Assembly (NCBI GenBank): GCA_021157585.1
Contig: JAGGWH010000156.1
Location: 1-54,033 of the forward strand
Length of the DNA: 54,033 nucleotides
DNA from: Bacteroidales bacterium
Lineage (GTDB): Bacteria; Bacteroidota; Bacteroidia; Bacteroidales; UBA12170
Reading direction: 5' to 3'
The first letter of the stretch is position 1. Every line of letters starts with the position of its first letter. Of the stretch, positions 1 through 54,033 are shown piece after piece. Both the position numbers and the translations under genes were made by a program. The notes beneath the pieces were generated by a model. That model saw only the letters and a program-made list of their open reading frames with translations, did not search any database and was not told the DNA's origin.

Positions 1-2
1 CT

Positions 3-830
3 GTTTGGGACGAAAAGAACTCCAAGTGGTGGTTCTCGGTGTTGGATATTGTTGCTGTGCTTACCGACCAAAATGATTATACTAAAACCCGCAACTATTG
101 GAAATACCTTAAAGCCAAGTTGAAGAAAGAAAATAGTCAGTTGGTTAGTGTTACTACCCAACTGAAATTAACTGCGGCAGACGGCAAACAGTATAAATCC
201 GATATGTTGGATTACAACGGCATTATTGCCTTAGGCAAAATATTTCCCGGAACAAAAGCCAACCGGTTTATCGAATGGTTTACTTTTAGCGACGAAAGCA
301 TTGACGGAAAAAGTAAGACAAAAGCGTATGCCTTATTTGAAAGTTCATTTATCAATAGTATTGAAATTGGCACAATTAGAGGCTTACAACAAATTCACGC
401 TTATTTATTTGGTGGCTTGTATGATTTTGCAGGGCAAATTAGACAAAAAAACATTTCAAAAGGCGGTTTCCAATTTGCTGTATCACGCTTTTTGGGCGAA
501 ACATTAAAGCAAATAGAAGCAATGCCCGAAACAACATTTGATAATATTATAGATAAATATGTAGAAATGAATATTGCACATCCGTTTATGGAAGGTAACG
601 GCAGAAGTACCCGAATATGGTTGGATTTGATATTAAAAAAACGCTTGGAAAAATGCGTTGATTGGAGTAAAATAAGCAAAAGAGATTATATGAGCGCAAT
701 GATGCAAAGTCCAACAAACAGCAATGTTCTAAAAAGCTTGTTGAAAAATGCTTTAACCAACAAGATAAACGACCGTGAAATGTTTATGAAAGGGATTGAC
801 TATTCGTATTACTATGAAGAAAATGACTAA
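3..830 (+). CDS. Bro-N / Fic domain fusion protein, 5' end outside the window
   Basis: The reading frame is open to the left window edge, so the start codon is missing; the in-frame GTG at 39 lies inside the conserved N-terminal domain and is not a credible start. The first ~80 residues look like a Bro-N/DinD-type antirepressor domain ([12 protein letters not shown], then YWKYLK and an AADGK stretch). A Fic domain follows: its motif [12 protein letters not shown] (H181-R192, counted from the GTG) fits HxFx(D/E)GNGRxxR and is intact. Fic enzymes usually transfer AMP from ATP to hydroxyl side chains of target proteins. The C-terminal tail has S256-YYY-E260, resembling the class III self-inhibitory motif SxxxE. 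No antitoxin gene follows; the next gene starts 119 bp downstream. Substrate unknown; adenylylation is inferred from the motif. Confidence 0.85.
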
Positions 831-949
831 AATTTTGTCGGAATTTGACGCAAAGTTGTTTGCATATTTAATTGTTTGATATTCAAGTAAATATAAAGTT
901 TTTTTAAGATAATGAACGACTTTTTTATAAATGTATAATAGGTTAATTT

Positions 950-1537
950 ATGTTTAAACTCTCACCTGAATATTGGGATAAGACTTACGAGACTAATCAA
1001 ACGGGCTGGGATATTGGATATGTTTCTACACCATTAAAGGAGTATTTTGATCAGTTAAGCGATAAATCTACGCGCATTTTGATTCCCGGAGCAGGTAATG
1101 CTTATGAAGCAGAATATCTTTGGAAGCAAGGCTTTGAAAATGTATTTGTACTCGACTTTTCCAGAGCAGCAATACATAGTTTTTTGTCTCGCTTTCCGGA
1201 TTTTCCAAAATCAAATATTTTGGATGAGGATTTTTTTAAGCATAAAGGAAAATATGACTTGATTATTGAACAGACTTTTTTTACTTCGATATTTCCATCT
1301 CAACGAAAAGAATACGTACAAAAAACCGCCGATTTATTAAAGTCGGGAGGAAAATTAGTGGGTTTAGTTTTTAATCATCCGTTTAATTTTGAAGGACCAC
1401 CATATAGCGGAACGCCCGAAGAATATCGGCAGCTTTTCACCCCTTATTATCATTTAAACATTTTTGAAACGGCTTATAACTCTATCAAACCTCGCAGAAA
1501 CAGAGAGTTATTTTTTATATTAGAAAAAATTTCTTAG
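950..1537 (+). CDS. SAM-dependent methyltransferase, TPMT-like family
   Basis: This 195-residue protein belongs to the thiopurine S-methyltransferase-like class I methyltransferases. The N-terminal WDKTYETNQTGWDIG is the family's aromatic-rich start. The SAM-binding loop reads ILIPGAGNAYEAEYL (about residues 48-62), followed by the acidic VFVLDFS strand. Members methylate small thiol, selenol or halide acceptors; the substrate cannot be told from sequence. It stands alone, 119 bp after the Fic gene and convergent with ispG. The start is the ATG at 950; no strong promoter match is visible before it. Confidence 0.8.
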   Translation: MFKLSPEYWDKTYETNQTGWDIGYVSTPLKEYFDQLSDKSTRILIPGAGNAYEAEYLWKQGFENVFVLDFSRAAIHSFLSRFPDFPKSNILDEDFFKHKGKYDLIIEQTFFTSIFPSQRKEYVQKTADLLKSGGKLVGLVFNHPFNFEGPPYSGTPEEYRQLFTPYYHLNIFETAYNSIKPRRNRELFFILEKIS

Positions 1538-1569
1538 CAGGCGATAATCATATTTGTAAGAGTAGATTA

Positions 1570-3450
1570 TTAAATATCAACCCAATCGCCCTCGGATTTT
1601 ATTAAAGATACTAAAGCGTTTGAAGCTTCTTTTTCAGGAATATTTTTACGCATTAGGGTTTTAGCTTTATACAGATTTACCTTCGCTTTTCCACTTCCAA
1701 CATAACCGTAATCAGCATCTGCCATTTCGCCCAAACCATTTACAATACAGCCCATAATAGCAATTTTAAGATGCTTTAAATGCTTTGTTTTTTCGCGAAT
1801 TTCTTCCAGCCTATCTTCAATATTAAATAGCGTTCTACCGCAGGATGGACAAGCAATATAATCGGTATGTGTTAAGCGAAGTCTACAACTTTGCAATATT
1901 CCAAAAGAAACTTGTTTAAGTGTTTCAATATGAATATTTCCTTTGTCTTGCAACCAAATTCCATCACCAAAACCATCGAGTAAAAGAGCTGAATACACTT
2001 TTGTGCTTTCCAACAAAAAGGCTTCGTTTTGATCTAGATTAAACAATCGATGCAAAACAACAGGATTTTTCATTTGCTCTTTTTGCAAATAATAAAATGC
2101 TTTTCTCCATTCGGTAATTGGATTTTCCGTTTCCGCAGTGAGTACTATAATTGCATTTGATTGATTTTTAATAGCACTTAAATATTTTATTGAGCTTAAA
2201 TCATCAAGCGAAAGCTTAACATAAACATCTTGATTATCCGCAAAGGAGTTTTCCAAAAGCTCTTTTCCACTCAACAGAGGATAACAATTTGTATGTTCGT
2301 TTTCCCAAGCAGCAAAATCCTGAATATATGTCTTATCCGAAGGCAAGAAAATGGGTTTATCACTTCCGAGATATAAAATATCTGGCGGAGGCGTATCAAT
2401 TTCTTGCATAGGTTTTTTCACTTTACAACTGTTTCGCTGGGCGGCTGTAGAGATAACTAAAGGAGAATTATTCCCGCCAATAATGCCGATGGAAGAAGAA
2501 ACTCTTTTGCGAAAAGTAAAAGGATTAAACCAAGGTTTTTGTGATTCAAAACCAGAATGTGCTAATTGTATTTTAAACGATTCTCGTAAAGCGAGAGCAA
2601 CAGGAATTTCATTTTCTGGAGCTTCCGTTAAGGAAACTCGAATAGTATCTCCTATCCCATCATTCAACAAAGTCGCCATACCTGCTATAGATTTTTGTCG
2701 ACCTTCCAAACCATTCCCCGCTTCGGTTACTCCTAAATGTATGGGATAAACGTGCTTATTTTCTTGCATTCGGGCAGCCAATAAACGGTTGGCATAAACC
2801 ATGGTTAAAACATGACTCGATTTAAGCGAAATAATCAAATCGTAAAATTCAGCATCCTCAAAAAATTTCACAAATTCCATTGCCGATTCCACCATTCCTT
2901 CAGCCGTATTTCCATATTTGCTCATAATCCGGTTGGATAAAGAACCGTGATTTACACCAATGCGAATGGCTGTTTTATGCTTTTTACAAATCGTAATTAA
3001 AGGCTTTAATTTTTCAGCAGTGTTAATTAGCGCTTGCTGATATTCATCTTCAGAATAATCTTCTTTTGCGTTTTTCTCCGCATAATTGCCGGGATTAATT
3101 CTAACTTTTTCAACATATTGAGCAGCTACTTCAGCCACTTTAGGATTAAAATGAATATCGGCAGCCAAAGGTGTATTATAGCCTTTTGTTATAAGTTCAG
3201 ACTTAATATTTTTAAGATTTTCTGCTTCAGAAATTCCCTGTACCGTTAAACGAATTAGTTCTCCTCCTGCCTCAATAATTCGCGTGCATTGCTTAACTGT
3301 TGCTTTGGTATCCAATGTGTTAGTGTTACACATAGACTGAATAACAATAGGATTTGCAGCTCCTAAAATAATACTCCCTACCCTTACTTCTCGTGTTTTT
3401 AAACGTTTATAAGAAAAATAATCAGTTGTATATTTATTTTCAGAATGCAT
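1570..3450 (-). CDS. ispG: 4-hydroxy-3-methylbut-2-en-1-yl diphosphate synthase (IspG/GcpE), long form
   Basis: IspG performs the reductive ring opening of MEcPP to HMBPP in the non-mevalonate isoprenoid pathway. An N-terminal TIM barrel (about residues 15-290, e.g. NPIVIQSMCNTNT) is joined through a large central insert to the C-terminal [4Fe-4S] domain, where Cys534, Cys537 and Cys568 plus Glu575 (CPSC, GCIVNGLGE) are the expected cluster ligands. At 626 residues it is the long form known from Bacteroidota, Chlamydiae and plants rather than the ~370-residue E. coli form. I chose ATG 3450, preceded by an AGAAGGAA ribosome-binding site, over a TTG at 3474 that would overlap the upstream thioesterase gene. 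It lies 10 bp behind that gene and is probably cotranscribed with it. Confidence 0.96.
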   Translation of the reverse strand: MHSENKYTTDYFSYKRLKTREVRVGSIILGAANPIVIQSMCNTNTLDTKATVKQCTRIIEAGGELIRLTVQGISEAENLKNIKSELITKGYNTPLAADIHFNPKVAEVAAQYVEKVRINPGNYAEKNAKEDYSEDEYQQALINTAEKLKPLITICKKHKTAIRIGVNHGSLSNRIMSKYGNTAEGMVESAMEFVKFFEDAEFYDLIISLKSSHVLTMVYANRLLAARMQENKHVYPIHLGVTEAGNGLEGRQKSIAGMATLLNDGIGDTIRVSLTEAPENEIPVALALRESFKIQLAHSGFESQKPWFNPFTFRKRVSSSIGIIGGNNSPLVISTAAQRNSCKVKKPMQEIDTPPPDILYLGSDKPIFLPSDKTYIQDFAAWENEHTNCYPLLSGKELLENSFADNQDVYVKLSLDDLSSIKYLSAIKNQSNAIIVLTAETENPITEWRKAFYYLQKEQMKNPVVLHRLFNLDQNEAFLLESTKVYSALLLDGFGDGIWLQDKGNIHIETLKQVSFGILQSCRLRLTHTDYIACPSCGRTLFNIEDRLEEIREKTKHLKHLKIAIMGCIVNGLGEMADADYGYVGSGKAKVNLYKAKTLMRKNIPEKEASNALVSLIKSEGDWVDI

Positions 3451-3460
3451 TTCCTTCTTT

Positions 3461-4225
3461 CTATTTCCAATCAAATTCTGCCATGAGAATTATTTTCTCG
3501 TCGTTTTTACGCTGCATTTTATAGCGGACTTTTCCTTGATTTTCTACATTATCTGCATAGATTTCTATTTCATCACCAAAACGAGTTTCTTGTAAAAAAT
3601 TTACTAAGACTTCATTTAAAGGATGGTTTTTCAGTTGTTCAGGTATATACAAATCGTTTATCCACGCTATATATTTGGCATTATTTACATGACCGTATAA
3701 ATCTATATCGCTGGCTTTTACGGTATACGTATTTAATAAAAAAGGGAATTCACCTCTGGGTTTTAAACGCGAGATATAATTTATAGGATTTTCAACAAAA
3801 CGCAAAGAGTCAAAAACATGGTCTAAACGCAGAGGTCTACGGGCTTCGATATCAATCACAACCCAGTTGGATGATCCAACAGCTATCAACTCATTTTTCT
3901 CATTTAACATCCTATAATCGCGATTAGCAAATAAGCCGGTAATACCTTTTGGCTGTGTTTGAATAATTAACTTTTCTTGCCAACCCGGTAAGCTTTTGAG
4001 TATTTTTATTCGCATTCCAAACAAAACCCAAGCTAATTTAGCCTCGCTCATTTTTTTAAAACCAAAATTCAGTTCCTCTGAATGCTTCCAGGCCGTTTCC
4101 TGAGCAAAATTAAAGAGAGAATGTAAACTCAAAAAGCCACTAAAATCAACATCGTGCCAAGAAACAAAATTAGTAGTCTTTAGTTGTGGTATATCAGTTG
4201 GAAAAGGAGAAATTAAACGATTCAT
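3461..4225 (-). CDS. acyl-ACP thioesterase, tandem hot-dog fold
   Basis: This 254-residue protein fits the bacterial branch of the acyl-ACP thioesterase (FatA/FatB-like) family, which releases free fatty acids from acyl carrier protein. Two hot-dog repeats are visible: the first begins at FVSWHDVDFSGFLSLHSLF, the second holds the active-site loop DIDLYGHVNNAKYIAW with the conserved Asp, His and Asn. The length is normal for the family. It is the first gene of a probable two-gene unit with ispG, 10 bp downstream. Upstream lies a hairpin that probably ends the preceding operon. It could act in membrane lipid turnover; the chain-length preference cannot be read here. Confidence 0.88.
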   Translation of the reverse strand: MNRLISPFPTDIPQLKTTNFVSWHDVDFSGFLSLHSLFNFAQETAWKHSEELNFGFKKMSEAKLAWVLFGMRIKILKSLPGWQEKLIIQTQPKGITGLFANRDYRMLNEKNELIAVGSSNWVVIDIEARRPLRLDHVFDSLRFVENPINYISRLKPRGEFPFLLNTYTVKASDIDLYGHVNNAKYIAWINDLYIPEQLKNHPLNEVLVNFLQETRFGDEIEIYADNVENQGKVRYKMQRKNDEKIILMAEFDWK

Positions 4226-4345
4226 AGTAATGGGAGTATTAAATGGTAAATTTTAAATGTGTGTTAAATTTTAAATGATTTGTATTAAGTGATAAAATTA
4301 CAAATCCTTTTCGTTTTTCAAAGTGTTTATATTTTACTAAAAACA

Positions 4346-4391
4346 AATAAGCGATATCTCCAGTTTGTACAACTAGAGAATACCGCTTATT
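4346..4391 (-). terminator. long imperfect hairpin ending the heme/barrel operon
   Basis: Arms AATAAGCGATATCTC and GAGAATACCGCTTATT pair with a one-base bulge and a mismatch, around a near-palindromic centre AGTTTGTACAACT, so almost all 46 nt can fold into one stem. Read on the minus strand it is followed by TGTTTTTAG, as expected of an intrinsic terminator. It sits about 80 nt after the last gene of the five-gene operon and before the thioesterase gene. Confidence 0.6.
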
Positions 4392-4469
4392 CAAAGAATT
4401 ATGAGACAAATTTTTATAAAATGGGGTTTACTAACCTAAGTTCAGTATAAATTTACATTTTAATGATAT

Positions 4470-4907
4470 TTAATTCAATATATAACAACGTGTTAGAACC
4501 ACACCCATAATCATATCAAAGCCATCGCATTTTCCCTTGAGTGAAACTTGATCTCCTATTTTCAAGTCACTAAGAAATGCTTGATTATGAACTACACTAA
4601 GGCTATCTATAGCGCAGTTTACAGCTTCCATTTCATCATTTAAAACAATGGATACCTCAAAGCCGTTGGTTGTAATATCAACGATCTCTCCTTGAACTTG
4701 AACTACTTGATTAGCAAATTTTATATTTCCAGCTTCTTCGTCAGAATTATATTCATTAAAAAATGCTTTTGCCGTTAAACTATAGGCGGGTGTCTCGTGC
4801 TCAATATCACGATGGGGCATATTAAAAACGTAATATACTGTCGCTAAACCGCCCACTAAACCAATTGCAGCAACAATCAAAAATATTTTCAGGTTCTTTT
4901 TCATCAT
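4470..4907 (-). CDS. membrane-anchored OB-fold (tRNA_anti-like) protein
   Basis: This 145-residue protein has an N-terminal membrane anchor (LKIFLIVAAIGLVGGLATVYYVF) and a periplasmic or lumenal domain resembling the tRNA_anti-like OB-fold family (QVQGEIVDITTNGFEVSIVL, then GDQVSLKGKCDGFD). Two cysteines (in NCAID and GKCDG) and a third near the C-terminus remain reduced or pair; no metal site is evident. Its ATG overlaps the stop of the upstream YceI gene as TAATG, so translation is probably coupled. It is the last gene of the operon that starts at 8112. OB-fold proteins of this kind are small-ligand or nucleic-acid-like binders of unknown role; a part in cofactor or protein assembly for the heme cluster is only a guess from position. 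Confidence 0.72.
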   Translation of the reverse strand: MMKKNLKIFLIVAAIGLVGGLATVYYVFNMPHRDIEHETPAYSLTAKAFFNEYNSDEEAGNIKFANQVVQVQGEIVDITTNGFEVSIVLNDEMEAVNCAIDSLSVVHNQAFLSDLKIGDQVSLKGKCDGFDMIMGVVLTRCYILN

Positions 4908-5461
4908 TACTTATTATAAGGTTTATAGTCGAATTTTATCTTTAGCAGAATTTCATCTTTAATGGCTTTCTTATACGACTTTTCTACTTTTACTTTATAA
5001 TTTTCAAGTGAAATATGGAATTCTGATTCCGCAGATATAAGACCATCTTTTACTGTGATTATCCCTTTTTCTTCAATATCTCTTGTTTCTCCGTGGATGG
5101 TAAATTTTCCTTGAAATAGGACATCATAAGAACCATCAATGGAAAAGTTAGCAACATCGAAATTGATTATTTTTCCTTTGAATACCGATTTTGTAAACTT
5201 ATGAGATTCGATATAATTTTCGTTAAAATGTTCTTCTACTAGGGCTTCTTCAAACTTGAATGAACGCACCAAAGTTGAGGCTACAATATCACCTGTTTCC
5301 GTATTTAATATACTGGCTACCTTTTTGTTTATCCCATCAATGGTAAACAAAGGGGTTTCAGAAAAAATCTCAACAGTGCCCGTCTTGGTTATCTGTTTTT
5401 GTGCCTGAGCAGTTACGGCTAAGAAACTAATCAAGATTATTAAAAGGAATTTATTTTTCAT
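4907..5461 (-). CDS. YceI-like lipid-binding periplasmic protein
   Basis: This 184-residue protein begins with a clear signal peptide (LLIILISFLAVTAQAQ, cleavage near residue 20). The mature part fits the YceI lipocalin-like barrel, a family known to bind polyisoprenoid or quinone-like lipids: the tract SVFKGKIINFDVANF is followed by YDVLFQGKFTIHGETRDIEE and ending GLISAESEFHISLENYKV. The gene is fourth in a five-gene operon, 22 bp after the DUF5777 barrel, and shares one base with the downstream OB-fold gene. In this setting it could carry a quinone or lipid between membranes; that is inference. Confidence 0.82.
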   Translation of the reverse strand: MKNKFLLIILISFLAVTAQAQKQITKTGTVEIFSETPLFTIDGINKKVASILNTETGDIVASTLVRSFKFEEALVEEHFNENYIESHKFTKSVFKGKIINFDVANFSIDGSYDVLFQGKFTIHGETRDIEEKGIITVKDGLISAESEFHISLENYKVKVEKSYKKAIKDEILLKIKFDYKPYNK

Positions 5462-5483
5462 TATTATATTTTTTAGTTTGTTT

Positions 5484-6383
5484 TTAATGGCCTGATTTTA
5501 TGGCGAAAACTCTTGAGATATTGAAACCAAAATAGATTCCTCCATTGAGCCAGTCTCCTGTTGTTTCGCCAATAAAACCATCCTCAACCATAGCCTTTGA
5601 ATTTGTTGCAAATATTTGAAATACATGGCCTCCTGTTTCAATATCGAATCCTATAGCAAGAGGATTAAAATATGCATTATCCGATTTTGCATGGTTTGTA
5701 TAGAAGTACTCGAAAGTAACGGCTACTCTACGTATAAATTTATAGCGACCACCAATTCCCATGGCCAAAATATCGTTTTTTTCACCTTCAATGACAAAGT
5801 TTCTATGTACAAAAGTTGGGGAGAGCTGTAAAGATAAAGCTTCATTAAATTTATGGGCAATTAACAATTGATGAGTAAATCCCATTCTCGACATATAATC
5901 ATCAAAAACACCATCTCTCATATCAGGAAGATCTAAATAACCTCTAAGTGTTTTAAGAGATACATCTCCATAATAAGATATAGAAACGGGCATTACTCTT
6001 TTTCCTTTTGATTGACGGATTATTGTAAGTTTAAGAGAGCCATCGTAGGTTTTTTTGTTTGTTCCTCGACGTAAACCAAGCATTAACCAATCGTTAATAC
6101 CATATTCAAAAGAGAAATTGATAAGGGCATTATCTAATCCCCAAAGTTGGTAAGCACCACTATTCAATTGTCCAAAGCGGTGGTTAATCCTAAAATCGAG
6201 CTGACCTTTTTGCATTCTTTCAATAGAATGACCGTTAATAATTCTTGTAGATTTGAATGTATAGGCAGTATATTCTATTTCTTCTTCAACTTCATCGTCT
6301 AACATATTCATCAAATCATCTTGAGCATATGACTGTGAGAAAAAGAACACAAAAGCTATCGTTAGTAAATACAGTTTTTTCAT
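5484..6383 (-). CDS. DUF5777-like outer-membrane beta-barrel protein
   Basis: This 299-residue protein has a signal peptide (LLTIAFVFFFSQSYAQ) and then alternating amphipathic beta strands with aromatic girdle residues, such as LDFRINHRFGQL, WLMLGLRRGTNK and IGGRYKFIRRVAVTFEYFY, ending in a strand-like C-terminus. This pattern and length match the DUF5777 family of Bacteroidota beta-barrels. It sits 15 bp behind a cytochrome c lipoprotein gene and 22 bp before YceI. Such barrels have no proven function. Next to two secreted heme lipoproteins, it could be an outer-membrane pore or cytochrome scaffold, but the sequence alone does not show it. Confidence 0.8.
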   Translation of the reverse strand: MKKLYLLTIAFVFFFSQSYAQDDLMNMLDDEVEEEIEYTAYTFKSTRIINGHSIERMQKGQLDFRINHRFGQLNSGAYQLWGLDNALINFSFEYGINDWLMLGLRRGTNKKTYDGSLKLTIIRQSKGKRVMPVSISYYGDVSLKTLRGYLDLPDMRDGVFDDYMSRMGFTHQLLIAHKFNEALSLQLSPTFVHRNFVIEGEKNDILAMGIGGRYKFIRRVAVTFEYFYTNHAKSDNAYFNPLAIGFDIETGGHVFQIFATNSKAMVEDGFIGETTGDWLNGGIYFGFNISRVFAIKSGH

Positions 6384-6398
6384 GATTTTATAATTTAT

Positions 6399-6782
6399 CT
6401 AATTATTATTTGCACCTTCTCTAATCCATACTAGCACCTTATCGGTTTGAGTTTTAGATAATATTCCTGAAAGAGGCATTGGACTCTGCAGATCTATCAT
6501 ACGCATATAAAGCTTGCTGTTTTCTGGAGTATCTAAATCTAACTGACCGCCTGTAGTTATTGCTTCAAAGGCATTTCCTTCTGATAAATCTGGCCAGATT
6601 CCGTTTACATTATGGCATCCAATAGCATTACAGCTTTGGTTGAAAATAGGAATTAGCTCTGTTTGGAAACTTACGTTCTGAGGTAATTCATCAGGTAGTT
6701 CTATTTGTTCGTATTTGCAGGAACTAAAAATTACAGTTAGCAGCATTAGAATTGCAAATCTATTTAGTGTTGATTGAGTCAT
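6399..6782 (-). CDS. small cytochrome c-like lipoprotein with a CX4CH heme motif
   Basis: This 127-residue protein has a lipoprotein signal ending in IFSSC22. The likely heme site is C51-NAIG-C56-H57, a CX4CH spacing instead of the usual CX2CH; CX4CH is known to be functional in cytochrome c3. The downstream SPMPLSG (Met102) and WIREGA tail match the distal part of the small cytochromes common in Bacteroidota lipoproteins, with Met102 as the probable second axial ligand. It lies 106 bp after the heme-binding EB_dh gene, with a stable stem-loop between, and 15 bp before the barrel gene. It probably passes electrons in the periplasm or at the outer membrane. Confidence 0.8.
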   Translation of the reverse strand: MTQSTLNRFAILMLLTVIFSSCKYEQIELPDELPQNVSFQTELIPIFNQSCNAIGCHNVNGIWPDLSEGNAFEAITTGGQLDLDTPENSKLYMRMIDLQSPMPLSGILSKTQTDKVLVWIREGANNN

Positions 6783-6827
6783 AATATTTTGAATTGTTAA
6801 TTAATATTATTGAATCTGAAATATTGA

Positions 6828-6873
6828 GAATGTAGCAGCTATTTTTAAAGTTTTAAAGACAGCTGCCACATTC
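6828..6873 (-). other. intercistronic stem-loop between the two heme lipoprotein genes
   Basis: Two 13-nt arms, GAATGTAGCAGCT (6828-6840) and AGCTGCCACATTC (6861-6873), are complementary with one mismatch around a 20-nt loop. On the transcribed strand no U-run follows, so it is not a standard terminator. It may protect or separate the first mRNA segment from the rest and so make the EB_dh protein more abundant than the downstream products. Confidence 0.6.
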
Positions 6874-6888
6874 ATTATGTGTTAATTA

Positions 6889-8112
6889 TTATTCAAACTT
6901 CAAGATTAGGTTAGGCTTGATTGCATGTGCAATTGCTGCATTATTAAATATAGCCAAGCCAAAAGCCAATTCTTCTGTCACATCAAATACAACATCATCT
7001 GCATCATTTGTATTTAGTTTACGTGTGAACTCGCAAATCCAACCAGTACCTGTGTGTACAGCGGAGATAGAAATATCACCTCTACCTAAAGTAAAAGCTC
7101 TAGTTGTAACACTTGGAAAACGTTTGTTGCCTGTAGCATGTTCGTATCCACCATCAGCAGGATCAATTGTTCCGCCATTGTAAGTAAGCACACCATTAGC
7201 ATCTACTGCTGTTATTAGCTTAGCTGTGCCGTTGTCAATTTCGTCTTGACTAATCCAGTAATAATCTGTTCTGTTAGGAATAATATACAGCGGAACACTC
7301 ACGTCAGCATTACCATTATTTAAAGTTTGAGAGTTATTTGAATATCCTCCTTCACCTGTTGAATCACCATGTCTTCCATTTGTTCCAGACATTTTAGAAG
7401 GATCATCATAAGTCATCATTTGATCATCAACCTGACCGGCATAAGTACCTCTAACACGTTTCCAGTGCCACATATCAATTTTCTCTCCGTCCGTGGTTAA
7501 ATAATGTCTAGTATGTTTGTCTTTAGCATTTACAATAGTTAGATTTTGATGGCAAGTAGCATAGCACGTTGAAGAACTAAATCCACTTACGTCTCCTATT
7601 GGAAATAAGAAAGCAAACTTATCTTCATAGAATTTATCAGAAGCGGTATTCGCATACTTATGCTCACTTTTCCAGAGTTTATCACTTGGATCAAAATACC
7701 AAGACTGTCTGTCTTTACTGTCATCTGAATCATCCCATTCTAATAAGAAATAAATATCATTTCCGAAATAACCTGAGCGCATCGTAAATGGATATTTTTC
7801 ACCAGTATAAGGAGCAAATAAGCCTAGGCCTTCCTCTGTACCTTCACCATCACTATTTAAATACGTTCCTCTGGCAGATAAATTAGGAACTTCTGTGGTT
7901 CCAACTAATCTTTGGGCTGTTCCCCACATTTCATCAACGATACCATCTAAAGTAGGTGCCGAAGTAAATTTTTTCACGAGAAGTTCTGATGTACTTTCTC
8001 CCGGATCAACAATTGGGTCATCTCCTCCTGTATCATCTTTTTTACAACTGTTTAATGATAGCATTGATCCTAAAAGGAGCAGACTTGCGAAATACTTAAA
8101 ATACTTTTTCAT
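6889..8112 (-). CDS. ethylbenzene dehydrogenase-related heme-binding lipoprotein
   Basis: This 407-residue protein carries a lipoprotein signal (GSMLSLNSC23) and an extended domain of the EB_dh / DMSO-reductase gamma-like heme-binding family: APTLDGIVDEMWG opens the carbohydrate-binding-like fold, and DMWHWKRVRGTYAGQVDDQ is a hallmark stretch. It also has C173-YAT-C177-H178, a CX3CH arrangement that could attach heme covalently. EB_dh-type proteins serve as electron-transfer subunits with b- or c-type heme. It is the first gene of the five-gene operon and has a candidate sigma-54 promoter 55-68 bp upstream, next to a sigma-54 regulator gene. The electron donor and acceptor are unknown. Confidence 0.85.
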   Translation of the reverse strand: MKKYFKYFASLLLLGSMLSLNSCKKDDTGGDDPIVDPGESTSELLVKKFTSAPTLDGIVDEMWGTAQRLVGTTEVPNLSARGTYLNSDGEGTEEGLGLFAPYTGEKYPFTMRSGYFGNDIYFLLEWDDSDDSKDRQSWYFDPSDKLWKSEHKYANTASDKFYEDKFAFLFPIGDVSGFSSSTCYATCHQNLTIVNAKDKHTRHYLTTDGEKIDMWHWKRVRGTYAGQVDDQMMTYDDPSKMSGTNGRHGDSTGEGGYSNNSQTLNNGNADVSVPLYIIPNRTDYYWISQDEIDNGTAKLITAVDANGVLTYNGGTIDPADGGYEHATGNKRFPSVTTRAFTLGRGDISISAVHTGTGWICEFTRKLNTNDADDVVFDVTEELAFGLAIFNNAAIAHAIKPNLILKFE

Positions 8113-8166
8113 TTTTTTATAGAATTATGTTCAATTAATTGATTATTGATTAGGCTTTATCCCATT

Positions 8167-8180
8167 GCAATTAATAGTCC
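8167..8180 (-). promoter_or_regulatory. candidate sigma-54 (-24/-12) promoter for the heme operon
   Basis: Read on the minus strand, GGGACTATTAATTGCA has the invariant GG (8180-8179) and GC (8168-8167) separated by exactly 10 nt, and a perfect TTGCA at -12; the -24 part is imperfect (GGACT for GGCAC). Predicted transcription start is about 40 nt before the ATG at 8112. The adjacent regulator has the GAFTGA loop needed to activate sigma-54. An inverted repeat TTTCTGA/TCAGAAA (8226-8232 and 8251-8257) further upstream could be the activator site. Confidence 0.45.
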
Positions 8181-8281
8181 CGTTCTATAATGCAGAAGAC
8201 AATTATTTATTCGCTTAACTGTATATTTCTGAGTATTAGGGGCAAATTGTTCAGAAAAAAATTAAAAATTATTTTCGGGCA

Positions 8282-8316
8282 GAAAAAAAAAGAAAAAAAA
8301 CGACGGGTTCTCGTCG
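8282..8316 (-). terminator. intrinsic terminator of the sensory operon
   Basis: On the minus strand the stem CGACG/CGTCG (8301-8316, 6-nt loop) is followed by an almost unbroken run of 19 T with one C. It lies 45 nt after the stop codon of the response regulator gene and before the promoter of the heme operon, so it separates the two transcription units. Confidence 0.8.
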
Positions 8317-8360
8317 ATAAAGACGAAAAACGGTCGCTTAAAATTTTATAAATACAGGGC

Positions 8361-9701
8361 TTACAGCTTGAATTTTATAACCTTTGATTTTAGAGTAGAT
8401 GCTGGAAGTCCTAATAGTTCTGCAGCCTTTGCTTTGTTACCATGTGATTTATCCAAAGCGGTAATGACTGCATTTTTCTCAACCTCTTCAAGGATTTCAT
8501 TTAGCGTTTTATTATCGAAAGTAAAGCAGCTTCGTTTAAAATCGGGAAATTTTATTTCGTAAGGAATGATTTCTGTATCTATCTTGTTATCAGCACTCAA
8601 CAGTGTTAGTCGTTCCGAAAGGTTTTTTAATTCTCTAACATTTCCAGGAAACGGATATTTTTTTAAAATATCAAATACCTCACTGTCAATTTGCTTTTCG
8701 CCATCCTCAGAATAAATCGAAACAAAATGCTTGGTTAAACGAACAATATCTTCAGGTTTTTCTCTTAAAGAAGGCAACTGAATTGGAAATACATTTAGAC
8801 GATAGAAGAGATCTTCTCTAAACTTTCCCTCGTCTACCATTTTTCTCAAATCTTTTTTGGTGGAAGCAATAAGACGAATGTCAACCTTAATTATTTTACT
8901 TCCGCCAACTCTTTCTATTTCTCTCTCTTCAAGTGCTCTTAATAACTTTACCTGCATGTCGAGCGGAATATCATCAATGTCATCCAAATAAAGAGTGCCA
9001 CCAGAGGCCATTTCAAACCGTCCTATTTTTTCTGAGATGGCTCCAGTAAAAGCTCCTTTTTCATGTCCAAAAAGTTCGGATTCAAATATTTCACGATTCA
9101 ATATTGCACAACTAACCTTAATCAATGGTTTTTTACTTCGACTACTGTTATAATGAATGATGTTAGTTAACAACTCTTTCCCCGTTCCTGTTTCACCTAC
9201 AAGCAAAACAGAAGTTGATTTTTGCGCAACGATTTTTACCAAGTTGAAAATTTCATTTACCCTAGCACTTTCGCCTACATAAGACGAAAAATTGTAATTC
9301 TGTTTTAATTTTATTTTTAGTTCTTTATTCTCATCCTTAACTTGTTTAAGTTCGATAATACGCTCGATAATAAGAAGTATTTTTTCGTTATCGAAAGGTT
9401 TTTCGACATAATCATAGGCGCCTAATTTCATAGCTTCTACTGCTGTGGAAACAGTAGAATATGCTGTCATTAGAACAACAAAAATAGCCGGATTTATTTT
9501 TTTTATTCTCTCTAAGAATTCAATGCCATTAATGTCTGGCATTTTTAGATCGGTGATTACAATATCAGGGGTGATGGTTTTCATTTGTTTCAATGCAGAA
9601 CCGGCATGAGCAAATTCAAAAACCTCATAACCGGCATCTTTTAATTCGTCGGCAAGAGAAACCCGAATTATGCGTTCATCATCTACAACATATATTTTCA
9701 T
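8361..9701 (-). CDS. sigma-54-dependent response regulator, NtrC family
   Basis: This 446-residue protein has the three NtrC-type domains. The receiver domain (1-120) has phospho-acceptor Asp51 in VITDLKMPD. The AAA+ domain (about 140-375) has Walker A GETGTGKE (169-176), the sigma-54 contact loop GAFTGA (216-221) and Walker B LYLDD (237-241). A C-terminal Fis-type helix-turn-helix (about 407-440) ends GNKAKAAELLGLPASTLK. It overlaps the kinase gene by 4 bp (ATGA), so the two form a cognate pair. The likely target is the heme/barrel operon whose promoter candidate lies about 180 bp beyond its stop codon. Confidence 0.95.
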   Translation of the reverse strand: MKIYVVDDERIIRVSLADELKDAGYEVFEFAHAGSALKQMKTITPDIVITDLKMPDINGIEFLERIKKINPAIFVVLMTAYSTVSTAVEAMKLGAYDYVEKPFDNEKILLIIERIIELKQVKDENKELKIKLKQNYNFSSYVGESARVNEIFNLVKIVAQKSTSVLLVGETGTGKELLTNIIHYNSSRSKKPLIKVSCAILNREIFESELFGHEKGAFTGAISEKIGRFEMASGGTLYLDDIDDIPLDMQVKLLRALEEREIERVGGSKIIKVDIRLIASTKKDLRKMVDEGKFREDLFYRLNVFPIQLPSLREKPEDIVRLTKHFVSIYSEDGEKQIDSEVFDILKKYPFPGNVRELKNLSERLTLLSADNKIDTEIIPYEIKFPDFKRSCFTFDNKTLNEILEEVEKNAVITALDKSHGNKAKAAELLGLPASTLKSKVIKFKL

Positions 9702-11209
9702 AGTTTATTTTTTTTAGAACAAGGCAATTCAATAATAAATTCGGTTCCCACACCCACAGTAGAGCTAAAGGATATTGTTCCTTGATGTTCTTTAATCAAA
9801 TTAAAAGAAACAGACAGCCCCAATCCGGTTCCTTTCCCTACTTTTTTAAGCGTAAAGAAAGGATCGAAAATCTTATCTTGGCTCGGCTTAGGAATACCAA
9901 TACCATTGTCCTTTAAATGAATATATACTTTATCATCAATTGGATTGGCGGTTATTTCTATTTCTCCTACCAGTTGAGGCTCATTCTCTTTTCGTTCAAG
10001 AATAGCATCGTAACTGTTTAGAATTAGGTTTACAAATATTTGTTCCAAATGATTGGCACTAGCATTTACAAAGTGATCTCTTTGGAATTTACGTTTTACA
10101 ATTATCCGTTGGTCTGAGAGCTTGTGGCTGGTTAGTTTAATTGCATTTTCGATAACGGTATTCAATTTTGTTTTCTGTAGCAAGATATCTTGCTTGCGAC
10201 TAAAATTTAACAAATGTTGAACTACATTTTCTATGCGTGTAGTTGCTTCTTGTATCAAAAGAATGTATTTGGTATTTTGCTCAATATTTGCAGGATCTTT
10301 AGTGATTCTCTTTGTGCAATTTCTAATTCCTGAGATGGGATTGTTTATTTCGTGGGCAACACCTGCCGAAAGGGTTCCTAAAGAAGCTAGCTTTTCAGCC
10401 TGAACCAATGCGCCTTGTGTTTTTTTTAACTCCTGATAACTGTTTTCAAGTCGAACCAACATTTCTGAAAATTTTGTTTCAAGTACATCTAGCTCATCAT
10501 TGATTTGGAGGTTTAAAAAACGTCTGAATTTACGTTTTGTTACACTATAGTCTTTCTCTAGACCAGTTTTATTTAAATCAAAAATTTGTGCTTTCCGGCT
10601 GATGTTTTTAATGGGAGAGGTAATGATGTAAGAGAAGAATAACGCACCGACTAAGCCGAGAATAAAGAAAATGATAATCATTAATATCAAATTTCGAGTT
10701 GCCTCCGTAATTTCTTGTTGGATGTGTTCCTCTACAATGCCAAGGCGAACCGTTCCTATATTTCCATTTAGTATAGGATAAGCAATATCTCGGATAACAG
10801 GATATTTATAATTATTTGTATTGATAACCAGTATGTTATAGTCCTCTGAATTTAGCTGGTTTATGTTTAGTAATCCCGGTGGGATATTGATATCGTAGGT
10901 TTGAGCAACAAGCTTATTCTGACTATTCAATAAAAATATATAGGCTATGCTAGGATCACTTTGTTTTACTTCGTCAAGTATATTATAAAGGCTTAAAGCG
11001 TCTTCGTAAACTAATGGTGTCAGTGCTTTTTCTGCAACTATACCGGCAAGTACCTTACAACGCTTGTCTATTTCTTTTTCAAAAGAAGTATAAACAGATG
11101 TCCATAAAAGATAAATATTAGTAAGACCAAAGATGAGGACTACAAAAGTAGAAACGATGGCAAATTTCCAAAATAAAGGGAGCCTGATTATTTTATTTTG
11201 AAGCTGCAT
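9698..11209 (-). CDS. membrane sensor histidine kinase with HAMP domain
   Basis: This 503-residue kinase has two transmembrane helices (about 14-36 and 174-196) flanking a ~135-residue periplasmic sensor region, then a HAMP segment, coiled coil, HisKA and HATPase_c. His286 in SAGVAHEINNP is the phosphorylation site. The N box (NLILNSYDAI), G1 (DNGIGIP) and G2 (GTGLGLS) boxes are intact. The gene overlaps the upstream PhnD-like gene by 17 bp and the downstream regulator by 4 bp. The periplasmic part probably senses the PhnD-like lipoprotein rather than a ligand directly, as in AioX-AioS or related systems; that is inference from gene order. Confidence 0.93.
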   Translation of the reverse strand: MQLQNKIIRLPLFWKFAIVSTFVVLIFGLTNIYLLWTSVYTSFEKEIDKRCKVLAGIVAEKALTPLVYEDALSLYNILDEVKQSDPSIAYIFLLNSQNKLVAQTYDINIPPGLLNINQLNSEDYNILVINTNNYKYPVIRDIAYPILNGNIGTVRLGIVEEHIQQEITEATRNLILMIIIFFILGLVGALFFSYIITSPIKNISRKAQIFDLNKTGLEKDYSVTKRKFRRFLNLQINDELDVLETKFSEMLVRLENSYQELKKTQGALVQAEKLASLGTLSAGVAHEINNPISGIRNCTKRITKDPANIEQNTKYILLIQEATTRIENVVQHLLNFSRKQDILLQKTKLNTVIENAIKLTSHKLSDQRIIVKRKFQRDHFVNASANHLEQIFVNLILNSYDAILERKENEPQLVGEIEITANPIDDKVYIHLKDNGIGIPKPSQDKIFDPFFTLKKVGKGTGLGLSVSFNLIKEHQGTISFSSTVGVGTEFIIELPCSKKNKL

Positions 11210-12110
11210 TATTAATCAATTCTTTTAATTGAAAAACACTAGTATATATTGAATCATCTACTCGAACAAATTTGTCGATATTGAGTTTATCGAGCAAGCT
11301 TTTTCCTATACTATCAGTATGTAGGTTTAAGAAAATGTCTTGATACTTTTTAAAGCATTTTTCCGACAGCGACGAAGGAACCACCACGGGTGGTATGCCA
11401 AAAAATTCTGACTTTTCAATAATTTTGATATTTTCAATTCGTTCTGGATGATGCATTGCAATATAATCATAGATAAGGCCGTGTACCGAAGCGCCATCAA
11501 CAATACCCCTGTTTACCATCTGGATAGAAATGTCATGCCCATACGTATAAATTGTCTTTTGAAAGAAATTTTCTTCCTCAACGGAAAGTTGTACTAACTC
11601 TTTAAACGGATATAATCTTCCCGTATTTGAAAGCGGGTCTGTAAAAGCAAATTGTTTGTTTTCAAAATCTTTAAAAGTGTTGATTTCTGAGTCTTTTTGA
11701 GTAATAATGTAAGCTTGGTATGAGGTCTTTTGATCGATTTGTGGAGCTACCAATAATCTTATTTTTCCGCTCGAATATTCCTCAACAAAAGCTCCCGAAC
11801 ATATAAATGCAAAATCTACCTCTGCATTTTCTAAGAGCAGATTAACTTCTTCGTAAGATTTTTTTTGCTTAATAAAAATGGGGTGACCCGATTTTTTTGA
11901 GATATAATTTATCAAATCATTATAATAACTGTAGGTTTCTTTGGGCGAAGTCATAGACGCAATAGCAATATACACGGCGTCCGTTTCGCTAGTATTTACG
12001 CTTGATTTCTGATTCGAAGTATCGGCAAAATTAACCTGAGCATTTTTATTATTCGTGTTTGTGCAAGCAAAGGTTAAAAACAAAAAGAATAGTGTTGCAA
12101 TTCGTTTCAT
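11193..12110 (-). CDS. PhnD-like periplasmic substrate-binding lipoprotein, accessory sensor
   Basis: This 305-residue protein has a lipoprotein signal (FLFLTFAC16) and the PhnD/transferrin-like type II binding fold. After VYIAIASMTSPKETY come NLLLENAEVDFAFICSGAFVE-type residues and QFAFTDPLSNTGRLYP, the ligand-cleft loop of the family. Cys104 lies in the cleft loop FAFICSGAF. No ABC transporter permease or ATPase gene is near; instead the gene is fused by a 17-bp overlap to a histidine kinase gene. That arrangement marks it as the ligand-binding partner of the kinase, as in the AioX (arsenite) sensory proteins. The ligand could be an oxyanion, but nothing here fixes it. Confidence 0.87.
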   Translation of the reverse strand: MKRIATLFFLFLTFACTNTNNKNAQVNFADTSNQKSSVNTSETDAVYIAIASMTSPKETYSYYNDLINYISKKSGHPIFIKQKKSYEEVNLLLENAEVDFAFICSGAFVEEYSSGKIRLLVAPQIDQKTSYQAYIITQKDSEINTFKDFENKQFAFTDPLSNTGRLYPFKELVQLSVEEENFFQKTIYTYGHDISIQMVNRGIVDGASVHGLIYDYIAMHHPERIENIKIIEKSEFFGIPPVVVPSSLSEKCFKKYQDIFLNLHTDSIGKSLLDKLNIDKFVRVDDSIYTSVFQLKELINNAASK

Positions 12111-12279
12111 ATCTACTTATTTAAGTATTTGTAAAGTAAATCAATTTTATAATGAATTTGGAGAAAAATATTGATCTGTTTAATTTTATTTTATCCTTGG
12201 TTCTGCTATTGCATAAACTGCACCAAAAAGAAATTGATGTATTTGATATGATTAAAATTTAAACGGATACTTTTTTTGG

Positions 12280-13662
12280 TTATTCGGAAGATTTTAGGTC
12301 ATTCTGAAAGAAAAACGAAAATAGAAGTCCGACAAATGCAAGCCCAGCAGCAAAACGGAAAACACTTTGAACGGCTTGAATTTCATTCAAGAACAACACG
12401 TTTTCGAACCTTAAATTGAGGTTTTGAAAGAAATAACTAAACAACAAGGCAAAAACCAAAACGCCAATCAATTTACCCATACTTTTTGAAGTGGCAATGG
12501 CAGCCGATCCCATACCGTAATTTTTGCGAGGCAAATTTAACATCCCAATTGTTGTTGCGGCCGGATAAAACAAACCCATTCCAATTCCGAGGAGTATCAT
12601 TGAGAAAACAATAAATAAAAGGCTGCTTTGTTGACTCCAAAAGCTAAAGAAAAGCATAGAAACAAACAAAAAGAAATTGCCTAAAAGCACCACTTTCTTT
12701 GTGCTTAAAATGCGCTGAAAATAATCAGTAAATGGTGCGAGAAGAACCATTATTGCGGGCGATATTACCATCAACAAACCCGATAGTTCTGTGTCAAAAC
12801 CTCTTCCTTCTTCAAAATAAAAGGGGCGCAAAAAGCGCGATCCAACATTCACCACAAAAAATAAAAAGAAACCTAGACTCGCCAACCAAAAGTTTCGTAA
12901 ACGGAATAAACTCAATTCCAAAATTGGAAAAGAGCATTTTTTCTGTCGATAAAGGAAAATTAAAAATAAAAAGAGGGAAATAAGCAGAAATGGCCAAGCT
13001 CCAGACCATCCATAATTCCTTCCTATATTAACTCCAGCGATAAGGCTGGCGAGAAAGGCGAAACTTAAAAAAGCACCCAAAATATCAAATTTTTCTCTTT
13101 TTGTTTTATCTGCTTTGAGTCGGAGTTTAAAACTAAACCATAAACCCATAATTACCAAAGGAATATTTATAAAAAACACTGCTTGCCAAGAGAATAAACT
13201 TATTAAATAACCGCCAATCAAAGGTCCAACACTTATTCCTATTCCGGTACTCATCATCCATTGGCCATAAGCACTTGCTTGTTTTTCTTCTGAAATATAT
13301 CTTTTAATTAAGGCTGGACCAATAACATATAAAGCCGCCTCAGCAAATCCCTGAAAAAAGCGCAAGCCAAGTAAAAAATTAAAATCAGTAGTGATGCCAC
13401 TTAAGAAAGTAGTGAGACCAAAAATTGCAAAACCAGAGATTAGGATTTTTTTAGGTGATGCAATTTGACTTATCTTTCCCATAATCAATGCTGAGCTTGT
13501 TGCTGTGAGCATAGAAATCATTAAAACCATAGAAATAAGCGAAACGCTAAATTGAAAATACGAGCGCATTTCGGGCAAAGCAATATTTACTGCCGACAAA
13601 TCCATTAAAACGACCAAAGCCGCACTATTTATTGCCCAGCGTATTGCTTTTTCGTTAGACAT
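12280..13662 (-). CDS. MFS drug/metabolite exporter, DHA2 (EmrB/QacA)-like
   Basis: This 460-residue integral membrane protein shows the repeated hydrophobic helices of an MFS transporter, about 14 by eye. The sequence ALVVLMDLSAVNIALPEM matches the motif at helix 1 of the DHA2 exporters, and STGIGISVGPLIGGYLI matches motif C of antiporters. Substrate unknown. The start ATG is 3 bp after the polA stop codon, so it is probably transcribed from the polA promoter. About 170 bp of DNA without a credible gene separates it from the sensory operon. Confidence 0.87.
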   Translation of the reverse strand: MSNEKAIRWAINSAALVVLMDLSAVNIALPEMRSYFQFSVSLISMVLMISMLTATSSALIMGKISQIASPKKILISGFAIFGLTTFLSGITTDFNFLLGLRFFQGFAEAALYVIGPALIKRYISEEKQASAYGQWMMSTGIGISVGPLIGGYLISLFSWQAVFFINIPLVIMGLWFSFKLRLKADKTKREKFDILGAFLSFAFLASLIAGVNIGRNYGWSGAWPFLLISLFLFLIFLYRQKKCSFPILELSLFRLRNFWLASLGFFLFFVVNVGSRFLRPFYFEEGRGFDTELSGLLMVISPAIMVLLAPFTDYFQRILSTKKVVLLGNFFLFVSMLFFSFWSQQSSLLFIVFSMILLGIGMGLFYPAATTIGMLNLPRKNYGMGSAAIATSKSMGKLIGVLVFALLFSYFFQNLNLRFENVLFLNEIQAVQSVFRFAAGLAFVGLLFSFFFQNDLKSSE

Positions 13663-13665
13663 AAT

Positions 13666-16452
13666 TTAATGGGCTTCTAACCAGTTTTTACCGGTATTCA
13701 TATCTACAACAATGGGGACATTTAGAGAAATAGCTTCTCGCATTTCTTTTTCAACCAAGATTTTTAGTTCTTCAACTTCATCTAAATGCGCATCAAAAAC
13801 CAATTCATCGTGCACTTGCAAAATCATTTTCGATTGCATGTTTTTTTCTAGCATTCGTTTTTGAACATTAATCATAGCCACTTTTATCATATCGGCCGAA
13901 GAACCCTGGATAGGTGCATTAATTGCATTTCGCTCGGCAAAACCACGCACAATGGCATTGGAAGAATTGATATCTTTTAAATAGCGGCGGCGACCTTTTA
14001 TGGTTTCTACATAACCCTTTTCTCTTGCAAAAATTTTGGTTTGCTCCATATAGTTTTTAATAGCAGGATAACTCTCAAAATAAGTGGCAATAATCTCAGC
14101 CGCTTCTTTCCTCGAAATTCCAATATTCTCTGCAAGTCCAAAAGCAGAAATTCCATAAATAATCCCAAAGTTCACACCTTTAGCATTACGACGCATATCT
14201 TTGTCAACCTCTTCAATAGGTACATTATACACTTTAGAAGCTGTGGCAGTATGTATATCGATACCATCTTTAAATGCTTGTATCATAGCTTTATCGCCGC
14301 TTAGGCTGGCGATAATTCGTAATTCAATTTGAGAATAATCTGCCGCTAAAAGAATATAATTGGCATTGCGCGGAACAAAAGCTTTACGTATTTCGCGCCC
14401 TTTTTCCGTTCGGATAGGAATATTTTGAAGGTTGGGATTCGTGGAGCTTAAACGACCAGTAGCTGCTACTGTTTGGTTGTAGCTTGTATGTATTCTTCTT
14501 GTTCGCGGATTAACCAATAAAGGTAAGGCATCAACGTAAGTTGACTTTAATTTAGTTAAAGAGCGATAATCTAAAATTGCGCGAATGATAGGATGTTTGT
14601 TTTCTAATTTACGAAGTATATCTTCGCCTGTTGAATATTGTCCCGATTTGGTTTTTTTAGCTTTTTCAACAATTTTCATATGTCCAAAAAGAATTTCGCC
14701 CAACTGCTTTGGCGATGATACATTAAACTGAACACCTGCCATTTCTTGTATCTGCTTGTTTAGTTTAACAATCTCTTTTCCAAGCTCAAGAGAAAAATCA
14801 TTTAAAGCCTCTGAATCTAAATTTACACCCTCGCCTTCCATAGAAGCCAAGACTGAAATTAAAGGAATTTCAATTTCATTAAATAAATTAAGTAATCCTG
14901 CTTCTTGTAATTTTGGCTCAAAAATATCTTTTAGTTGAAGTGTAATATCAGCATCCTCGCAAGCATATTCTTTTAGTAAATCCAAAGGAACATCGCGCAT
15001 AGTTTTTTGGTTTTTTCCTTTTTTACCAATCAAATCTGCTATAGGCATGGGCTTATAATCCAAATAGTTTTCGGCTAATATGTCCATAGAGTGTCGCATA
15101 TCGGGTTGTAAAAGATAATGCGCTATCATAGTATCAAATAAACGTCCTTTTACTTCAATACCATACCATTTTAGGAATGAAATATCAAATTTTAAGTTTT
15201 GACCTATTTTCCCAATACTTTCATTTTCAAAAACAGCTTTAAACTCTTGCATCACAGCTTCAGCTTCGGCAAAATTTTCGGGTAAGCAAACATAAAAACC
15301 TGAATGATGACCATACGAAAACGACAAACCAACCAATTCATCTGTATTTGGGTTTAAGCCGGTTGTTTCTGTATCAAAACAAAAAGCCATAGATGAAGAT
15401 AGAGTCTTAATAAGTTTTTCGCGCTTTTCAAATGTATCTACTAATTCGTAATTATGTGTTTGTGTTTCAAGTGTTTTATATTCGCTTTCAGTAGGTATTT
15501 CTATGCCGGCAGATCCAAATAAGTCGGCTTGACCACTTTCTGTATTTAATCCTTTTTCAGATAAGGAATTCATTTGTTTTAAAACCCTTGAAGCAAATGT
15601 TCTAAACTCTAATTCTGTTGTAATTTCTTTTAATGCTTTAGCGTTGGGCTCTTTTCTTTCAAAGCTTTTTAAATCAAAAGTTACCGGAGCATTAATATCT
15701 ATGGTTGCTAATTTTTTCGACATTAAAGCATCTTCTTTTGCCGCCTTAACTTTATCACGAAGTTTAGGGTTTTTTATCTCGTCGATACGTTTAAGCATTT
15801 CTTCCACACTTCCAAATTGTGCAATAAGTTTTTTAGCTGTTACGGGACCAACACCGGCAATGCCGGGAATATTATCCGAAACATCTCCACTTAAACCAAG
15901 AAAATCTATGACTTGTTCGGGGCGTTCCACTCCAAATTTTTCACAAACCTCATCTACACCTAAAATTTCAGCCTTATTACCCATACGAGCAGGTTTGTAC
16001 ATTTTAATATTTTCACTAACCAACTGCCCGAAGTCTTTATCGGGAGTCATCATAAAAGTGAGCAAATTTTCTTTTTCAGCTTTTTTAGCCAAAGTTCCAA
16101 TTACATCGTCGGCTTCATAATTCTCAACTAAAACAACAGGAATATTAAAGGCTTGAATAAGTTGCTTAATATAGGGAATTGATATGCTAATATCTTCGGG
16201 AGTTTTTTCACGATTGGCTTTATAGGCCGGATAAAATTCGTTACGAAACGATCCTCCTTTAGGATCAAAAACAACTGCAATATAATCCGGATTTTCATTA
16301 GAGAGTACTTCCCAAAGAGTATTGGCAAAACCTAAAATGGCGGATGTGTTTAAACCTTTGGAGTTAATACGTGGGTTACGATTAAGTGCATAATAAGCTC
16401 TGTAAATCAATGCATAAGCATCAAGGAGAAAAAGTTTTTTCTGTTCAGGCAT
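13666..16452 (-). CDS. polA: DNA polymerase I
   Basis: This 928-residue protein has all three Pol I domains. The 5'-3' exonuclease domain starts LFLLDAYALIYRAYYAL. The 3'-5' proofreading domain appears intact, with Exo I (FDTETTGL), Exo II (GQNLKFDISF) and Exo III (YACEDAD) acidic residues. Polymerase motifs A (AADYSQIELR), B (RRNAKGVNFGIIYG) and C (QVHDELVF) are complete. It fills gaps and removes primers in replication and repair. It follows the GNAT-fold gene by 36 bp and precedes an MFS gene by 3 bp on the same strand. Confidence 0.98.
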   Translation of the reverse strand: MPEQKKLFLLDAYALIYRAYYALNRNPRINSKGLNTSAILGFANTLWEVLSNENPDYIAVVFDPKGGSFRNEFYPAYKANREKTPEDISISIPYIKQLIQAFNIPVVLVENYEADDVIGTLAKKAEKENLLTFMMTPDKDFGQLVSENIKMYKPARMGNKAEILGVDEVCEKFGVERPEQVIDFLGLSGDVSDNIPGIAGVGPVTAKKLIAQFGSVEEMLKRIDEIKNPKLRDKVKAAKEDALMSKKLATIDINAPVTFDLKSFERKEPNAKALKEITTELEFRTFASRVLKQMNSLSEKGLNTESGQADLFGSAGIEIPTESEYKTLETQTHNYELVDTFEKREKLIKTLSSSMAFCFDTETTGLNPNTDELVGLSFSYGHHSGFYVCLPENFAEAEAVMQEFKAVFENESIGKIGQNLKFDISFLKWYGIEVKGRLFDTMIAHYLLQPDMRHSMDILAENYLDYKPMPIADLIGKKGKNQKTMRDVPLDLLKEYACEDADITLQLKDIFEPKLQEAGLLNLFNEIEIPLISVLASMEGEGVNLDSEALNDFSLELGKEIVKLNKQIQEMAGVQFNVSSPKQLGEILFGHMKIVEKAKKTKSGQYSTGEDILRKLENKHPIIRAILDYRSLTKLKSTYVDALPLLVNPRTRRIHTSYNQTVAATGRLSSTNPNLQNIPIRTEKGREIRKAFVPRNANYILLAADYSQIELRIIASLSGDKAMIQAFKDGIDIHTATASKVYNVPIEEVDKDMRRNAKGVNFGIIYGISAFGLAENIGISRKEAAEIIATYFESYPAIKNYMEQTKIFAREKGYVETIKGRRRYLKDINSSNAIVRGFAERNAINAPIQGSSADMIKVAMINVQKRMLEKNMQSKMILQVHDELVFDAHLDEVEELKILVEKEMREAISLNVPIVVDMNTGKNWLEAH

Positions 16453-16488
16453 AACTAAAATTATAAGATGACTTGATGATTAAAAAGG

Positions 16489-17607
16489 CTAAATAGTTTT
16501 AATAAAACAACGTCTTCGTTTATGCTGAATAGAGTCGAAATTTTTCCAATTACTAATTACATTATGATTGGTTTCAAAAATACCTGTTGTTTCCATAAAC
16601 TTAATTCCCTGCTTATGCATTTCACCTAATATTTCATCAAAAAGGACCACGGCAACACCCGCTCTGTCAAATTCAGGCATTACGCCAATTAAAAACAGAT
16701 CGAGCACTTCGGGCTTTTTCATAGCTTGCAAAATATGATAAAATCCAAAAGGATAAATACTTCCTTTTGCTTTTTGCATAGCTACGGATAAAGAAGGAAC
16801 AGCAATCATAAAAGCAACAACTGCATCGTCTTTTTTGATAATCCTGACAAACTTAGGGTTGATTATCTTAAAATACTTTTGGGTATACAAATCAACCATT
16901 TTATCATTAAAAGAAGTAACAAACGGCAGTTTTTGGAAAGCTTCGTTTAGCACCTTAAACATAGGTTTAACATAAGGCAAAAAATCTTTTGTTTTTTCAA
17001 ACTTCACGACTTCAAATCCATAACGTTTTTTTACGATAGCAGCACCACGTTTGGCTTTATTCAATGCGTGTTCACCCAAGGTAAGACGAAATTCTATCCA
17101 ATCTATTTCTTTTTCGAAACCATAAGCATCGAGATGAGTTTTATAGTAAGGCATATGATAAACAGATGCTACAGAAGGTAGATGATCAAAACCTTCAATA
17201 AGCATTCCTTGAGTATCTAAATTAGAATAGCCTAATGGTCCGTGAACGATCTCCATTCCGCGTTCTTTTACCCAAGCAACAGCAGTATCCATCAATAGTA
17301 GAAAAACTTCTTTATCGTCAATAAATTCGAGCCGGGAAAAACGACCATACTTCTTTCCGGTTTTTTTATTGTATTTTGAATTTATTATCGCACTAATTCT
17401 TCCCACAGCTTTGCCATCGCGATATGCTAACCAAAATTCCGACTCGCTATATTCAATAGCAGGATTATATTCAGGGTCTATTGCTTTTAATTCATCTGCT
17501 TTAATAGGCGGAACCCATAAGGGTGTGTTTTTATATATCTCAAATTGTAGGTTTACAAAAGCTTTTTTTTGATTTTTACTACGAACGACTTCTATTGTTA
17601 ATGCCAT
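16489..17607 (-). CDS. GNAT-fold protein of unknown substrate
   Basis: This 372-residue protein is of a kind common in Bacteroidota. An N-terminal GNAT-like half (FVNLQFEIYKNTPLWVPP, then FWLAYRDGKAVGRISAIIN) carries the beta4-alpha3 acetyl-CoA-binding region, and a second GNAT-like segment follows near VALFMIAVPSLS-like and LFLIGVMPEFDRAGVAVVLF residues. The tandem arrangement suggests an acyl transfer enzyme, but no substrate is known to me. It has its own Bacteroidota promoter element at 17636-17629 and is followed by polA after 36 bp. Confidence 0.7.
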   Translation of the reverse strand: MALTIEVVRSKNQKKAFVNLQFEIYKNTPLWVPPIKADELKAIDPEYNPAIEYSESEFWLAYRDGKAVGRISAIINSKYNKKTGKKYGRFSRLEFIDDKEVFLLLMDTAVAWVKERGMEIVHGPLGYSNLDTQGMLIEGFDHLPSVASVYHMPYYKTHLDAYGFEKEIDWIEFRLTLGEHALNKAKRGAAIVKKRYGFEVVKFEKTKDFLPYVKPMFKVLNEAFQKLPFVTSFNDKMVDLYTQKYFKIINPKFVRIIKKDDAVVAFMIAVPSLSVAMQKAKGSIYPFGFYHILQAMKKPEVLDLFLIGVMPEFDRAGVAVVLFDEILGEMHKQGIKFMETTGIFETNHNVISNWKNFDSIQHKRRRCFIKTI

Positions 17608-17628
17608 AATTTTATTTTTTTATATAAA

Positions 17629-17636
17629 CAAATCTA
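17629..17636 (-). promoter_or_regulatory. -7 element TAGATTTG of the GNAT/polA/MFS unit
   Basis: The sequence TAGATTTG matches the Bacteroidota TAnnTTTG -7 element, 21 nt before the ATG at 17607. A TTTG lies 17 nt further upstream as a possible -33 element. Confidence 0.65.
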
Positions 17637-17849
17637 CGGAAAAAATACGAAAACAAAGCTGCTTTTAGGTAAATCACAAAAATGAGAAAGTGATAATTTT
17701 TACTTTAACAGAACAATATATTTTGTAACTTGCAAACAACTTTTAAATAAGTTTCTTTTCCTATAGCAAGAAAGGTAATATAAGTTTTAATCCGAATAGT
17801 ATTTTGTAAAAACCGCTTCTTTATTTCATACAATTAAATTTATTGTCAG

Positions 17850-19400
17850 ATGAAAAAATTATTCCTTCTCCTTTTCATATTTATTACAATACAATTAGTG
17901 GCAGACGAGTTTACCGTTAAGTTTTTTACTTATAACCCAAATAGCCATATTGCAAGTCGCTATCCGCGTTTAGATCAAAACAAACAAAATTGTGCTTTAA
18001 TATTAATAGAAACACGTTTGCGTAATATTATTTTTGAGGCTGATCAAGGAATTGTAGGAGATATTAAGCTTAAACAAGGTAAGTTTTATCTTTATGTTCC
18101 TACCTCTGTTACCACCTTGAAATTCTCTAAAGAAGGCTTTGATAGCTTTGAATACACGCTTCCTTTAAGTGTTCGTTCATTTGGAGTTTATAATTTGAAT
18201 TTGGATGCTATTATAACAGAGAAACCGGTTAAAGAAGAAATTGTCGCCGTGCAAGAAGATACGCCACCAATATCGGAACAGACAAAAGTTGAAGAAGAAA
18301 TATTGCCAGAGGTAGAAAATAAACAAGTAGAACAGCAGCTAAATACATTGGAACCAACTGTTTCTGAAGAGTTGCCAATAGAAAAAAAGGAAAATATAAC
18401 AGAAGAAAAACAAGAAATTAAGGTAAATGAACAGTCTATAACAAAAGAAGAAGTTATAGAAGAAACTGTTGTAGAAAAATCCGAACCAAAAGAAGAAACT
18501 ATAAATCAAGAATCTGTAGAAACAGTTGAGCCGAAACAAGAAGGAACTCAAGTAGAGAAAGTCCCCGAACAAATAGTAAAAGAAGTTGTTGAAGAAATAC
18601 CGGAAGAGCCTGTTGAGGATGTAATGTTAATAAACGATATTCCTTTAAAAGCAGCTCCTGAAATTGAAAATATGATTTTTGTTCAAGGGGGATGTTTTAA
18701 CATGGGTAGTCATTTTGGAGGAAAAGATGAGCTCCCTGTTCATAAGGTTTGCCTCGACGATTTTTATATTGGAAAATATGAAGTTACCATAGAAGAATAT
18801 GTCGAATTTTTAAACGGTATAGCTTGTGATTCTACGGGTATACAAGATAATTTAAAGCTGATATCTATAGGTACTGAAATACGATATGAAAACGGTATTT
18901 TTGTTTTTGATTCAAAAAATGCACAATTGCCTGTATCAACGGTAACCTGGTATGGTGCAAAAGCATATGCCGAATGGGCGAATGCTCGTTTGCTTACCGA
19001 AGCCGAATGGGAATTTGCTGCTCGTGGAGGATTAAAAATGAAACAAACACTTTATGCCGGTAGCGACAGTATTTACGATGTTTGTATGTATGCCAAAAGC
19101 AGTGGTAACCACTTACATGCTGTGGGTTCAAAAGATCCTAACGAATTGGGTATTTTTGATATGAGCGGAAATGTTTACGAATGGGTAGAGGACAGATATC
19201 ATAAAAGTTATTATGCTAAAAGTCCGGAAAAAAATCCGCAAGGATCTCCTTTTGGGCAGTTACGGGTTATGCGGGGTGGTTCGTTTGGTGATAAAGCAGC
19301 AGACTGTCGTGTAGCCAATAGACGCAAATATATGCCGGCAAATTCTATGTACTATTTTGGCTTTCGTATTGCTAAATCTTTACCGGTAGCTGAAGAATAA
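17850..19400 (+). CDS. secreted protein with acidic linker and SUMF1 (FGE-sulfatase) domain
   Basis: This 516-residue protein has a signal peptide (LFLLLFIFITIQLVADE), an N-terminal beta domain with a PEGA-like segment (GKFYLYVPTSVTTLKFSKEGF), a long low-complexity Glu/Val/Pro/Lys linker (about residues 125-265) and a C-terminal SUMF1/formylglycine-enzyme fold (about 272-512) running from MIFVQGGCFNMGS to RVMRGGSF and YYFGFRIAKS. Many Bacteroidota SUMF1 proteins are structural or non-enzymatic, and I cannot confirm the catalytic cysteines. The linker would hold the C-terminal domain away from a membrane or complex. It lies 9 bp upstream of a thioredoxin-like gene on the same strand. Confidence 0.85.
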   Translation: MKKLFLLLFIFITIQLVADEFTVKFFTYNPNSHIASRYPRLDQNKQNCALILIETRLRNIIFEADQGIVGDIKLKQGKFYLYVPTSVTTLKFSKEGFDSFEYTLPLSVRSFGVYNLNLDAIITEKPVKEEIVAVQEDTPPISEQTKVEEEILPEVENKQVEQQLNTLEPTVSEELPIEKKENITEEKQEIKVNEQSITKEEVIEETVVEKSEPKEETINQESVETVEPKQEGTQVEKVPEQIVKEVVEEIPEEPVEDVMLINDIPLKAAPEIENMIFVQGGCFNMGSHFGGKDELPVHKVCLDDFYIGKYEVTIEEYVEFLNGIACDSTGIQDNLKLISIGTEIRYENGIFVFDSKNAQLPVSTVTWYGAKAYAEWANARLLTEAEWEFAARGGLKMKQTLYAGSDSIYDVCMYAKSSGNHLHAVGSKDPNELGIFDMSGNVYEWVEDRYHKSYYAKSPEKNPQGSPFGQLRVMRGGSFGDKAADCRVANRRKYMPANSMYYFGFRIAKSLPVAEE

Positions 19401-19409
19401 ACTATAATT

Positions 19410-19997
19410 ATGTCTCAAACATTTACTATTAAAACTAAACTTGGATTTAAAGCTCCTAACTTTCTACTACCCGATACTGTAACTGGTAAATCATTTGATT
19501 ATAAGTCGGTTAAAGGTGAAAAAGGAACTCTAATTATGTTTATTTGTAATCATTGTCCCTACGTTTTACACGTAATGGATGAGTTGGTTGAAATAGGTAA
19601 AGAATATTTGCCAAAAGGAATTGGCTTTGTGGCTATAAGTGCAAATGATGTAGAAAATTATCCCGAAGATTCTCCTGAATTGATGAAGCAATTCGCTGTT
19701 AATCGTGGTTTTCCCTTCCCTTATCTTTACGATGAATCACAAGAAACGGCAAAAGCTTACCAAGCTGCTTGCACTCCTGATTACAATTTATTTGATGCAA
19801 ATGACAGATGTGTTTATCGTGGTCAACTTGATGGTTCACGACCTCAGAATAATATCCCAATTGATGGAAGAGACTTACGAGATGCTCTGAATAAAGTAAT
19901 TGCAGGAAAAAAACCCGATGAAAATCAATTGCCCAGTTCGGGTTGTAATATTAAATGGAAAATTCAAGACAAAAATCCTTTAAAACCCTTGCTTTAA
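19410..19997 (+). CDS. thioredoxin-like / peroxiredoxin-like protein
   Basis: This 195-residue protein has the thioredoxin fold of the PRX-like1 group: LGFKAPNFLLPDTVTGKSFDY, then FICNHCPYVLHVMDEL with the cysteine pair CNHC, the cis-Pro region near TPDYNLFDANDRCVYRGQLD, and an SSGCNIKWK C-terminus characteristic of this family. No signal peptide is visible, so it is probably cytoplasmic and acts in thiol-based reduction. It follows the SUMF1 gene by 9 bp and is likely cotranscribed. Confidence 0.88.
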   Translation: MSQTFTIKTKLGFKAPNFLLPDTVTGKSFDYKSVKGEKGTLIMFICNHCPYVLHVMDELVEIGKEYLPKGIGFVAISANDVENYPEDSPELMKQFAVNRGFPFPYLYDESQETAKAYQAACTPDYNLFDANDRCVYRGQLDGSRPQNNIPIDGRDLRDALNKVIAGKKPDENQLPSSGCNIKWKIQDKNPLKPLL

Positions 19998-20057
19998 TTT
20001 TAATCGACATTAATCGTTAAATAGAAAATCAATCAAAGTAATTCCAAAGAGAAGTAA

Positions 20058-20177
20058 TCGTTTATAAGGTATTTTTAAATTCGTAATTATACTTTTTTGT
20101 TATTTCTAATTTAGGTATAAAACATCTTTATAAACGAAACAGAAGTATAGCGTATTTTATACGGATAAGCCTGTTTC
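20058..20177. repeat. nested inverted repeats in a 360-bp intergenic region
   Basis: The 360 bp between the thioredoxin-like gene and the TPR gene (19998-20357) hold no gene. Within them TCGTTTATAAG (20058-20068) pairs with CTTTATAAACGA (20126-20137), and directly after it GAAACAG (20136-20142) pairs with CTGTTTC (20171-20177) around the small hairpin CGTATTTTATACG (20151-20163). This may be the 3' end structure of the upstream transcript or an RNA element. I see no coding potential. Confidence 0.5.
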
Positions 20178-20308
20178 TTAAAAAATTGTTAAGTTTTTAT
20201 TTGCTCTACAAGCTTAAAAATAAATTATTTTAAACTGTTGATGGTTTAATTTTTACACACTATATTGATTAATAAATTTTTATCTTGCTTCTTTTCATCT
20301 GATTTTTA

Positions 20309-20316
20309 TATATTTG
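20309..20316 (+). promoter_or_regulatory. -7 element TATATTTG of the TPR gene
   Basis: TATATTTG lies 41 nt before the ATG at 20358. Because it sits downstream of the TTG at 20265, it rules that codon out as the start. Confidence 0.6.
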
Positions 20317-20357
20317 CCGCTAAAAATTGTGCAAACCCAAAAGATTGGAAATTAAAA

Positions 20358-21320
20358 ATGAAAAAAATTAGATTAACTTTAATCGCTCTTTTTGTCGGAA
20401 TGGTATCTTTAACATACGCTCAAGATATTAATGAAGCAGGAGCAAAATTTAACGAAGGTTTAGAATTAGATAAAGCCAAAAATTATGGTGGTGCTATTGA
20501 AGCATGGGAAGAAGCTATTTCCGTATGTGATGATATTGGATTTGATGCAGAAGAATTAAAAGCTAATATTCAAAAGAAATTGGGATACACATATTTTAAA
20601 CAAGGTATTACTCAGTATAAAAAGAAAAAATTCGATGTTGCTATTGATGCATTAAAAAACGCAAAAGAAATCGCAAGTGAAATTAACGATGCTAAAACGG
20701 CAAAATCAGCTTCCATATACATCCCTAAAATATATTCTACTAAGGGATTAACATTAATGGCTAAAAAGAATTATGACGAAGCTTTAAGTATTTTTGACGA
20801 AGCATTAAAATATAACTCTAAATGTGTTGATGCTTTTTACGGAAAAGGTATGACTTATAAAGCATTGAATAAATTAGATTTAGCTGCCGAAGCTTTTGAT
20901 AAAGTAATAGCCTTAGGTGTAGGAAAAAAATCAGCAGCAAAAAAAGTAGCAAGCTCTACCATTGCTGCTCAAAAAATGTTTGAAGCAAAAGCAGCATCTG
21001 AATTACAGATTGAGCATAGTGCAGTTGCTGTTGACTTATTAAACAAGGCTCTTAAATACTCTCAAAGCTCTCCTAATACTTTTTATTTATTGGCTTTAGC
21101 TAATAATAAACTTAAAAAATGGGATGCTACTATTGATGCTGCTCAAAAAGCATTGGCTCTTGAGGGTGTGGATGCTTCTGCCGTAAATTTTGAATTAGGA
21201 AAAGCTTTTGAAGGAAAAGGAAGTGCTGCTAATGCTTGCGCTGCCTATAAAAAAGTTATTGACGGACCTAATGTTGAAGCTGCAAAGTTTCAAATCAAAG
21301 AGGTTCTTAAATGTAAATAG
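20358..21320 (+). CDS. secreted TPR repeat protein
   Basis: From the ATG at 20358 the protein is 320 residues with a signal peptide (KIRLTLIALFVGMVSLTYAQ) and a row of tetratricopeptide repeats: AIEAWEEAISVCDD, GITQYKKKKFDVAIDALKNAKE, KNYDEALSIFDEALKYN, NKLDLAAEAFDKVIAL, WDATIDAAQKALAL and AANACAAYKKVI. Lysine- and alanine-rich, it is probably a periplasmic scaffold protein; no partner can be named. A TTG 93 nt upstream also opens the frame, but it lies before the promoter element. An intrinsic terminator follows at 21347. Confidence 0.85.
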   Translation: MKKIRLTLIALFVGMVSLTYAQDINEAGAKFNEGLELDKAKNYGGAIEAWEEAISVCDDIGFDAEELKANIQKKLGYTYFKQGITQYKKKKFDVAIDALKNAKEIASEINDAKTAKSASIYIPKIYSTKGLTLMAKKNYDEALSIFDEALKYNSKCVDAFYGKGMTYKALNKLDLAAEAFDKVIALGVGKKSAAKKVASSTIAAQKMFEAKAASELQIEHSAVAVDLLNKALKYSQSSPNTFYLLALANNKLKKWDATIDAAQKALALEGVDASAVNFELGKAFEGKGSAANACAAYKKVIDGPNVEAAKFQIKEVLKCK

Positions 21321-21346
21321 AAGCTATAAACTTATCTATAATTGAG

Positions 21347-21374
21347 AAGGCAGCCTTTTGGGCTGCCTTTTTTT
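21347..21374 (+). terminator. intrinsic terminator after the TPR gene
   Basis: The stem GGCAGCC/GGCTGCC (21349-21355 and 21361-21367) has a 5-nt loop, flanking AA/TT extension and a run of seven T. It lies 27 nt after the stop codon. Confidence 0.9.
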
Positions 21375-21404
21375 ATCTATCCTTCAGCAAGACTATTTTT
21401 TATT

Positions 21405-21412
21405 TAGCTTTG
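21405..21412 (+). promoter_or_regulatory. -7 element TAGCTTTG of the DUF308 gene
   Basis: TAGCTTTG fits TAnnTTTG, 46 nt before the ATG at 21459, and lies just behind the preceding terminator. Confidence 0.5.
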
Positions 21413-21458
21413 CATTATACGGTTTGTTTAAGTATTGCTAATTTAAAAAACAGAAATA

Positions 21459-22061
21459 ATGAAGATGCTTTCTAAGAAATGGGTTTTGATACTAATCAAT
21501 GCTATACTTGTTATTAGTTTTGGAATAATGCTAATATTTGTTCCCGTCGAAATTTTAAAAAGTCTTGTTTTTATTATAGGAACAGTAATTGCCTTTGTTG
21601 GATTAATATTAATATTTGGGGCTTTTAATTATACCAAAGAGAATAAAAATATGATTTTTTGGTTGTTTCAAGGCCTGTTTAATATGGTTGTTGGTGGTAT
21701 TGTTATGTTTTTTCCCGAAGCCTCTATAAAATTTTTATTAATATTAGCTGGGATATGGGCTATTGTTTTAGGTGTTTATCAATTTTCCGTGAGCTTATTA
21801 CCTCAAATAGAAATTAATGGAAAAATATGGCATAAGATAAATGGATTATTGGCAGTAATAATAGGGATACTTCTCATCTTTGCTCCTGAAATAATTACGG
21901 GTATTGTGTTGGGTGTCTTTGGTTTTTTATTGCTAATAATTGGTTGTGGAATGCTTTATTTTTCGATTTTACTTAAACATCTTGGAGAAATTGAAGAAGT
22001 GGAAGAGGAGATTTATACTCAAGATATTGATGATACAATTGATGATGATATTACTCTTTAA
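21459..22061 (+). CDS. HdeD-like (DUF308) six-helix membrane protein
   Basis: This 200-residue protein has about six transmembrane helices in three similar pairs, as in the DUF308/HdeD family: WVLILINAILVISFGIMLI, then GGIVMFFPEASIKFLL with IWAIVLGVYQF, then LLAVIIGILLIFAPEIITGIVLG. HdeD of E. coli aids acid resistance; the function in Bacteroidota is unknown. The C-terminal tail is strongly acidic (EEVEEEIYTQDIDDTIDDD). Its last 11 bp overlap the 3' end of recJ on the opposite strand. Confidence 0.85.
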   Translation: MKMLSKKWVLILINAILVISFGIMLIFVPVEILKSLVFIIGTVIAFVGLILIFGAFNYTKENKNMIFWLFQGLFNMVVGGIVMFFPEASIKFLLILAGIWAIVLGVYQFSVSLLPQIEINGKIWHKINGLLAVIIGILLIFAPEIITGIVLGVFGFLLLIIGCGMLYFSILLKHLGEIEEVEEEIYTQDIDDTIDDDITL

Positions 22062-23844
22062 AAGCTTTTATGTCTTTTACATTTAATTGTAAATTTTTAG
22101 CCCCATTCCATTCATTTTCTTCTAAAGTAAAGCACAAATTAAATACAGTTTGTTTGTCAGAACTACCATGTTTATAATAATCACTACCCGATTTTATTAA
22201 TCCAAATTTATCAGACTGTTGAAAAGCAATGCCGGCAAAAGGATAGGCTGATGTGTTTTTAGGTATGACTTCTAACTTAATGTGTTTATCTCCTACTATA
22301 CGTGATTTTCCGGTATCAATAAGCTCACGCACCATAAAAACAGGAAGCATATTTCCGGGACCAAAAGGAGCTAATTGTTTTAAAATACGGTAAAATTTTT
22401 GATTAATATCATTTAAACATAGTTCTAAGTCAATTTTTATTTGTGGTTGTAAAGAAGCTTCTGTAATATTTTCTTGTACATATTTTTCAAAACAAGAGGT
22501 GAAAGCATCTAAATTTTCCGGTTTTATCGAAAGTCCTGCAGCATATGTATGTCCGCCAAAATGTTCTAAGACAGAGCTGCAATGTTCAATAGCATCATAA
22601 ATATCAAAGCCGTGTACAGATCGGCAGGAGGCGGTAAGCAAACCATTAGATTTTGTAAAAACAATAGATGGTTTATAATAATGTTCAATAAGTCTTGATG
22701 CCACAATTCCTATAACTCCCTTAGACCAATTGGGTTTATAAACAATATTTGCTTTTTTATTTTTTTGTTCCGGGTCGTTTTCGATTATAGCAAGAGCCTC
22801 TTCAGTAATTTTGCTGTCCAAATTTCTTCGTTCTGTATTCAAATCGTTAATTTGATCGGCAATAATATCTGCTTCTTCTTGGGTTTTACTAATTAATAAA
22901 CGTACCGATTCTTTGCCGCTTTCTATACGACCCGCAGCATTTATTCGTGGTCCTAACTGAAAAACTAAATCGCTAACTCCTAATGGTTTGCTAAAAACCT
23001 CGCGTGCTTTATTTAGATTGCGCGAACGTGCTTTACGAACACTTGTATATTTTAAAATTGCTTCTATTCCTTTACGAGGTGCATTATTAATTCTTTCTAA
23101 ACCAAAATATGCCAATACGCGATTTTCTCCGGTAATAGGAACTATATCAGCAGCAATGCTGATAGCAACTAAATCGAGATATTCTTCTAGTTTTTTAAAA
23201 GGTATTTGTTTGTTTTTTGCTATGGCTTGTATAAGCTTAAAGCCAACACCGCAACCAGATAATTCTTTATAAGGATAGTCGCAGTCTTCGCGTTTAGCAT
23301 CTAAAACAGCAACAGCATCGGGAAGTTTATCTCCGGGACGATGGTGGTCGCCAATAATAAATTCTACGCCTTTAGTTTTGGCATATTCTATTTTATCAAC
23401 TGCTTTAATGCCGCAATCCAAGGCAATAACTAATTTGAAATTATTTTCTGCTGCAAAGTCAATTCCTTGAATAGAAATACCATAACCCTCGGCATAACGA
23501 TCGGGGATATAGAAATCTATATTAGCATCAATTTTTTTCAGAAAAGAATATACTAAAGAAACGGCCGTAGTCCCGTCAACATCATAGTCGCCATAAACTA
23601 AAATCTTTTCTTTCTGACGTATAGCTTTAAGGATTCTACTTACGGCTTTATCCATATCTTTCATCAGAAACGGATCGTGGATTTGATCGTAACTAGGACG
23701 GAAAAATGCTTTTGCTTCCTCAAAAGTTTTAACACCACGCTGAACTAATAAATTTGCCAGATGCTTGTTTATATCAAGCTCTTGAGCCAAAGTATTTATA
23801 AGTTGCTCATCGCCTTTTTTCTTTATTACCCAACGTTTTTCCAT
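22051..23844 (-). CDS. recJ: single-stranded-DNA-specific exonuclease RecJ
   Basis: RecJ degrades single-stranded DNA 5' to 3' in recombination and mismatch repair. The DHH-family motifs are present: ILVYGDYDVDGTTAV, VIALDCGIKAV and IIGDHHRPGD. A DHHA1 domain follows around VHGFDIYDAIEHCSSVLEHFGGHTYAAG, and a C-terminal OB-fold. I chose ATG 23844 (597 residues) rather than the TTG at 23859, because only the ATG leaves room after the -7 element at 23868-23861. It diverges from the DAHP synthase gene and converges with the DUF308 gene. Confidence 0.96.
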   Translation of the reverse strand: MEKRWVIKKKGDEQLINTLAQELDINKHLANLLVQRGVKTFEEAKAFFRPSYDQIHDPFLMKDMDKAVSRILKAIRQKEKILVYGDYDVDGTTAVSLVYSFLKKIDANIDFYIPDRYAEGYGISIQGIDFAAENNFKLVIALDCGIKAVDKIEYAKTKGVEFIIGDHHRPGDKLPDAVAVLDAKREDCDYPYKELSGCGVGFKLIQAIAKNKQIPFKKLEEYLDLVAISIAADIVPITGENRVLAYFGLERINNAPRKGIEAILKYTSVRKARSRNLNKAREVFSKPLGVSDLVFQLGPRINAAGRIESGKESVRLLISKTQEEADIIADQINDLNTERRNLDSKITEEALAIIENDPEQKNKKANIVYKPNWSKGVIGIVASRLIEHYYKPSIVFTKSNGLLTASCRSVHGFDIYDAIEHCSSVLEHFGGHTYAAGLSIKPENLDAFTSCFEKYVQENITEASLQPQIKIDLELCLNDINQKFYRILKQLAPFGPGNMLPVFMVRELIDTGKSRIVGDKHIKLEVIPKNTSAYPFAGIAFQQSDKFGLIKSGSDYYKHGSSDKQTVFNLCFTLEENEWNGAKNLQLNVKDIKAFKE

Positions 23845-23860
23845 CTTTATTTTATTCAAA

Positions 23861-23868
23861 CAAATGTA
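23861..23868 (-). promoter_or_regulatory. -7 element TACATTTG of recJ
   Basis: TACATTTG ends 16 nt before the ATG at 23844, predicting a leader of about 12 nt. Confidence 0.6.
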
Positions 23869-23979
23869 CGGCTTTTAAATGATACTGATGTTTTTATTGA
23901 AGCTTTTTCATTTTCATATTTTATTGAATGAAAAGTTTGGTGTTTTAACATTTTAAAGCTAACAACCAAGCTAAATTTG

Positions 23980-23987
23980 TACTTTTG
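23980..23987 (+). promoter_or_regulatory. -7 element TACTTTTG of the DAHP synthase gene
   Basis: TACTTTTG ends exactly 4 nt before the ATG at 23992, so transcription would start at or next to the start codon. Confidence 0.65.
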
Positions 23988-23991
23988 TAAG

Positions 23992-25080
23992 ATGAGTAAT
24001 AAGCTTATAGTTAACCCTCTAGATTCGTGGATTAAAACGGATAATCAAGCCTTAATAATTAGTGGTCCTTGCAGTGCCGAATCGGAAAAGCAGGTACTCG
24101 AAACAGCTCAAGAATTAGCAAAGATTGATGCGGTAAAATTATTTAGAGCGGGTATTTGGAAACCACGAACACGACCAAATACATTTGAAGGGCATGGTGA
24201 GAAAGCGTTAAAATGGCTTCAAAAGGCACGACAAGAAACGGGTTTGAAAGTAACTATAGAAGTTGCAAACCCAAAACATGTTGAACTTGCTTTAAAATAT
24301 AATATTGATGTGCTTTGGATAGGAGCGCGTACCGTTGTAAATCCTTTTTCGGTTCAGGAAATAGCCAACGCTTTGAAAGGTGTTGATATTCCCGTTATGG
24401 TAAAGAACCCGTTAAACCCTGATTTATCACTTTGGATAGGAGCATTAGAAAGAATTAATGAAGTTGGAATACATAATTTAGCAGCCATTCATCGCGGCTT
24501 CGATTTTTTCAAGAAATCTACTTTCCGCAATGCACCTATGTGGGAAATTCCTATCGAATTAAAACGTTTATATCCTTCTTTACCAATTATTACCGATCCC
24601 AGTCATATTAGCGGCAAAAGTAGTTTGCTTGCCGAAATAGCACAAAAGTCTTTTGATTTAGAGATGGACGGCTTGATGATTGAAACTCATTGTAATCCTA
24701 AAGAGGCACTCACCGATGCCAAGCAACAGATTACACCTTCTGATCTGAATGATTTACTAAATAATTTAGTCGTTCGAGAAAGAAGTGGCGATTTTGCTTT
24801 TGAAACTAAACTGGAAGAATATCGCTCGGAAATAGATCGTTTAGATGCAGAGATGATAGATATTTTAGCTCGACGTTTAGATATTATTGATTTGATTGGG
24901 AAATATAAAAAAGAAAATAATATTACTATCCTTCAACTTAAACGCTGGTCGAATATTTTACGAGAACGTTTGGAAAACGGTAAAAATCTTGGAATGGATG
25001 CGGAATTTTTAGTGAAAATCCTCGAACTTGTTCATAAAGAATCTATTGCTAGACAAGCTCGTATTTATGAAGAAGAATAA
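23992..25080 (+). CDS. bifunctional DAHP synthase / chorismate mutase
   Basis: This 362-residue protein joins two steps of aromatic amino acid synthesis. The N-terminal TIM barrel (about 1-265) is a KDO8P-synthase-like type I DAHP synthase that condenses phosphoenolpyruvate with erythrose 4-phosphate: SGPCSAES, LFRAGIWKPRTRPN, DPSHISGK, MIETHCNP. The C-terminal ~90 residues form an AroQ chorismate mutase (YRSEIDRLDAEMIDILARRL, then KWSN-like and ELVHKESIARQ). The fused mutase normally mediates feedback by prephenate. The start ATG lies 4 nt after a -7 element; the TTG at 23977 is inside the promoter and is rejected. Next to it ydcF-like DNA converges after 10 bp. Confidence 0.95.
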   Translation: MSNKLIVNPLDSWIKTDNQALIISGPCSAESEKQVLETAQELAKIDAVKLFRAGIWKPRTRPNTFEGHGEKALKWLQKARQETGLKVTIEVANPKHVELALKYNIDVLWIGARTVVNPFSVQEIANALKGVDIPVMVKNPLNPDLSLWIGALERINEVGIHNLAAIHRGFDFFKKSTFRNAPMWEIPIELKRLYPSLPIITDPSHISGKSSLLAEIAQKSFDLEMDGLMIETHCNPKEALTDAKQQITPSDLNDLLNNLVVRERSGDFAFETKLEEYRSEIDRLDAEMIDILARRLDIIDLIGKYKKENNITILQLKRWSNILRERLENGKNLGMDAEFLVKILELVHKESIARQARIYEEE

Positions 25081-25090
25081 ATTTTGGTAT

Positions 25091-25813
25091 TTATATCCAA
25101 CCTTTAAGTTTATAATACGATAAAGCTGCATATTCGCGTAACACCAATAATTCTTTTTGTAGTCCCGCCCACAAACTATAACGAATACCCGGTTGTTTGT
25201 CGATATTTGGAATATACTTATTTCCTCCAATTTTTTCCGGACTAAAAGAGGCGTCTTTATTATTTGCTTTTTCGTAAGCAGGAAAACCTCCAACAGTTTC
25301 AAAACCTACTTTTTCAAAAACCGAAACAGCTCTTAGCATATGATAGGGAGAACTTACAATTAGTAATTTTGCTTTTAAATTATCCTTAAAAAACTTTTCT
25401 TCAATATTAATTGCTTGAGAACGAGTATTAGTGCCTTTATCTTCAAATAAAAATCTGGCCTTATTAACGCCTCTCATTTCCAACTCTTTAGCCATAAGAT
25501 GTATGGAGCTTGTACTATCGGAAATATCGCTTGGCAAAGCAATTATAACTTTTGCTTCAGGAAACATTTTAGCAGCATAGGCTGCATGATAAGTTCTAAT
25601 TAATGAAGATTCGCTGGGAATACCGCCGCCGCCAAGAAGTATAACATACTCTGTGTCGGGAGGTGTAAAACGCTTTGCTGCTGCTAATCGAGCTTCTAAA
25701 CGATAAGGCCAAACGGTATAACTAAAGGTGATTGCAATAAAAAGCAAAACACCACCAAAGATAAAAATACCGAGAATTATTTTTTTTAATAATGTGAAAA
25801 TTTGTTTTAGCAT
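25091..25813 (-). CDS. YdcF/SanA/ElyC-like (DUF218) membrane protein
   Basis: This 240-residue protein has one N-terminal membrane helix (IILGIFIFGGVLLFIAITFSY) followed by a DUF218 domain: EYVILLGGGGIP, then SSLIRTYHAAYAAKMFPEAKV, DKGTNTRSQAINIEE and LLIVSSPYHMLRAV. Members act in envelope integrity (ElyC, SanA), probably in the periplasm. The gene lies 58 bp behind recO on the same strand and its stop is 10 bp from the DAHP synthase gene stop. Confidence 0.85.
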   Translation of the reverse strand: MLKQIFTLLKKIILGIFIFGGVLLFIAITFSYTVWPYRLEARLAAAKRFTPPDTEYVILLGGGGIPSESSLIRTYHAAYAAKMFPEAKVIIALPSDISDSTSSIHLMAKELEMRGVNKARFLFEDKGTNTRSQAINIEEKFFKDNLKAKLLIVSSPYHMLRAVSVFEKVGFETVGGFPAYEKANNKDASFSPEKIGGNKYIPNIDKQPGIRYSLWAGLQKELLVLREYAALSYYKLKGWI

Positions 25814-25871
25814 AAAAAATATGGCTGACTTATTTGAAAGGCAGATATTAACAGAGTAAAATTAATAAAAA

Positions 25872-26597
25872 TCACGATAAAACCGTTTCTAATATTTCCG
25901 GAGATTGAGGATGCTTAAAATTGGGTAAGTGAAGTTGATAATAGTTTAAAATATGATATAACATTGTTTTTCGCATAGGCTTAGTAAAAGGTATTTGTTT
26001 AAACTCATCAAAGCTTAAAGCAGAAGCATGATAGAAAAATAAACTTTCATTTTCTGTTAATTTATAAAGCCCAAGTCGTTGATTATAATGAAATTTCCCA
26101 TCAGCCAAATCAAATAAAGAGCTGGTTTTAAAACCGGTATCGGCAGGTCCAAAGCCTAAATACTTACTTAACTGAATAGCAAAATGTAAATGAAAGCCGG
26201 AGAAATTACTATCAAGCAAATCTAATAATTGTATGGCATTAAATAAATAATGGAATAAGGCCGCATTAGCTTCTTCTTCGTGTATTGAATTATAAATTAA
26301 TTCATTTAAAAAAACAGCTATGGAGCTTTTGCTGATATTGTAGGGTAAGCTTTGAAATATATAAGCTTTTTTTAATTCTTTAATATATTGTAAATCTTTG
26401 TTTTCTCTATTATACACCTCCATATCTAAAAGAGAAAGTAACTGAAGATTATTAGCTTTTGTTTTTGCTTTACGCTTTCTAACCCCATGAATAAGATAAG
26501 ATTTTAAGCCAAATTGTTCGGTATATATTTTAGCTATAATACTGGTTTCGCTATAATTAGTTGTCTTTAAGACTATACCTTTAGTTTTTGCAAGCAT
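25872..26597 (-). CDS. recO: DNA repair protein RecO
   Basis: RecO loads RecA on SSB-coated DNA in the RecFOR pathway. The N-terminal OB-fold shows KGIVLKTTNYSETSIIAKIYTEQFGLKSYLIHGVRK, a typical RecO opening, followed by an alpha-helical domain. Its 241-residue length is normal. I see no cysteine cluster, so the zinc site found in some RecO proteins is absent, as in many Bacteroidota. The -7 element ends 4 nt before the ATG. Confidence 0.9.
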   Translation of the reverse strand: MLAKTKGIVLKTTNYSETSIIAKIYTEQFGLKSYLIHGVRKRKAKTKANNLQLLSLLDMEVYNRENKDLQYIKELKKAYIFQSLPYNISKSSIAVFLNELIYNSIHEEEANAALFHYLFNAIQLLDLLDSNFSGFHLHFAIQLSKYLGFGPADTGFKTSSLFDLADGKFHYNQRLGLYKLTENESLFFYHASALSFDEFKQIPFTKPMRKTMLYHILNYYQLHLPNFKHPQSPEILETVLS

Positions 26598-26601
26598 TGT
26601 T

Positions 26602-26609
26602 CAAAGATA
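26602..26609 (-). promoter_or_regulatory. -7 element TATCTTTG of recO
   Basis: TATCTTTG ends exactly 4 nt before the recO ATG at 26597, which predicts a leaderless mRNA. Confidence 0.65.
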
Positions 26610-26730
26610 TAAAATAGATGGCAAATTTATTTTTATTGTTTGAAAATGCCCGCTACAAATATTAAACCTGATCAGTTTTGTTATGAGTTGTTTAATAATT
26701 AATACAGCTCTTATATATTTAAAACACGAA

Positions 26731-26765
26731 AACCCCGATAGGTAAGTAAGAACCTAATCGAGGTT
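26731..26765 (-). terminator. terminator hairpin of the DUF177-rpmF operon
   Basis: AACCCCGATAGG (26731-26742) pairs with CCTAATCGAGGTT (26753-26765); outer AAAACAC/GTGTTTT arms extend the stem across a 3-nt bulge. On the minus strand TTTTCGTGTTTT follows. On the plus strand a run of T follows too, but no plus-strand gene lies upstream. Confidence 0.75.
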
Positions 26766-26787
26766 GTGTTTTTTTAATGAGAAAAAA

Positions 26788-26973
26788 CTATTCTGGTTTA
26801 GGAACTATTATTTTTCCTTTATAATAAAGATCACCTTCTACATAATATGCTCTATGGTAGATATGAGCTTCACCGGTAGTTGGACAAATTGCTAACTGTG
26901 GAGCAGTAGCCTTATAATGAGTCCTTCTTTTATCTCTTCTTGTTTTCGAAATTTTTCGCTTTGGATGTGCCAT
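26788..26973 (-). CDS. rpmF: ribosomal protein bL32
   Basis: This 61-residue basic protein matches bL32 of the large ribosomal subunit: [20 protein letters not shown] is the conserved N-terminus, then [18 protein letters not shown]. Only one cysteine remains of the usual zinc-ribbon four, so this is the zinc-free form. It follows the DUF177 gene by 19 bp, the usual bacterial arrangement. Confidence 0.97.
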
Positions 26974-26992
26974 TATTTCTATTTATTAAATT

Positions 26993-27508
26993 TTATTTTA
27001 ACTTTTTTAATGCATCCCAACGAGGATCCATTTCATTTTCTTGTTCTAACGAATATTTAAATTTATCCAAAACATTAATTTGACAACTAGGGTTGCCATT
27101 TTCATCTTCAGGATGTGTAAGTCGCATTGGCAAGGCCAAATTTATATATTCGTAAATAAGCTGAGTCAGCTTTATTTCGTAAGCAGAGTTTGGAAGAAAA
27201 ATAACCTCATCGTTATCTTCTAGTTCTTTATCACTAAATTTTACTATTAAATTCTCGGTAAAATTTAAAGGATAATCAAAGTCTTCGCCACAACTGTCAC
27301 AACTTACAGTTACATTACCTTTAAAATTAAGATTGAGTTTTAGCATATTTTCCGCCTTATTCAATATCACTTTTAAAGATAATTCTCCTTTTTCTGTTCT
27401 GGAGTATTCAAATGATTCAAAGAACGAATCCGAAATTTGAAAATCAAATTCGTGATCCCCAATTTTTAAACCGCGAAAGGAAATAACATAATCTCTAATA
27501 TTATCCAT
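26993..27508 (-). CDS. DUF177 (YceD-like) protein, rpmF partner
   Basis: This 171-residue protein belongs to the DUF177/YceD family, which is almost always encoded just before rpmF and is linked to large-subunit or 23S rRNA handling. The VSCDSCGEDFDYPL tract with its CxxC is the family's metal-binding-like loop. The acidic surface and C-terminal DPRWDALKKLK are also characteristic. It has its own -7 element at 27543-27536. Confidence 0.9.
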   Translation of the reverse strand: MDNIRDYVISFRGLKIGDHEFDFQISDSFFESFEYSRTEKGELSLKVILNKAENMLKLNLNFKGNVTVSCDSCGEDFDYPLNFTENLIVKFSDKELEDNDEVIFLPNSAYEIKLTQLIYEYINLALPMRLTHPEDENGNPSCQINVLDKFKYSLEQENEMDPRWDALKKLK

Positions 27509-27535
27509 TGCTTTTTAGTTTAAAAATTCGGGCTG

Positions 27536-27543
27536 CAAAAGTA
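27536..27543 (-). promoter_or_regulatory. -7 element TACTTTTG of the DUF177-rpmF operon
   Basis: TACTTTTG lies 27 nt before the ATG at 27508. Confidence 0.6.
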
Positions 27544-27666
27544 AATATTAATATTTTGAATAACAAATCTTTTACATTGTATTATTTACGATAAAATTTA
27601 ATTTTACGAAAGCTAAGCTGCTCAACAAAATACAAAAAAAACATTTTTAAATTTCCTAATCTATTG

Positions 27667-27674
27667 TACATTTG
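27667..27674 (+). promoter_or_regulatory. -7 element TACATTTG of the foldase gene
   Basis: TACATTTG lies 28 nt before the ATG at 27703. Confidence 0.6.
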
Positions 27675-27702
27675 CAGCTTGTTTAAATTTAGATAAAACA
27701 TC

Positions 27703-29823
27703 ATGGCCGCAATAGGAGAAATTAGAAAACATTATGGACTATTAGTTGCAATTATCGCTATTGCTCTTGGAGCATTTATTTTAGGCGATTTTGCAAAAGG
27801 GAATTCACGGACACCAAATAATATTGGTGTTGTTGAAGGAGATGAAATTTCATATAAAGATTTTAGTATAAAAGTTGAAAAAGCAGTAGAAGCTCAAAAG
27901 AAAAACAGTGGTAAGAATCAAATAACATCACAAGAATCTTTTAACATTAAACTTAGTGTCTGGAATCAAATGGTTCGTCAAATAATTATGCAAGGAGAAT
28001 TTGATGAATTAGGACTTAAGGTAACATCTCCCGATTTGTTTGATCAAGTACAAGGAGCAAATCCTCATCGTTATATATTACAATATTTTTCCGATCCCGC
28101 TACAGGTAAGTATAATTCTCAAATGGTTTTAAATTATTTACAAAACCTCGATAAAATGCCTCGCGAAAATCAACTGCAATGGTTTGAATTTGAAAAAGCT
28201 ATTAAAGATGATTACCAAATGATTAAATATAATAATTTGGTTTCAAAAGCATATTACTTACCAAATGCTTTTGCGAAAAAGCTTAACGAAATGACAAACA
28301 CGCAAGCTAATATTGATTTTGTAGCTTATCCCTACACTTCTATTTCAAACGATGAGGTTACTGTTACTGATGCGGATTTTAAAGCCTATTATGACGAAAA
28401 TAAAGAAGACTTTAAACAAGAAGAAACGCGTAATGTTCAGTATGTTGTTTTTAATGTTAAGCCTTCGGCAGACGATAGGAAACAACAAAAAACTCTTTTT
28501 GATGAATATTACGATGAGTTTAAAAATATTGATATTGCCGAGGCACCATTATTTGCAAATTCAGTATCGGATAAAAAATATGTAGATAAATGGTATACTC
28601 AAGGCGAACTACCGGTACAAATAGATTTAACAATGTTTGATGGCGAAATTGGGACAACCGTTGAGCCTTATATGTTCAATAATGCCTATCATACCGCTCG
28701 ATTATTAGACTCGCAAATGCGTCCTAATGAAATGAAGGCAAGCCATATATTAATTGCTTATGCCGGAGCTATGCGTGCTGCTCCTGAAGTTACCCGTTTA
28801 AAAGTAGATGCAAAAGCATTAGCCGATAGTCTATATAAAGTAGTTAGAAAAAACAGAAATAAAATTGAAGAATTAGCAATTGAGTTTTCTGACGATGGTG
28901 GTGTTGTAGAAAATAAAGGCCATTATGATTGGTTTCCTGACGGACAGATGGTTCCTGAATTTAACGAAGCTATTGTAAACGGTAAAAAGAACGATGTTGT
29001 TTTGGTTGAAACTTCTTTTGGTTTTCACATTATTCGTATAGACGGTAAACGAGATATTACGAAAAAGGTCAAAGTAGCTATGATTGAACGTAGTATCGAT
29101 CCAAGTAATACAACATTTCAAGAAGTTTATGTAAAAGCTAACGAATTTGCCAGTAAAGGAACATCTCTTGACGCTTTTGAAGCTGCTGTTGAAGAAATGG
29201 GACTCACGGCTCGTATAGGCGATAACCTTAGCTCTATGCAAAGTGCTATCCCCGGTTTAAATGAAAGTCGTCAAGTTATTATGTGGGCGTTTAATGATAA
29301 TACACAGCTTGAGGAAATTAAATTATTTGATAATGGTAATAATTATATTGTTGCTGTCTTATCTAAAATAAATGAAGAAGGTTATAAGAGTTTAGATGAG
29401 GTAAAACCAATAATTACGGCTGCGGTTACTAATCGTAAAAAAGCCGCTATGATGGTCGAAAAATTAAATGCTTCATCAAACAGTAAAGATTTAAATAAAT
29501 TAGCTTCAGAGTTTGAATTAAAAGTTGAAAATTTAGCAAATCTCACATTCGATAGTCGTGGATTTGGAAGTTACGGTCCTGAACCTGAGGTTTTAGGTGC
29601 TGTTTTTGCCTTAAATGAAGGAGATGTTTCATCTCCAATTATGGGTAAAAAAGCTGTATACGTTGTTAACTTAAAAAGTAAAATTACAGCTCAAACTACA
29701 GATGATTATGCGGCATTTATTTCACAGATGCAAAATCGTTTTGAAGCTCAAGTAAATTATAGCTTATACCGTGATTTAGAAAAAAATACAGAAATAGAAA
29801 ACAACTGTTATAAATTTTTCTAA
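27703..29823 (+). CDS. PpiD/SurA-type peptidylprolyl isomerase, membrane-anchored foldase
   Basis: This 706-residue protein has one N-terminal membrane helix (GLLVAIIAIALGAFILGDF), a SurA_N/PpiD-like helical chaperone region, a central parvulin domain (about 345-450: MKASHILIAYAG, ALADSLYKVV, FSDDGGVVENKGHYDWF, FNEAIVNGKKND, TSFGFHIIRI) and a second parvulin-like segment near EFELKVENLANLTFDSRGFGSYG. It helps exported and outer-membrane proteins to fold in the periplasm. It is monocistronic: own promoter element and a good terminator after the stop. Confidence 0.92.
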   Translation: MAAIGEIRKHYGLLVAIIAIALGAFILGDFAKGNSRTPNNIGVVEGDEISYKDFSIKVEKAVEAQKKNSGKNQITSQESFNIKLSVWNQMVRQIIMQGEFDELGLKVTSPDLFDQVQGANPHRYILQYFSDPATGKYNSQMVLNYLQNLDKMPRENQLQWFEFEKAIKDDYQMIKYNNLVSKAYYLPNAFAKKLNEMTNTQANIDFVAYPYTSISNDEVTVTDADFKAYYDENKEDFKQEETRNVQYVVFNVKPSADDRKQQKTLFDEYYDEFKNIDIAEAPLFANSVSDKKYVDKWYTQGELPVQIDLTMFDGEIGTTVEPYMFNNAYHTARLLDSQMRPNEMKASHILIAYAGAMRAAPEVTRLKVDAKALADSLYKVVRKNRNKIEELAIEFSDDGGVVENKGHYDWFPDGQMVPEFNEAIVNGKKNDVVLVETSFGFHIIRIDGKRDITKKVKVAMIERSIDPSNTTFQEVYVKANEFASKGTSLDAFEAAVEEMGLTARIGDNLSSMQSAIPGLNESRQVIMWAFNDNTQLEEIKLFDNGNNYIVAVLSKINEEGYKSLDEVKPIITAAVTNRKKAAMMVEKLNASSNSKDLNKLASEFELKVENLANLTFDSRGFGSYGPEPEVLGAVFALNEGDVSSPIMGKKAVYVVNLKSKITAQTTDDYAAFISQMQNRFEAQVNYSLYRDLEKNTEIENNCYKFF

Positions 29824-29843
29824 ACACTAATTTTAAAATATTT

Positions 29844-29875
29844 AAAAGCCTTCATTCTTTGAGTGAAGGCTTTTT
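29844..29875 (+). terminator. intrinsic terminator after the foldase gene
   Basis: AAAAGCCTTCA (29844-29854) pairs with TGAAGGCTTTTT (29864-29875) around a 9-nt loop. It lies 21 nt after the stop codon. Confidence 0.9.
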
Positions 29876-29937
29876 ATATAGGTAGATAGGGCCTCATTTT
29901 AAGTTAAACACGAACTTTTTATTAGGTTAGAAAAACA

Positions 29938-29945
29938 TATCTTTG
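29938..29945 (+). promoter_or_regulatory. -7 element TATCTTTG of lysS
   Basis: TATCTTTG lies 35 nt before the ATG at 29981. Confidence 0.6.
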
Positions 29946-29980
29946 CAAAAAAATTAAGAAGAAATAAACACTATAATAAA

Positions 29981-31693
29981 ATGGCACTTAGCGAACAAGA
30001 ATTAGTAAGAAGGAACTCGCTTAATGAATTAAGAAAATTAGGAATTGACCCTTATCCTGCCCAGGGATATGAAGTAAATGTTACTGCTAAGGAAATAAAA
30101 GAAAAGTTTCCTCAAGATAACAGCCTTTTTCAGGAAGTTAGTATTGCCGGTAGAATTATGAGTCGGCGCATTATGGGAGCTGCATCTTTTGCCGAGATGA
30201 AAGACCCAACAGCAAGAATACAATTGTATTTTAAACGCGATGATATTTGTCCGGATGAGGATAAAACAATGTATAATATTGTGTTTAAACGTTTACTTGA
30301 TATTGGTGATTTTATTGGAGTTAAAGGCTATGTTTTTATTACTAAAATGGGTGAAATAAGTATACACGTCAGCTCTTTTCGTTTGCTTTCTAAAGCTTTG
30401 CGCCCTCTTCCTGTTGTTAAGGAAAAAGACGATAAAACCTTTGATGCTTTTACCGATCCCGAATTACGCTATCGTAGAAGATATGTTGATTTAATTGTTA
30501 ACGATCCCGTAAAAGAGATTTTTATCAAACGCTCAAAAATAATTAATTCTATGCGTTCTTTTCTAAATAACCACGGTTATTTAGAAGTTGAAACGCCCAT
30601 TTTACAAGCAATCCCGGGAGGTGCTTCTGCGCGACCATTTATAACACATCATAATTCATTGGATATTCCAATGTATTTACGTATTGCAAATGAATTGTAT
30701 TTAAAACGATTGATTGTTGGTGGATTTGAAGGTGTTTATGAATTCGCAAAAGATTTTCGTAACGAAGGAATGGATCGCACACATAATCCTGAGTTTACCC
30801 AAATGGAAATATATGTTGCTTATAAAGACTATAACTGGATGATGGGTTTTACTGAGTCTATGTTGGAAAAAATAGCTATGGATGTTCACGGTAAAACCGA
30901 TGTTGTTTTTGGTGAGAATGAAATTAGCTTTAAAGCCCCATTTAAACGTGTTCCAATTTTACAAGCAATTCAAGATTTTACCGGTTACGATTTAAACGGA
31001 AAAAGTACAAATGAAATTTTTGAAGTTGCTAAATCCCTAAATATAGATGTTGATGAGAGCATGGGAAAAGGTAAGCTTATTGATGAAATTTTTGGAGAAA
31101 AATGTGAAGCTAATTACATTCAGCCAACCTTTATTACCGATTATCCTGTTGAAATGTCGCCATTATGTAAGCGTCATCGCGAAAATCCGGAATTAACCGA
31201 GCGTTTTGAATTAATGGTAAACGGAAAAGAACTCGCTAATGCCTATACCGAGCTTAATGATCCAATAGATCAGTTAGCGCGTTTTGAAGAGCAAGCTCGT
31301 TTAGCAGAAAAAGGTGATGATGAGGCTATGTGGATAGATATGGATTTTGTTCGTTCGTTAGAATATGGTATGCCTCCAACATCGGGTATGGGAATTGGTA
31401 TCGATCGTTTGGTAATGTTTATGACAAATAATTCCAGTATACAAGAGGTTTTATTCTTTCCTCAAATGAAACCGGAGCCTAAAAAGGTGATGCCTAAGCC
31501 AGAAGATTTTATCGCTATTGGTATTCCTCAAGAATGGGCACAGCACGTTATGGATGCCGGTTACGAAAGCCCAAAAGCATTGCAAGAACAAAAAGCGACT
31601 AAGGTTCATCAAGTTTTGAATGGTTATCGTAAAAAGAATAAATTAAAAATTCCGGCATTAAAAATAGAAGAAGTTGAGGTTTGGTTTAAATAG
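29981..31693 (+). CDS. lysS: lysyl-tRNA synthetase, class II
   Basis: LysS charges tRNA-Lys. The N-terminal OB-fold anticodon-binding domain (about 55-150) is followed by the class II core: motif 2 FRNEGMDRTHNPEFTQ, and motif 3 GMGIGIDRLVM. After the core, at about residue 505, there is a ~65-residue C-terminal extension (from PEDFIAIGIPQEWAQHV to the end) that is not in the E. coli enzyme but is usual in Bacteroidota. The antiporter gene begins 3 bp after the stop, so the two are probably one transcript. Confidence 0.97.
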   Translation: MALSEQELVRRNSLNELRKLGIDPYPAQGYEVNVTAKEIKEKFPQDNSLFQEVSIAGRIMSRRIMGAASFAEMKDPTARIQLYFKRDDICPDEDKTMYNIVFKRLLDIGDFIGVKGYVFITKMGEISIHVSSFRLLSKALRPLPVVKEKDDKTFDAFTDPELRYRRRYVDLIVNDPVKEIFIKRSKIINSMRSFLNNHGYLEVETPILQAIPGGASARPFITHHNSLDIPMYLRIANELYLKRLIVGGFEGVYEFAKDFRNEGMDRTHNPEFTQMEIYVAYKDYNWMMGFTESMLEKIAMDVHGKTDVVFGENEISFKAPFKRVPILQAIQDFTGYDLNGKSTNEIFEVAKSLNIDVDESMGKGKLIDEIFGEKCEANYIQPTFITDYPVEMSPLCKRHRENPELTERFELMVNGKELANAYTELNDPIDQLARFEEQARLAEKGDDEAMWIDMDFVRSLEYGMPPTSGMGIGIDRLVMFMTNNSSIQEVLFFPQMKPEPKKVMPKPEDFIAIGIPQEWAQHVMDAGYESPKALQEQKATKVHQVLNGYRKKNKLKIPALKIEEVEVWFK

Positions 31694-31696
31694 AAG

Positions 31697-32644
31697 ATGG
31701 TATATCTTTTATTAGTTATCGGTCTATTTGTATTAATTAGCAGTGCTAATATTCTGGTGCTTGGTGCGTCGTCTATTGCCAAGAAATTTAATGTTCCAAA
31801 TTTAATTATCGGATTAACTGTAGTTTCTTTCGGAACTTCTTTTCCCGAATTAATTATCAATATCTTAGCAGGAATAGATGGGCAGAGCGATTTGGCCATT
31901 GGGAATATTGTGGGAAGTAATACCATTAATATTTTATTAGTTATAGGCATTTCCGCTTTAATTAAGCCCATTGCCGTTCAGAGTAATACCGTAAAATTTG
32001 AAATTCCTTTTAGTCTTTTAGGAATGCTGGTACTTTTTGTTTTAGCAAATGATATGTTGGTTGACGGAGCTGCTCAGTCTGTTTTAAGTCGTATAGATGG
32101 TTTAGTATTCTTGGCTTTCTTTATAATTTTTATGTACTACACTTTTATCGTTAGCAAACATGGTATCAGAGAAGAAGGGCACGAAGTCAAAGAACAAAGT
32201 ATTGTAAAATCAATTTTGTTTTTATTAGCAGGCATTATTGGTTTATATTTTGGTGGTGTTTTAATTGTTGATAATGCTACCGATATTGCTGTAAATTTAG
32301 GATTAAGTCAGGCAACAATTGGAATTTTGATAGTCGCATTAGGAACTTCGCTTCCTGAGTTAGCTACCTCTGCTGTGGCGGCTTATAAAGGCAATGCAGA
32401 TATGGCTATAGGTAATATTGTAGGTTCCAATATTTTTAATGTCTTTTTTGTCTTAGGAACGAGTGCAAGTATTCAGCCTATCGTCTTTAATACGTCTTTA
32501 AATATCGATATACTATTTGCTCTTTTCGCAAGTATATTGTTATTTATATTTATTTTCACAAGAAAAGGCCGGCAGATTGATCGGGTGGAAGCGAGCGTAT
32601 TCCTCGTTTTGTATGTAGCTTATGTAGTCTGGTTGTTAGTGTAA
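31697..32644 (+). CDS. calcium/sodium antiporter, CaCA family (YrbG-like)
   Basis: This 315-residue membrane protein has about ten helices in two inverted halves. Each half holds the ion-binding alpha-repeat, here GLTVVSFGTSFPELI (N-half) and IGILIVALGTSLPELATS (C-half), both with the conserved Glu. Length and motifs match YrbG-type Ca2+/Na+ exchangers. It begins 3 bp after lysS, and its last 25 bp overlap the end of the MBL-fold gene on the other strand. Confidence 0.94.
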   Translation: MVYLLLVIGLFVLISSANILVLGASSIAKKFNVPNLIIGLTVVSFGTSFPELIINILAGIDGQSDLAIGNIVGSNTINILLVIGISALIKPIAVQSNTVKFEIPFSLLGMLVLFVLANDMLVDGAAQSVLSRIDGLVFLAFFIIFMYYTFIVSKHGIREEGHEVKEQSIVKSILFLLAGIIGLYFGGVLIVDNATDIAVNLGLSQATIGILIVALGTSLPELATSAVAAYKGNADMAIGNIVGSNIFNVFFVLGTSASIQPIVFNTSLNIDILFALFASILLFIFIFTRKGRQIDRVEASVFLVLYVAYVVWLLV

Positions 32645-33420
32645 TCTAGCTCAATTTGTAATCCATCATAAGCCAATTCAATGTTCTCAGGTAAGCCTTT
32701 GTTTATTTCATCGTGTAAACCGATATAATGTCCAAGATGAGTTAAATAGGCTTTCTCGGGTTTTATTTTTTCAATCATTTCAAGAGCTTCTGATAAGCAG
32801 AAATGCGATGGGTGTTTTCTTTTACGAAGTGCATTTAAAACTAGGATTTTACTCCCTTTAATTTTTTCTATGGTTTCGTCGGGAATAAAATTAGCATCGG
32901 TGATATAGCTAAAATCGCCAATACGAAAACCAAAAACGGGCATTTCTCTGTGCATAACCGGAAGTGGATGAACACATAATCCAGCAACATTTATTTGCTC
33001 ATTTACCAATTTATGAAGCTCTAGTTTTGGTGCTCCTTGATAATCTCCAGGATTAAAAATATAAGGGAATTCGGTTTTTACATTTTTCAATACCCGATCG
33101 CTCAAATAAAGCTGTATCGGTTTTTTCAACATATAATTAAAAGCACGCACATCATCTAAGCCAGCAATATGATCGCGATGTTCGTGTGTAAGTAAGATAG
33201 CTTCTAAATCCTTAATTCCTGCCGTGAGCATTTGCATTCTAAAATCAGGACCGCAATCTATCACCACATTTTTATCGCGATAGCTAATTAAGGCAGAAGT
33301 ACGTAAACGTTTGTCTTTTGGGTTTTTAGAGGAGCAAACTTCGCAGTCGCAACTGATAATTGGAACGCCTATAGAAGTCCCTGTTCCTAAAAATGTGATA
33401 CGAAGCTTATCATCCATCAT
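32620..33420 (-). CDS. MBL-fold metallohydrolase, PhnP-like
   Basis: This 266-residue protein has the metallo-beta-lactamase fold with the two-metal motif LTHEHRDH (HxHxDH) and further ligands at LPVMHREM, SYITDAN and THLGHY. The N-terminal ISCDCEVC (Cys24, Cys26, Cys29) is the extra structural zinc site seen in PhnP, a cyclic phosphodiesterase. It is likely a phosphodiesterase, substrate unknown; there are no phosphonate genes nearby. It is the last gene of the rex-ribF-MBL operon and starts 4 bp after ribF. Confidence 0.88.
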   Translation of the reverse strand: MMDDKLRITFLGTGTSIGVPIISCDCEVCSSKNPKDKRLRTSALISYRDKNVVIDCGPDFRMQMLTAGIKDLEAILLTHEHRDHIAGLDDVRAFNYMLKKPIQLYLSDRVLKNVKTEFPYIFNPGDYQGAPKLELHKLVNEQINVAGLCVHPLPVMHREMPVFGFRIGDFSYITDANFIPDETIEKIKGSKILVLNALRKRKHPSHFCLSEALEMIEKIKPEKAYLTHLGHYIGLHDEINKGLPENIELAYDGLQIELDYTNNQTT

Positions 33421-33424
33421 ATTC

Positions 33425-34348
33425 TTAGAATTTAATTTTATTGAAGTGAATCAGATCTTTTATCATGGCTGATTTAAGTAAAGTCGGATCCTTTTCAATT
33501 TTACTGGGTCTTATAAAACGAATTCGAACAGGCTCTAAATCAGTTTCTTGTTTGGGTAAATCGGGAATATACAAGTCGATAATATTGCCTAAAGTTTCCT
33601 TACAACTTGAAATAAGGCAAAGGCCTTTATGTGTTTTTTGCAAATGATCGACAAAAATTAAATAAGAACCACAGGGAGGTAAAAGCTTGTATTTTTCTTC
33701 TATCACAAGTTTTTTGGTTTTGTATCCCATCTGAAGAAATTGCGTTTGACCTTTAGCTTGTATTTGTGCTTTTATAAAAAAAGAATGTCCTAAATAGGCT
33801 TGTGCTTTTTTAATTTGTCCCTGTAGAATTGCTTCACGAATAAGTGTTGAGCTGATGTCAATATTCTGAATATCTTGCGAAGGAATAAGCTCCAATTCAA
33901 AATCGTGTTTTTGACCTAAGATCCTTAATTCGTCAATATCGCCTTCTCTGTTTTTACCAAAATGATGATTGGCTCCTGTTACTATTTTTTTAACCCGTAG
34001 TTTATCAACCAAATATGTTTTGATAAAATCCGTAGCAGAAGTAGAGGCAAATTCTTTAGTAAATTTAACGAAGATGATATTATCGAGTCCTGCTTCGCGA
34101 AGCAAATCAATTTTTTCTTGTCGGGAATTAATCATCAATAAGTCTTTACCTAAAGTATCAGGATAAAGAACTTGTCGTGGATGAGGATAGAAGGTAATGA
34201 GAACGGTTTCGCCATTAATTTTCTGAGCAGTATCGCTAAGGCGCTTTAAAATTAGTTTATGACCCAGATGAACGCCATCAAAAGAACCAGTAGTTACAAC
34301 GGCATTTTTGATGTTTTTTACTTCATCGAATCCAAAATAGATGTTCAC
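33425..34348 (-). CDS. ribF: bifunctional riboflavin kinase / FAD synthetase
   Basis: RibF makes FMN and then FAD from riboflavin. The N-terminal nucleotidyltransferase domain has GSFDGVHLGH and ISSTLIREAI, and the C-terminal riboflavin kinase domain begins near GHSFFIKAQIQAKGQ. The kinase loop is shorter and less canonical than in E. coli RibF. The start is GTG 34348; no in-frame ATG precedes the NAD-like start region. It begins 14 bp after rex and ends 4 bp before the MBL-fold gene. Confidence 0.93.
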   Translation of the reverse strand: MNIYFGFDEVKNIKNAVVTTGSFDGVHLGHKLILKRLSDTAQKINGETVLITFYPHPRQVLYPDTLGKDLLMINSRQEKIDLLREAGLDNIIFVKFTKEFASTSATDFIKTYLVDKLRVKKIVTGANHHFGKNREGDIDELRILGQKHDFELELIPSQDIQNIDISSTLIREAILQGQIKKAQAYLGHSFFIKAQIQAKGQTQFLQMGYKTKKLVIEEKYKLLPPCGSYLIFVDHLQKTHKGLCLISSCKETLGNIIDLYIPDLPKQETDLEPVRIRFIRPSKIEKDPTLLKSAMIKDLIHFNKIKF

Positions 34349-34362
34349 GAGCTTTTTTGGTT

Positions 34363-34986
34363 TTATTTCTTATTTTTTGCAAAATAAGCAACTTTTTCCA
34401 AAGAAGTAACCATATCATACTCTTCAAGGTAAATTTCATCGGGAACATTTACGGGACGTGGTGAAAAATTTAAAATTCCTTTTATCTCTGCTTTAACTAA
34501 TAAGTCGGCAACAATTGCGGCTTGATTAACAGGAACGGATATAATAGCAATAGAGATATTTTTTTCTTTAATAATTTGTTTTAAATCGTCAATAGCATAA
34601 ATGTTAATATCGGCATATGAAGTGCCTATTTTCTCGGGATTTGTATCAAAGGCAGCAACAACACAAAGTTTTTCTCTTCTGTCTTTAAAATATTTCATTA
34701 AAGCACGACCTAAATTACCAGCACCCACTATTGCTACATTCTGAGCCGTTGGTCGGTCTAATATTTCGCCTATTAAAGCGACTAACTCCCTTACATTATA
34801 TCCTTTTCGTAACGTTCCGGTATAGCCTATAAGCATAATATCCCGCCTAACTTGTACTGGTGTAATATGATGAATATCAGCTATTTCGTGTGAAAATATA
34901 TGCTCTTTTCCCTTAGCATCACAAATTAAAAGATTTCTTCTGTATTGACTTAAGCGTTCTACTGTTTTGTCTGGTAATGTACTCAT
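34363..34986 (-). CDS. rex: redox-sensing transcriptional repressor Rex
   Basis: Rex binds operator DNA and is released when NADH/NAD+ rises. The N-terminal winged helix (about 1-80, SQYRRNLLICDAKG, then DIHHITPVQVRRDIM) is followed by the NAD-binding Rossmann fold (VAIVGAGNLGRAL) and the C-terminal domain-swapped helix. Its 207 residues match the family. It is first in an operon with ribF and an MBL-fold gene. A Rex-type operator and a -7 element lie upstream. Confidence 0.96.
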   Translation of the reverse strand: MSTLPDKTVERLSQYRRNLLICDAKGKEHIFSHEIADIHHITPVQVRRDIMLIGYTGTLRKGYNVRELVALIGEILDRPTAQNVAIVGAGNLGRALMKYFKDRREKLCVVAAFDTNPEKIGTSYADINIYAIDDLKQIIKEKNISIAIISVPVNQAAIVADLLVKAEIKGILNFSPRPVNVPDEIYLEEYDMVTSLEKVAYFAKNKK

Positions 34987-35013
34987 TTTCCTTTTTCATT
35001 GTTATTTAACAAA

Positions 35014-35021
35014 CAAAGGTA
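35014..35021 (-). promoter_or_regulatory. -7 element TACCTTTG of the rex operon
   Basis: TACCTTTG lies 27 nt before the rex ATG at 34986. Confidence 0.6.
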
Positions 35022-35028
35022 ATTTATT

Positions 35029-35046
35029 TCATTAAATAATTAACAA
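35029..35046 (-). promoter_or_regulatory. candidate Rex operator over the rex promoter
   Basis: On the minus strand TTGTTAATTATTTAATGA matches the Rex consensus TTGTTAAnnnnTTAACAA at 12 of the 14 half-site positions. It starts 8 nt upstream of the -7 element, so it covers the -33 region. A shorter palindrome TTGTTATTTAACAA (34999-35012) lies in the leader but has the wrong half-site spacing. Confidence 0.45.
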
Positions 35047-35136
35047 TTTTTTATAAAAAGGACTGATTTATATGTAATTTTTTTACATATATACTATAAC
35101 GTTTAATTTTTAGGCTATTTCAGTACTTTAATTACC

Positions 35137-36369
35137 TTATCCAAAAAACAAATAAGCAATAAAAATAGCAGCTATAATTCCTGCAAAATCGGCAATTAAA
35201 CCGGCTGTTACTGCATAGCGAGTATTTTTAACAGAAACAGAACCAAAGTAAACAGCGAGAATATAAAAAGTGGTATCTGTTGCGCCTTGGAAAGTGGCGG
35301 CTAATCTCCCCGCAAAAGAATCAACACCGTAAGTTGTCATCGTTTCTATCATCATTCCTCTAGCACCACCTCCGCTTAATGGTTTCATAAAAGCAGTTGG
35401 CAAGGCAGCAACAAAATCGGTATTAACACCTAAAAAAGCAAAAAATGTTCCAATCCCATTCACCATATAATCTAAAGCTCCCGAAGTACGAAAAACGCCA
35501 ACCGCAACTAAAATAGCTACCAAGAAAGGAATAATTTTTATGGCAATTGTAAAGCCTTCTTTTGCGCCTTCGATAAAAGTATCGTAAACATTTACTTTTT
35601 TTCTAATCGCCATCAAAAGAAACAAAGTGATAATGCTAAACAGAATTACATTGGCAATTACTGTAGAATAAACAGAAGCTTGTGTTTGTGGAAGTGCCAC
35701 AAATAAATAGATGATTCCTGCAACTAAAGTGGAAAACCCGCCGAGATAAGCAAGTATTGTTTTATTGAAAAGGTTTATTTTTTGATATACAGAAACGGCA
35801 ATAATCCCCGCAAGTGTAGAGAAAAAAGTAGAAAGTAAAATGGGTAAAAAGATATCGCTAGGGTTGGCAGCACCCAATTGTGCGCGGTATACCATCACAC
35901 TAATAGGGATAAGTGTAAGTCCCGAAGTGTTTAAAACCAAAAACATAATCATTGCATTGGAAGCCGTATCTTTCTTGGTATTGAGCTCTTGCAGTTGCTC
36001 CATTGCTTTTAATCCCATTGGAGTTGCGGCATTATCGAGGCCGAGCATATTGGCTGCCAAGTTCATCATAATGCTTCCGTTTACGGGATGATTTTTTGGA
36101 ATTTCTGGGAATAATTTTTCAAAAAAGGGACCGACAGCTCTGGATAAAAGACGAACAACACCACCCTTTTCTCCTACTTTCATTAATCCAAGCCAGAGAG
36201 TCATTACACCTGTTAAGCCTAAAGAAAGTTCAAAACCTGTTTTGGCATTAGCGAAAGTGCTATTCATAATAGCAGGGAAAATCTCTGTGTCGCCAAAAAA
36301 AATCAAGCGAATAAGTGCAATAACAAAAGCCGAGAGAAAAAAGAAAATCCAAATATAATTTAAGGCCAT
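35137..36369 (-). CDS. SpmA/SpmB-like nucleoside-recognition (Gate domain) membrane protein
   Basis: This 410-residue protein has about ten membrane helices in two Gate-domain halves like a fusion of SpmA and SpmB. The N-half holds NLAANMLGLDNAATPMGLKA and the C-half AALPTAFMKPLSGGGARGMM, both signature segments of this family. In Bacillus these proteins dehydrate the spore core; the function in non-spore-forming Bacteroidota is unknown, though relatives are thought to be small-molecule transporters. I chose ATG 36369 over a TTG at 36384 because the TTG overlaps the -7 element at 36389-36382. Confidence 0.9.
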   Translation of the reverse strand: MALNYIWIFFFLSAFVIALIRLIFFGDTEIFPAIMNSTFANAKTGFELSLGLTGVMTLWLGLMKVGEKGGVVRLLSRAVGPFFEKLFPEIPKNHPVNGSIMMNLAANMLGLDNAATPMGLKAMEQLQELNTKKDTASNAMIMFLVLNTSGLTLIPISVMVYRAQLGAANPSDIFLPILLSTFFSTLAGIIAVSVYQKINLFNKTILAYLGGFSTLVAGIIYLFVALPQTQASVYSTVIANVILFSIITLFLLMAIRKKVNVYDTFIEGAKEGFTIAIKIIPFLVAILVAVGVFRTSGALDYMVNGIGTFFAFLGVNTDFVAALPTAFMKPLSGGGARGMMIETMTTYGVDSFAGRLAATFQGATDTTFYILAVYFGSVSVKNTRYAVTAGLIADFAGIIAAIFIAYLFFG

Positions 36370-36381
36370 TACTTTTTTTAA

Positions 36382-36389
36382 CAAAGATA
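36382..36389 (-). promoter_or_regulatory. -7 element TATCTTTG of the SpmA/SpmB-like gene
   Basis: TATCTTTG ends 12 nt before the ATG at 36369. It is back to back with the plus-strand element at 36414, so a 57-bp region serves two divergent genes. Confidence 0.6.
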
Positions 36390-36413
36390 AAAATTTACAA
36401 TTCTAAATTGCCG

Positions 36414-36421
36414 TATCTTTG
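36414..36421 (+). promoter_or_regulatory. -7 element TATCTTTG of the small gene and queA
   Basis: TATCTTTG ends exactly 4 nt before the ATG at 36426, so the predicted mRNA has no leader. Confidence 0.65.
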
Positions 36422-36425
36422 CCGC

Positions 36426-36674
36426 ATGCCAACAAAAGAAGCTTTTTTACAATTATCTACTGTGCAGCAAATGGTGCTGATTATGGAAAAGGGCTATGCT
36501 TTATTGGTTAGAAAAGAAAATCCTTTAAACATTAAATTATTTGAACTGAATGGTTTTTATGTTGAAGTGAAATATCATTTTATTGAAAACAAAATTGTTT
36601 CGATAGAGCTTGTTAATCTCGAAGATGTTACTGACGATTATTTAGCTAATATTCAAATTGATAACTTATTCTAA
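36426..36674 (+). CDS. small conserved-looking protein of unknown function
   Basis: This 82-residue protein has no motif I recognise. It reads as a compact alpha-plus-beta domain: a helical first half (FLQLSTVQQMVLIMEKGYALL), three likely beta strands (FELNGFYVEVKYHFIENKIVSIELVNL) and an acidic tail. It has its own promoter element and precedes queA by 8 bp, so the two are cotranscribed. The TTG at 36408 is inside the promoter and is not the start. Confidence 0.65.
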   Translation: MPTKEAFLQLSTVQQMVLIMEKGYALLVRKENPLNIKLFELNGFYVEVKYHFIENKIVSIELVNLEDVTDDYLANIQIDNLF

Positions 36675-36682
36675 AACAATCA

Positions 36683-37906
36683 ATGCACAAACCCGATACA
36701 GTTTCTATTGAGCATTACGATTATCCCTTACCACAGGATAAAATTGCACAATATCCCTTATCCAAAAGAGACGAATCAAAATTATTGGTTTATAATACCA
36801 CTCCTCAAACAGCTAAGTTTGAATCTCTTGCCGATTTTTTGCCCGAAAAATCACTCTTGATTTTTAATGATACCAAAGTTGTTCAGGCTCGCTTAAATTT
36901 TCAAAAAGAAAGTGGAGCTGCCATTGAAATTTTTTGTTTAGAACCCCATGAACCTACTCGAGAAATTCAAGAAGCCTTTCTTTTAAAGGAAACATCTGTT
37001 TGGAAATGTTTGGTGGGAAACAGGAAAAAATGGAAAAGTGGTATTTTAAAAATGGATTTTGAGCTTAATGGAGAAAAAGCACAATTAACTGCAGAACGAT
37101 TGGGTGATATTGAAGAATCTTCTTTTATTCGTTTTCGTTGGCTACCTAAAAATTTTACTTTTTCTGAAATTTTAGAACAAAGCGGAAAAGTACCCTTGCC
37201 TCCTTATATGCACCGTAAAGCAGAGGATGAAGATCGTAAGCGTTATCAAACTATTTATGCTCAATATGATGGTTCCGTTGCGGCACCAACAGCCGGTTTG
37301 CATTTTACAGATACTGTTTTTAATAGTCTTAAAAAGAAGTCTATAAGCTTCGATTATGTCACTCTACATGTTGGAGCGGGTACATTTAAACCCGTATCAA
37401 GTAAAACTGTTAGTGAGCATCAAATGCATAAAGAACAAATATTAGTTAATCGCAGCCTGATAGAAAAGCTAATCAATAAAACAGAAAAATCTTTAATTGC
37501 CGTTGGAACAACAAGCATAAGAACACTCGAAAGTCTATTTTGGTTAGGAACAAAAATGTACTACTTCCCTAATCAGGAAAACTATGTTCTAAGTCAGTGG
37601 GAGGCTTACGACCTATCTGAAAAACCCTTATTATCCCGAGAGAAAGCTTTAAATAGTATTCTTAATTATCTCGACAAAAAGCAAGAAGATGTATTTCATT
37701 CCGAAACTCAAATATTAATAGGTCCGGGTTACGAATTTCAAATTATTGATGCTATGATTACCAATTTTCATCAACCTAAAAGCACTTTATTATTATTAAT
37801 TTCAGCTTATCTTGGTGATGCATGGAAATCTATTTACGATTATGCTTTAAAAAATGATTTTCGTTTTTTAAGTTATGGTGATAGTTGTCTGTTTATCACG
37901 CATTAA
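36683..37906 (+). CDS. queA: S-adenosylmethionine:tRNA ribosyltransferase-isomerase
   Basis: QueA transfers the ribose part of SAM to preQ1 in tRNA to form epoxyqueuosine. Conserved stretches include YDYPLPQDKIAQYPL, RDESKLLVY, FNDTKVVQARL, SVAAPTAGLHFT, TLHVGAGTFKPV and ITNFHQPKSTLLLL. At 407 residues it is longer than the ~350-residue E. coli enzyme, with extra residues in the middle and near LNSILNYLDKKQED. It follows the small gene by 8 bp. Confidence 0.95.
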   Translation: MHKPDTVSIEHYDYPLPQDKIAQYPLSKRDESKLLVYNTTPQTAKFESLADFLPEKSLLIFNDTKVVQARLNFQKESGAAIEIFCLEPHEPTREIQEAFLLKETSVWKCLVGNRKKWKSGILKMDFELNGEKAQLTAERLGDIEESSFIRFRWLPKNFTFSEILEQSGKVPLPPYMHRKAEDEDRKRYQTIYAQYDGSVAAPTAGLHFTDTVFNSLKKKSISFDYVTLHVGAGTFKPVSSKTVSEHQMHKEQILVNRSLIEKLINKTEKSLIAVGTTSIRTLESLFWLGTKMYYFPNQENYVLSQWEAYDLSEKPLLSREKALNSILNYLDKKQEDVFHSETQILIGPGYEFQIIDAMITNFHQPKSTLLLLISAYLGDAWKSIYDYALKNDFRFLSYGDSCLFITH

Positions 37907-37989
37907 ACCGCATTTTTATCTCTTTTTACAATTACTGTTATTTTATAAACAATTATCTGATTTCTGATTTGAAATTCACGAAGTTTATA

Positions 37990-37997
37990 TACATTTG
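37990..37997 (+). promoter_or_regulatory. -7 element TACATTTG of the proline dehydrogenase gene
   Basis: TACATTTG lies 37 nt before the ATG at 38035. Confidence 0.6.
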
Positions 37998-38034
37998 CAA
38001 AATAATTTACCAAATAAAAAGAAATATTAAAAGG

Positions 38035-38946
38035 ATGTTTAACAAATTAATAGCAGGCATTTTACCGTATATGCCACAAAAATTGGTTTGGCAATTTTCC
38101 AAAGAATATATTGCCGGAGAAACACTTCAACAAGCAATTACAGTTGCAAAGGCATTAAATGCCGAAGGTTTATTAACCACATTAGATGTTTTAGGAGAAT
38201 TTATTGAAAATTTAGATGAAGCAGAAGCTAATAAGCAAGAATATCTTAATGTTATAGAAACGGCAGAAGCAGAAAAGATAAATGGTAATTATTCCTTAAA
38301 ACCAACTTCTTTTGGTTTATTAATTGATAAAGAAGTTGCCTATAAACATATTAGAGAAATTGTTGCTAAAGCAGCTTCTTACAATAATTTTGTTCGTATT
38401 GATATGGAAGATTCTCCTTGTACGGATATGGAAATAGAGTTGTTTAGAAAGCTTAAAGCTGAATTTCCGAAAAACGTTGGTTTGGTAGTTCAATCTTATA
38501 TGCGTCGTACTCTTGATGATGTTAAAGGTCTAACAGATTTAAACACTTCTGAAAACCCTTTGAATTTTCGTTTATGTAAAGGTATTTATGTTGAACCGGT
38601 AAGTGTTGCTTATAAAAAATACGAGGAGGTAAATGAGCATTTTCTAAAGAACTTAGATTATATGCTAGAACAAAAAATGTATCCTGCTATTGCTACACAC
38701 GATAAACCCTTGGTTGAGGGAGCTTACAGGCTACTCGATAAATACAAGCCTTCTAAAGATGAGTATGAATTTCAAATGTTATATGGAGTAACACCGGCTT
38801 TACGAAAATCTATTGTAGAAAAAGGGCATAAAATGCGTATTTATGTTCCTTTTGGAAAAGATTGGTTTGGTTATTCTACTCGTCGTTTAAAGGAAAATCC
38901 CAAGATGGCAAGCTTAATTATTAAGGCTATTTTTGTAAAAGGATAA
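38035..38946 (+). CDS. proline dehydrogenase
   Basis: This 303-residue protein is the stand-alone FAD-dependent proline dehydrogenase (PutA TIM barrel) that oxidises proline to pyrroline-5-carboxylate. Seen are YIAGETLQQAI, ALNAEGLLTTLDVLGE, RIDMEDSPCTD, VVQSYMRRTLDDV, FRLCKGIYVEP, ATHDKPLV, FQMLYGVTP and YSTRRLKENP, the last being the family signature. I place the start at ATG 38035, downstream of the promoter element; an upstream in-frame TTG near 37885 would add 50 unrelated residues and overlap queA. Confidence 0.93.
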   Translation: MFNKLIAGILPYMPQKLVWQFSKEYIAGETLQQAITVAKALNAEGLLTTLDVLGEFIENLDEAEANKQEYLNVIETAEAEKINGNYSLKPTSFGLLIDKEVAYKHIREIVAKAASYNNFVRIDMEDSPCTDMEIELFRKLKAEFPKNVGLVVQSYMRRTLDDVKGLTDLNTSENPLNFRLCKGIYVEPVSVAYKKYEEVNEHFLKNLDYMLEQKMYPAIATHDKPLVEGAYRLLDKYKPSKDEYEFQMLYGVTPALRKSIVEKGHKMRIYVPFGKDWFGYSTRRLKENPKMASLIIKAIFVKG

Positions 38947-38988
38947 GATACATCTAATTATTGTGCATCTTTAATTTTTCAATTATTA

Positions 38989-40527
38989 TTAGTTTCCCCA
39001 GCTTTCTCTATCTAAACTTCGGTATTGGATAGCTTCTGCCAAATGATGATTTTGAATATTTTCGGAATTATCTAAGTCAGCTATTGTACGAGAAACTTTT
39101 AAAATACGGTCGTAAGCTCGAGCAGATAATTGCAGTTTCTCCATTGCGTTTTTTAGTAACTGATACCCATCTTTTTCGAGTTTACAATATTGCTGCATTT
39201 GTTTTGTATTCATTTGTGAGTTTGCATGCATTCCCTCTAATTTCTTAAAACGTATTTCTTGTATTTTTCTGGCTTTAATAACACGTTCTCTAACGACTTC
39301 GCTTTTTTCAGAAATCGGCGATTCAGCAAGATCGCGAAAAGGAACAGGAATTACTTCTATTTGAATATCAATCCTGTCTAATAGAGGACCCGAAATTTTA
39401 TTTAAGTATTTTTTTACAACACCCGGAGCACAAACACATTCTTTTTCAGGATGATTATAATATCCGCAGGGACAAGGGTTCATAGCAGCCACAAGCATAA
39501 AATTAGATGGATATTCTATAGAAATTTTAGATCGGGAAATTCGTACTTTTCTATCTTCCATAGGTTGGCGCATAACCTCTAAAACAGTGCGTTTAAATTC
39601 AGGTAATTCGTCTAAAAACAAGACTCCGTTTTGAGCTAAACTAATCTCTCCTGGCATAGGATAACTTCCGCCTCCAACGAGTCCGGCATCAGAGATTGTG
39701 TGATGAGGAGCTCTGAACGGACGAATGGAGATAAGCGAATCGACATTTCCTAAATTTCCGGCTACAGAATGTATTTTTGTTGTTTCTAACGCTTCCTTTA
39801 AGTTAAGTGGCGGTAAAATACTTGGAATTCTTTTAGCGAGCATTGTTTTACCTGCTCCCGGAGGTCCGATAAATATAACATTATGTGATCCGGCTGCGGC
39901 AATTTCCAGAGCTCGTTTAATATTTTCCTGTCCTTTAACATCGGAAAAATCAAATTCATAATCACTTAATTGAGAATAAAACTCCTTTCGGGTATCTACC
40001 AAAGTAGGTTTTAATTCTTTCTTACCATTAAAGAAATCTATGGCTTCAGAAATATTCTCGATTCCATAAACATCTAAATTATTTACTATTGCTGCTTCTT
40101 TAGCATTTTTTAAAGGGAGAATAAAGCCTTTAAACCCTTCTTCTCTTGCTTTTATGGCTATTGAAAGAGCCCCTTTTATTGGTTGCAAACCACCATCGAG
40201 TGAAAGTTCACCCATAATTAAATAATTCCCAACAGTATTATTTTTTATCTGTCCCGAAGCCGCCAAAATACCAAGAGCAATAGTTAAATCGTAGGCTGAA
40301 CCTTCTTTTCTAATATCGGCAGGAGCCATATTTACAACTATTTTCTTACCCGGAATTTTATATCCAATATGTTTTAATGCAGCTTCTATACGTTGGTGAC
40401 TTTCACGGACAGCATTATCAGGTAAGCCAACCAAATACCAATTGATTCCCTGTTCTATACTTACTTCTACAGTAATGGTAATAGCATCTACACCAAGAAG
40501 TGCGCTACCAAATGTTTTTACTAGCAT
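38989..40527 (-). CDS. Mg-chelatase-like AAA+ protein ComM/YifB
   Basis: This 512-residue protein has an N-terminal Lon-protease-like domain, a central AAA+ domain with Walker A GPPGAGKTM, HTISDAGLVGGG and Walker B VLFLDELPEF, a cysteine-rich insertion (CPCGYYNHPEKECVC) and a Mg-chelatase C-domain. ComM helicases extend heteroduplex during natural transformation and act in recombination. The length is normal. Its -7-like element overlaps the start codon region; the hybrid kinase gene lies 64 bp upstream on the same strand. Confidence 0.93.
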   Translation of the reverse strand: MLVKTFGSALLGVDAITITVEVSIEQGINWYLVGLPDNAVRESHQRIEAALKHIGYKIPGKKIVVNMAPADIRKEGSAYDLTIALGILAASGQIKNNTVGNYLIMGELSLDGGLQPIKGALSIAIKAREEGFKGFILPLKNAKEAAIVNNLDVYGIENISEAIDFFNGKKELKPTLVDTRKEFYSQLSDYEFDFSDVKGQENIKRALEIAAAGSHNVIFIGPPGAGKTMLAKRIPSILPPLNLKEALETTKIHSVAGNLGNVDSLISIRPFRAPHHTISDAGLVGGGSYPMPGEISLAQNGVLFLDELPEFKRTVLEVMRQPMEDRKVRISRSKISIEYPSNFMLVAAMNPCPCGYYNHPEKECVCAPGVVKKYLNKISGPLLDRIDIQIEVIPVPFRDLAESPISEKSEVVRERVIKARKIQEIRFKKLEGMHANSQMNTKQMQQYCKLEKDGYQLLKNAMEKLQLSARAYDRILKVSRTIADLDNSENIQNHHLAEAIQYRSLDRESWGN

Positions 40528-40529
40528 AA

Positions 40530-40537
40530 CAAATTTA
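40530..40537 (-). promoter_or_regulatory. possible -7 element TAAATTTG at the comM-like gene start
   Basis: TAAATTTG fits TAnnTTTG but ends only 2 nt before the ATG at 40527. It may be chance or mark another leaderless start. Confidence 0.35.
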
Positions 40538-40591
40538 TTTAAGAAGATATTGAACTGCTTATGCAGATTATTTACGAATCAAGATATATTT

Positions 40592-41728
40592 TTAATCTGT
40601 ATGTTTCCTGAATTTAGCAGTAAAACAAAAGCGAGTTCCATCGTTTATTTTACTACTAAAAGTAAGGTCACCGCCCAAAAGGTTGGCTAAATTTTTGGCA
40701 ACAACTAAACCCAAACCGCTTCCTCCATATTTTTTTGTAATACTTTGATTAAGTTGAGAAAAAGGCTTAAACAAATCAATTTGTTCTTCTTCCGGTATAC
40801 CAATACCATTATCGTGAACGCAGGTTTTAATCAAAAAATGATCTGAAGTTTCTTCTAATAAATCAACTGTCAGCTTTATTAGTCCGTTAGTAGTAAATTT
40901 ATTGGCGTTACCAATAAGATTTAGTAAGATTTGTTTATAACGAAGTGTGTCGCCTAAAACATTTTCAGGAATACTAGAGTCTACTTCTAATTCAATCTTA
41001 TTAGATTGTGTTTTACATAAAATTTTATTTGCTTTTATAATAAGCTGAAGCTCTTTTCTTAATTGTAGAGGTTCTTCAACAATATTCAAAGCAAAAGATT
41101 CCATTTTACTTAAATCAAGCAAATCGTTAAGTAGATTATACATATGATGAGCCGAGAAATCAATCATTTCCATTCTCTCCATCCATTTGGGAGAAAGCTC
41201 TTTAGAGTCGAGTAAATCTACAATTCCTATAATGGCACTAAGTGGATTTCTAATTTCATGACTTATCTTAGCCAGAAACATCATCTTTTCTTCTTTAGCT
41301 TTTTCAGCTTCATTTTTTGCTACCTCTAATTCTATTTTGGATTTCTCGAGTTGTAGAAATACCTTTACTTTTGATTCTAAAATCTTGAGGTTAACAGGTT
41401 TTACGATATAATCGACAGCACCTGTTTCATAACCTTTAAAAATACTGCTATCGTCGAAATAAACCGCTGAAATAAAAATAATCGGTGTGTGACGATTACT
41501 CTTTGCAATATGAATTAATTTTGCCAGTTCGAAGCCATTCATTTCGGGCATATGAACATCAAGAATAAGTAAGGCAAAATCATATTCTTGAGTTAAATTA
41601 TAAGCTTCTATAGAGCTGGTAGTTGTTATAATTTCAGCATCTAAATGCTTTATTGAGCCGGAAATTCTTAAAATATTTTCGGGTAAATCATCGACAACTA
41701 AAATGCGAGGTTTTTTTTGCGTTTCCAT
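40592..41728 (-). CDS. response regulator-histidine kinase fusion protein
   Basis: This 378-residue protein has an N-terminal receiver domain (Asp57 in LILDVHMPEM), a coiled-coil linker (about 120-150) and a kinase core: His157 in AKISHEIRNPLSAI, an N box (NLIGNANKFT), G1 (DNGIGIPEEE) and G2 (GSGLGLVVAKNLA). No transmembrane or other sensor domain is present, so it is cytoplasmic and takes its input through the receiver or another kinase. No cognate regulator is next to it. It has its own -7 element at 41756-41749. Confidence 0.92.
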   Translation of the reverse strand: METQKKPRILVVDDLPENILRISGSIKHLDAEIITTTSSIEAYNLTQEYDFALLILDVHMPEMNGFELAKLIHIAKSNRHTPIIFISAVYFDDSSIFKGYETGAVDYIVKPVNLKILESKVKVFLQLEKSKIELEVAKNEAEKAKEEKMMFLAKISHEIRNPLSAIIGIVDLLDSKELSPKWMERMEMIDFSAHHMYNLLNDLLDLSKMESFALNIVEEPLQLRKELQLIIKANKILCKTQSNKIELEVDSSIPENVLGDTLRYKQILLNLIGNANKFTTNGLIKLTVDLLEETSDHFLIKTCVHDNGIGIPEEEQIDLFKPFSQLNQSITKKYGGSGLGLVVAKNLANLLGGDLTFSSKINDGTRFCFTAKFRKHTD

Positions 41729-41748
41729 AAACGGAGTTTAAACACTAC

Positions 41749-41756
41749 CAAAGGTA
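41749..41756 (-). promoter_or_regulatory. -7 element TACCTTTG of the hybrid kinase gene
   Basis: TACCTTTG lies 20 nt before the ATG at 41728. Confidence 0.6.
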
Positions 41757-41828
41757 GAGAAAAAATTCCAAATTTGCATAATCATTATTATAACGATTGG
41801 AAAATAGAGTTAACAGACTAAGTTAATT

Positions 41829-42695
41829 TTATTTTGCGAAAGACGCGTGTTTAAAACGTCGGTGCGACCATAAATAATATTCAGGAGCATTTTTAATGTC
41901 TTCTTCCATTAAGCGAATATATTCGGAAGTTATCCAACCATCTTCTGTTTCTTGAGGGGAAACGGTAATAGGGATAATTTCTGCGGTATATTTACTTCTT
42001 GCGATTTTTTTAATTCTACCATAAAAAACGGGTAAATTATATTTTTTGGCATAAGCTTCCGGACCGATAAAAAAGGGAACCTCTTTACCTAAAAATACAG
42101 CGCGGTATTTATAATCTTTGCGTGGCGATTGGTCAGACATCAGACAATTAACAAATTGCGTTCCTTTTTTATTATAGCGTACAAGTGTGCTGGCTGCCTT
42201 TTTCGACGGAACAACTTTAAAGCCATAGCGTTCTCGGTTTGTCACCATAAGTTTATCAAAAATACGGTTGCTTAAAGGTGTATATGCTGCCCAACTTAAT
42301 ATTTTTGTAATTTTTCTCAAATAAAAAAGCCATTCCCAGTTTCCATAATGACCGGTAACCATCATTAAGCTTTTACCGGCTTTAATTTGTTCAAGAGCTA
42401 AATGTTCGTTAATATAAACATAGCGTTTTTGTAATTCTTTTTCGGATATGCTAAGTGTTTTTAACGATTCTATCAGAAAATCAGCAAAATGCTTAACAAA
42501 TTTTTTGGCAATTTTTTTGTTTTCTTTTAAAGAATTATTGGGAAAGGCTATAGATAAGTTACTTAATATCACTTTTTTACGATATCCAATAACATAATAA
42601 AGTAATAAATATAAAAAATCAGAAATTAGATGTAAACACCAAAATGGTAGCCGTGACAATAGTTTTAAAAATACGAAAATAATTTTATAGGCCAT
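41829..42695 (-). CDS. lysophospholipid / lipid A acyltransferase, LpxL-like
   Basis: This 288-residue protein fits the LpxL/LpxM (HtrB) acyltransferase family that adds secondary acyl chains to lipid A. An N-terminal hydrophobic segment anchors it to the membrane, and GHYGNWEWL holds the HX4(D/E) catalytic motif. SDQSPRKDYK and FLGKEVPFFIGPEAYAKKY match later family motifs, and the tail WSHRRFKHASF is conserved. I chose ATG 42695 over a TTG 6 nt upstream. It follows the L-threonine dehydrogenase-like gene by 14 bp, the same transcript being likely. Confidence 0.88.
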   Translation of the reverse strand: MAYKIIFVFLKLLSRLPFWCLHLISDFLYLLLYYVIGYRKKVILSNLSIAFPNNSLKENKKIAKKFVKHFADFLIESLKTLSISEKELQKRYVYINEHLALEQIKAGKSLMMVTGHYGNWEWLFYLRKITKILSWAAYTPLSNRIFDKLMVTNRERYGFKVVPSKKAASTLVRYNKKGTQFVNCLMSDQSPRKDYKYRAVFLGKEVPFFIGPEAYAKKYNLPVFYGRIKKIARSKYTAEIIPITVSPQETEDGWITSEYIRLMEEDIKNAPEYYLWSHRRFKHASFAK

Positions 42696-42709
42696 TAACA
42701 ATAATGCAT

Positions 42710-43669
42710 TTACTCAATTTCTCCTAATTTCTTTTTTACGCCATCAAGCATTGACTGTGTAAGCTCGGGTAGATTATATTTATATTCTAATCCCCAATCG
42801 GCTTTAGCTACACTATCGTCGATAGTGGCCGGCCAAGAATTAGCAATAGCCTGACGAAAATCCGGCTCATAATCAATTTTAAAATTTGGAATATGCTTTT
42901 TAATTTCTTCTGCAAGTTCTTGCGGGTTAAAACTAATGCCGGCAACATTGTAACTAGAGTGCAAACTAAGCTTTTCTTTATCGGCTTCCATTAAATCGAT
43001 AGTGGCTTTTATGGCATCCTCCATAAACATCATTGGCAACTTAGTTTCTTTTGATAAAAAAGAAGTGTAACTGCCTTTTTTAACCGCGTCATAAAAAATC
43101 TCAACAGCATAATCGGTTGTTCCGCCTCCGGCTTCTGTTTTATACGAAATTAAGCCGGGATAACGGATGCTCCTGACATCAACACCATAACGTTTATGAA
43201 AATATTCGACCCAACGTTCGCCGGCAAGTTTACTAATTCCGTAAACGGTATTTGGTTCGGTAATGGTATATTGTGGTGTGTCAAAACGTGGTGTTGAAGG
43301 TCCAAAAACAGCAATAGAACTTGGCCAAAATACTTTTTTAATAGCGTCTACCTCTTTTGCCAAATCTAGAATATTCATCAAAGAACGCATATTTATATCC
43401 CAAGCTTGTACGGGGATTTTTTCGGCATTTCCCGATAATACAGCAGCAAGATGGTAAATTTGAGTAATCTTATGTCTAATTACAAAATGAATAAGACGAT
43501 TACCATCCATAACATCAAGTATTTCGAAAGGACCGCCATTAACAATATCTTCGGAAGCTTGTTTTATATCAGTAGCAAATACTCTTTGCGTTCCATAACG
43601 TTTCCGTAGTTCCACAACCAATTCCGATCCAATTTGTCCGGCGGCTCCAATTACCAAAATATTTTCCAT
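42710..43669 (-). CDS. SDR-type L-threonine 3-dehydrogenase-like protein
   Basis: This 319-residue extended SDR protein closely resembles the NAD-dependent L-threonine dehydrogenases of Bacteroidota. It has the Rossmann GAAGQIGSEL motif, the catalytic YGISK (Tyr/Lys) and the long GLISYKTEAGGGTTDYAVEI-type C-lobe. It oxidises L-threonine to 2-amino-3-ketobutyrate. FWPSSIAVFGPSTPRF is the segment with the active-site Ser/Thr. It is the middle gene of a unit with the PNPOx-fold protein (27 bp upstream) and the acyltransferase (14 bp downstream). Other epimerases are possible but less likely. Confidence 0.87.
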   Translation of the reverse strand: MENILVIGAAGQIGSELVVELRKRYGTQRVFATDIKQASEDIVNGGPFEILDVMDGNRLIHFVIRHKITQIYHLAAVLSGNAEKIPVQAWDINMRSLMNILDLAKEVDAIKKVFWPSSIAVFGPSTPRFDTPQYTITEPNTVYGISKLAGERWVEYFHKRYGVDVRSIRYPGLISYKTEAGGGTTDYAVEIFYDAVKKGSYTSFLSKETKLPMMFMEDAIKATIDLMEADKEKLSLHSSYNVAGISFNPQELAEEIKKHIPNFKIDYEPDFRQAIANSWPATIDDSVAKADWGLEYKYNLPELTQSMLDGVKKKLGEIE

Positions 43670-43696
43670 AGGTTTATATGTTTTAATTGTGTTTTT

Positions 43697-44158
43697 CTAA
43701 AATCCGTAGGCTCTACCTTCCATCTTATTAACAGGCACTTTTATTAACTGAACCTCCTCGAGAGAAGGTTTACTATATTTAAATTCTTTTGGAGAATAGT
43801 TTTTCATAAAATGGTGAAGTAAGCTTCGCTTTTCTTCGATATCATCAATAAAGTTTACTTTTCCATAAACCAATACAGAACGGTATTTCATGCTCCAACT
43901 ACAAGCAACATTTTCATTCTGCCAATATAATTGATGGTCGGTACTAAAAACAATACAAACATTAGGATTGTGTTTTAGTATATCTATTTTTTTTCCTTGC
44001 TTTGCTCCATGCAATAATACGGTATTGTCGGCAAAACCAAAATTCATCGGAAGAACGTAAGGTTTATTTTCTTTATCAACCATAGAAACATAACAAACGT
44101 TACAATTTTGAATAATATCAAGAAGATCACGTTGGTTATTTAGTACTCTGTTTTTCAT
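43697..44158 (-). CDS. PNPOx-fold flavin-binding protein
   Basis: This 153-residue protein belongs to the pyridoxamine 5'-phosphate oxidase-like split-barrel family: NVCYVSMVDKENKPYVLPMNFGF, then VLLHGAKQGKKIDILKHNPNVCIVF, and SMKYRSVLVYGKVNFI. Such proteins bind FMN and reduce nitro compounds or other substrates; the NimA-type resistance proteins are close relatives. The start is ATG 44158; an upstream in-frame alternative start 42 nt before it overlaps the -7 element. It heads the three-gene unit with the threonine dehydrogenase-like gene. Confidence 0.83.
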   Translation of the reverse strand: MKNRVLNNQRDLLDIIQNCNVCYVSMVDKENKPYVLPMNFGFADNTVLLHGAKQGKKIDILKHNPNVCIVFSTDHQLYWQNENVACSWSMKYRSVLVYGKVNFIDDIEEKRSLLHHFMKNYSPKEFKYSKPSLEEVQLIKVPVNKMEGRAYGF

Positions 44159-44182
44159 ATTTCTCTGATGAATTTTATCTCG

Positions 44183-44190
44183 CAAAAGTA
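44183..44190 (-). promoter_or_regulatory. -7 element TACTTTTG of the PNPOx-led unit
   Basis: TACTTTTG lies 24 nt before the ATG at 44158 and about 80-130 bp from the AGTATACT palindrome array. Confidence 0.6.
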
Positions 44191-44266
44191 CTAAACTCAA
44201 TGAAATAGTTTATGCTTTTTATATTTTTATTGATAATAAAATAACAACAATTTATTTTACACTTAC

Positions 44267-44320
44267 ATTAAGTATACTTAATTTATTTAGTATACTTGCG
44301 TTACAGATAAAGTATATTTA
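44267..44320. promoter_or_regulatory. array of three AGTATACT-type palindromes in a gene-free region
   Basis: The 326 bp between the PNPOx and glmS genes (44159-44484) hold a perfect 16-bp palindrome ATTAAGTATACTTAAT (44267-44282), a second AGTATACTT (44289-44297) and a weaker AAGTATATTT (44310-44319). Their centres are 18 and 22 bp apart, close to two helical turns each. This looks like an operator for a dimeric regulator not encoded here. TATACTTG (44291-44298) within the second copy also resembles a plus-strand -7 element. The rest of the gap holds only a 25-codon reading frame (44358-44435) of doubtful status. Confidence 0.5.
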
Positions 44321-44484
44321 ATCTATAAAAGATAACCACAGAAAAATAGTTGTTAGTATGGATGATATAGCCGGAGGAAACCTAGAGGGTATTGAGCATA
44401 TCCATCTAAGAGAATTTTTAAGTACTATTTTTTAACTTTTTAGTCCTATCACAAATTAATTACTAGAATCATTTTGCCAAATAA

Positions 44485-46323
44485 TTATTCCACCGTAACC
44501 GATTTAGCCAAATTTCTTGGCATATCCACTTCGCAATTACGAGCAACGGCAATATGATAAGCTAATAACTGCATAGGAATAGTAGCCAAAAGCGGTACAA
44601 GCATTTCTTCAGTTTCAGGAATTTCTATAACATAATCTGCCAAACGTTTAACTTCAGTATCGCCTTTAGTTACGATGGCTAAAATGATTCCTTTACGTGC
44701 TTTTATTTCTTCAATATTACTTACTACCTTTTCGTAGGTTCCTTTGTTTGTAGCAACAACTACCACAGGCATATTTTTATCGATAAGTGCTATTGGTCCG
44801 TGTTTCATCTCAGCTGCCGGATAACCTTCGGCATGGATATAAGAAATTTCTTTTAGTTTAAGAGCACCTTCTAAAGCAACGGGGAAATTATATCCTCTTC
44901 CTAAGTATAAGAAATTACGTGCATTTACAAATGCTTTAGATATCTCTTTAACTTGTTCATTTATGCGTAAGGCTTCTTCTACTTTAAAAGGAATTTCTTC
45001 TAATTCGTGTAACAAATGATGGAATTTTGAACGCTCGATAGTCCCTCTCATTTTTGCTAATCGCAGAGCCATTAATGTAAGAACAGACACTTGAGCGGTA
45101 AATGCTTTTGTAGAAGCTACTCCTATTTCCGGTCCGGCATGGGTATAACTTCCGGCATGAGTTTCTCTGGCAATACTGGATCCAACAACATTACAAATAC
45201 CTATTATTGTCGCTCCTTTTTCTTTTGCCATACGAATAGCCGCCAATGTATCAGCAGTTTCTCCGGATTGCGAAATAGCAATAACTACATCATCTTCGTT
45301 TATAATGGGGTTACGGTAACGGAATTCTGAACCATATTCCACCTCAACAGGAATACGTGCAATATCTTCAAATAAATATTCTCCAACAAGAGCAGCATGC
45401 CAAGAAGTACCACAAGCTACCATAATAATTCTTTTGGCAGCAGCCATCTTATCCTCGTATTCAGAGATACCTCCTAAAGAAATTGTTTCCTGATCTAAAC
45501 GTAAACGCCCACGCATACTATCTCTGATAGAAAGTGGTTGCTCATATATTTCTTTCATCATAAAATGATCGTAACCACTTTTTTCTATAGCCGACAGATT
45601 CATTTCCAATTCTTGCACATAAGGTATTTCCTCATGATCAGCAATAGTGATAATTCTCATTTCTCCCTCACGTGGAATAATTGCTATTTCTTCATCATTA
45701 AGATAAACCACATGTTTTGTATATTCTATCAATGGAGTTGCATCAGAAGCAATAAAATGTTCATCTTCTCCAATACCAACAACTAATGGACTTCCTTTTC
45801 TGGCAGCAATTAATAAATCGGGATCTCCTTTAGATAAAATAGCTATGGCATAAGCACCAACAACTTGATTTAAAGCAATACGGACGGCTTCAACTAAATC
45901 TAGACCTTCTTTTTGTTGAACATCTTCAATAAGGTGAATTAAAACTTCAGTATCTGTTTCGCTTAAAAAATTATGCCCTCGCATTTGCATCTCTTCACGC
46001 AAAGAAGCATAATTCTCAATAATTCCATTATGAATCATTGCAAGCGTTTTATATTGAGAATAGTGAGGGTGAGCATTAAGTTGATTGGGTTCTCCGTGAG
46101 TAGCCCAACGAGTATGACCAATTCCTATGGTACCACTAATGTCTTTTCCTTTAACACTAGCTTCAAGGTCTTTAACCCTACCTGCTGTTTTATATAGTTT
46201 TAAATCTCCATCGGCAAGGGCTATTCCGGCACTATCGTAACCTCTATATTCTAATCTTTTTAATCCTTTTATTAAAATGGGATAAGCCTCTCTGGGGCCA
46301 ATGTATCCGACAATTCCACACAT
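44485..46323 (-). CDS. glmS: glucosamine-6-phosphate synthase, isomerizing
   Basis: GlmS makes glucosamine 6-phosphate from fructose 6-phosphate and glutamine, the entry step to peptidoglycan and LPS amino sugars. Cys2 after processed Met (MCGIVGYIGPREA) is the glutaminase nucleophile. Two SIS domains follow (ACGTSWHAALVGEYL and YLGRGYNFPVALEGALKLKE), and the tail DMPRNLAKSVTVE is conserved. The length, 612 residues, is normal. I see no glmS ribozyme in the leader. Confidence 0.97.
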   Translation of the reverse strand: MCGIVGYIGPREAYPILIKGLKRLEYRGYDSAGIALADGDLKLYKTAGRVKDLEASVKGKDISGTIGIGHTRWATHGEPNQLNAHPHYSQYKTLAMIHNGIIENYASLREEMQMRGHNFLSETDTEVLIHLIEDVQQKEGLDLVEAVRIALNQVVGAYAIAILSKGDPDLLIAARKGSPLVVGIGEDEHFIASDATPLIEYTKHVVYLNDEEIAIIPREGEMRIITIADHEEIPYVQELEMNLSAIEKSGYDHFMMKEIYEQPLSIRDSMRGRLRLDQETISLGGISEYEDKMAAAKRIIMVACGTSWHAALVGEYLFEDIARIPVEVEYGSEFRYRNPIINEDDVVIAISQSGETADTLAAIRMAKEKGATIIGICNVVGSSIARETHAGSYTHAGPEIGVASTKAFTAQVSVLTLMALRLAKMRGTIERSKFHHLLHELEEIPFKVEEALRINEQVKEISKAFVNARNFLYLGRGYNFPVALEGALKLKEISYIHAEGYPAAEMKHGPIALIDKNMPVVVVATNKGTYEKVVSNIEEIKARKGIILAIVTKGDTEVKRLADYVIEIPETEEMLVPLLATIPMQLLAYHIAVARNCEVDMPRNLAKSVTVE

Positions 46324-46374
46324 ATCGTTTTATTTAGGGATAAGATTCTGGCGTTAATCATTTGTTAAGTCGAG

Positions 46375-46382
46375 CAAAATTA
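46375..46382 (-). promoter_or_regulatory. -7 element TAATTTTG of glmS
   Basis: TAATTTTG lies 51 nt before the ATG at 46323. Confidence 0.55.
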
Positions 46383-46551
46383 AAAAATAAAGTGTTTTGA
46401 AAAAAATATTGACTAATCTCACTGTAACGATATTCAAAAATACACTATTAATTTCAATTTTGATATTCAAATTCATATTTATTTGCTTGCTTATTTTCTA
46501 TCTGCCATATTTTCTGTATTTTTAGAGAGTTATACATAGAGCTAATTATTT

Positions 46552-46559
46552 TAAATTTG
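46552..46559 (+). promoter_or_regulatory. -7 element TAAATTTG of the radical SAM gene
   Basis: TAAATTTG lies 20 nt before the ATG at 46580. Confidence 0.55.
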
Positions 46560-46579
46560 TGTTTAATACTTAAGTTATA

Positions 46580-47587
46580 ATGATAAAACATTTTACTATA
46601 CCTATTTTTATTCCTGAATTGGCCTGTCCGTTTCAGTGTGTTTTTTGTGATCAACGAAAAATATCAGGGTCTATTAAAGTCCCTGATTTAAAAGAGGTAG
46701 ACGATATTATTCAAAAACATTTAAGTACATTGCCAACAGAAAAAGTACAAATTGAGATTGGTTTTTTTGGTGGAAATTTTACCGGAATACCTGAATCCGA
46801 CCAGCATAATTTTTTAAAGATTGCTCAAAAATATGTAGATAGCGGAAGGGTTGATTCCATCCGTCTTTCTACTCGTCCCGATTATATATCCGATAGTATT
46901 CTTTCTCTTTTAAATGAATATTCTGTTAAAACAATAGAGTTAGGTGCTCAATCGATGAACGAGGGCGTGTTGATTAAATCGGGGAGGGGGCATACGGCTC
47001 AAGATGTTATAGACAGCTCCAAATTAATACAGGAAGCCGGATTTAATCTTGGTTTACAAATTATGCTTGGGTTACCCGGCGACACCAAAGAAAAATGCTT
47101 AGAAACAGCAGAACAAATTGTTGCTCTTCAGCCACATGACATCCGTATTTACCCAACATTGGTTATTAAAGGTACGGAATTAGCAGAACTTTTTAAAAAT
47201 GGAAGGTACGAACCTTTGAGTTTGCAAACTGCTGTACTTTGGTCTAAAGATATTTATAGTATTTTCGATAAAGCAGGTTTAAATATTATCCGTGTTGGCT
47301 TACATCCTTCGGAGGAATTAACAGATAGCAAATCCTTACTCGCAGGACCTTATCATCCTTCTTTTCGAGAATTAGTATTAACTGAATTATGGAAAGATCG
47401 TTTTTTAGAAAGACTTGAATTTTCAAAATCTAAGTCTCTAATAATTTATGTTGCTGCATCAGAACTTAATTATGCTATTGGTTATAACAGTACCAACAAA
47501 AAATTATTAGAACAAAAATTTGAGGCTGTAAAAATAAAAATCGACCAAAAATTGATTAACTATTCTTTTTATGCTGATTATTATTGA
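46580..47587 (+). CDS. Elp3-like radical SAM protein
   Basis: This 335-residue protein binds a [4Fe-4S] cluster through C16-PFQ-C20-VF-C23, the CX3CX2C motif of radical SAM enzymes. Later segments match the Elp3-like radical SAM core: GFFGGNFTGIP, RLSTRPDYIS, ELGAQSMNEGVL, GHTAQDV, QIMLGLPGDT and RIYPTLVIKGTELAEL. The acetyltransferase domain of true Elp3 is absent. The substrate is unknown. Its last 17 bp overlap the start of a DUF6873-like gene, so the two are translated together. Confidence 0.9.
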   Translation: MIKHFTIPIFIPELACPFQCVFCDQRKISGSIKVPDLKEVDDIIQKHLSTLPTEKVQIEIGFFGGNFTGIPESDQHNFLKIAQKYVDSGRVDSIRLSTRPDYISDSILSLLNEYSVKTIELGAQSMNEGVLIKSGRGHTAQDVIDSSKLIQEAGFNLGLQIMLGLPGDTKEKCLETAEQIVALQPHDIRIYPTLVIKGTELAELFKNGRYEPLSLQTAVLWSKDIYSIFDKAGLNIIRVGLHPSEELTDSKSLLAGPYHPSFRELVLTELWKDRFLERLEFSKSKSLIIYVAASELNYAIGYNSTNKKLLEQKFEAVKIKIDQKLINYSFYADYY

Positions 47588-48260
47588 TAAGCGTATCCCA
47601 AAAGAAGCCAAAAAACGCTTATCTTATTTTGGTGATTTAGTAGAATTATCGACCCAAAATATTACTTATTCGGCTATTTCGGGTCATCCTGATATTTTTC
47701 TTTGTCAAACTCCAAAATCTTTAATTTGTGCTCCCAACTTACCGGAAAATTACCAAACTATCTTCAAAAACAAAGGGATTGATTTTATCCTAGGAAATAA
47801 TCTTGTAGGATCAAGTTTTCCCGAAACCAGCTTTTATAACTGTTTAGTAACCGAAGACTATCTTTTTCATAAAAAAGGACATACAGACAAGCAGATTCTT
47901 AAACAGTGCGAAGAGATAGAATTTATTAATTTACCACAAGCCTATACCAGATGTAGTTTGATTGCTATTTCGCCGCAAAATTTTATAAGCTCCGACAAAG
48001 GCATAGAAAAGGCATTGCGAAAACACAGGCTAAATGTACATTATTTTTCATCTAAAGAAATCCTTTTGCCCGATATGCCACACGGATTTATTGGTGGTGC
48101 TTTGGGCTTACATTCTAATAAACTTTTTGTTATTGGAAACCCTGATTTTCATTCTTGGGGGAATGAGTTTAAGGCACTCATTAAGCGGCAAGATATTGAA
48201 TTAATTTCTCTTTATAATGGATCTTTTTTTGATGGTGGTGGAATTTTCTTTTTAGAATAA
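47571..48260 (+). CDS. DUF6873-like (guanidino-modifying enzyme fold) protein
   Basis: This 229-residue protein resembles the DUF6873 family, predicted to have the five-bladed fold of guanidino-modifying enzymes such as arginine deiminase. Shared features include the opening LIIIDKRIP, HPDIFLCQTP, the GNNLVGSSFPETSFYNCLV tract and the C-terminal HGFIGGALGLHSNKLFVIGNPD with its HG and conserved Asp. Cys, His and acidic residues typical of that fold are present but the catalytic set is unproved. The gene overlaps the radical SAM gene by 17 bp. Whether the two act on the same substrate is inference. Confidence 0.65.
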   Translation: MLIIIDKRIPKEAKKRLSYFGDLVELSTQNITYSAISGHPDIFLCQTPKSLICAPNLPENYQTIFKNKGIDFILGNNLVGSSFPETSFYNCLVTEDYLFHKKGHTDKQILKQCEEIEFINLPQAYTRCSLIAISPQNFISSDKGIEKALRKHRLNVHYFSSKEILLPDMPHGFIGGALGLHSNKLFVIGNPDFHSWGNEFKALIKRQDIELISLYNGSFFDGGGIFFLE

Positions 48261-48262
48261 AC

Positions 48263-48661
48263 TCAAGAGAATGTGATATATGCATTAGCAAGAAAGTTCC
48301 AAATAGTTACAAATCCAATAGCAAAGAGTTTCGATAAATAAAAATTCCAATGCATTTTATTTACTATCAGCCAAAGAACTAAGGTATTCAAACCTAAGCC
48401 TATTAAAGAGATTAATAAAAACTGCGAATATTCAACTAAAATCTGTGGGTTTTCGCTTTGAAAAGTCCATATTCTATTAAACAAATAATTTGAGCTTGCA
48501 GCAAGAGTAAAACCCAAAGCGTTGGATAAATATTTTTGAAGCTTTACCTTTTCTTTAAAAAGATAAGTAAACCCAAAATCGATAAATAAACCCGAAAAAC
48601 CTACCAAAACAAATTTGATAAACTTATGGATTAAAGCTTCGCTTATTTGAAATAAAAGCAT
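48263..48661 (-). CDS. GtrA family membrane protein
   Basis: This 132-residue protein has the four membrane helices of the GtrA/DPMS family: FVLVGFSGLFIDFGFTYLF, GFTLAASSNYLFNRIWTF, FLLISLIGLGLNTLVLWL and FAIGFVTIWNFLANAYITF. The SNYLFNRIWTF segment is the family signature. Members flip or anchor undecaprenyl-linked sugars for cell-surface glycan assembly. It follows the M28 peptidase gene by 34 bp. Confidence 0.9.
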   Translation of the reverse strand: MLLFQISEALIHKFIKFVLVGFSGLFIDFGFTYLFKEKVKLQKYLSNALGFTLAASSNYLFNRIWTFQSENPQILVEYSQFLLISLIGLGLNTLVLWLIVNKMHWNFYLSKLFAIGFVTIWNFLANAYITFS

Positions 48662-48695
48662 AGAAAAAAGAGTCGTTAAAATACGGCTCTATATT

Positions 48696-50465
48696 TTATA
48701 AATTAACCAATAAAACTACTTTCTCATTATTACGAATAACATCAACTGTGGCTGTTGTACTTGCTTCCAACTTTTTTAAGCGACTCATATATTCGTATAT
48801 ATTACTTACCGGCATTCCGTTAATAGCAACAATACGATCGCCTCTTTTCATTCCGGCAGCTTCGGCCGGACCGCCTTTACTAACAGCATCAACACCTAAG
48901 CCGTTATTTTCTGTAGAGGTAAAGTTAGGCATAATACCTAATGTTATTTTATATCTTCTACTACCGTTGGCTCTTTGTTTTGGTCCTGCCTCTTTAAAAG
49001 TCAGATTCTCTTCTCTATTAATAAGATTCAACATTAGATTATAGGTATAATCGGCAATTGATTTGGTACCCTCGAGATTAATCTTATCGGGGGTATCAAA
49101 AGGTGTATGATAATCAGGGTGAGCACCGGAACTCAAGAAAAATACAGGAATATCTTTAGCGTAAAAAGATGCGTGGTCTGATGGACCAAATCCTTCTTGT
49201 TGCATGCTAATTGCAAAAGTAGAATCTGTATTTAAACTATTTAAAATATTCTCAGATTCGGGAGACGTTCCCGTTCCTCCAATCATTAAACTATTGTCTT
49301 TTTTTAAGCGTCCAATCATATCAATATTAACCATGGCTTTTAATTGCTTAAGCTCAAATAAAGGATTTTCCACAAAATAATTTGATCCTAAAAGTCCCAT
49401 TTCTTCGGCACCAAAAGCCATAATCAATACGCTTCGTTTTAAATCTTTTTGAGTAGCGAGTTTTTCAGCTATTTCAATAATTCCGGCTACTCCTGAAGCG
49501 TTATCGTCAGCACCATAATGAACAGCTACTGTATCGGGCATACGAGAGCCGGAACTTGGACCTCCAAAGCCCAAATGATCCCAATGAGCTCCTAAAACAA
49601 TTATTTCGTCTTTTAATTCATTACCTTCTATAAAAGCCAAAATATTTTCCGTTTCAACCTTTTTTTGTTTTACATCGGTAGTAGCATTCAAAGTTTTTCC
49701 ACTAGCAAAAGAAATAGGCGTATGTTTTTCGTTAAGATTTTTTTCAAGTTCTCCAATAGTGGTTTTTTCTAAAAAGGCATTTGCAAATTCTCTTTTTATA
49801 TTAATGACAGATATTCCCGCATTAGATCGTGTTTTATCAAAATTTAATCCAATAAGTTTATCGCCTTTATCGAACTTAGGTCCGTTTACAAACAAAACTC
49901 CGGCAGCACCTTTATCTTTTGCCGTAATAACCTTATCTCGCTCTCCTGCATATTTGGCAAATTCGCTATTTTCATCATCACCTTCAGGATCGCCCATTAA
50001 TACAAGGACCCATTTATCTTTTACATCAACAGTAGCGTAATCGTCCCACGAAATTTTATCTGTTTCTATAGAAAAACCATAACCGACAAAAACAACCTCA
50101 GCTTCTAAGCTCATATTTTTTGTGTAGGAAAAAGGGGCGAAATCTGTATTTAAGACCCCTTGTGTATCGCCAAACTGTATGGTGTTATTTTCGCCTGCAG
50201 TGATGGCAGTTACAACTTCAAACTTTTGAAACCCGTTATCACCTAAGAGTTCCAAACTCCCTTTAACAAAATTATATTTAATATAATTAGCGGCAATTTT
50301 ACTTTCTTCTGTTCCGGGATAACGCCCTTTTAAAGAATCTGATGCTAAATATCGAATATGTCCGTCAAGTTCTTTGATTGTGATTTCGGGATTCTCAACA
50401 TTACAAGAATCAAATAAAAAAAGAGCCATTAGGCCTAATAGGGTATAATTTAATTTCTTGAACAT
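48696..50465 (-). CDS. M28 family zinc peptidase with PA and PDZ domains, lipoprotein
   Basis: This 589-residue secreted protein has a lipoprotein signal (LFLFDSC20). A PA-like domain (about 120-230, KWVLVLMGDPEGD and AAGVLFVNG) precedes the M28 peptidase core with zinc ligands in GAHWDHLGF, YGADDNASG, AFGAEEMG, NIDMIGR and DYHTPFDTPDK. A PDZ domain ends the protein (GIMPNFTSTENNGLGVDAVSKGGPAEAAGMKRGD-like segment). Members are aminopeptidases acting at the cell surface or in the periplasm. GtrA follows on the same strand. Confidence 0.93.
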   Translation of the reverse strand: MFKKLNYTLLGLMALFLFDSCNVENPEITIKELDGHIRYLASDSLKGRYPGTEESKIAANYIKYNFVKGSLELLGDNGFQKFEVVTAITAGENNTIQFGDTQGVLNTDFAPFSYTKNMSLEAEVVFVGYGFSIETDKISWDDYATVDVKDKWVLVLMGDPEGDDENSEFAKYAGERDKVITAKDKGAAGVLFVNGPKFDKGDKLIGLNFDKTRSNAGISVINIKREFANAFLEKTTIGELEKNLNEKHTPISFASGKTLNATTDVKQKKVETENILAFIEGNELKDEIIVLGAHWDHLGFGGPSSGSRMPDTVAVHYGADDNASGVAGIIEIAEKLATQKDLKRSVLIMAFGAEEMGLLGSNYFVENPLFELKQLKAMVNIDMIGRLKKDNSLMIGGTGTSPESENILNSLNTDSTFAISMQQEGFGPSDHASFYAKDIPVFFLSSGAHPDYHTPFDTPDKINLEGTKSIADYTYNLMLNLINREENLTFKEAGPKQRANGSRRYKITLGIMPNFTSTENNGLGVDAVSKGGPAEAAGMKRGDRIVAINGMPVSNIYEYMSRLKKLEASTTATVDVIRNNEKVVLLVNL

Positions 50466-50537
50466 AAGCTTGATTTTAGTGCTTTATAATTCACGAAATT
50501 ACAAGAAAAAAATTGATTCTGTAGGAAATACATATAA

Positions 50538-50576
50538 AAAACCCGACTTTCAGGGGTTCAGAAGAAGTCGGGTTTT
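50538..50576 (-). terminator. terminator of the small secreted protein gene
   Basis: AAAACCCGACTT (50538-50549) pairs with AAGTCGGGTTTT (50565-50576); the minus-strand product ends in a T run. It lies 24 nt after the stop at 50601. Confidence 0.9.
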
Positions 50577-50600
50577 AAATGTGTGTAATTTAGGGGTATC

Positions 50601-50984
50601 TTAAATGCGATAACTTAAAACTAGTCGAGCCCCTATTCCACCGTCAACCCAAACGGTATAGTTTCCTGCTCCTAATTTTAAACTTGATAATTTTGCTCCA
50701 CTTTCTTGAACTTTTCCATTTCCATCTCTATTATATCGATAAACGATATTACCGTTTGCAGCTTTAATTACAAATCCTTTATTAGTAAATGCGGCTCCAC
50801 TATAGCAGTTATTACCTGCTACCAATGTGTTTATAACAAATGCTGATGCGGTTTTACCACTTGGGACAACTAAATTAGCGGGTTGAGAAACGCAAGAAGA
50901 GTTAATACTTGCATTTATTTTATGCTGTGCCTGTACGGTAAAACCTAAAAAAACAATTAAAATAACTAATACTACTTTTTTCAT
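50601..50984 (-). CDS. small secreted protein of unknown function
   Basis: This 127-residue protein has a signal peptide (VVLVILIVFLGFTVQAQ) and then a compact, Gly/Ser/Asn-rich domain with two cysteines that could form a disulfide (NSSCVS and NNCYS). Strands such as ASAFVINTLVAGNN, GFVIKAANGNIVYRYNRDG and LGAGNYTVWVDGGIGARLVLSY suggest a small beta-sandwich. I recognise no family. It stands alone with its own -7 element (51015-51008) and its own terminator, so it is expressed independently. Confidence 0.7.
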   Translation of the reverse strand: MKKVVLVILIVFLGFTVQAQHKINASINSSCVSQPANLVVPSGKTASAFVINTLVAGNNCYSGAAFTNKGFVIKAANGNIVYRYNRDGNGKVQESGAKLSSLKLGAGNYTVWVDGGIGARLVLSYRI

Positions 50985-51007
50985 AATGATGAATATTTAA
51001 TACCTAT

Positions 51008-51015
51008 CAAAGGTA
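51008..51015 (-). promoter_or_regulatory. -7 element TACCTTTG of the small secreted protein gene
   Basis: TACCTTTG lies 23 nt before the ATG at 50984. Confidence 0.6.
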
Positions 51016-51162
51016 GTGTAGTAAACAGATGAGTTTATACCTAAATACTGATTCGTAGCATTTGAATCCATATTCGATAAGGTTGAGAAAAAATCCGATT
51101 AATATCTTGAGCTAAAAATATTGCTAAAGATGATTTTTACTTTGTAGAATATTGAAAAGCTG

Positions 51163-51170
51163 TACTTTTG
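51163..51170 (+). promoter_or_regulatory. -7 element TACTTTTG of truA
   Basis: TACTTTTG lies 19 nt before the ATG at 51190. Confidence 0.6.
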
Positions 51171-51189
51171 TAAATAATTGATTTGGTTT

Positions 51190-51954
51190 ATGAGCAAGCG
51201 CTATTTTATTGAACTAGCATATAATGGACGGAATTTTCATGGATGGCAGATACAGCCTAATGCAATTACTGTTCAAGAAACACTACAAGATGCTTTAAAA
51301 ATATTATTAAAACAAAAAATAGATGTTATAGGTTGTGGAAGAACTGATACCGGTGTTCATGCTCGTCAGTTTTTTGCTCATATGGAATTGGATTTAGATA
51401 CTATTGAGGTAAGCGTAGATCAACTAACCTATAAATTGAATCGTCTTCTAAATAACGATATTGCTATTTTTCGCATTTTTATCGTAAATGATGCTGCGCA
51501 CACTCGCTTTGAAGCATTAAGTAGAACATATGAATATCGTTTGCGTATGGATAAATATCCTTTCGATCAGGAATTTACTTATCGTTCAACATATCCTAAG
51601 CTTGATTTTGAACTTATGAATAAAGCAGCTGCTTTATTGTTTAATTATACCGACTTTACAAGTTTTTCAAAAACAGGTACCGATGTTAAAACTAATAATT
51701 GCAAGATAATGCAAGCCGACTGGAAAAACGTAGATGGGGTTTGGATATTTACTATAAAAGCCGATCGTTTTTTAAGAAATATGGTGAGGGCTATTGTTGG
51801 AACACTTTTAGAAGTAGGTAGTGGAAAAATAGATTTAAACAATTTTACACAAATTATCGAAAGCAAGAATCGTAGTAATGCGGGATGGTCAGTTCCTGCT
51901 CATGGCTTAGCTTTAATTAAATTAGAGTATCCCGATTGGATTTATTCTGTATAA
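51190..51954 (+). CDS. truA: tRNA pseudouridine(38-40) synthase TruA
   Basis: TruA makes pseudouridine at positions 38-40 of tRNA anticodon arms. The motif GCGRTDTGVHARQ carries the catalytic Asp53 (from ATG). FRNMVRAIVGTLLEVG is the second conserved segment. From ATG 51190 the protein is 254 residues; a TTG at 51178 would give four more residues but lies just after the promoter element. It converges with the DUF5916 gene, the two stops being 24 bp apart. Confidence 0.97.
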   Translation: MSKRYFIELAYNGRNFHGWQIQPNAITVQETLQDALKILLKQKIDVIGCGRTDTGVHARQFFAHMELDLDTIEVSVDQLTYKLNRLLNNDIAIFRIFIVNDAAHTRFEALSRTYEYRLRMDKYPFDQEFTYRSTYPKLDFELMNKAAALLFNYTDFTSFSKTGTDVKTNNCKIMQADWKNVDGVWIFTIKADRFLRNMVRAIVGTLLEVGSGKIDLNNFTQIIESKNRSNAGWSVPAHGLALIKLEYPDWIYSV

Positions 51955-51978
51955 ACCAACCAACTTGAGTTAATAATG

Positions 51979-54033
51979 TTAAATAGCAAACCTCCAAACA
52001 AACTTAGTCATTACCGTAGTTCCTTCAAGAGTTAATTTATCATCAGCAGTAGATAAAGACTGATTAACGATAAAGAAAAAATCAGCTCCTATTTTAGGAA
52101 TCCAATTAAAACGGAAATTAAGCAAAACCTCCTCCTCTTCACTATTCCATTGTCCGAAAATACCACTGTTTAATTTGGGACTGTAAGCATAGGATATTCG
52201 ACCACTTAACTCAGTTGCGGTGGCATCTTCTCCTGCAAGATGAAGATAGTTTTGCGACCAACCGCTGGCGAAATTCCAATGCTTATTTATGTTTAAAGCA
52301 ATGCTTCCTCTAATAGACTCTCGTTTACCTGTATAAAAATCACCAACACTTGCACTTAATCTTCCTGAAATTTTTCTGGCACTGTATGATCTGAATTGTA
52401 CTTCCAGTCTATTATCCAAATAATCACCTACAGGAATATTTATTGTATCTAAAATATCAAAACTTTCTGTAAGTCGATCAAAATTGTGTTGTACATTGAA
52501 TTCAACAAACTCACCACTTTTAAACATAATGCCTAAAGGACGCCATTCGTAATTAATACTTTCCAATTCGTTGGTGGCACTATTTACATAATAAGAAATA
52601 TCTATTGGCTTGAGTTCTAAGTTTCTGGCAAAACCGATAAATTTTGGACGTGGATTAAACTGTAATTCAGTACTATATCTTCTTGCATTATTTCTTCTAA
52701 TATATCCAATTTCAGGATTAAAATTGGCTTGTACATCATTAATACTTAAATCAAACTCAACCCAATCGTTGGGAAAAGAAAGAGATATGTCGTAAGCAGT
52801 ATTGTCTTTATTTGTTGAGTCGCTGGTGAATGTTTGTGCAATACCAGAAGTAATTATCAAGTTTTTATTTCCTAAAAAAGAGCTGGTAGCGTATTTAAAA
52901 TCGGCACCATAAACAAAGTTTGAATGACCGTTTTGAATTTTAGACGTTACGATAAAACCTATGCTGCTTTGTTTCCAGATATCCTGATTTACGCGTAAAA
53001 CAGAAAAATTAGTTGTTGGAACAGAGTCTATTTCCGCCGTTTGGATATTTAAGAAACCAATATTTGTTTTGTTATGCTTACCGAAAATACGAGCTCCGAC
53101 AATAATTGGAACATCCTGTTCAGTATCGCTGTCATTTCCTATTCTTCGTGAATAAAATAATTGATTCCCATGTCCTAGATTCATTTCAAACTGATTACTT
53201 CCTTCTAGAAAAAACTCACGTTTTTCGCGATAGTATAAAGAAAATCGCGATAAATTTATTCTTGCCTGATCGTCTTCTACCTGTCCAAAATCAGTTTTAG
53301 CTGTTAAATTTAGTTTTAATGTTGGAGTAATATTAATATTTACATCCCCTCCATAATTATAAATAAAGTCTGTTTTATTACCATTTATTTTTTCAATACC
53401 GGCGGCAGCATAGGGCTTTATCTCTATTCTTTCTTTGGCTTTTATGTTTTCTAAACCGGATAATTTCCCCGCTTGCGATATTGTTTCAATCTCAAACTGC
53501 CTACTCCAGCCTTTCCACATTACTTGTTCTCTTTTGTGTCGAATATTTCGCTCTATGTTTAAAGCCCAAATTTGCTTTTTTTGGTTTGGAAATTTCAAAG
53601 TAGAAAATGGTATCTCAAATTCAGCAAACCAACCCTCTTCCGTTATTGTAGTAGCCACATCCCAAATGCCATTCCAGCTTTTATTAAAACCGGCACCTTC
53701 GTTAGAAATCATTACATCGGCTCTTGCGCCATTAGGATTGGTAACAAATAAATACCCATTTCTATTATCATTAAAAGGACTAAATATTAATTCGATATTA
53801 TCATCTCCTCTCCAATTAAAATCACGTTTCATTTGAGTAGCCCGGATTTTATCGGGATTGCTTTCGTAAGCCCAAACGGCTACATACATTTTGTTAGTAG
53901 TGTAAATAATAGCGACTTCCGTTTTTTCGGTTGCAGCTTCACCTTCTGCCATTTCGCGCTGTGTAAAATTAGAAATACGCATAGCTTTATTCCATACTTC
54001 TTCGTTAAGTCGTCCGTCTAATTTTATTTTTGC
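51979..54033 (-). CDS. DUF5916 protein with CBM9-like domain, 5' end outside the window
   Basis: The frame is open to the right window edge: beyond the Met at 53982 it reads IKLDGRLNEEVWNKA, the typical opening of a CBM9-like carbohydrate-binding domain, so the start lies outside. The visible ~685 residues comprise this domain (about the first 190 residues, e.g. NPNGARADVMISNEGAGFN) and a DUF5916 beta-barrel-like C-domain rich in paired strands (FGQVEDDQARINLSRFSLYY, REFFLEGSNQFEMN, LFYSRRIGND). Members are secreted or outer-membrane proteins of unknown function, common in marine and soil Bacteroidota. It converges with truA. Confidence 0.85.
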   Translation of the reverse strand, partial: AKIKLDGRLNEEVWNKAMRISNFTQREMAEGEAATEKTEVAIIYTTNKMYVAVWAYESNPDKIRATQMKRDFNWRGDDNIELIFSPFNDNRNGYLFVTNPNGARADVMISNEGAGFNKSWNGIWDVATTITEEGWFAEFEIPFSTLKFPNQKKQIWALNIERNIRHKREQVMWKGWSRQFEIETISQAGKLSGLENIKAKERIEIKPYAAAGIEKINGNKTDFIYNYGGDVNINITPTLKLNLTAKTDFGQVEDDQARINLSRFSLYYREKREFFLEGSNQFEMNLGHGNQLFYSRRIGNDSDTEQDVPIIVGARIFGKHNKTNIGFLNIQTAEIDSVPTTNFSVLRVNQDIWKQSSIGFIVTSKIQNGHSNFVYGADFKYATSSFLGNKNLIITSGIAQTFTSDSTNKDNTAYDISLSFPNDWVEFDLSINDVQANFNPEIGYIRRNNARRYSTELQFNPRPKFIGFARNLELKPIDISYYVNSATNELESINYEWRPLGIMFKSGEFVEFNVQHNFDRLTESFDILDTINIPVGDYLDNRLEVQFRSYSARKISGRLSASVGDFYTGKRESIRGSIALNINKHWNFASGWSQNYLHLAGEDATATELSGRISYAYSPKLNSGIFGQWNSEEEEVLLNFRFNWIPKIGADFFFIVNQSLSTADDKLTLEGTTVMTKFVWRFAI

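Follow-up and report, generated by a model that had tools for sequence, protein, structure and literature searches.

The described systems closest to this locus are the radical SAM enzymes Elp3 and MnmL and the proteins of the pentein fold. Elp3 joins a radical SAM core to an acetyltransferase domain and to an N-terminal part with a tRNA-binding role, MnmL (YtqA) is a stand-alone radical SAM protein with no acetyltransferase, and both work on tRNA. In the excerpted text of PMC13315578, mutation of E207, K302 or Y304 in M. infernus Elp3 abolishes most or all activity, the K302R exchange nearly abolishes it, and the three residues are proposed to position acetate. Among penteins, those that modify guanidines have a His, a Cys and two acidic residues in common according to the excerpts of PMC6447857, whose enzyme carries the triad Cys366, Asp226 and His224, that is, an H-x-D pair together with a Cys near the C-terminus. 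Other penteins are non-catalytic: part of the text of PMC3820961 describes such proteins taking part in the assembly of ribosomes and a pentein protein within a complex that edits RNA.

In the window, the whole stretch of 54,033 nucleotides of Bacteroidales DNA that was analysed, a radical SAM gene (46580..47587, + strand, ATG start, 335 aa) runs into a gene of the DUF6873 family (PF21778; 47571..48260, + strand, ATG start, 229 aa) with no intergenic space, the two frames sharing 17 bp (47571..47587, + strand). Both open reading frames and their overlap are present as the first-pass annotation had reported them, and both genes are real. The arrangement goes beyond chance, as dozens of other genomes carry homologues of the two in this order, most of them with an identical overlap of 17 bp. 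Because the frames overlap in the window's lineage, their translation is probably coupled. Upstream, a divergent glmS-like gene, named by eye (44485..46323, - strand), leaves an intergenic region of 256 bp (46324..46579), the presumed site of a shared promoter. The single promoter that had been claimed for the pair did not emerge from a sigma-70 scan, which covers this promoter type only: no + strand site lies upstream of 46580, and the scan gave 6 sites in total versus a mean of 11.7 in shuffles.

The first protein belongs to the radical SAM superfamily, scoring above the gathering threshold for PF04055 (70.8 bits, cut-off 29.5) and carrying a CX3CX2C motif whose cysteines (C16, C20, C23) are invariant in the 28 sequences of alignment A2, with PF16199 as a C-terminal domain (67.7 bits, cut-off 31.9); its pI is 5.9. 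The structure model (pLDDT 91.5) has an Elp3-type fold, in that Elp3 chains top the fold list (VIA Z 19.1-24.2), led by 8asw_C (Z 24.2, 285 residues aligned, rmsd 3.3), with NifB (Z 19.1), MgmA (18.5) and viperin (18.3) as the best rows outside Elp3, and profile comparison relates the family to Elp3 at E 1.8e-30. With Elp3 (TIGR01211) it shares the radical SAM core and the TRPD, ELG-Q and IYP motifs, but it reaches 95.8 bits versus an NCBIfam cut-off of 350 and starts at Elp3 residues 75-90, so that the N-terminal part of Elp3 is missing. The acetyltransferase domain of Elp3 is also missing, in agreement with the first-pass annotation: Pfam finds no GNAT/KAT domain in the protein, which ends at 335 aa, and its last 59 residues, a small extra C-terminal domain, have no Pfam match when searched alone. 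At the acetate site, E207, K302 and Y304 of Elp3 align with S97, R189 and Y191, all invariant in the same 28 sequences (for the mapping, chain 6ia8 was read with an index offset of 16, deduced from how the three residues are spaced); two of the three residues differ, Glu207 being replaced by Ser and Lys302 by Arg, and the Tyr is kept. The spacing of the cluster cysteines does not speak against Elp3, since D. mccartyi Elp3 also has CX3CX2C.

With MnmL/YtqA (TIGR01212) the window protein shares a stand-alone architecture free of acetyltransferase and the TRPD motif, but it scores 93.7 bits versus a cut-off of 180, and aligned MnmL sequences of four relatives have CX11CX2C, GTRPDC and KFH where it has CX3CX2C, STRPDY and RIY. 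No named-family cut-off of NCBIfam is reached, and the cut-offs and active-site residues rule out plain membership of Elp3 or MnmL. Because the cut-offs of both families are failed and the active-site residues differ, the radical SAM protein is, to judge from its sequence, a third branch of the Elp3/MnmL group with its own active site. That the gene as a general rule replaces a missing MnmL is ruled out as well, for 14 of the 17 genomes that carry the radical SAM gene also hold MnmL over its cut-off. Across the window's genome and 40 relatives, MnmL/YtqA is over cut-off in 37 of 41; none reaches the cut-off in three carriers of the pair, the window's genome (G000), G001 and G007, nor in G019, which may reflect real loss or gaps in MAGs.

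The DUF6873 protein is a full-length member of its family (PF21778, 194.8 bits, cut-off 27, profile positions 1-228 of 228), and a PDB sequence search with it gave no match. Its structure model (pLDDT 97.9) is a pentein, a five-bladed beta/alpha propeller, which aligns with DDAH-1 at VIA Z 13.3 over 204 of 229 residues and with eIF6 at VIA Z 12.0, the best Foldseek hit being a human amidinotransferase (E 4e-6). Conservation was judged on 47 sequences from three phyla, recruited by Pfam profile or tblastn and including the window's; this set was used instead of the A3 alignment, which is biased, two of its motifs being search patterns. Invariant in all 47 are C128, Q123, D142, D221, G172, G176, G189 and G223, and nearly so are the H-x-D pair H39 and D41 (46 of 46 with letters) and N90 (46 of 47). 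With the catalytic penteins (DDAH, amidinotransferases, agmatine and peptidylarginine deiminases) the family has in common the fold over its full length, a conserved Cys, an H-x-D pair and further acidic residues; in contrast, their usual C-terminal catalytic Cys is missing: in 44 of 47 sequences the stretch from residue 215 onwards contains no Cys, and the other three have one at three different positions. The conserved residues are distributed over the five repeats assigned by eye (I to V), the Cys lying in repeat III and H-x-D in repeat I. The resemblance to guanidino-modifying enzymes proposed in the first-pass annotation thus holds for the fold, but not for the active site, where the C-terminal Cys is absent and invariant Cys, His and Asp stand elsewhere. 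We read these residues as a putative catalytic site rebuilt in other blades; registering the C-terminus against DDAH by eye was dropped, and the claim made is limited to absence of the cysteine. DUF6873 also resembles eIF6/Tif6 in fold and in size (about 225 aa), differing in being bacterial and linked to a radical SAM gene, and its conserved polar residues would argue against a non-catalytic pentein of the eIF6 kind.

The two genes travel together. In the window's genome and its 40 relatives, where the radical SAM family was called by profile A2 at E <= 1e-40, DUF6873 is present in 16 of the 41 genomes and the radical SAM gene in 17, and all 16 carry both (13 adjacent by listed coordinates, 1 fused, 2 on separate contigs). 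Among 395 genomes drawn over Bacteroidota, DUF6873 and the radical SAM gene occur in the same 7, always adjacent, and an eighth (G389) has a weak DUF6873 match with internal stops and no radical SAM match. The two samples have the window's genome in common and make up 435 distinct genomes, of which 22 hold an intact DUF6873 and, in 22 of 22 cases, the radical SAM gene too. A second phylum, to which the genome of locus L071 (titled Spirochaetota) belongs, was sampled with 247 genomes and gave DUF6873 over cut-off in 26 and the radical SAM gene in 43; every one of the 26 has both, 17 have the radical SAM gene only, and G576 has a DUF6873 match below cut-off with no radical SAM match. Going by listed coordinates, the two genes are adjacent in only 4 of the 26, and co-occurrence is therefore kept largely without linkage. 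Hypergeometric p values, which ignore kinship, are 4e-36 for Bacteroidota and 4e-24 for the second phylum. The counts of presence include copies in pieces: G650 has its DUF6873 split over two frames and G590 has it at two contig ends; the radical SAM gene is split over two frames in G445 and fragmentary in G442 and G456. The coupling is asymmetric, which the first-pass annotation did not foresee: DUF6873 hardly ever occurs in a genome that lacks the radical SAM gene, whereas the latter can occur alone, lacking DUF6873 over cut-off in 18 of 66 carrier genomes (17 of the second phylum, 1 of Bacteroidota), and the radical SAM protein therefore needs no obligate partner. A tree was built from 52 radical SAM sequences, 17 of which come from DUF6873-less genomes (16 of the second phylum plus G011; one further locus, of G671, did not cluster and is absent from the tree). 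These 17 are scattered, and they retain S97 in 17 of 17, R189 in 16 of 16 with letters and Y191 in 13 of 16, with Phe in 3. From these scattered positions and the kept S97 and R189, DUF6873 seems to have disappeared on several occasions, or to have escaped notice in incomplete genomes, with the radical SAM enzyme being retained. Two second-phylum sequences (G521, G544) branch with one of Bacteroidota (support 0.89), which would fit transfer of the radical SAM gene between phyla.

Seen from the DUF6873 side, the best 80 of 302 matches to its alignment are named loci in which the radical SAM gene is adjacent in 47 and within 5 kb on the same strand in 11; for the remaining 22 it lies elsewhere in 19 of the genomes, sometimes as fragments, and 3 genomes, all MAGs of unstated completeness, gave no match. 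Two Persicobacter plasmid records contain DUF6873 and no radical SAM match on these plasmid records. The plasmid collection gave matches in no more than five records, which range from 0.29 to 2.6 Mb, and a search of viral contigs with DUF6873 only gave 19 pattern matches and no relative. Adjacent pairs tend to have the same geometry, since 38 of the 47 in these best 80 loci overlap by exactly 17 bp, counted from the residue aligned to the first Met of the window's DUF6873. In G015 a single protein of 611 aa holds both halves. Within the family of this genome (19 genomes, one genus) DUF6873 occurs in 16, each time in an open frame of 457-659 aa, and all 10 of the frames that were read have the cluster motif, STRPD, RIYP, HPD and the cysteine motif in-frame. 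As fused frames recur across the genus with both motif sets kept, an assembly error is unlikely, and the fusion is the strongest single sign of a functional link. The first-pass annotation had staked its proposal of one modification pathway on conservation of the two genes as neighbours; this conservation is seen, and co-occurrence, the common overlap length and fusion all back the proposal, so that functional coupling of the two proteins is very likely.

Gene neighbourhoods say less about the substrate. RNase III (rnc) lies directly upstream of the radical SAM gene, or slightly overlaps it, in all three Clostridia/Fusobacterium records (L260, L261, L262, from Acetoanaerobium, Monoglobus and Fusobacterium), which are all the radical SAM matches in the plasmid collection; no RNase III was found near the gene in the Bacteroidota or second-phylum loci examined (flanks 1.5-5 kb). 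Downstream are an smc-like gene, named by eye, in Acetoanaerobium and RNase E/G in Fusobacterium. The Fusobacterium record (2.1 Mb) has no DUF6873, that of Acetoanaerobium has it about 0.4 Mb from the radical SAM gene, and that of Monoglobus, at 0.29 Mb, is too small to judge its presence. Besides the pair itself, the commonest neighbour of DUF6873 is an aspS-like (aspartyl-tRNA synthetase-like) gene in 20 of the 80 named loci that are the best of 302 (next 10 of 80), for which one member was checked by Pfam, an example being L092 5708-7603. In 8 of 12 listed loci with an aspS neighbour the flank has no radical SAM gene, and an HD-domain protein, one member of which was checked by Pfam, stands beside DUF6873 in 6 of 21 loci (e.g. 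L244 3456-4016). Apart from the clusters of the pair, none of the 32 listed is common to radical SAM and DUF6873 loci, and the neighbours in the largest clusters listed show no common pathway. Of the RNA or arginine-like substrate suggested in the first-pass annotation, the RNA part finds a hint in the relationship to Elp3 and MnmL and in the RNase III gene of three loci; on these two grounds RNA is favoured as the substrate, at about even chances.

The pair may form a two-protein modification module in which the radical SAM enzyme acts first and DUF6873 second, probably on RNA, a reading that we put forward tentatively as a whole, although the order of the two proteins taken by itself is likely. 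In the first step the radical SAM enzyme would use a 5'-deoxyadenosyl radical, as its fold and cluster motif suggest by homology, to alter a substrate that would most likely be a tRNA or rRNA nucleoside, in the manner of Elp3 and MnmL. The altered residues of the acetate site (Ser97, Arg189 and Tyr191 versus Glu, Lys and Tyr of Elp3) suggest that the group handled is therefore probably not the acetate of Elp3. In the second step DUF6873 would act on the product of the first by cysteine-based hydrolysis or group transfer, and would therefore be useless without the radical SAM enzyme; lineages that lack it would stop at the first product, and in one genus the proteins of both steps are one polypeptide. 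Counting against the proposal are the missing Elp3 N-terminal part and the pI of 5.9 of the radical SAM protein, its occurrence without DUF6873, the few genomes and records with a DUF6873 match but no radical SAM match, the lack of RNase III near the gene in the Bacteroidota and second-phylum loci examined, and the neighbours with no pathway in common. The fullest form of the proposal, an RNA modified in two steps by a third Elp3/MnmL branch and by a pentein with a catalytic site rebuilt in other blades, is possible but doubtful.

Instead of RNA, the module might take as its substrate a free nucleoside or a small molecule, such as a metabolite of the arginine, agmatine or amidine type, since the catalytic penteins in the excerpts of PMC6447857 act on guanidine-containing compounds, the DUF6873 gene of Acetoanaerobium lies directly behind an ABC permease gene (PF02653), and that of Persicobacter is separated by two genes from an arginine decarboxylase gene. 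These two neighbours do not recur among the clusters listed, however, and the tRNA substrates of Elp3 and MnmL and the lost C-terminal cysteine of the guanidine enzymes weigh against such a substrate, which we regard as unlikely, if with a real share of the probability. A role for DUF6873 as a non-enzymatic subunit that binds RNA or protein and presents the substrate, like eIF6 or the trypanosome editing protein RESC5, is improbable to a similar degree. In the Foldseek ranking many eIF6 chains stand next to the guanidine enzymes, RESC5 is a VIA match at Z 11.8, non-catalytic penteins of this kind exist (PMC3820961, in part), the radical SAM protein has no Elp3 N-terminal part and the partners can be fused; yet over three phyla the invariant Cys, Asp and Gln and the nearly invariant His and Asn look catalytic, and S97 and R189 are unchanged in the 17 aligned radical SAM sequences from genomes without DUF6873, one being gapped at R189.

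That the radical SAM protein takes the place of MnmL, which serves the tRNA wobble uridine, or of Elp3 is very unlikely, even though these are the closest named families by score and the window's genome has no MnmL over cut-off: both scores lie far under the curated cut-offs, the active-site motifs are unlike those of either family, and most carrier relatives have MnmL besides. It is more improbable still that the genes are mere neighbours with no common function. They do lie apart in 22 of 26 second-phylum genomes, but each of these genomes with DUF6873 over cut-off still carries the radical SAM gene, and fused frames that hold both sets of motifs run across a genus.

The dependence of DUF6873 on the radical SAM gene points to a so far undescribed two-protein modification pathway, and a partner so dependent offers a direct handle on the product of the radical SAM family, which is found in Bacteroidota, Ignavibacteria, Spirochaetota, Clostridia and Fusobacteria. 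Should RNA be the substrate, the pair would contribute a further modification and put the pentein fold to a new use; to our knowledge, a pentein enzyme acting on nucleic acid would be the first. If it is a metabolite, radical chemistry would be tied to guanidine-type chemistry. Our searches of the open PMC literature gave no paper naming DUF6873, nothing on a pair or fusion of a radical SAM protein with a pentein (or GME fold), none for radical SAM with Elp3, ytqA and tRNA, and none on an Elp3-like radical SAM protein in bacteria.

Two variants of the radical SAM gene were also seen. The DUF6873-less genome G011, of the window's order, encodes a radical SAM protein of 318 aa (L213, 1329-2285) that is without the last strand, which the window encodes inside the overlap. 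In a Bacteroidetes MAG (L075, JAPLDH010000023.1) the radical SAM gene contains an in-frame TGA at 4346-4348; homology runs on in the same frame on either side of it, and the downstream DUF6873 frame is open.
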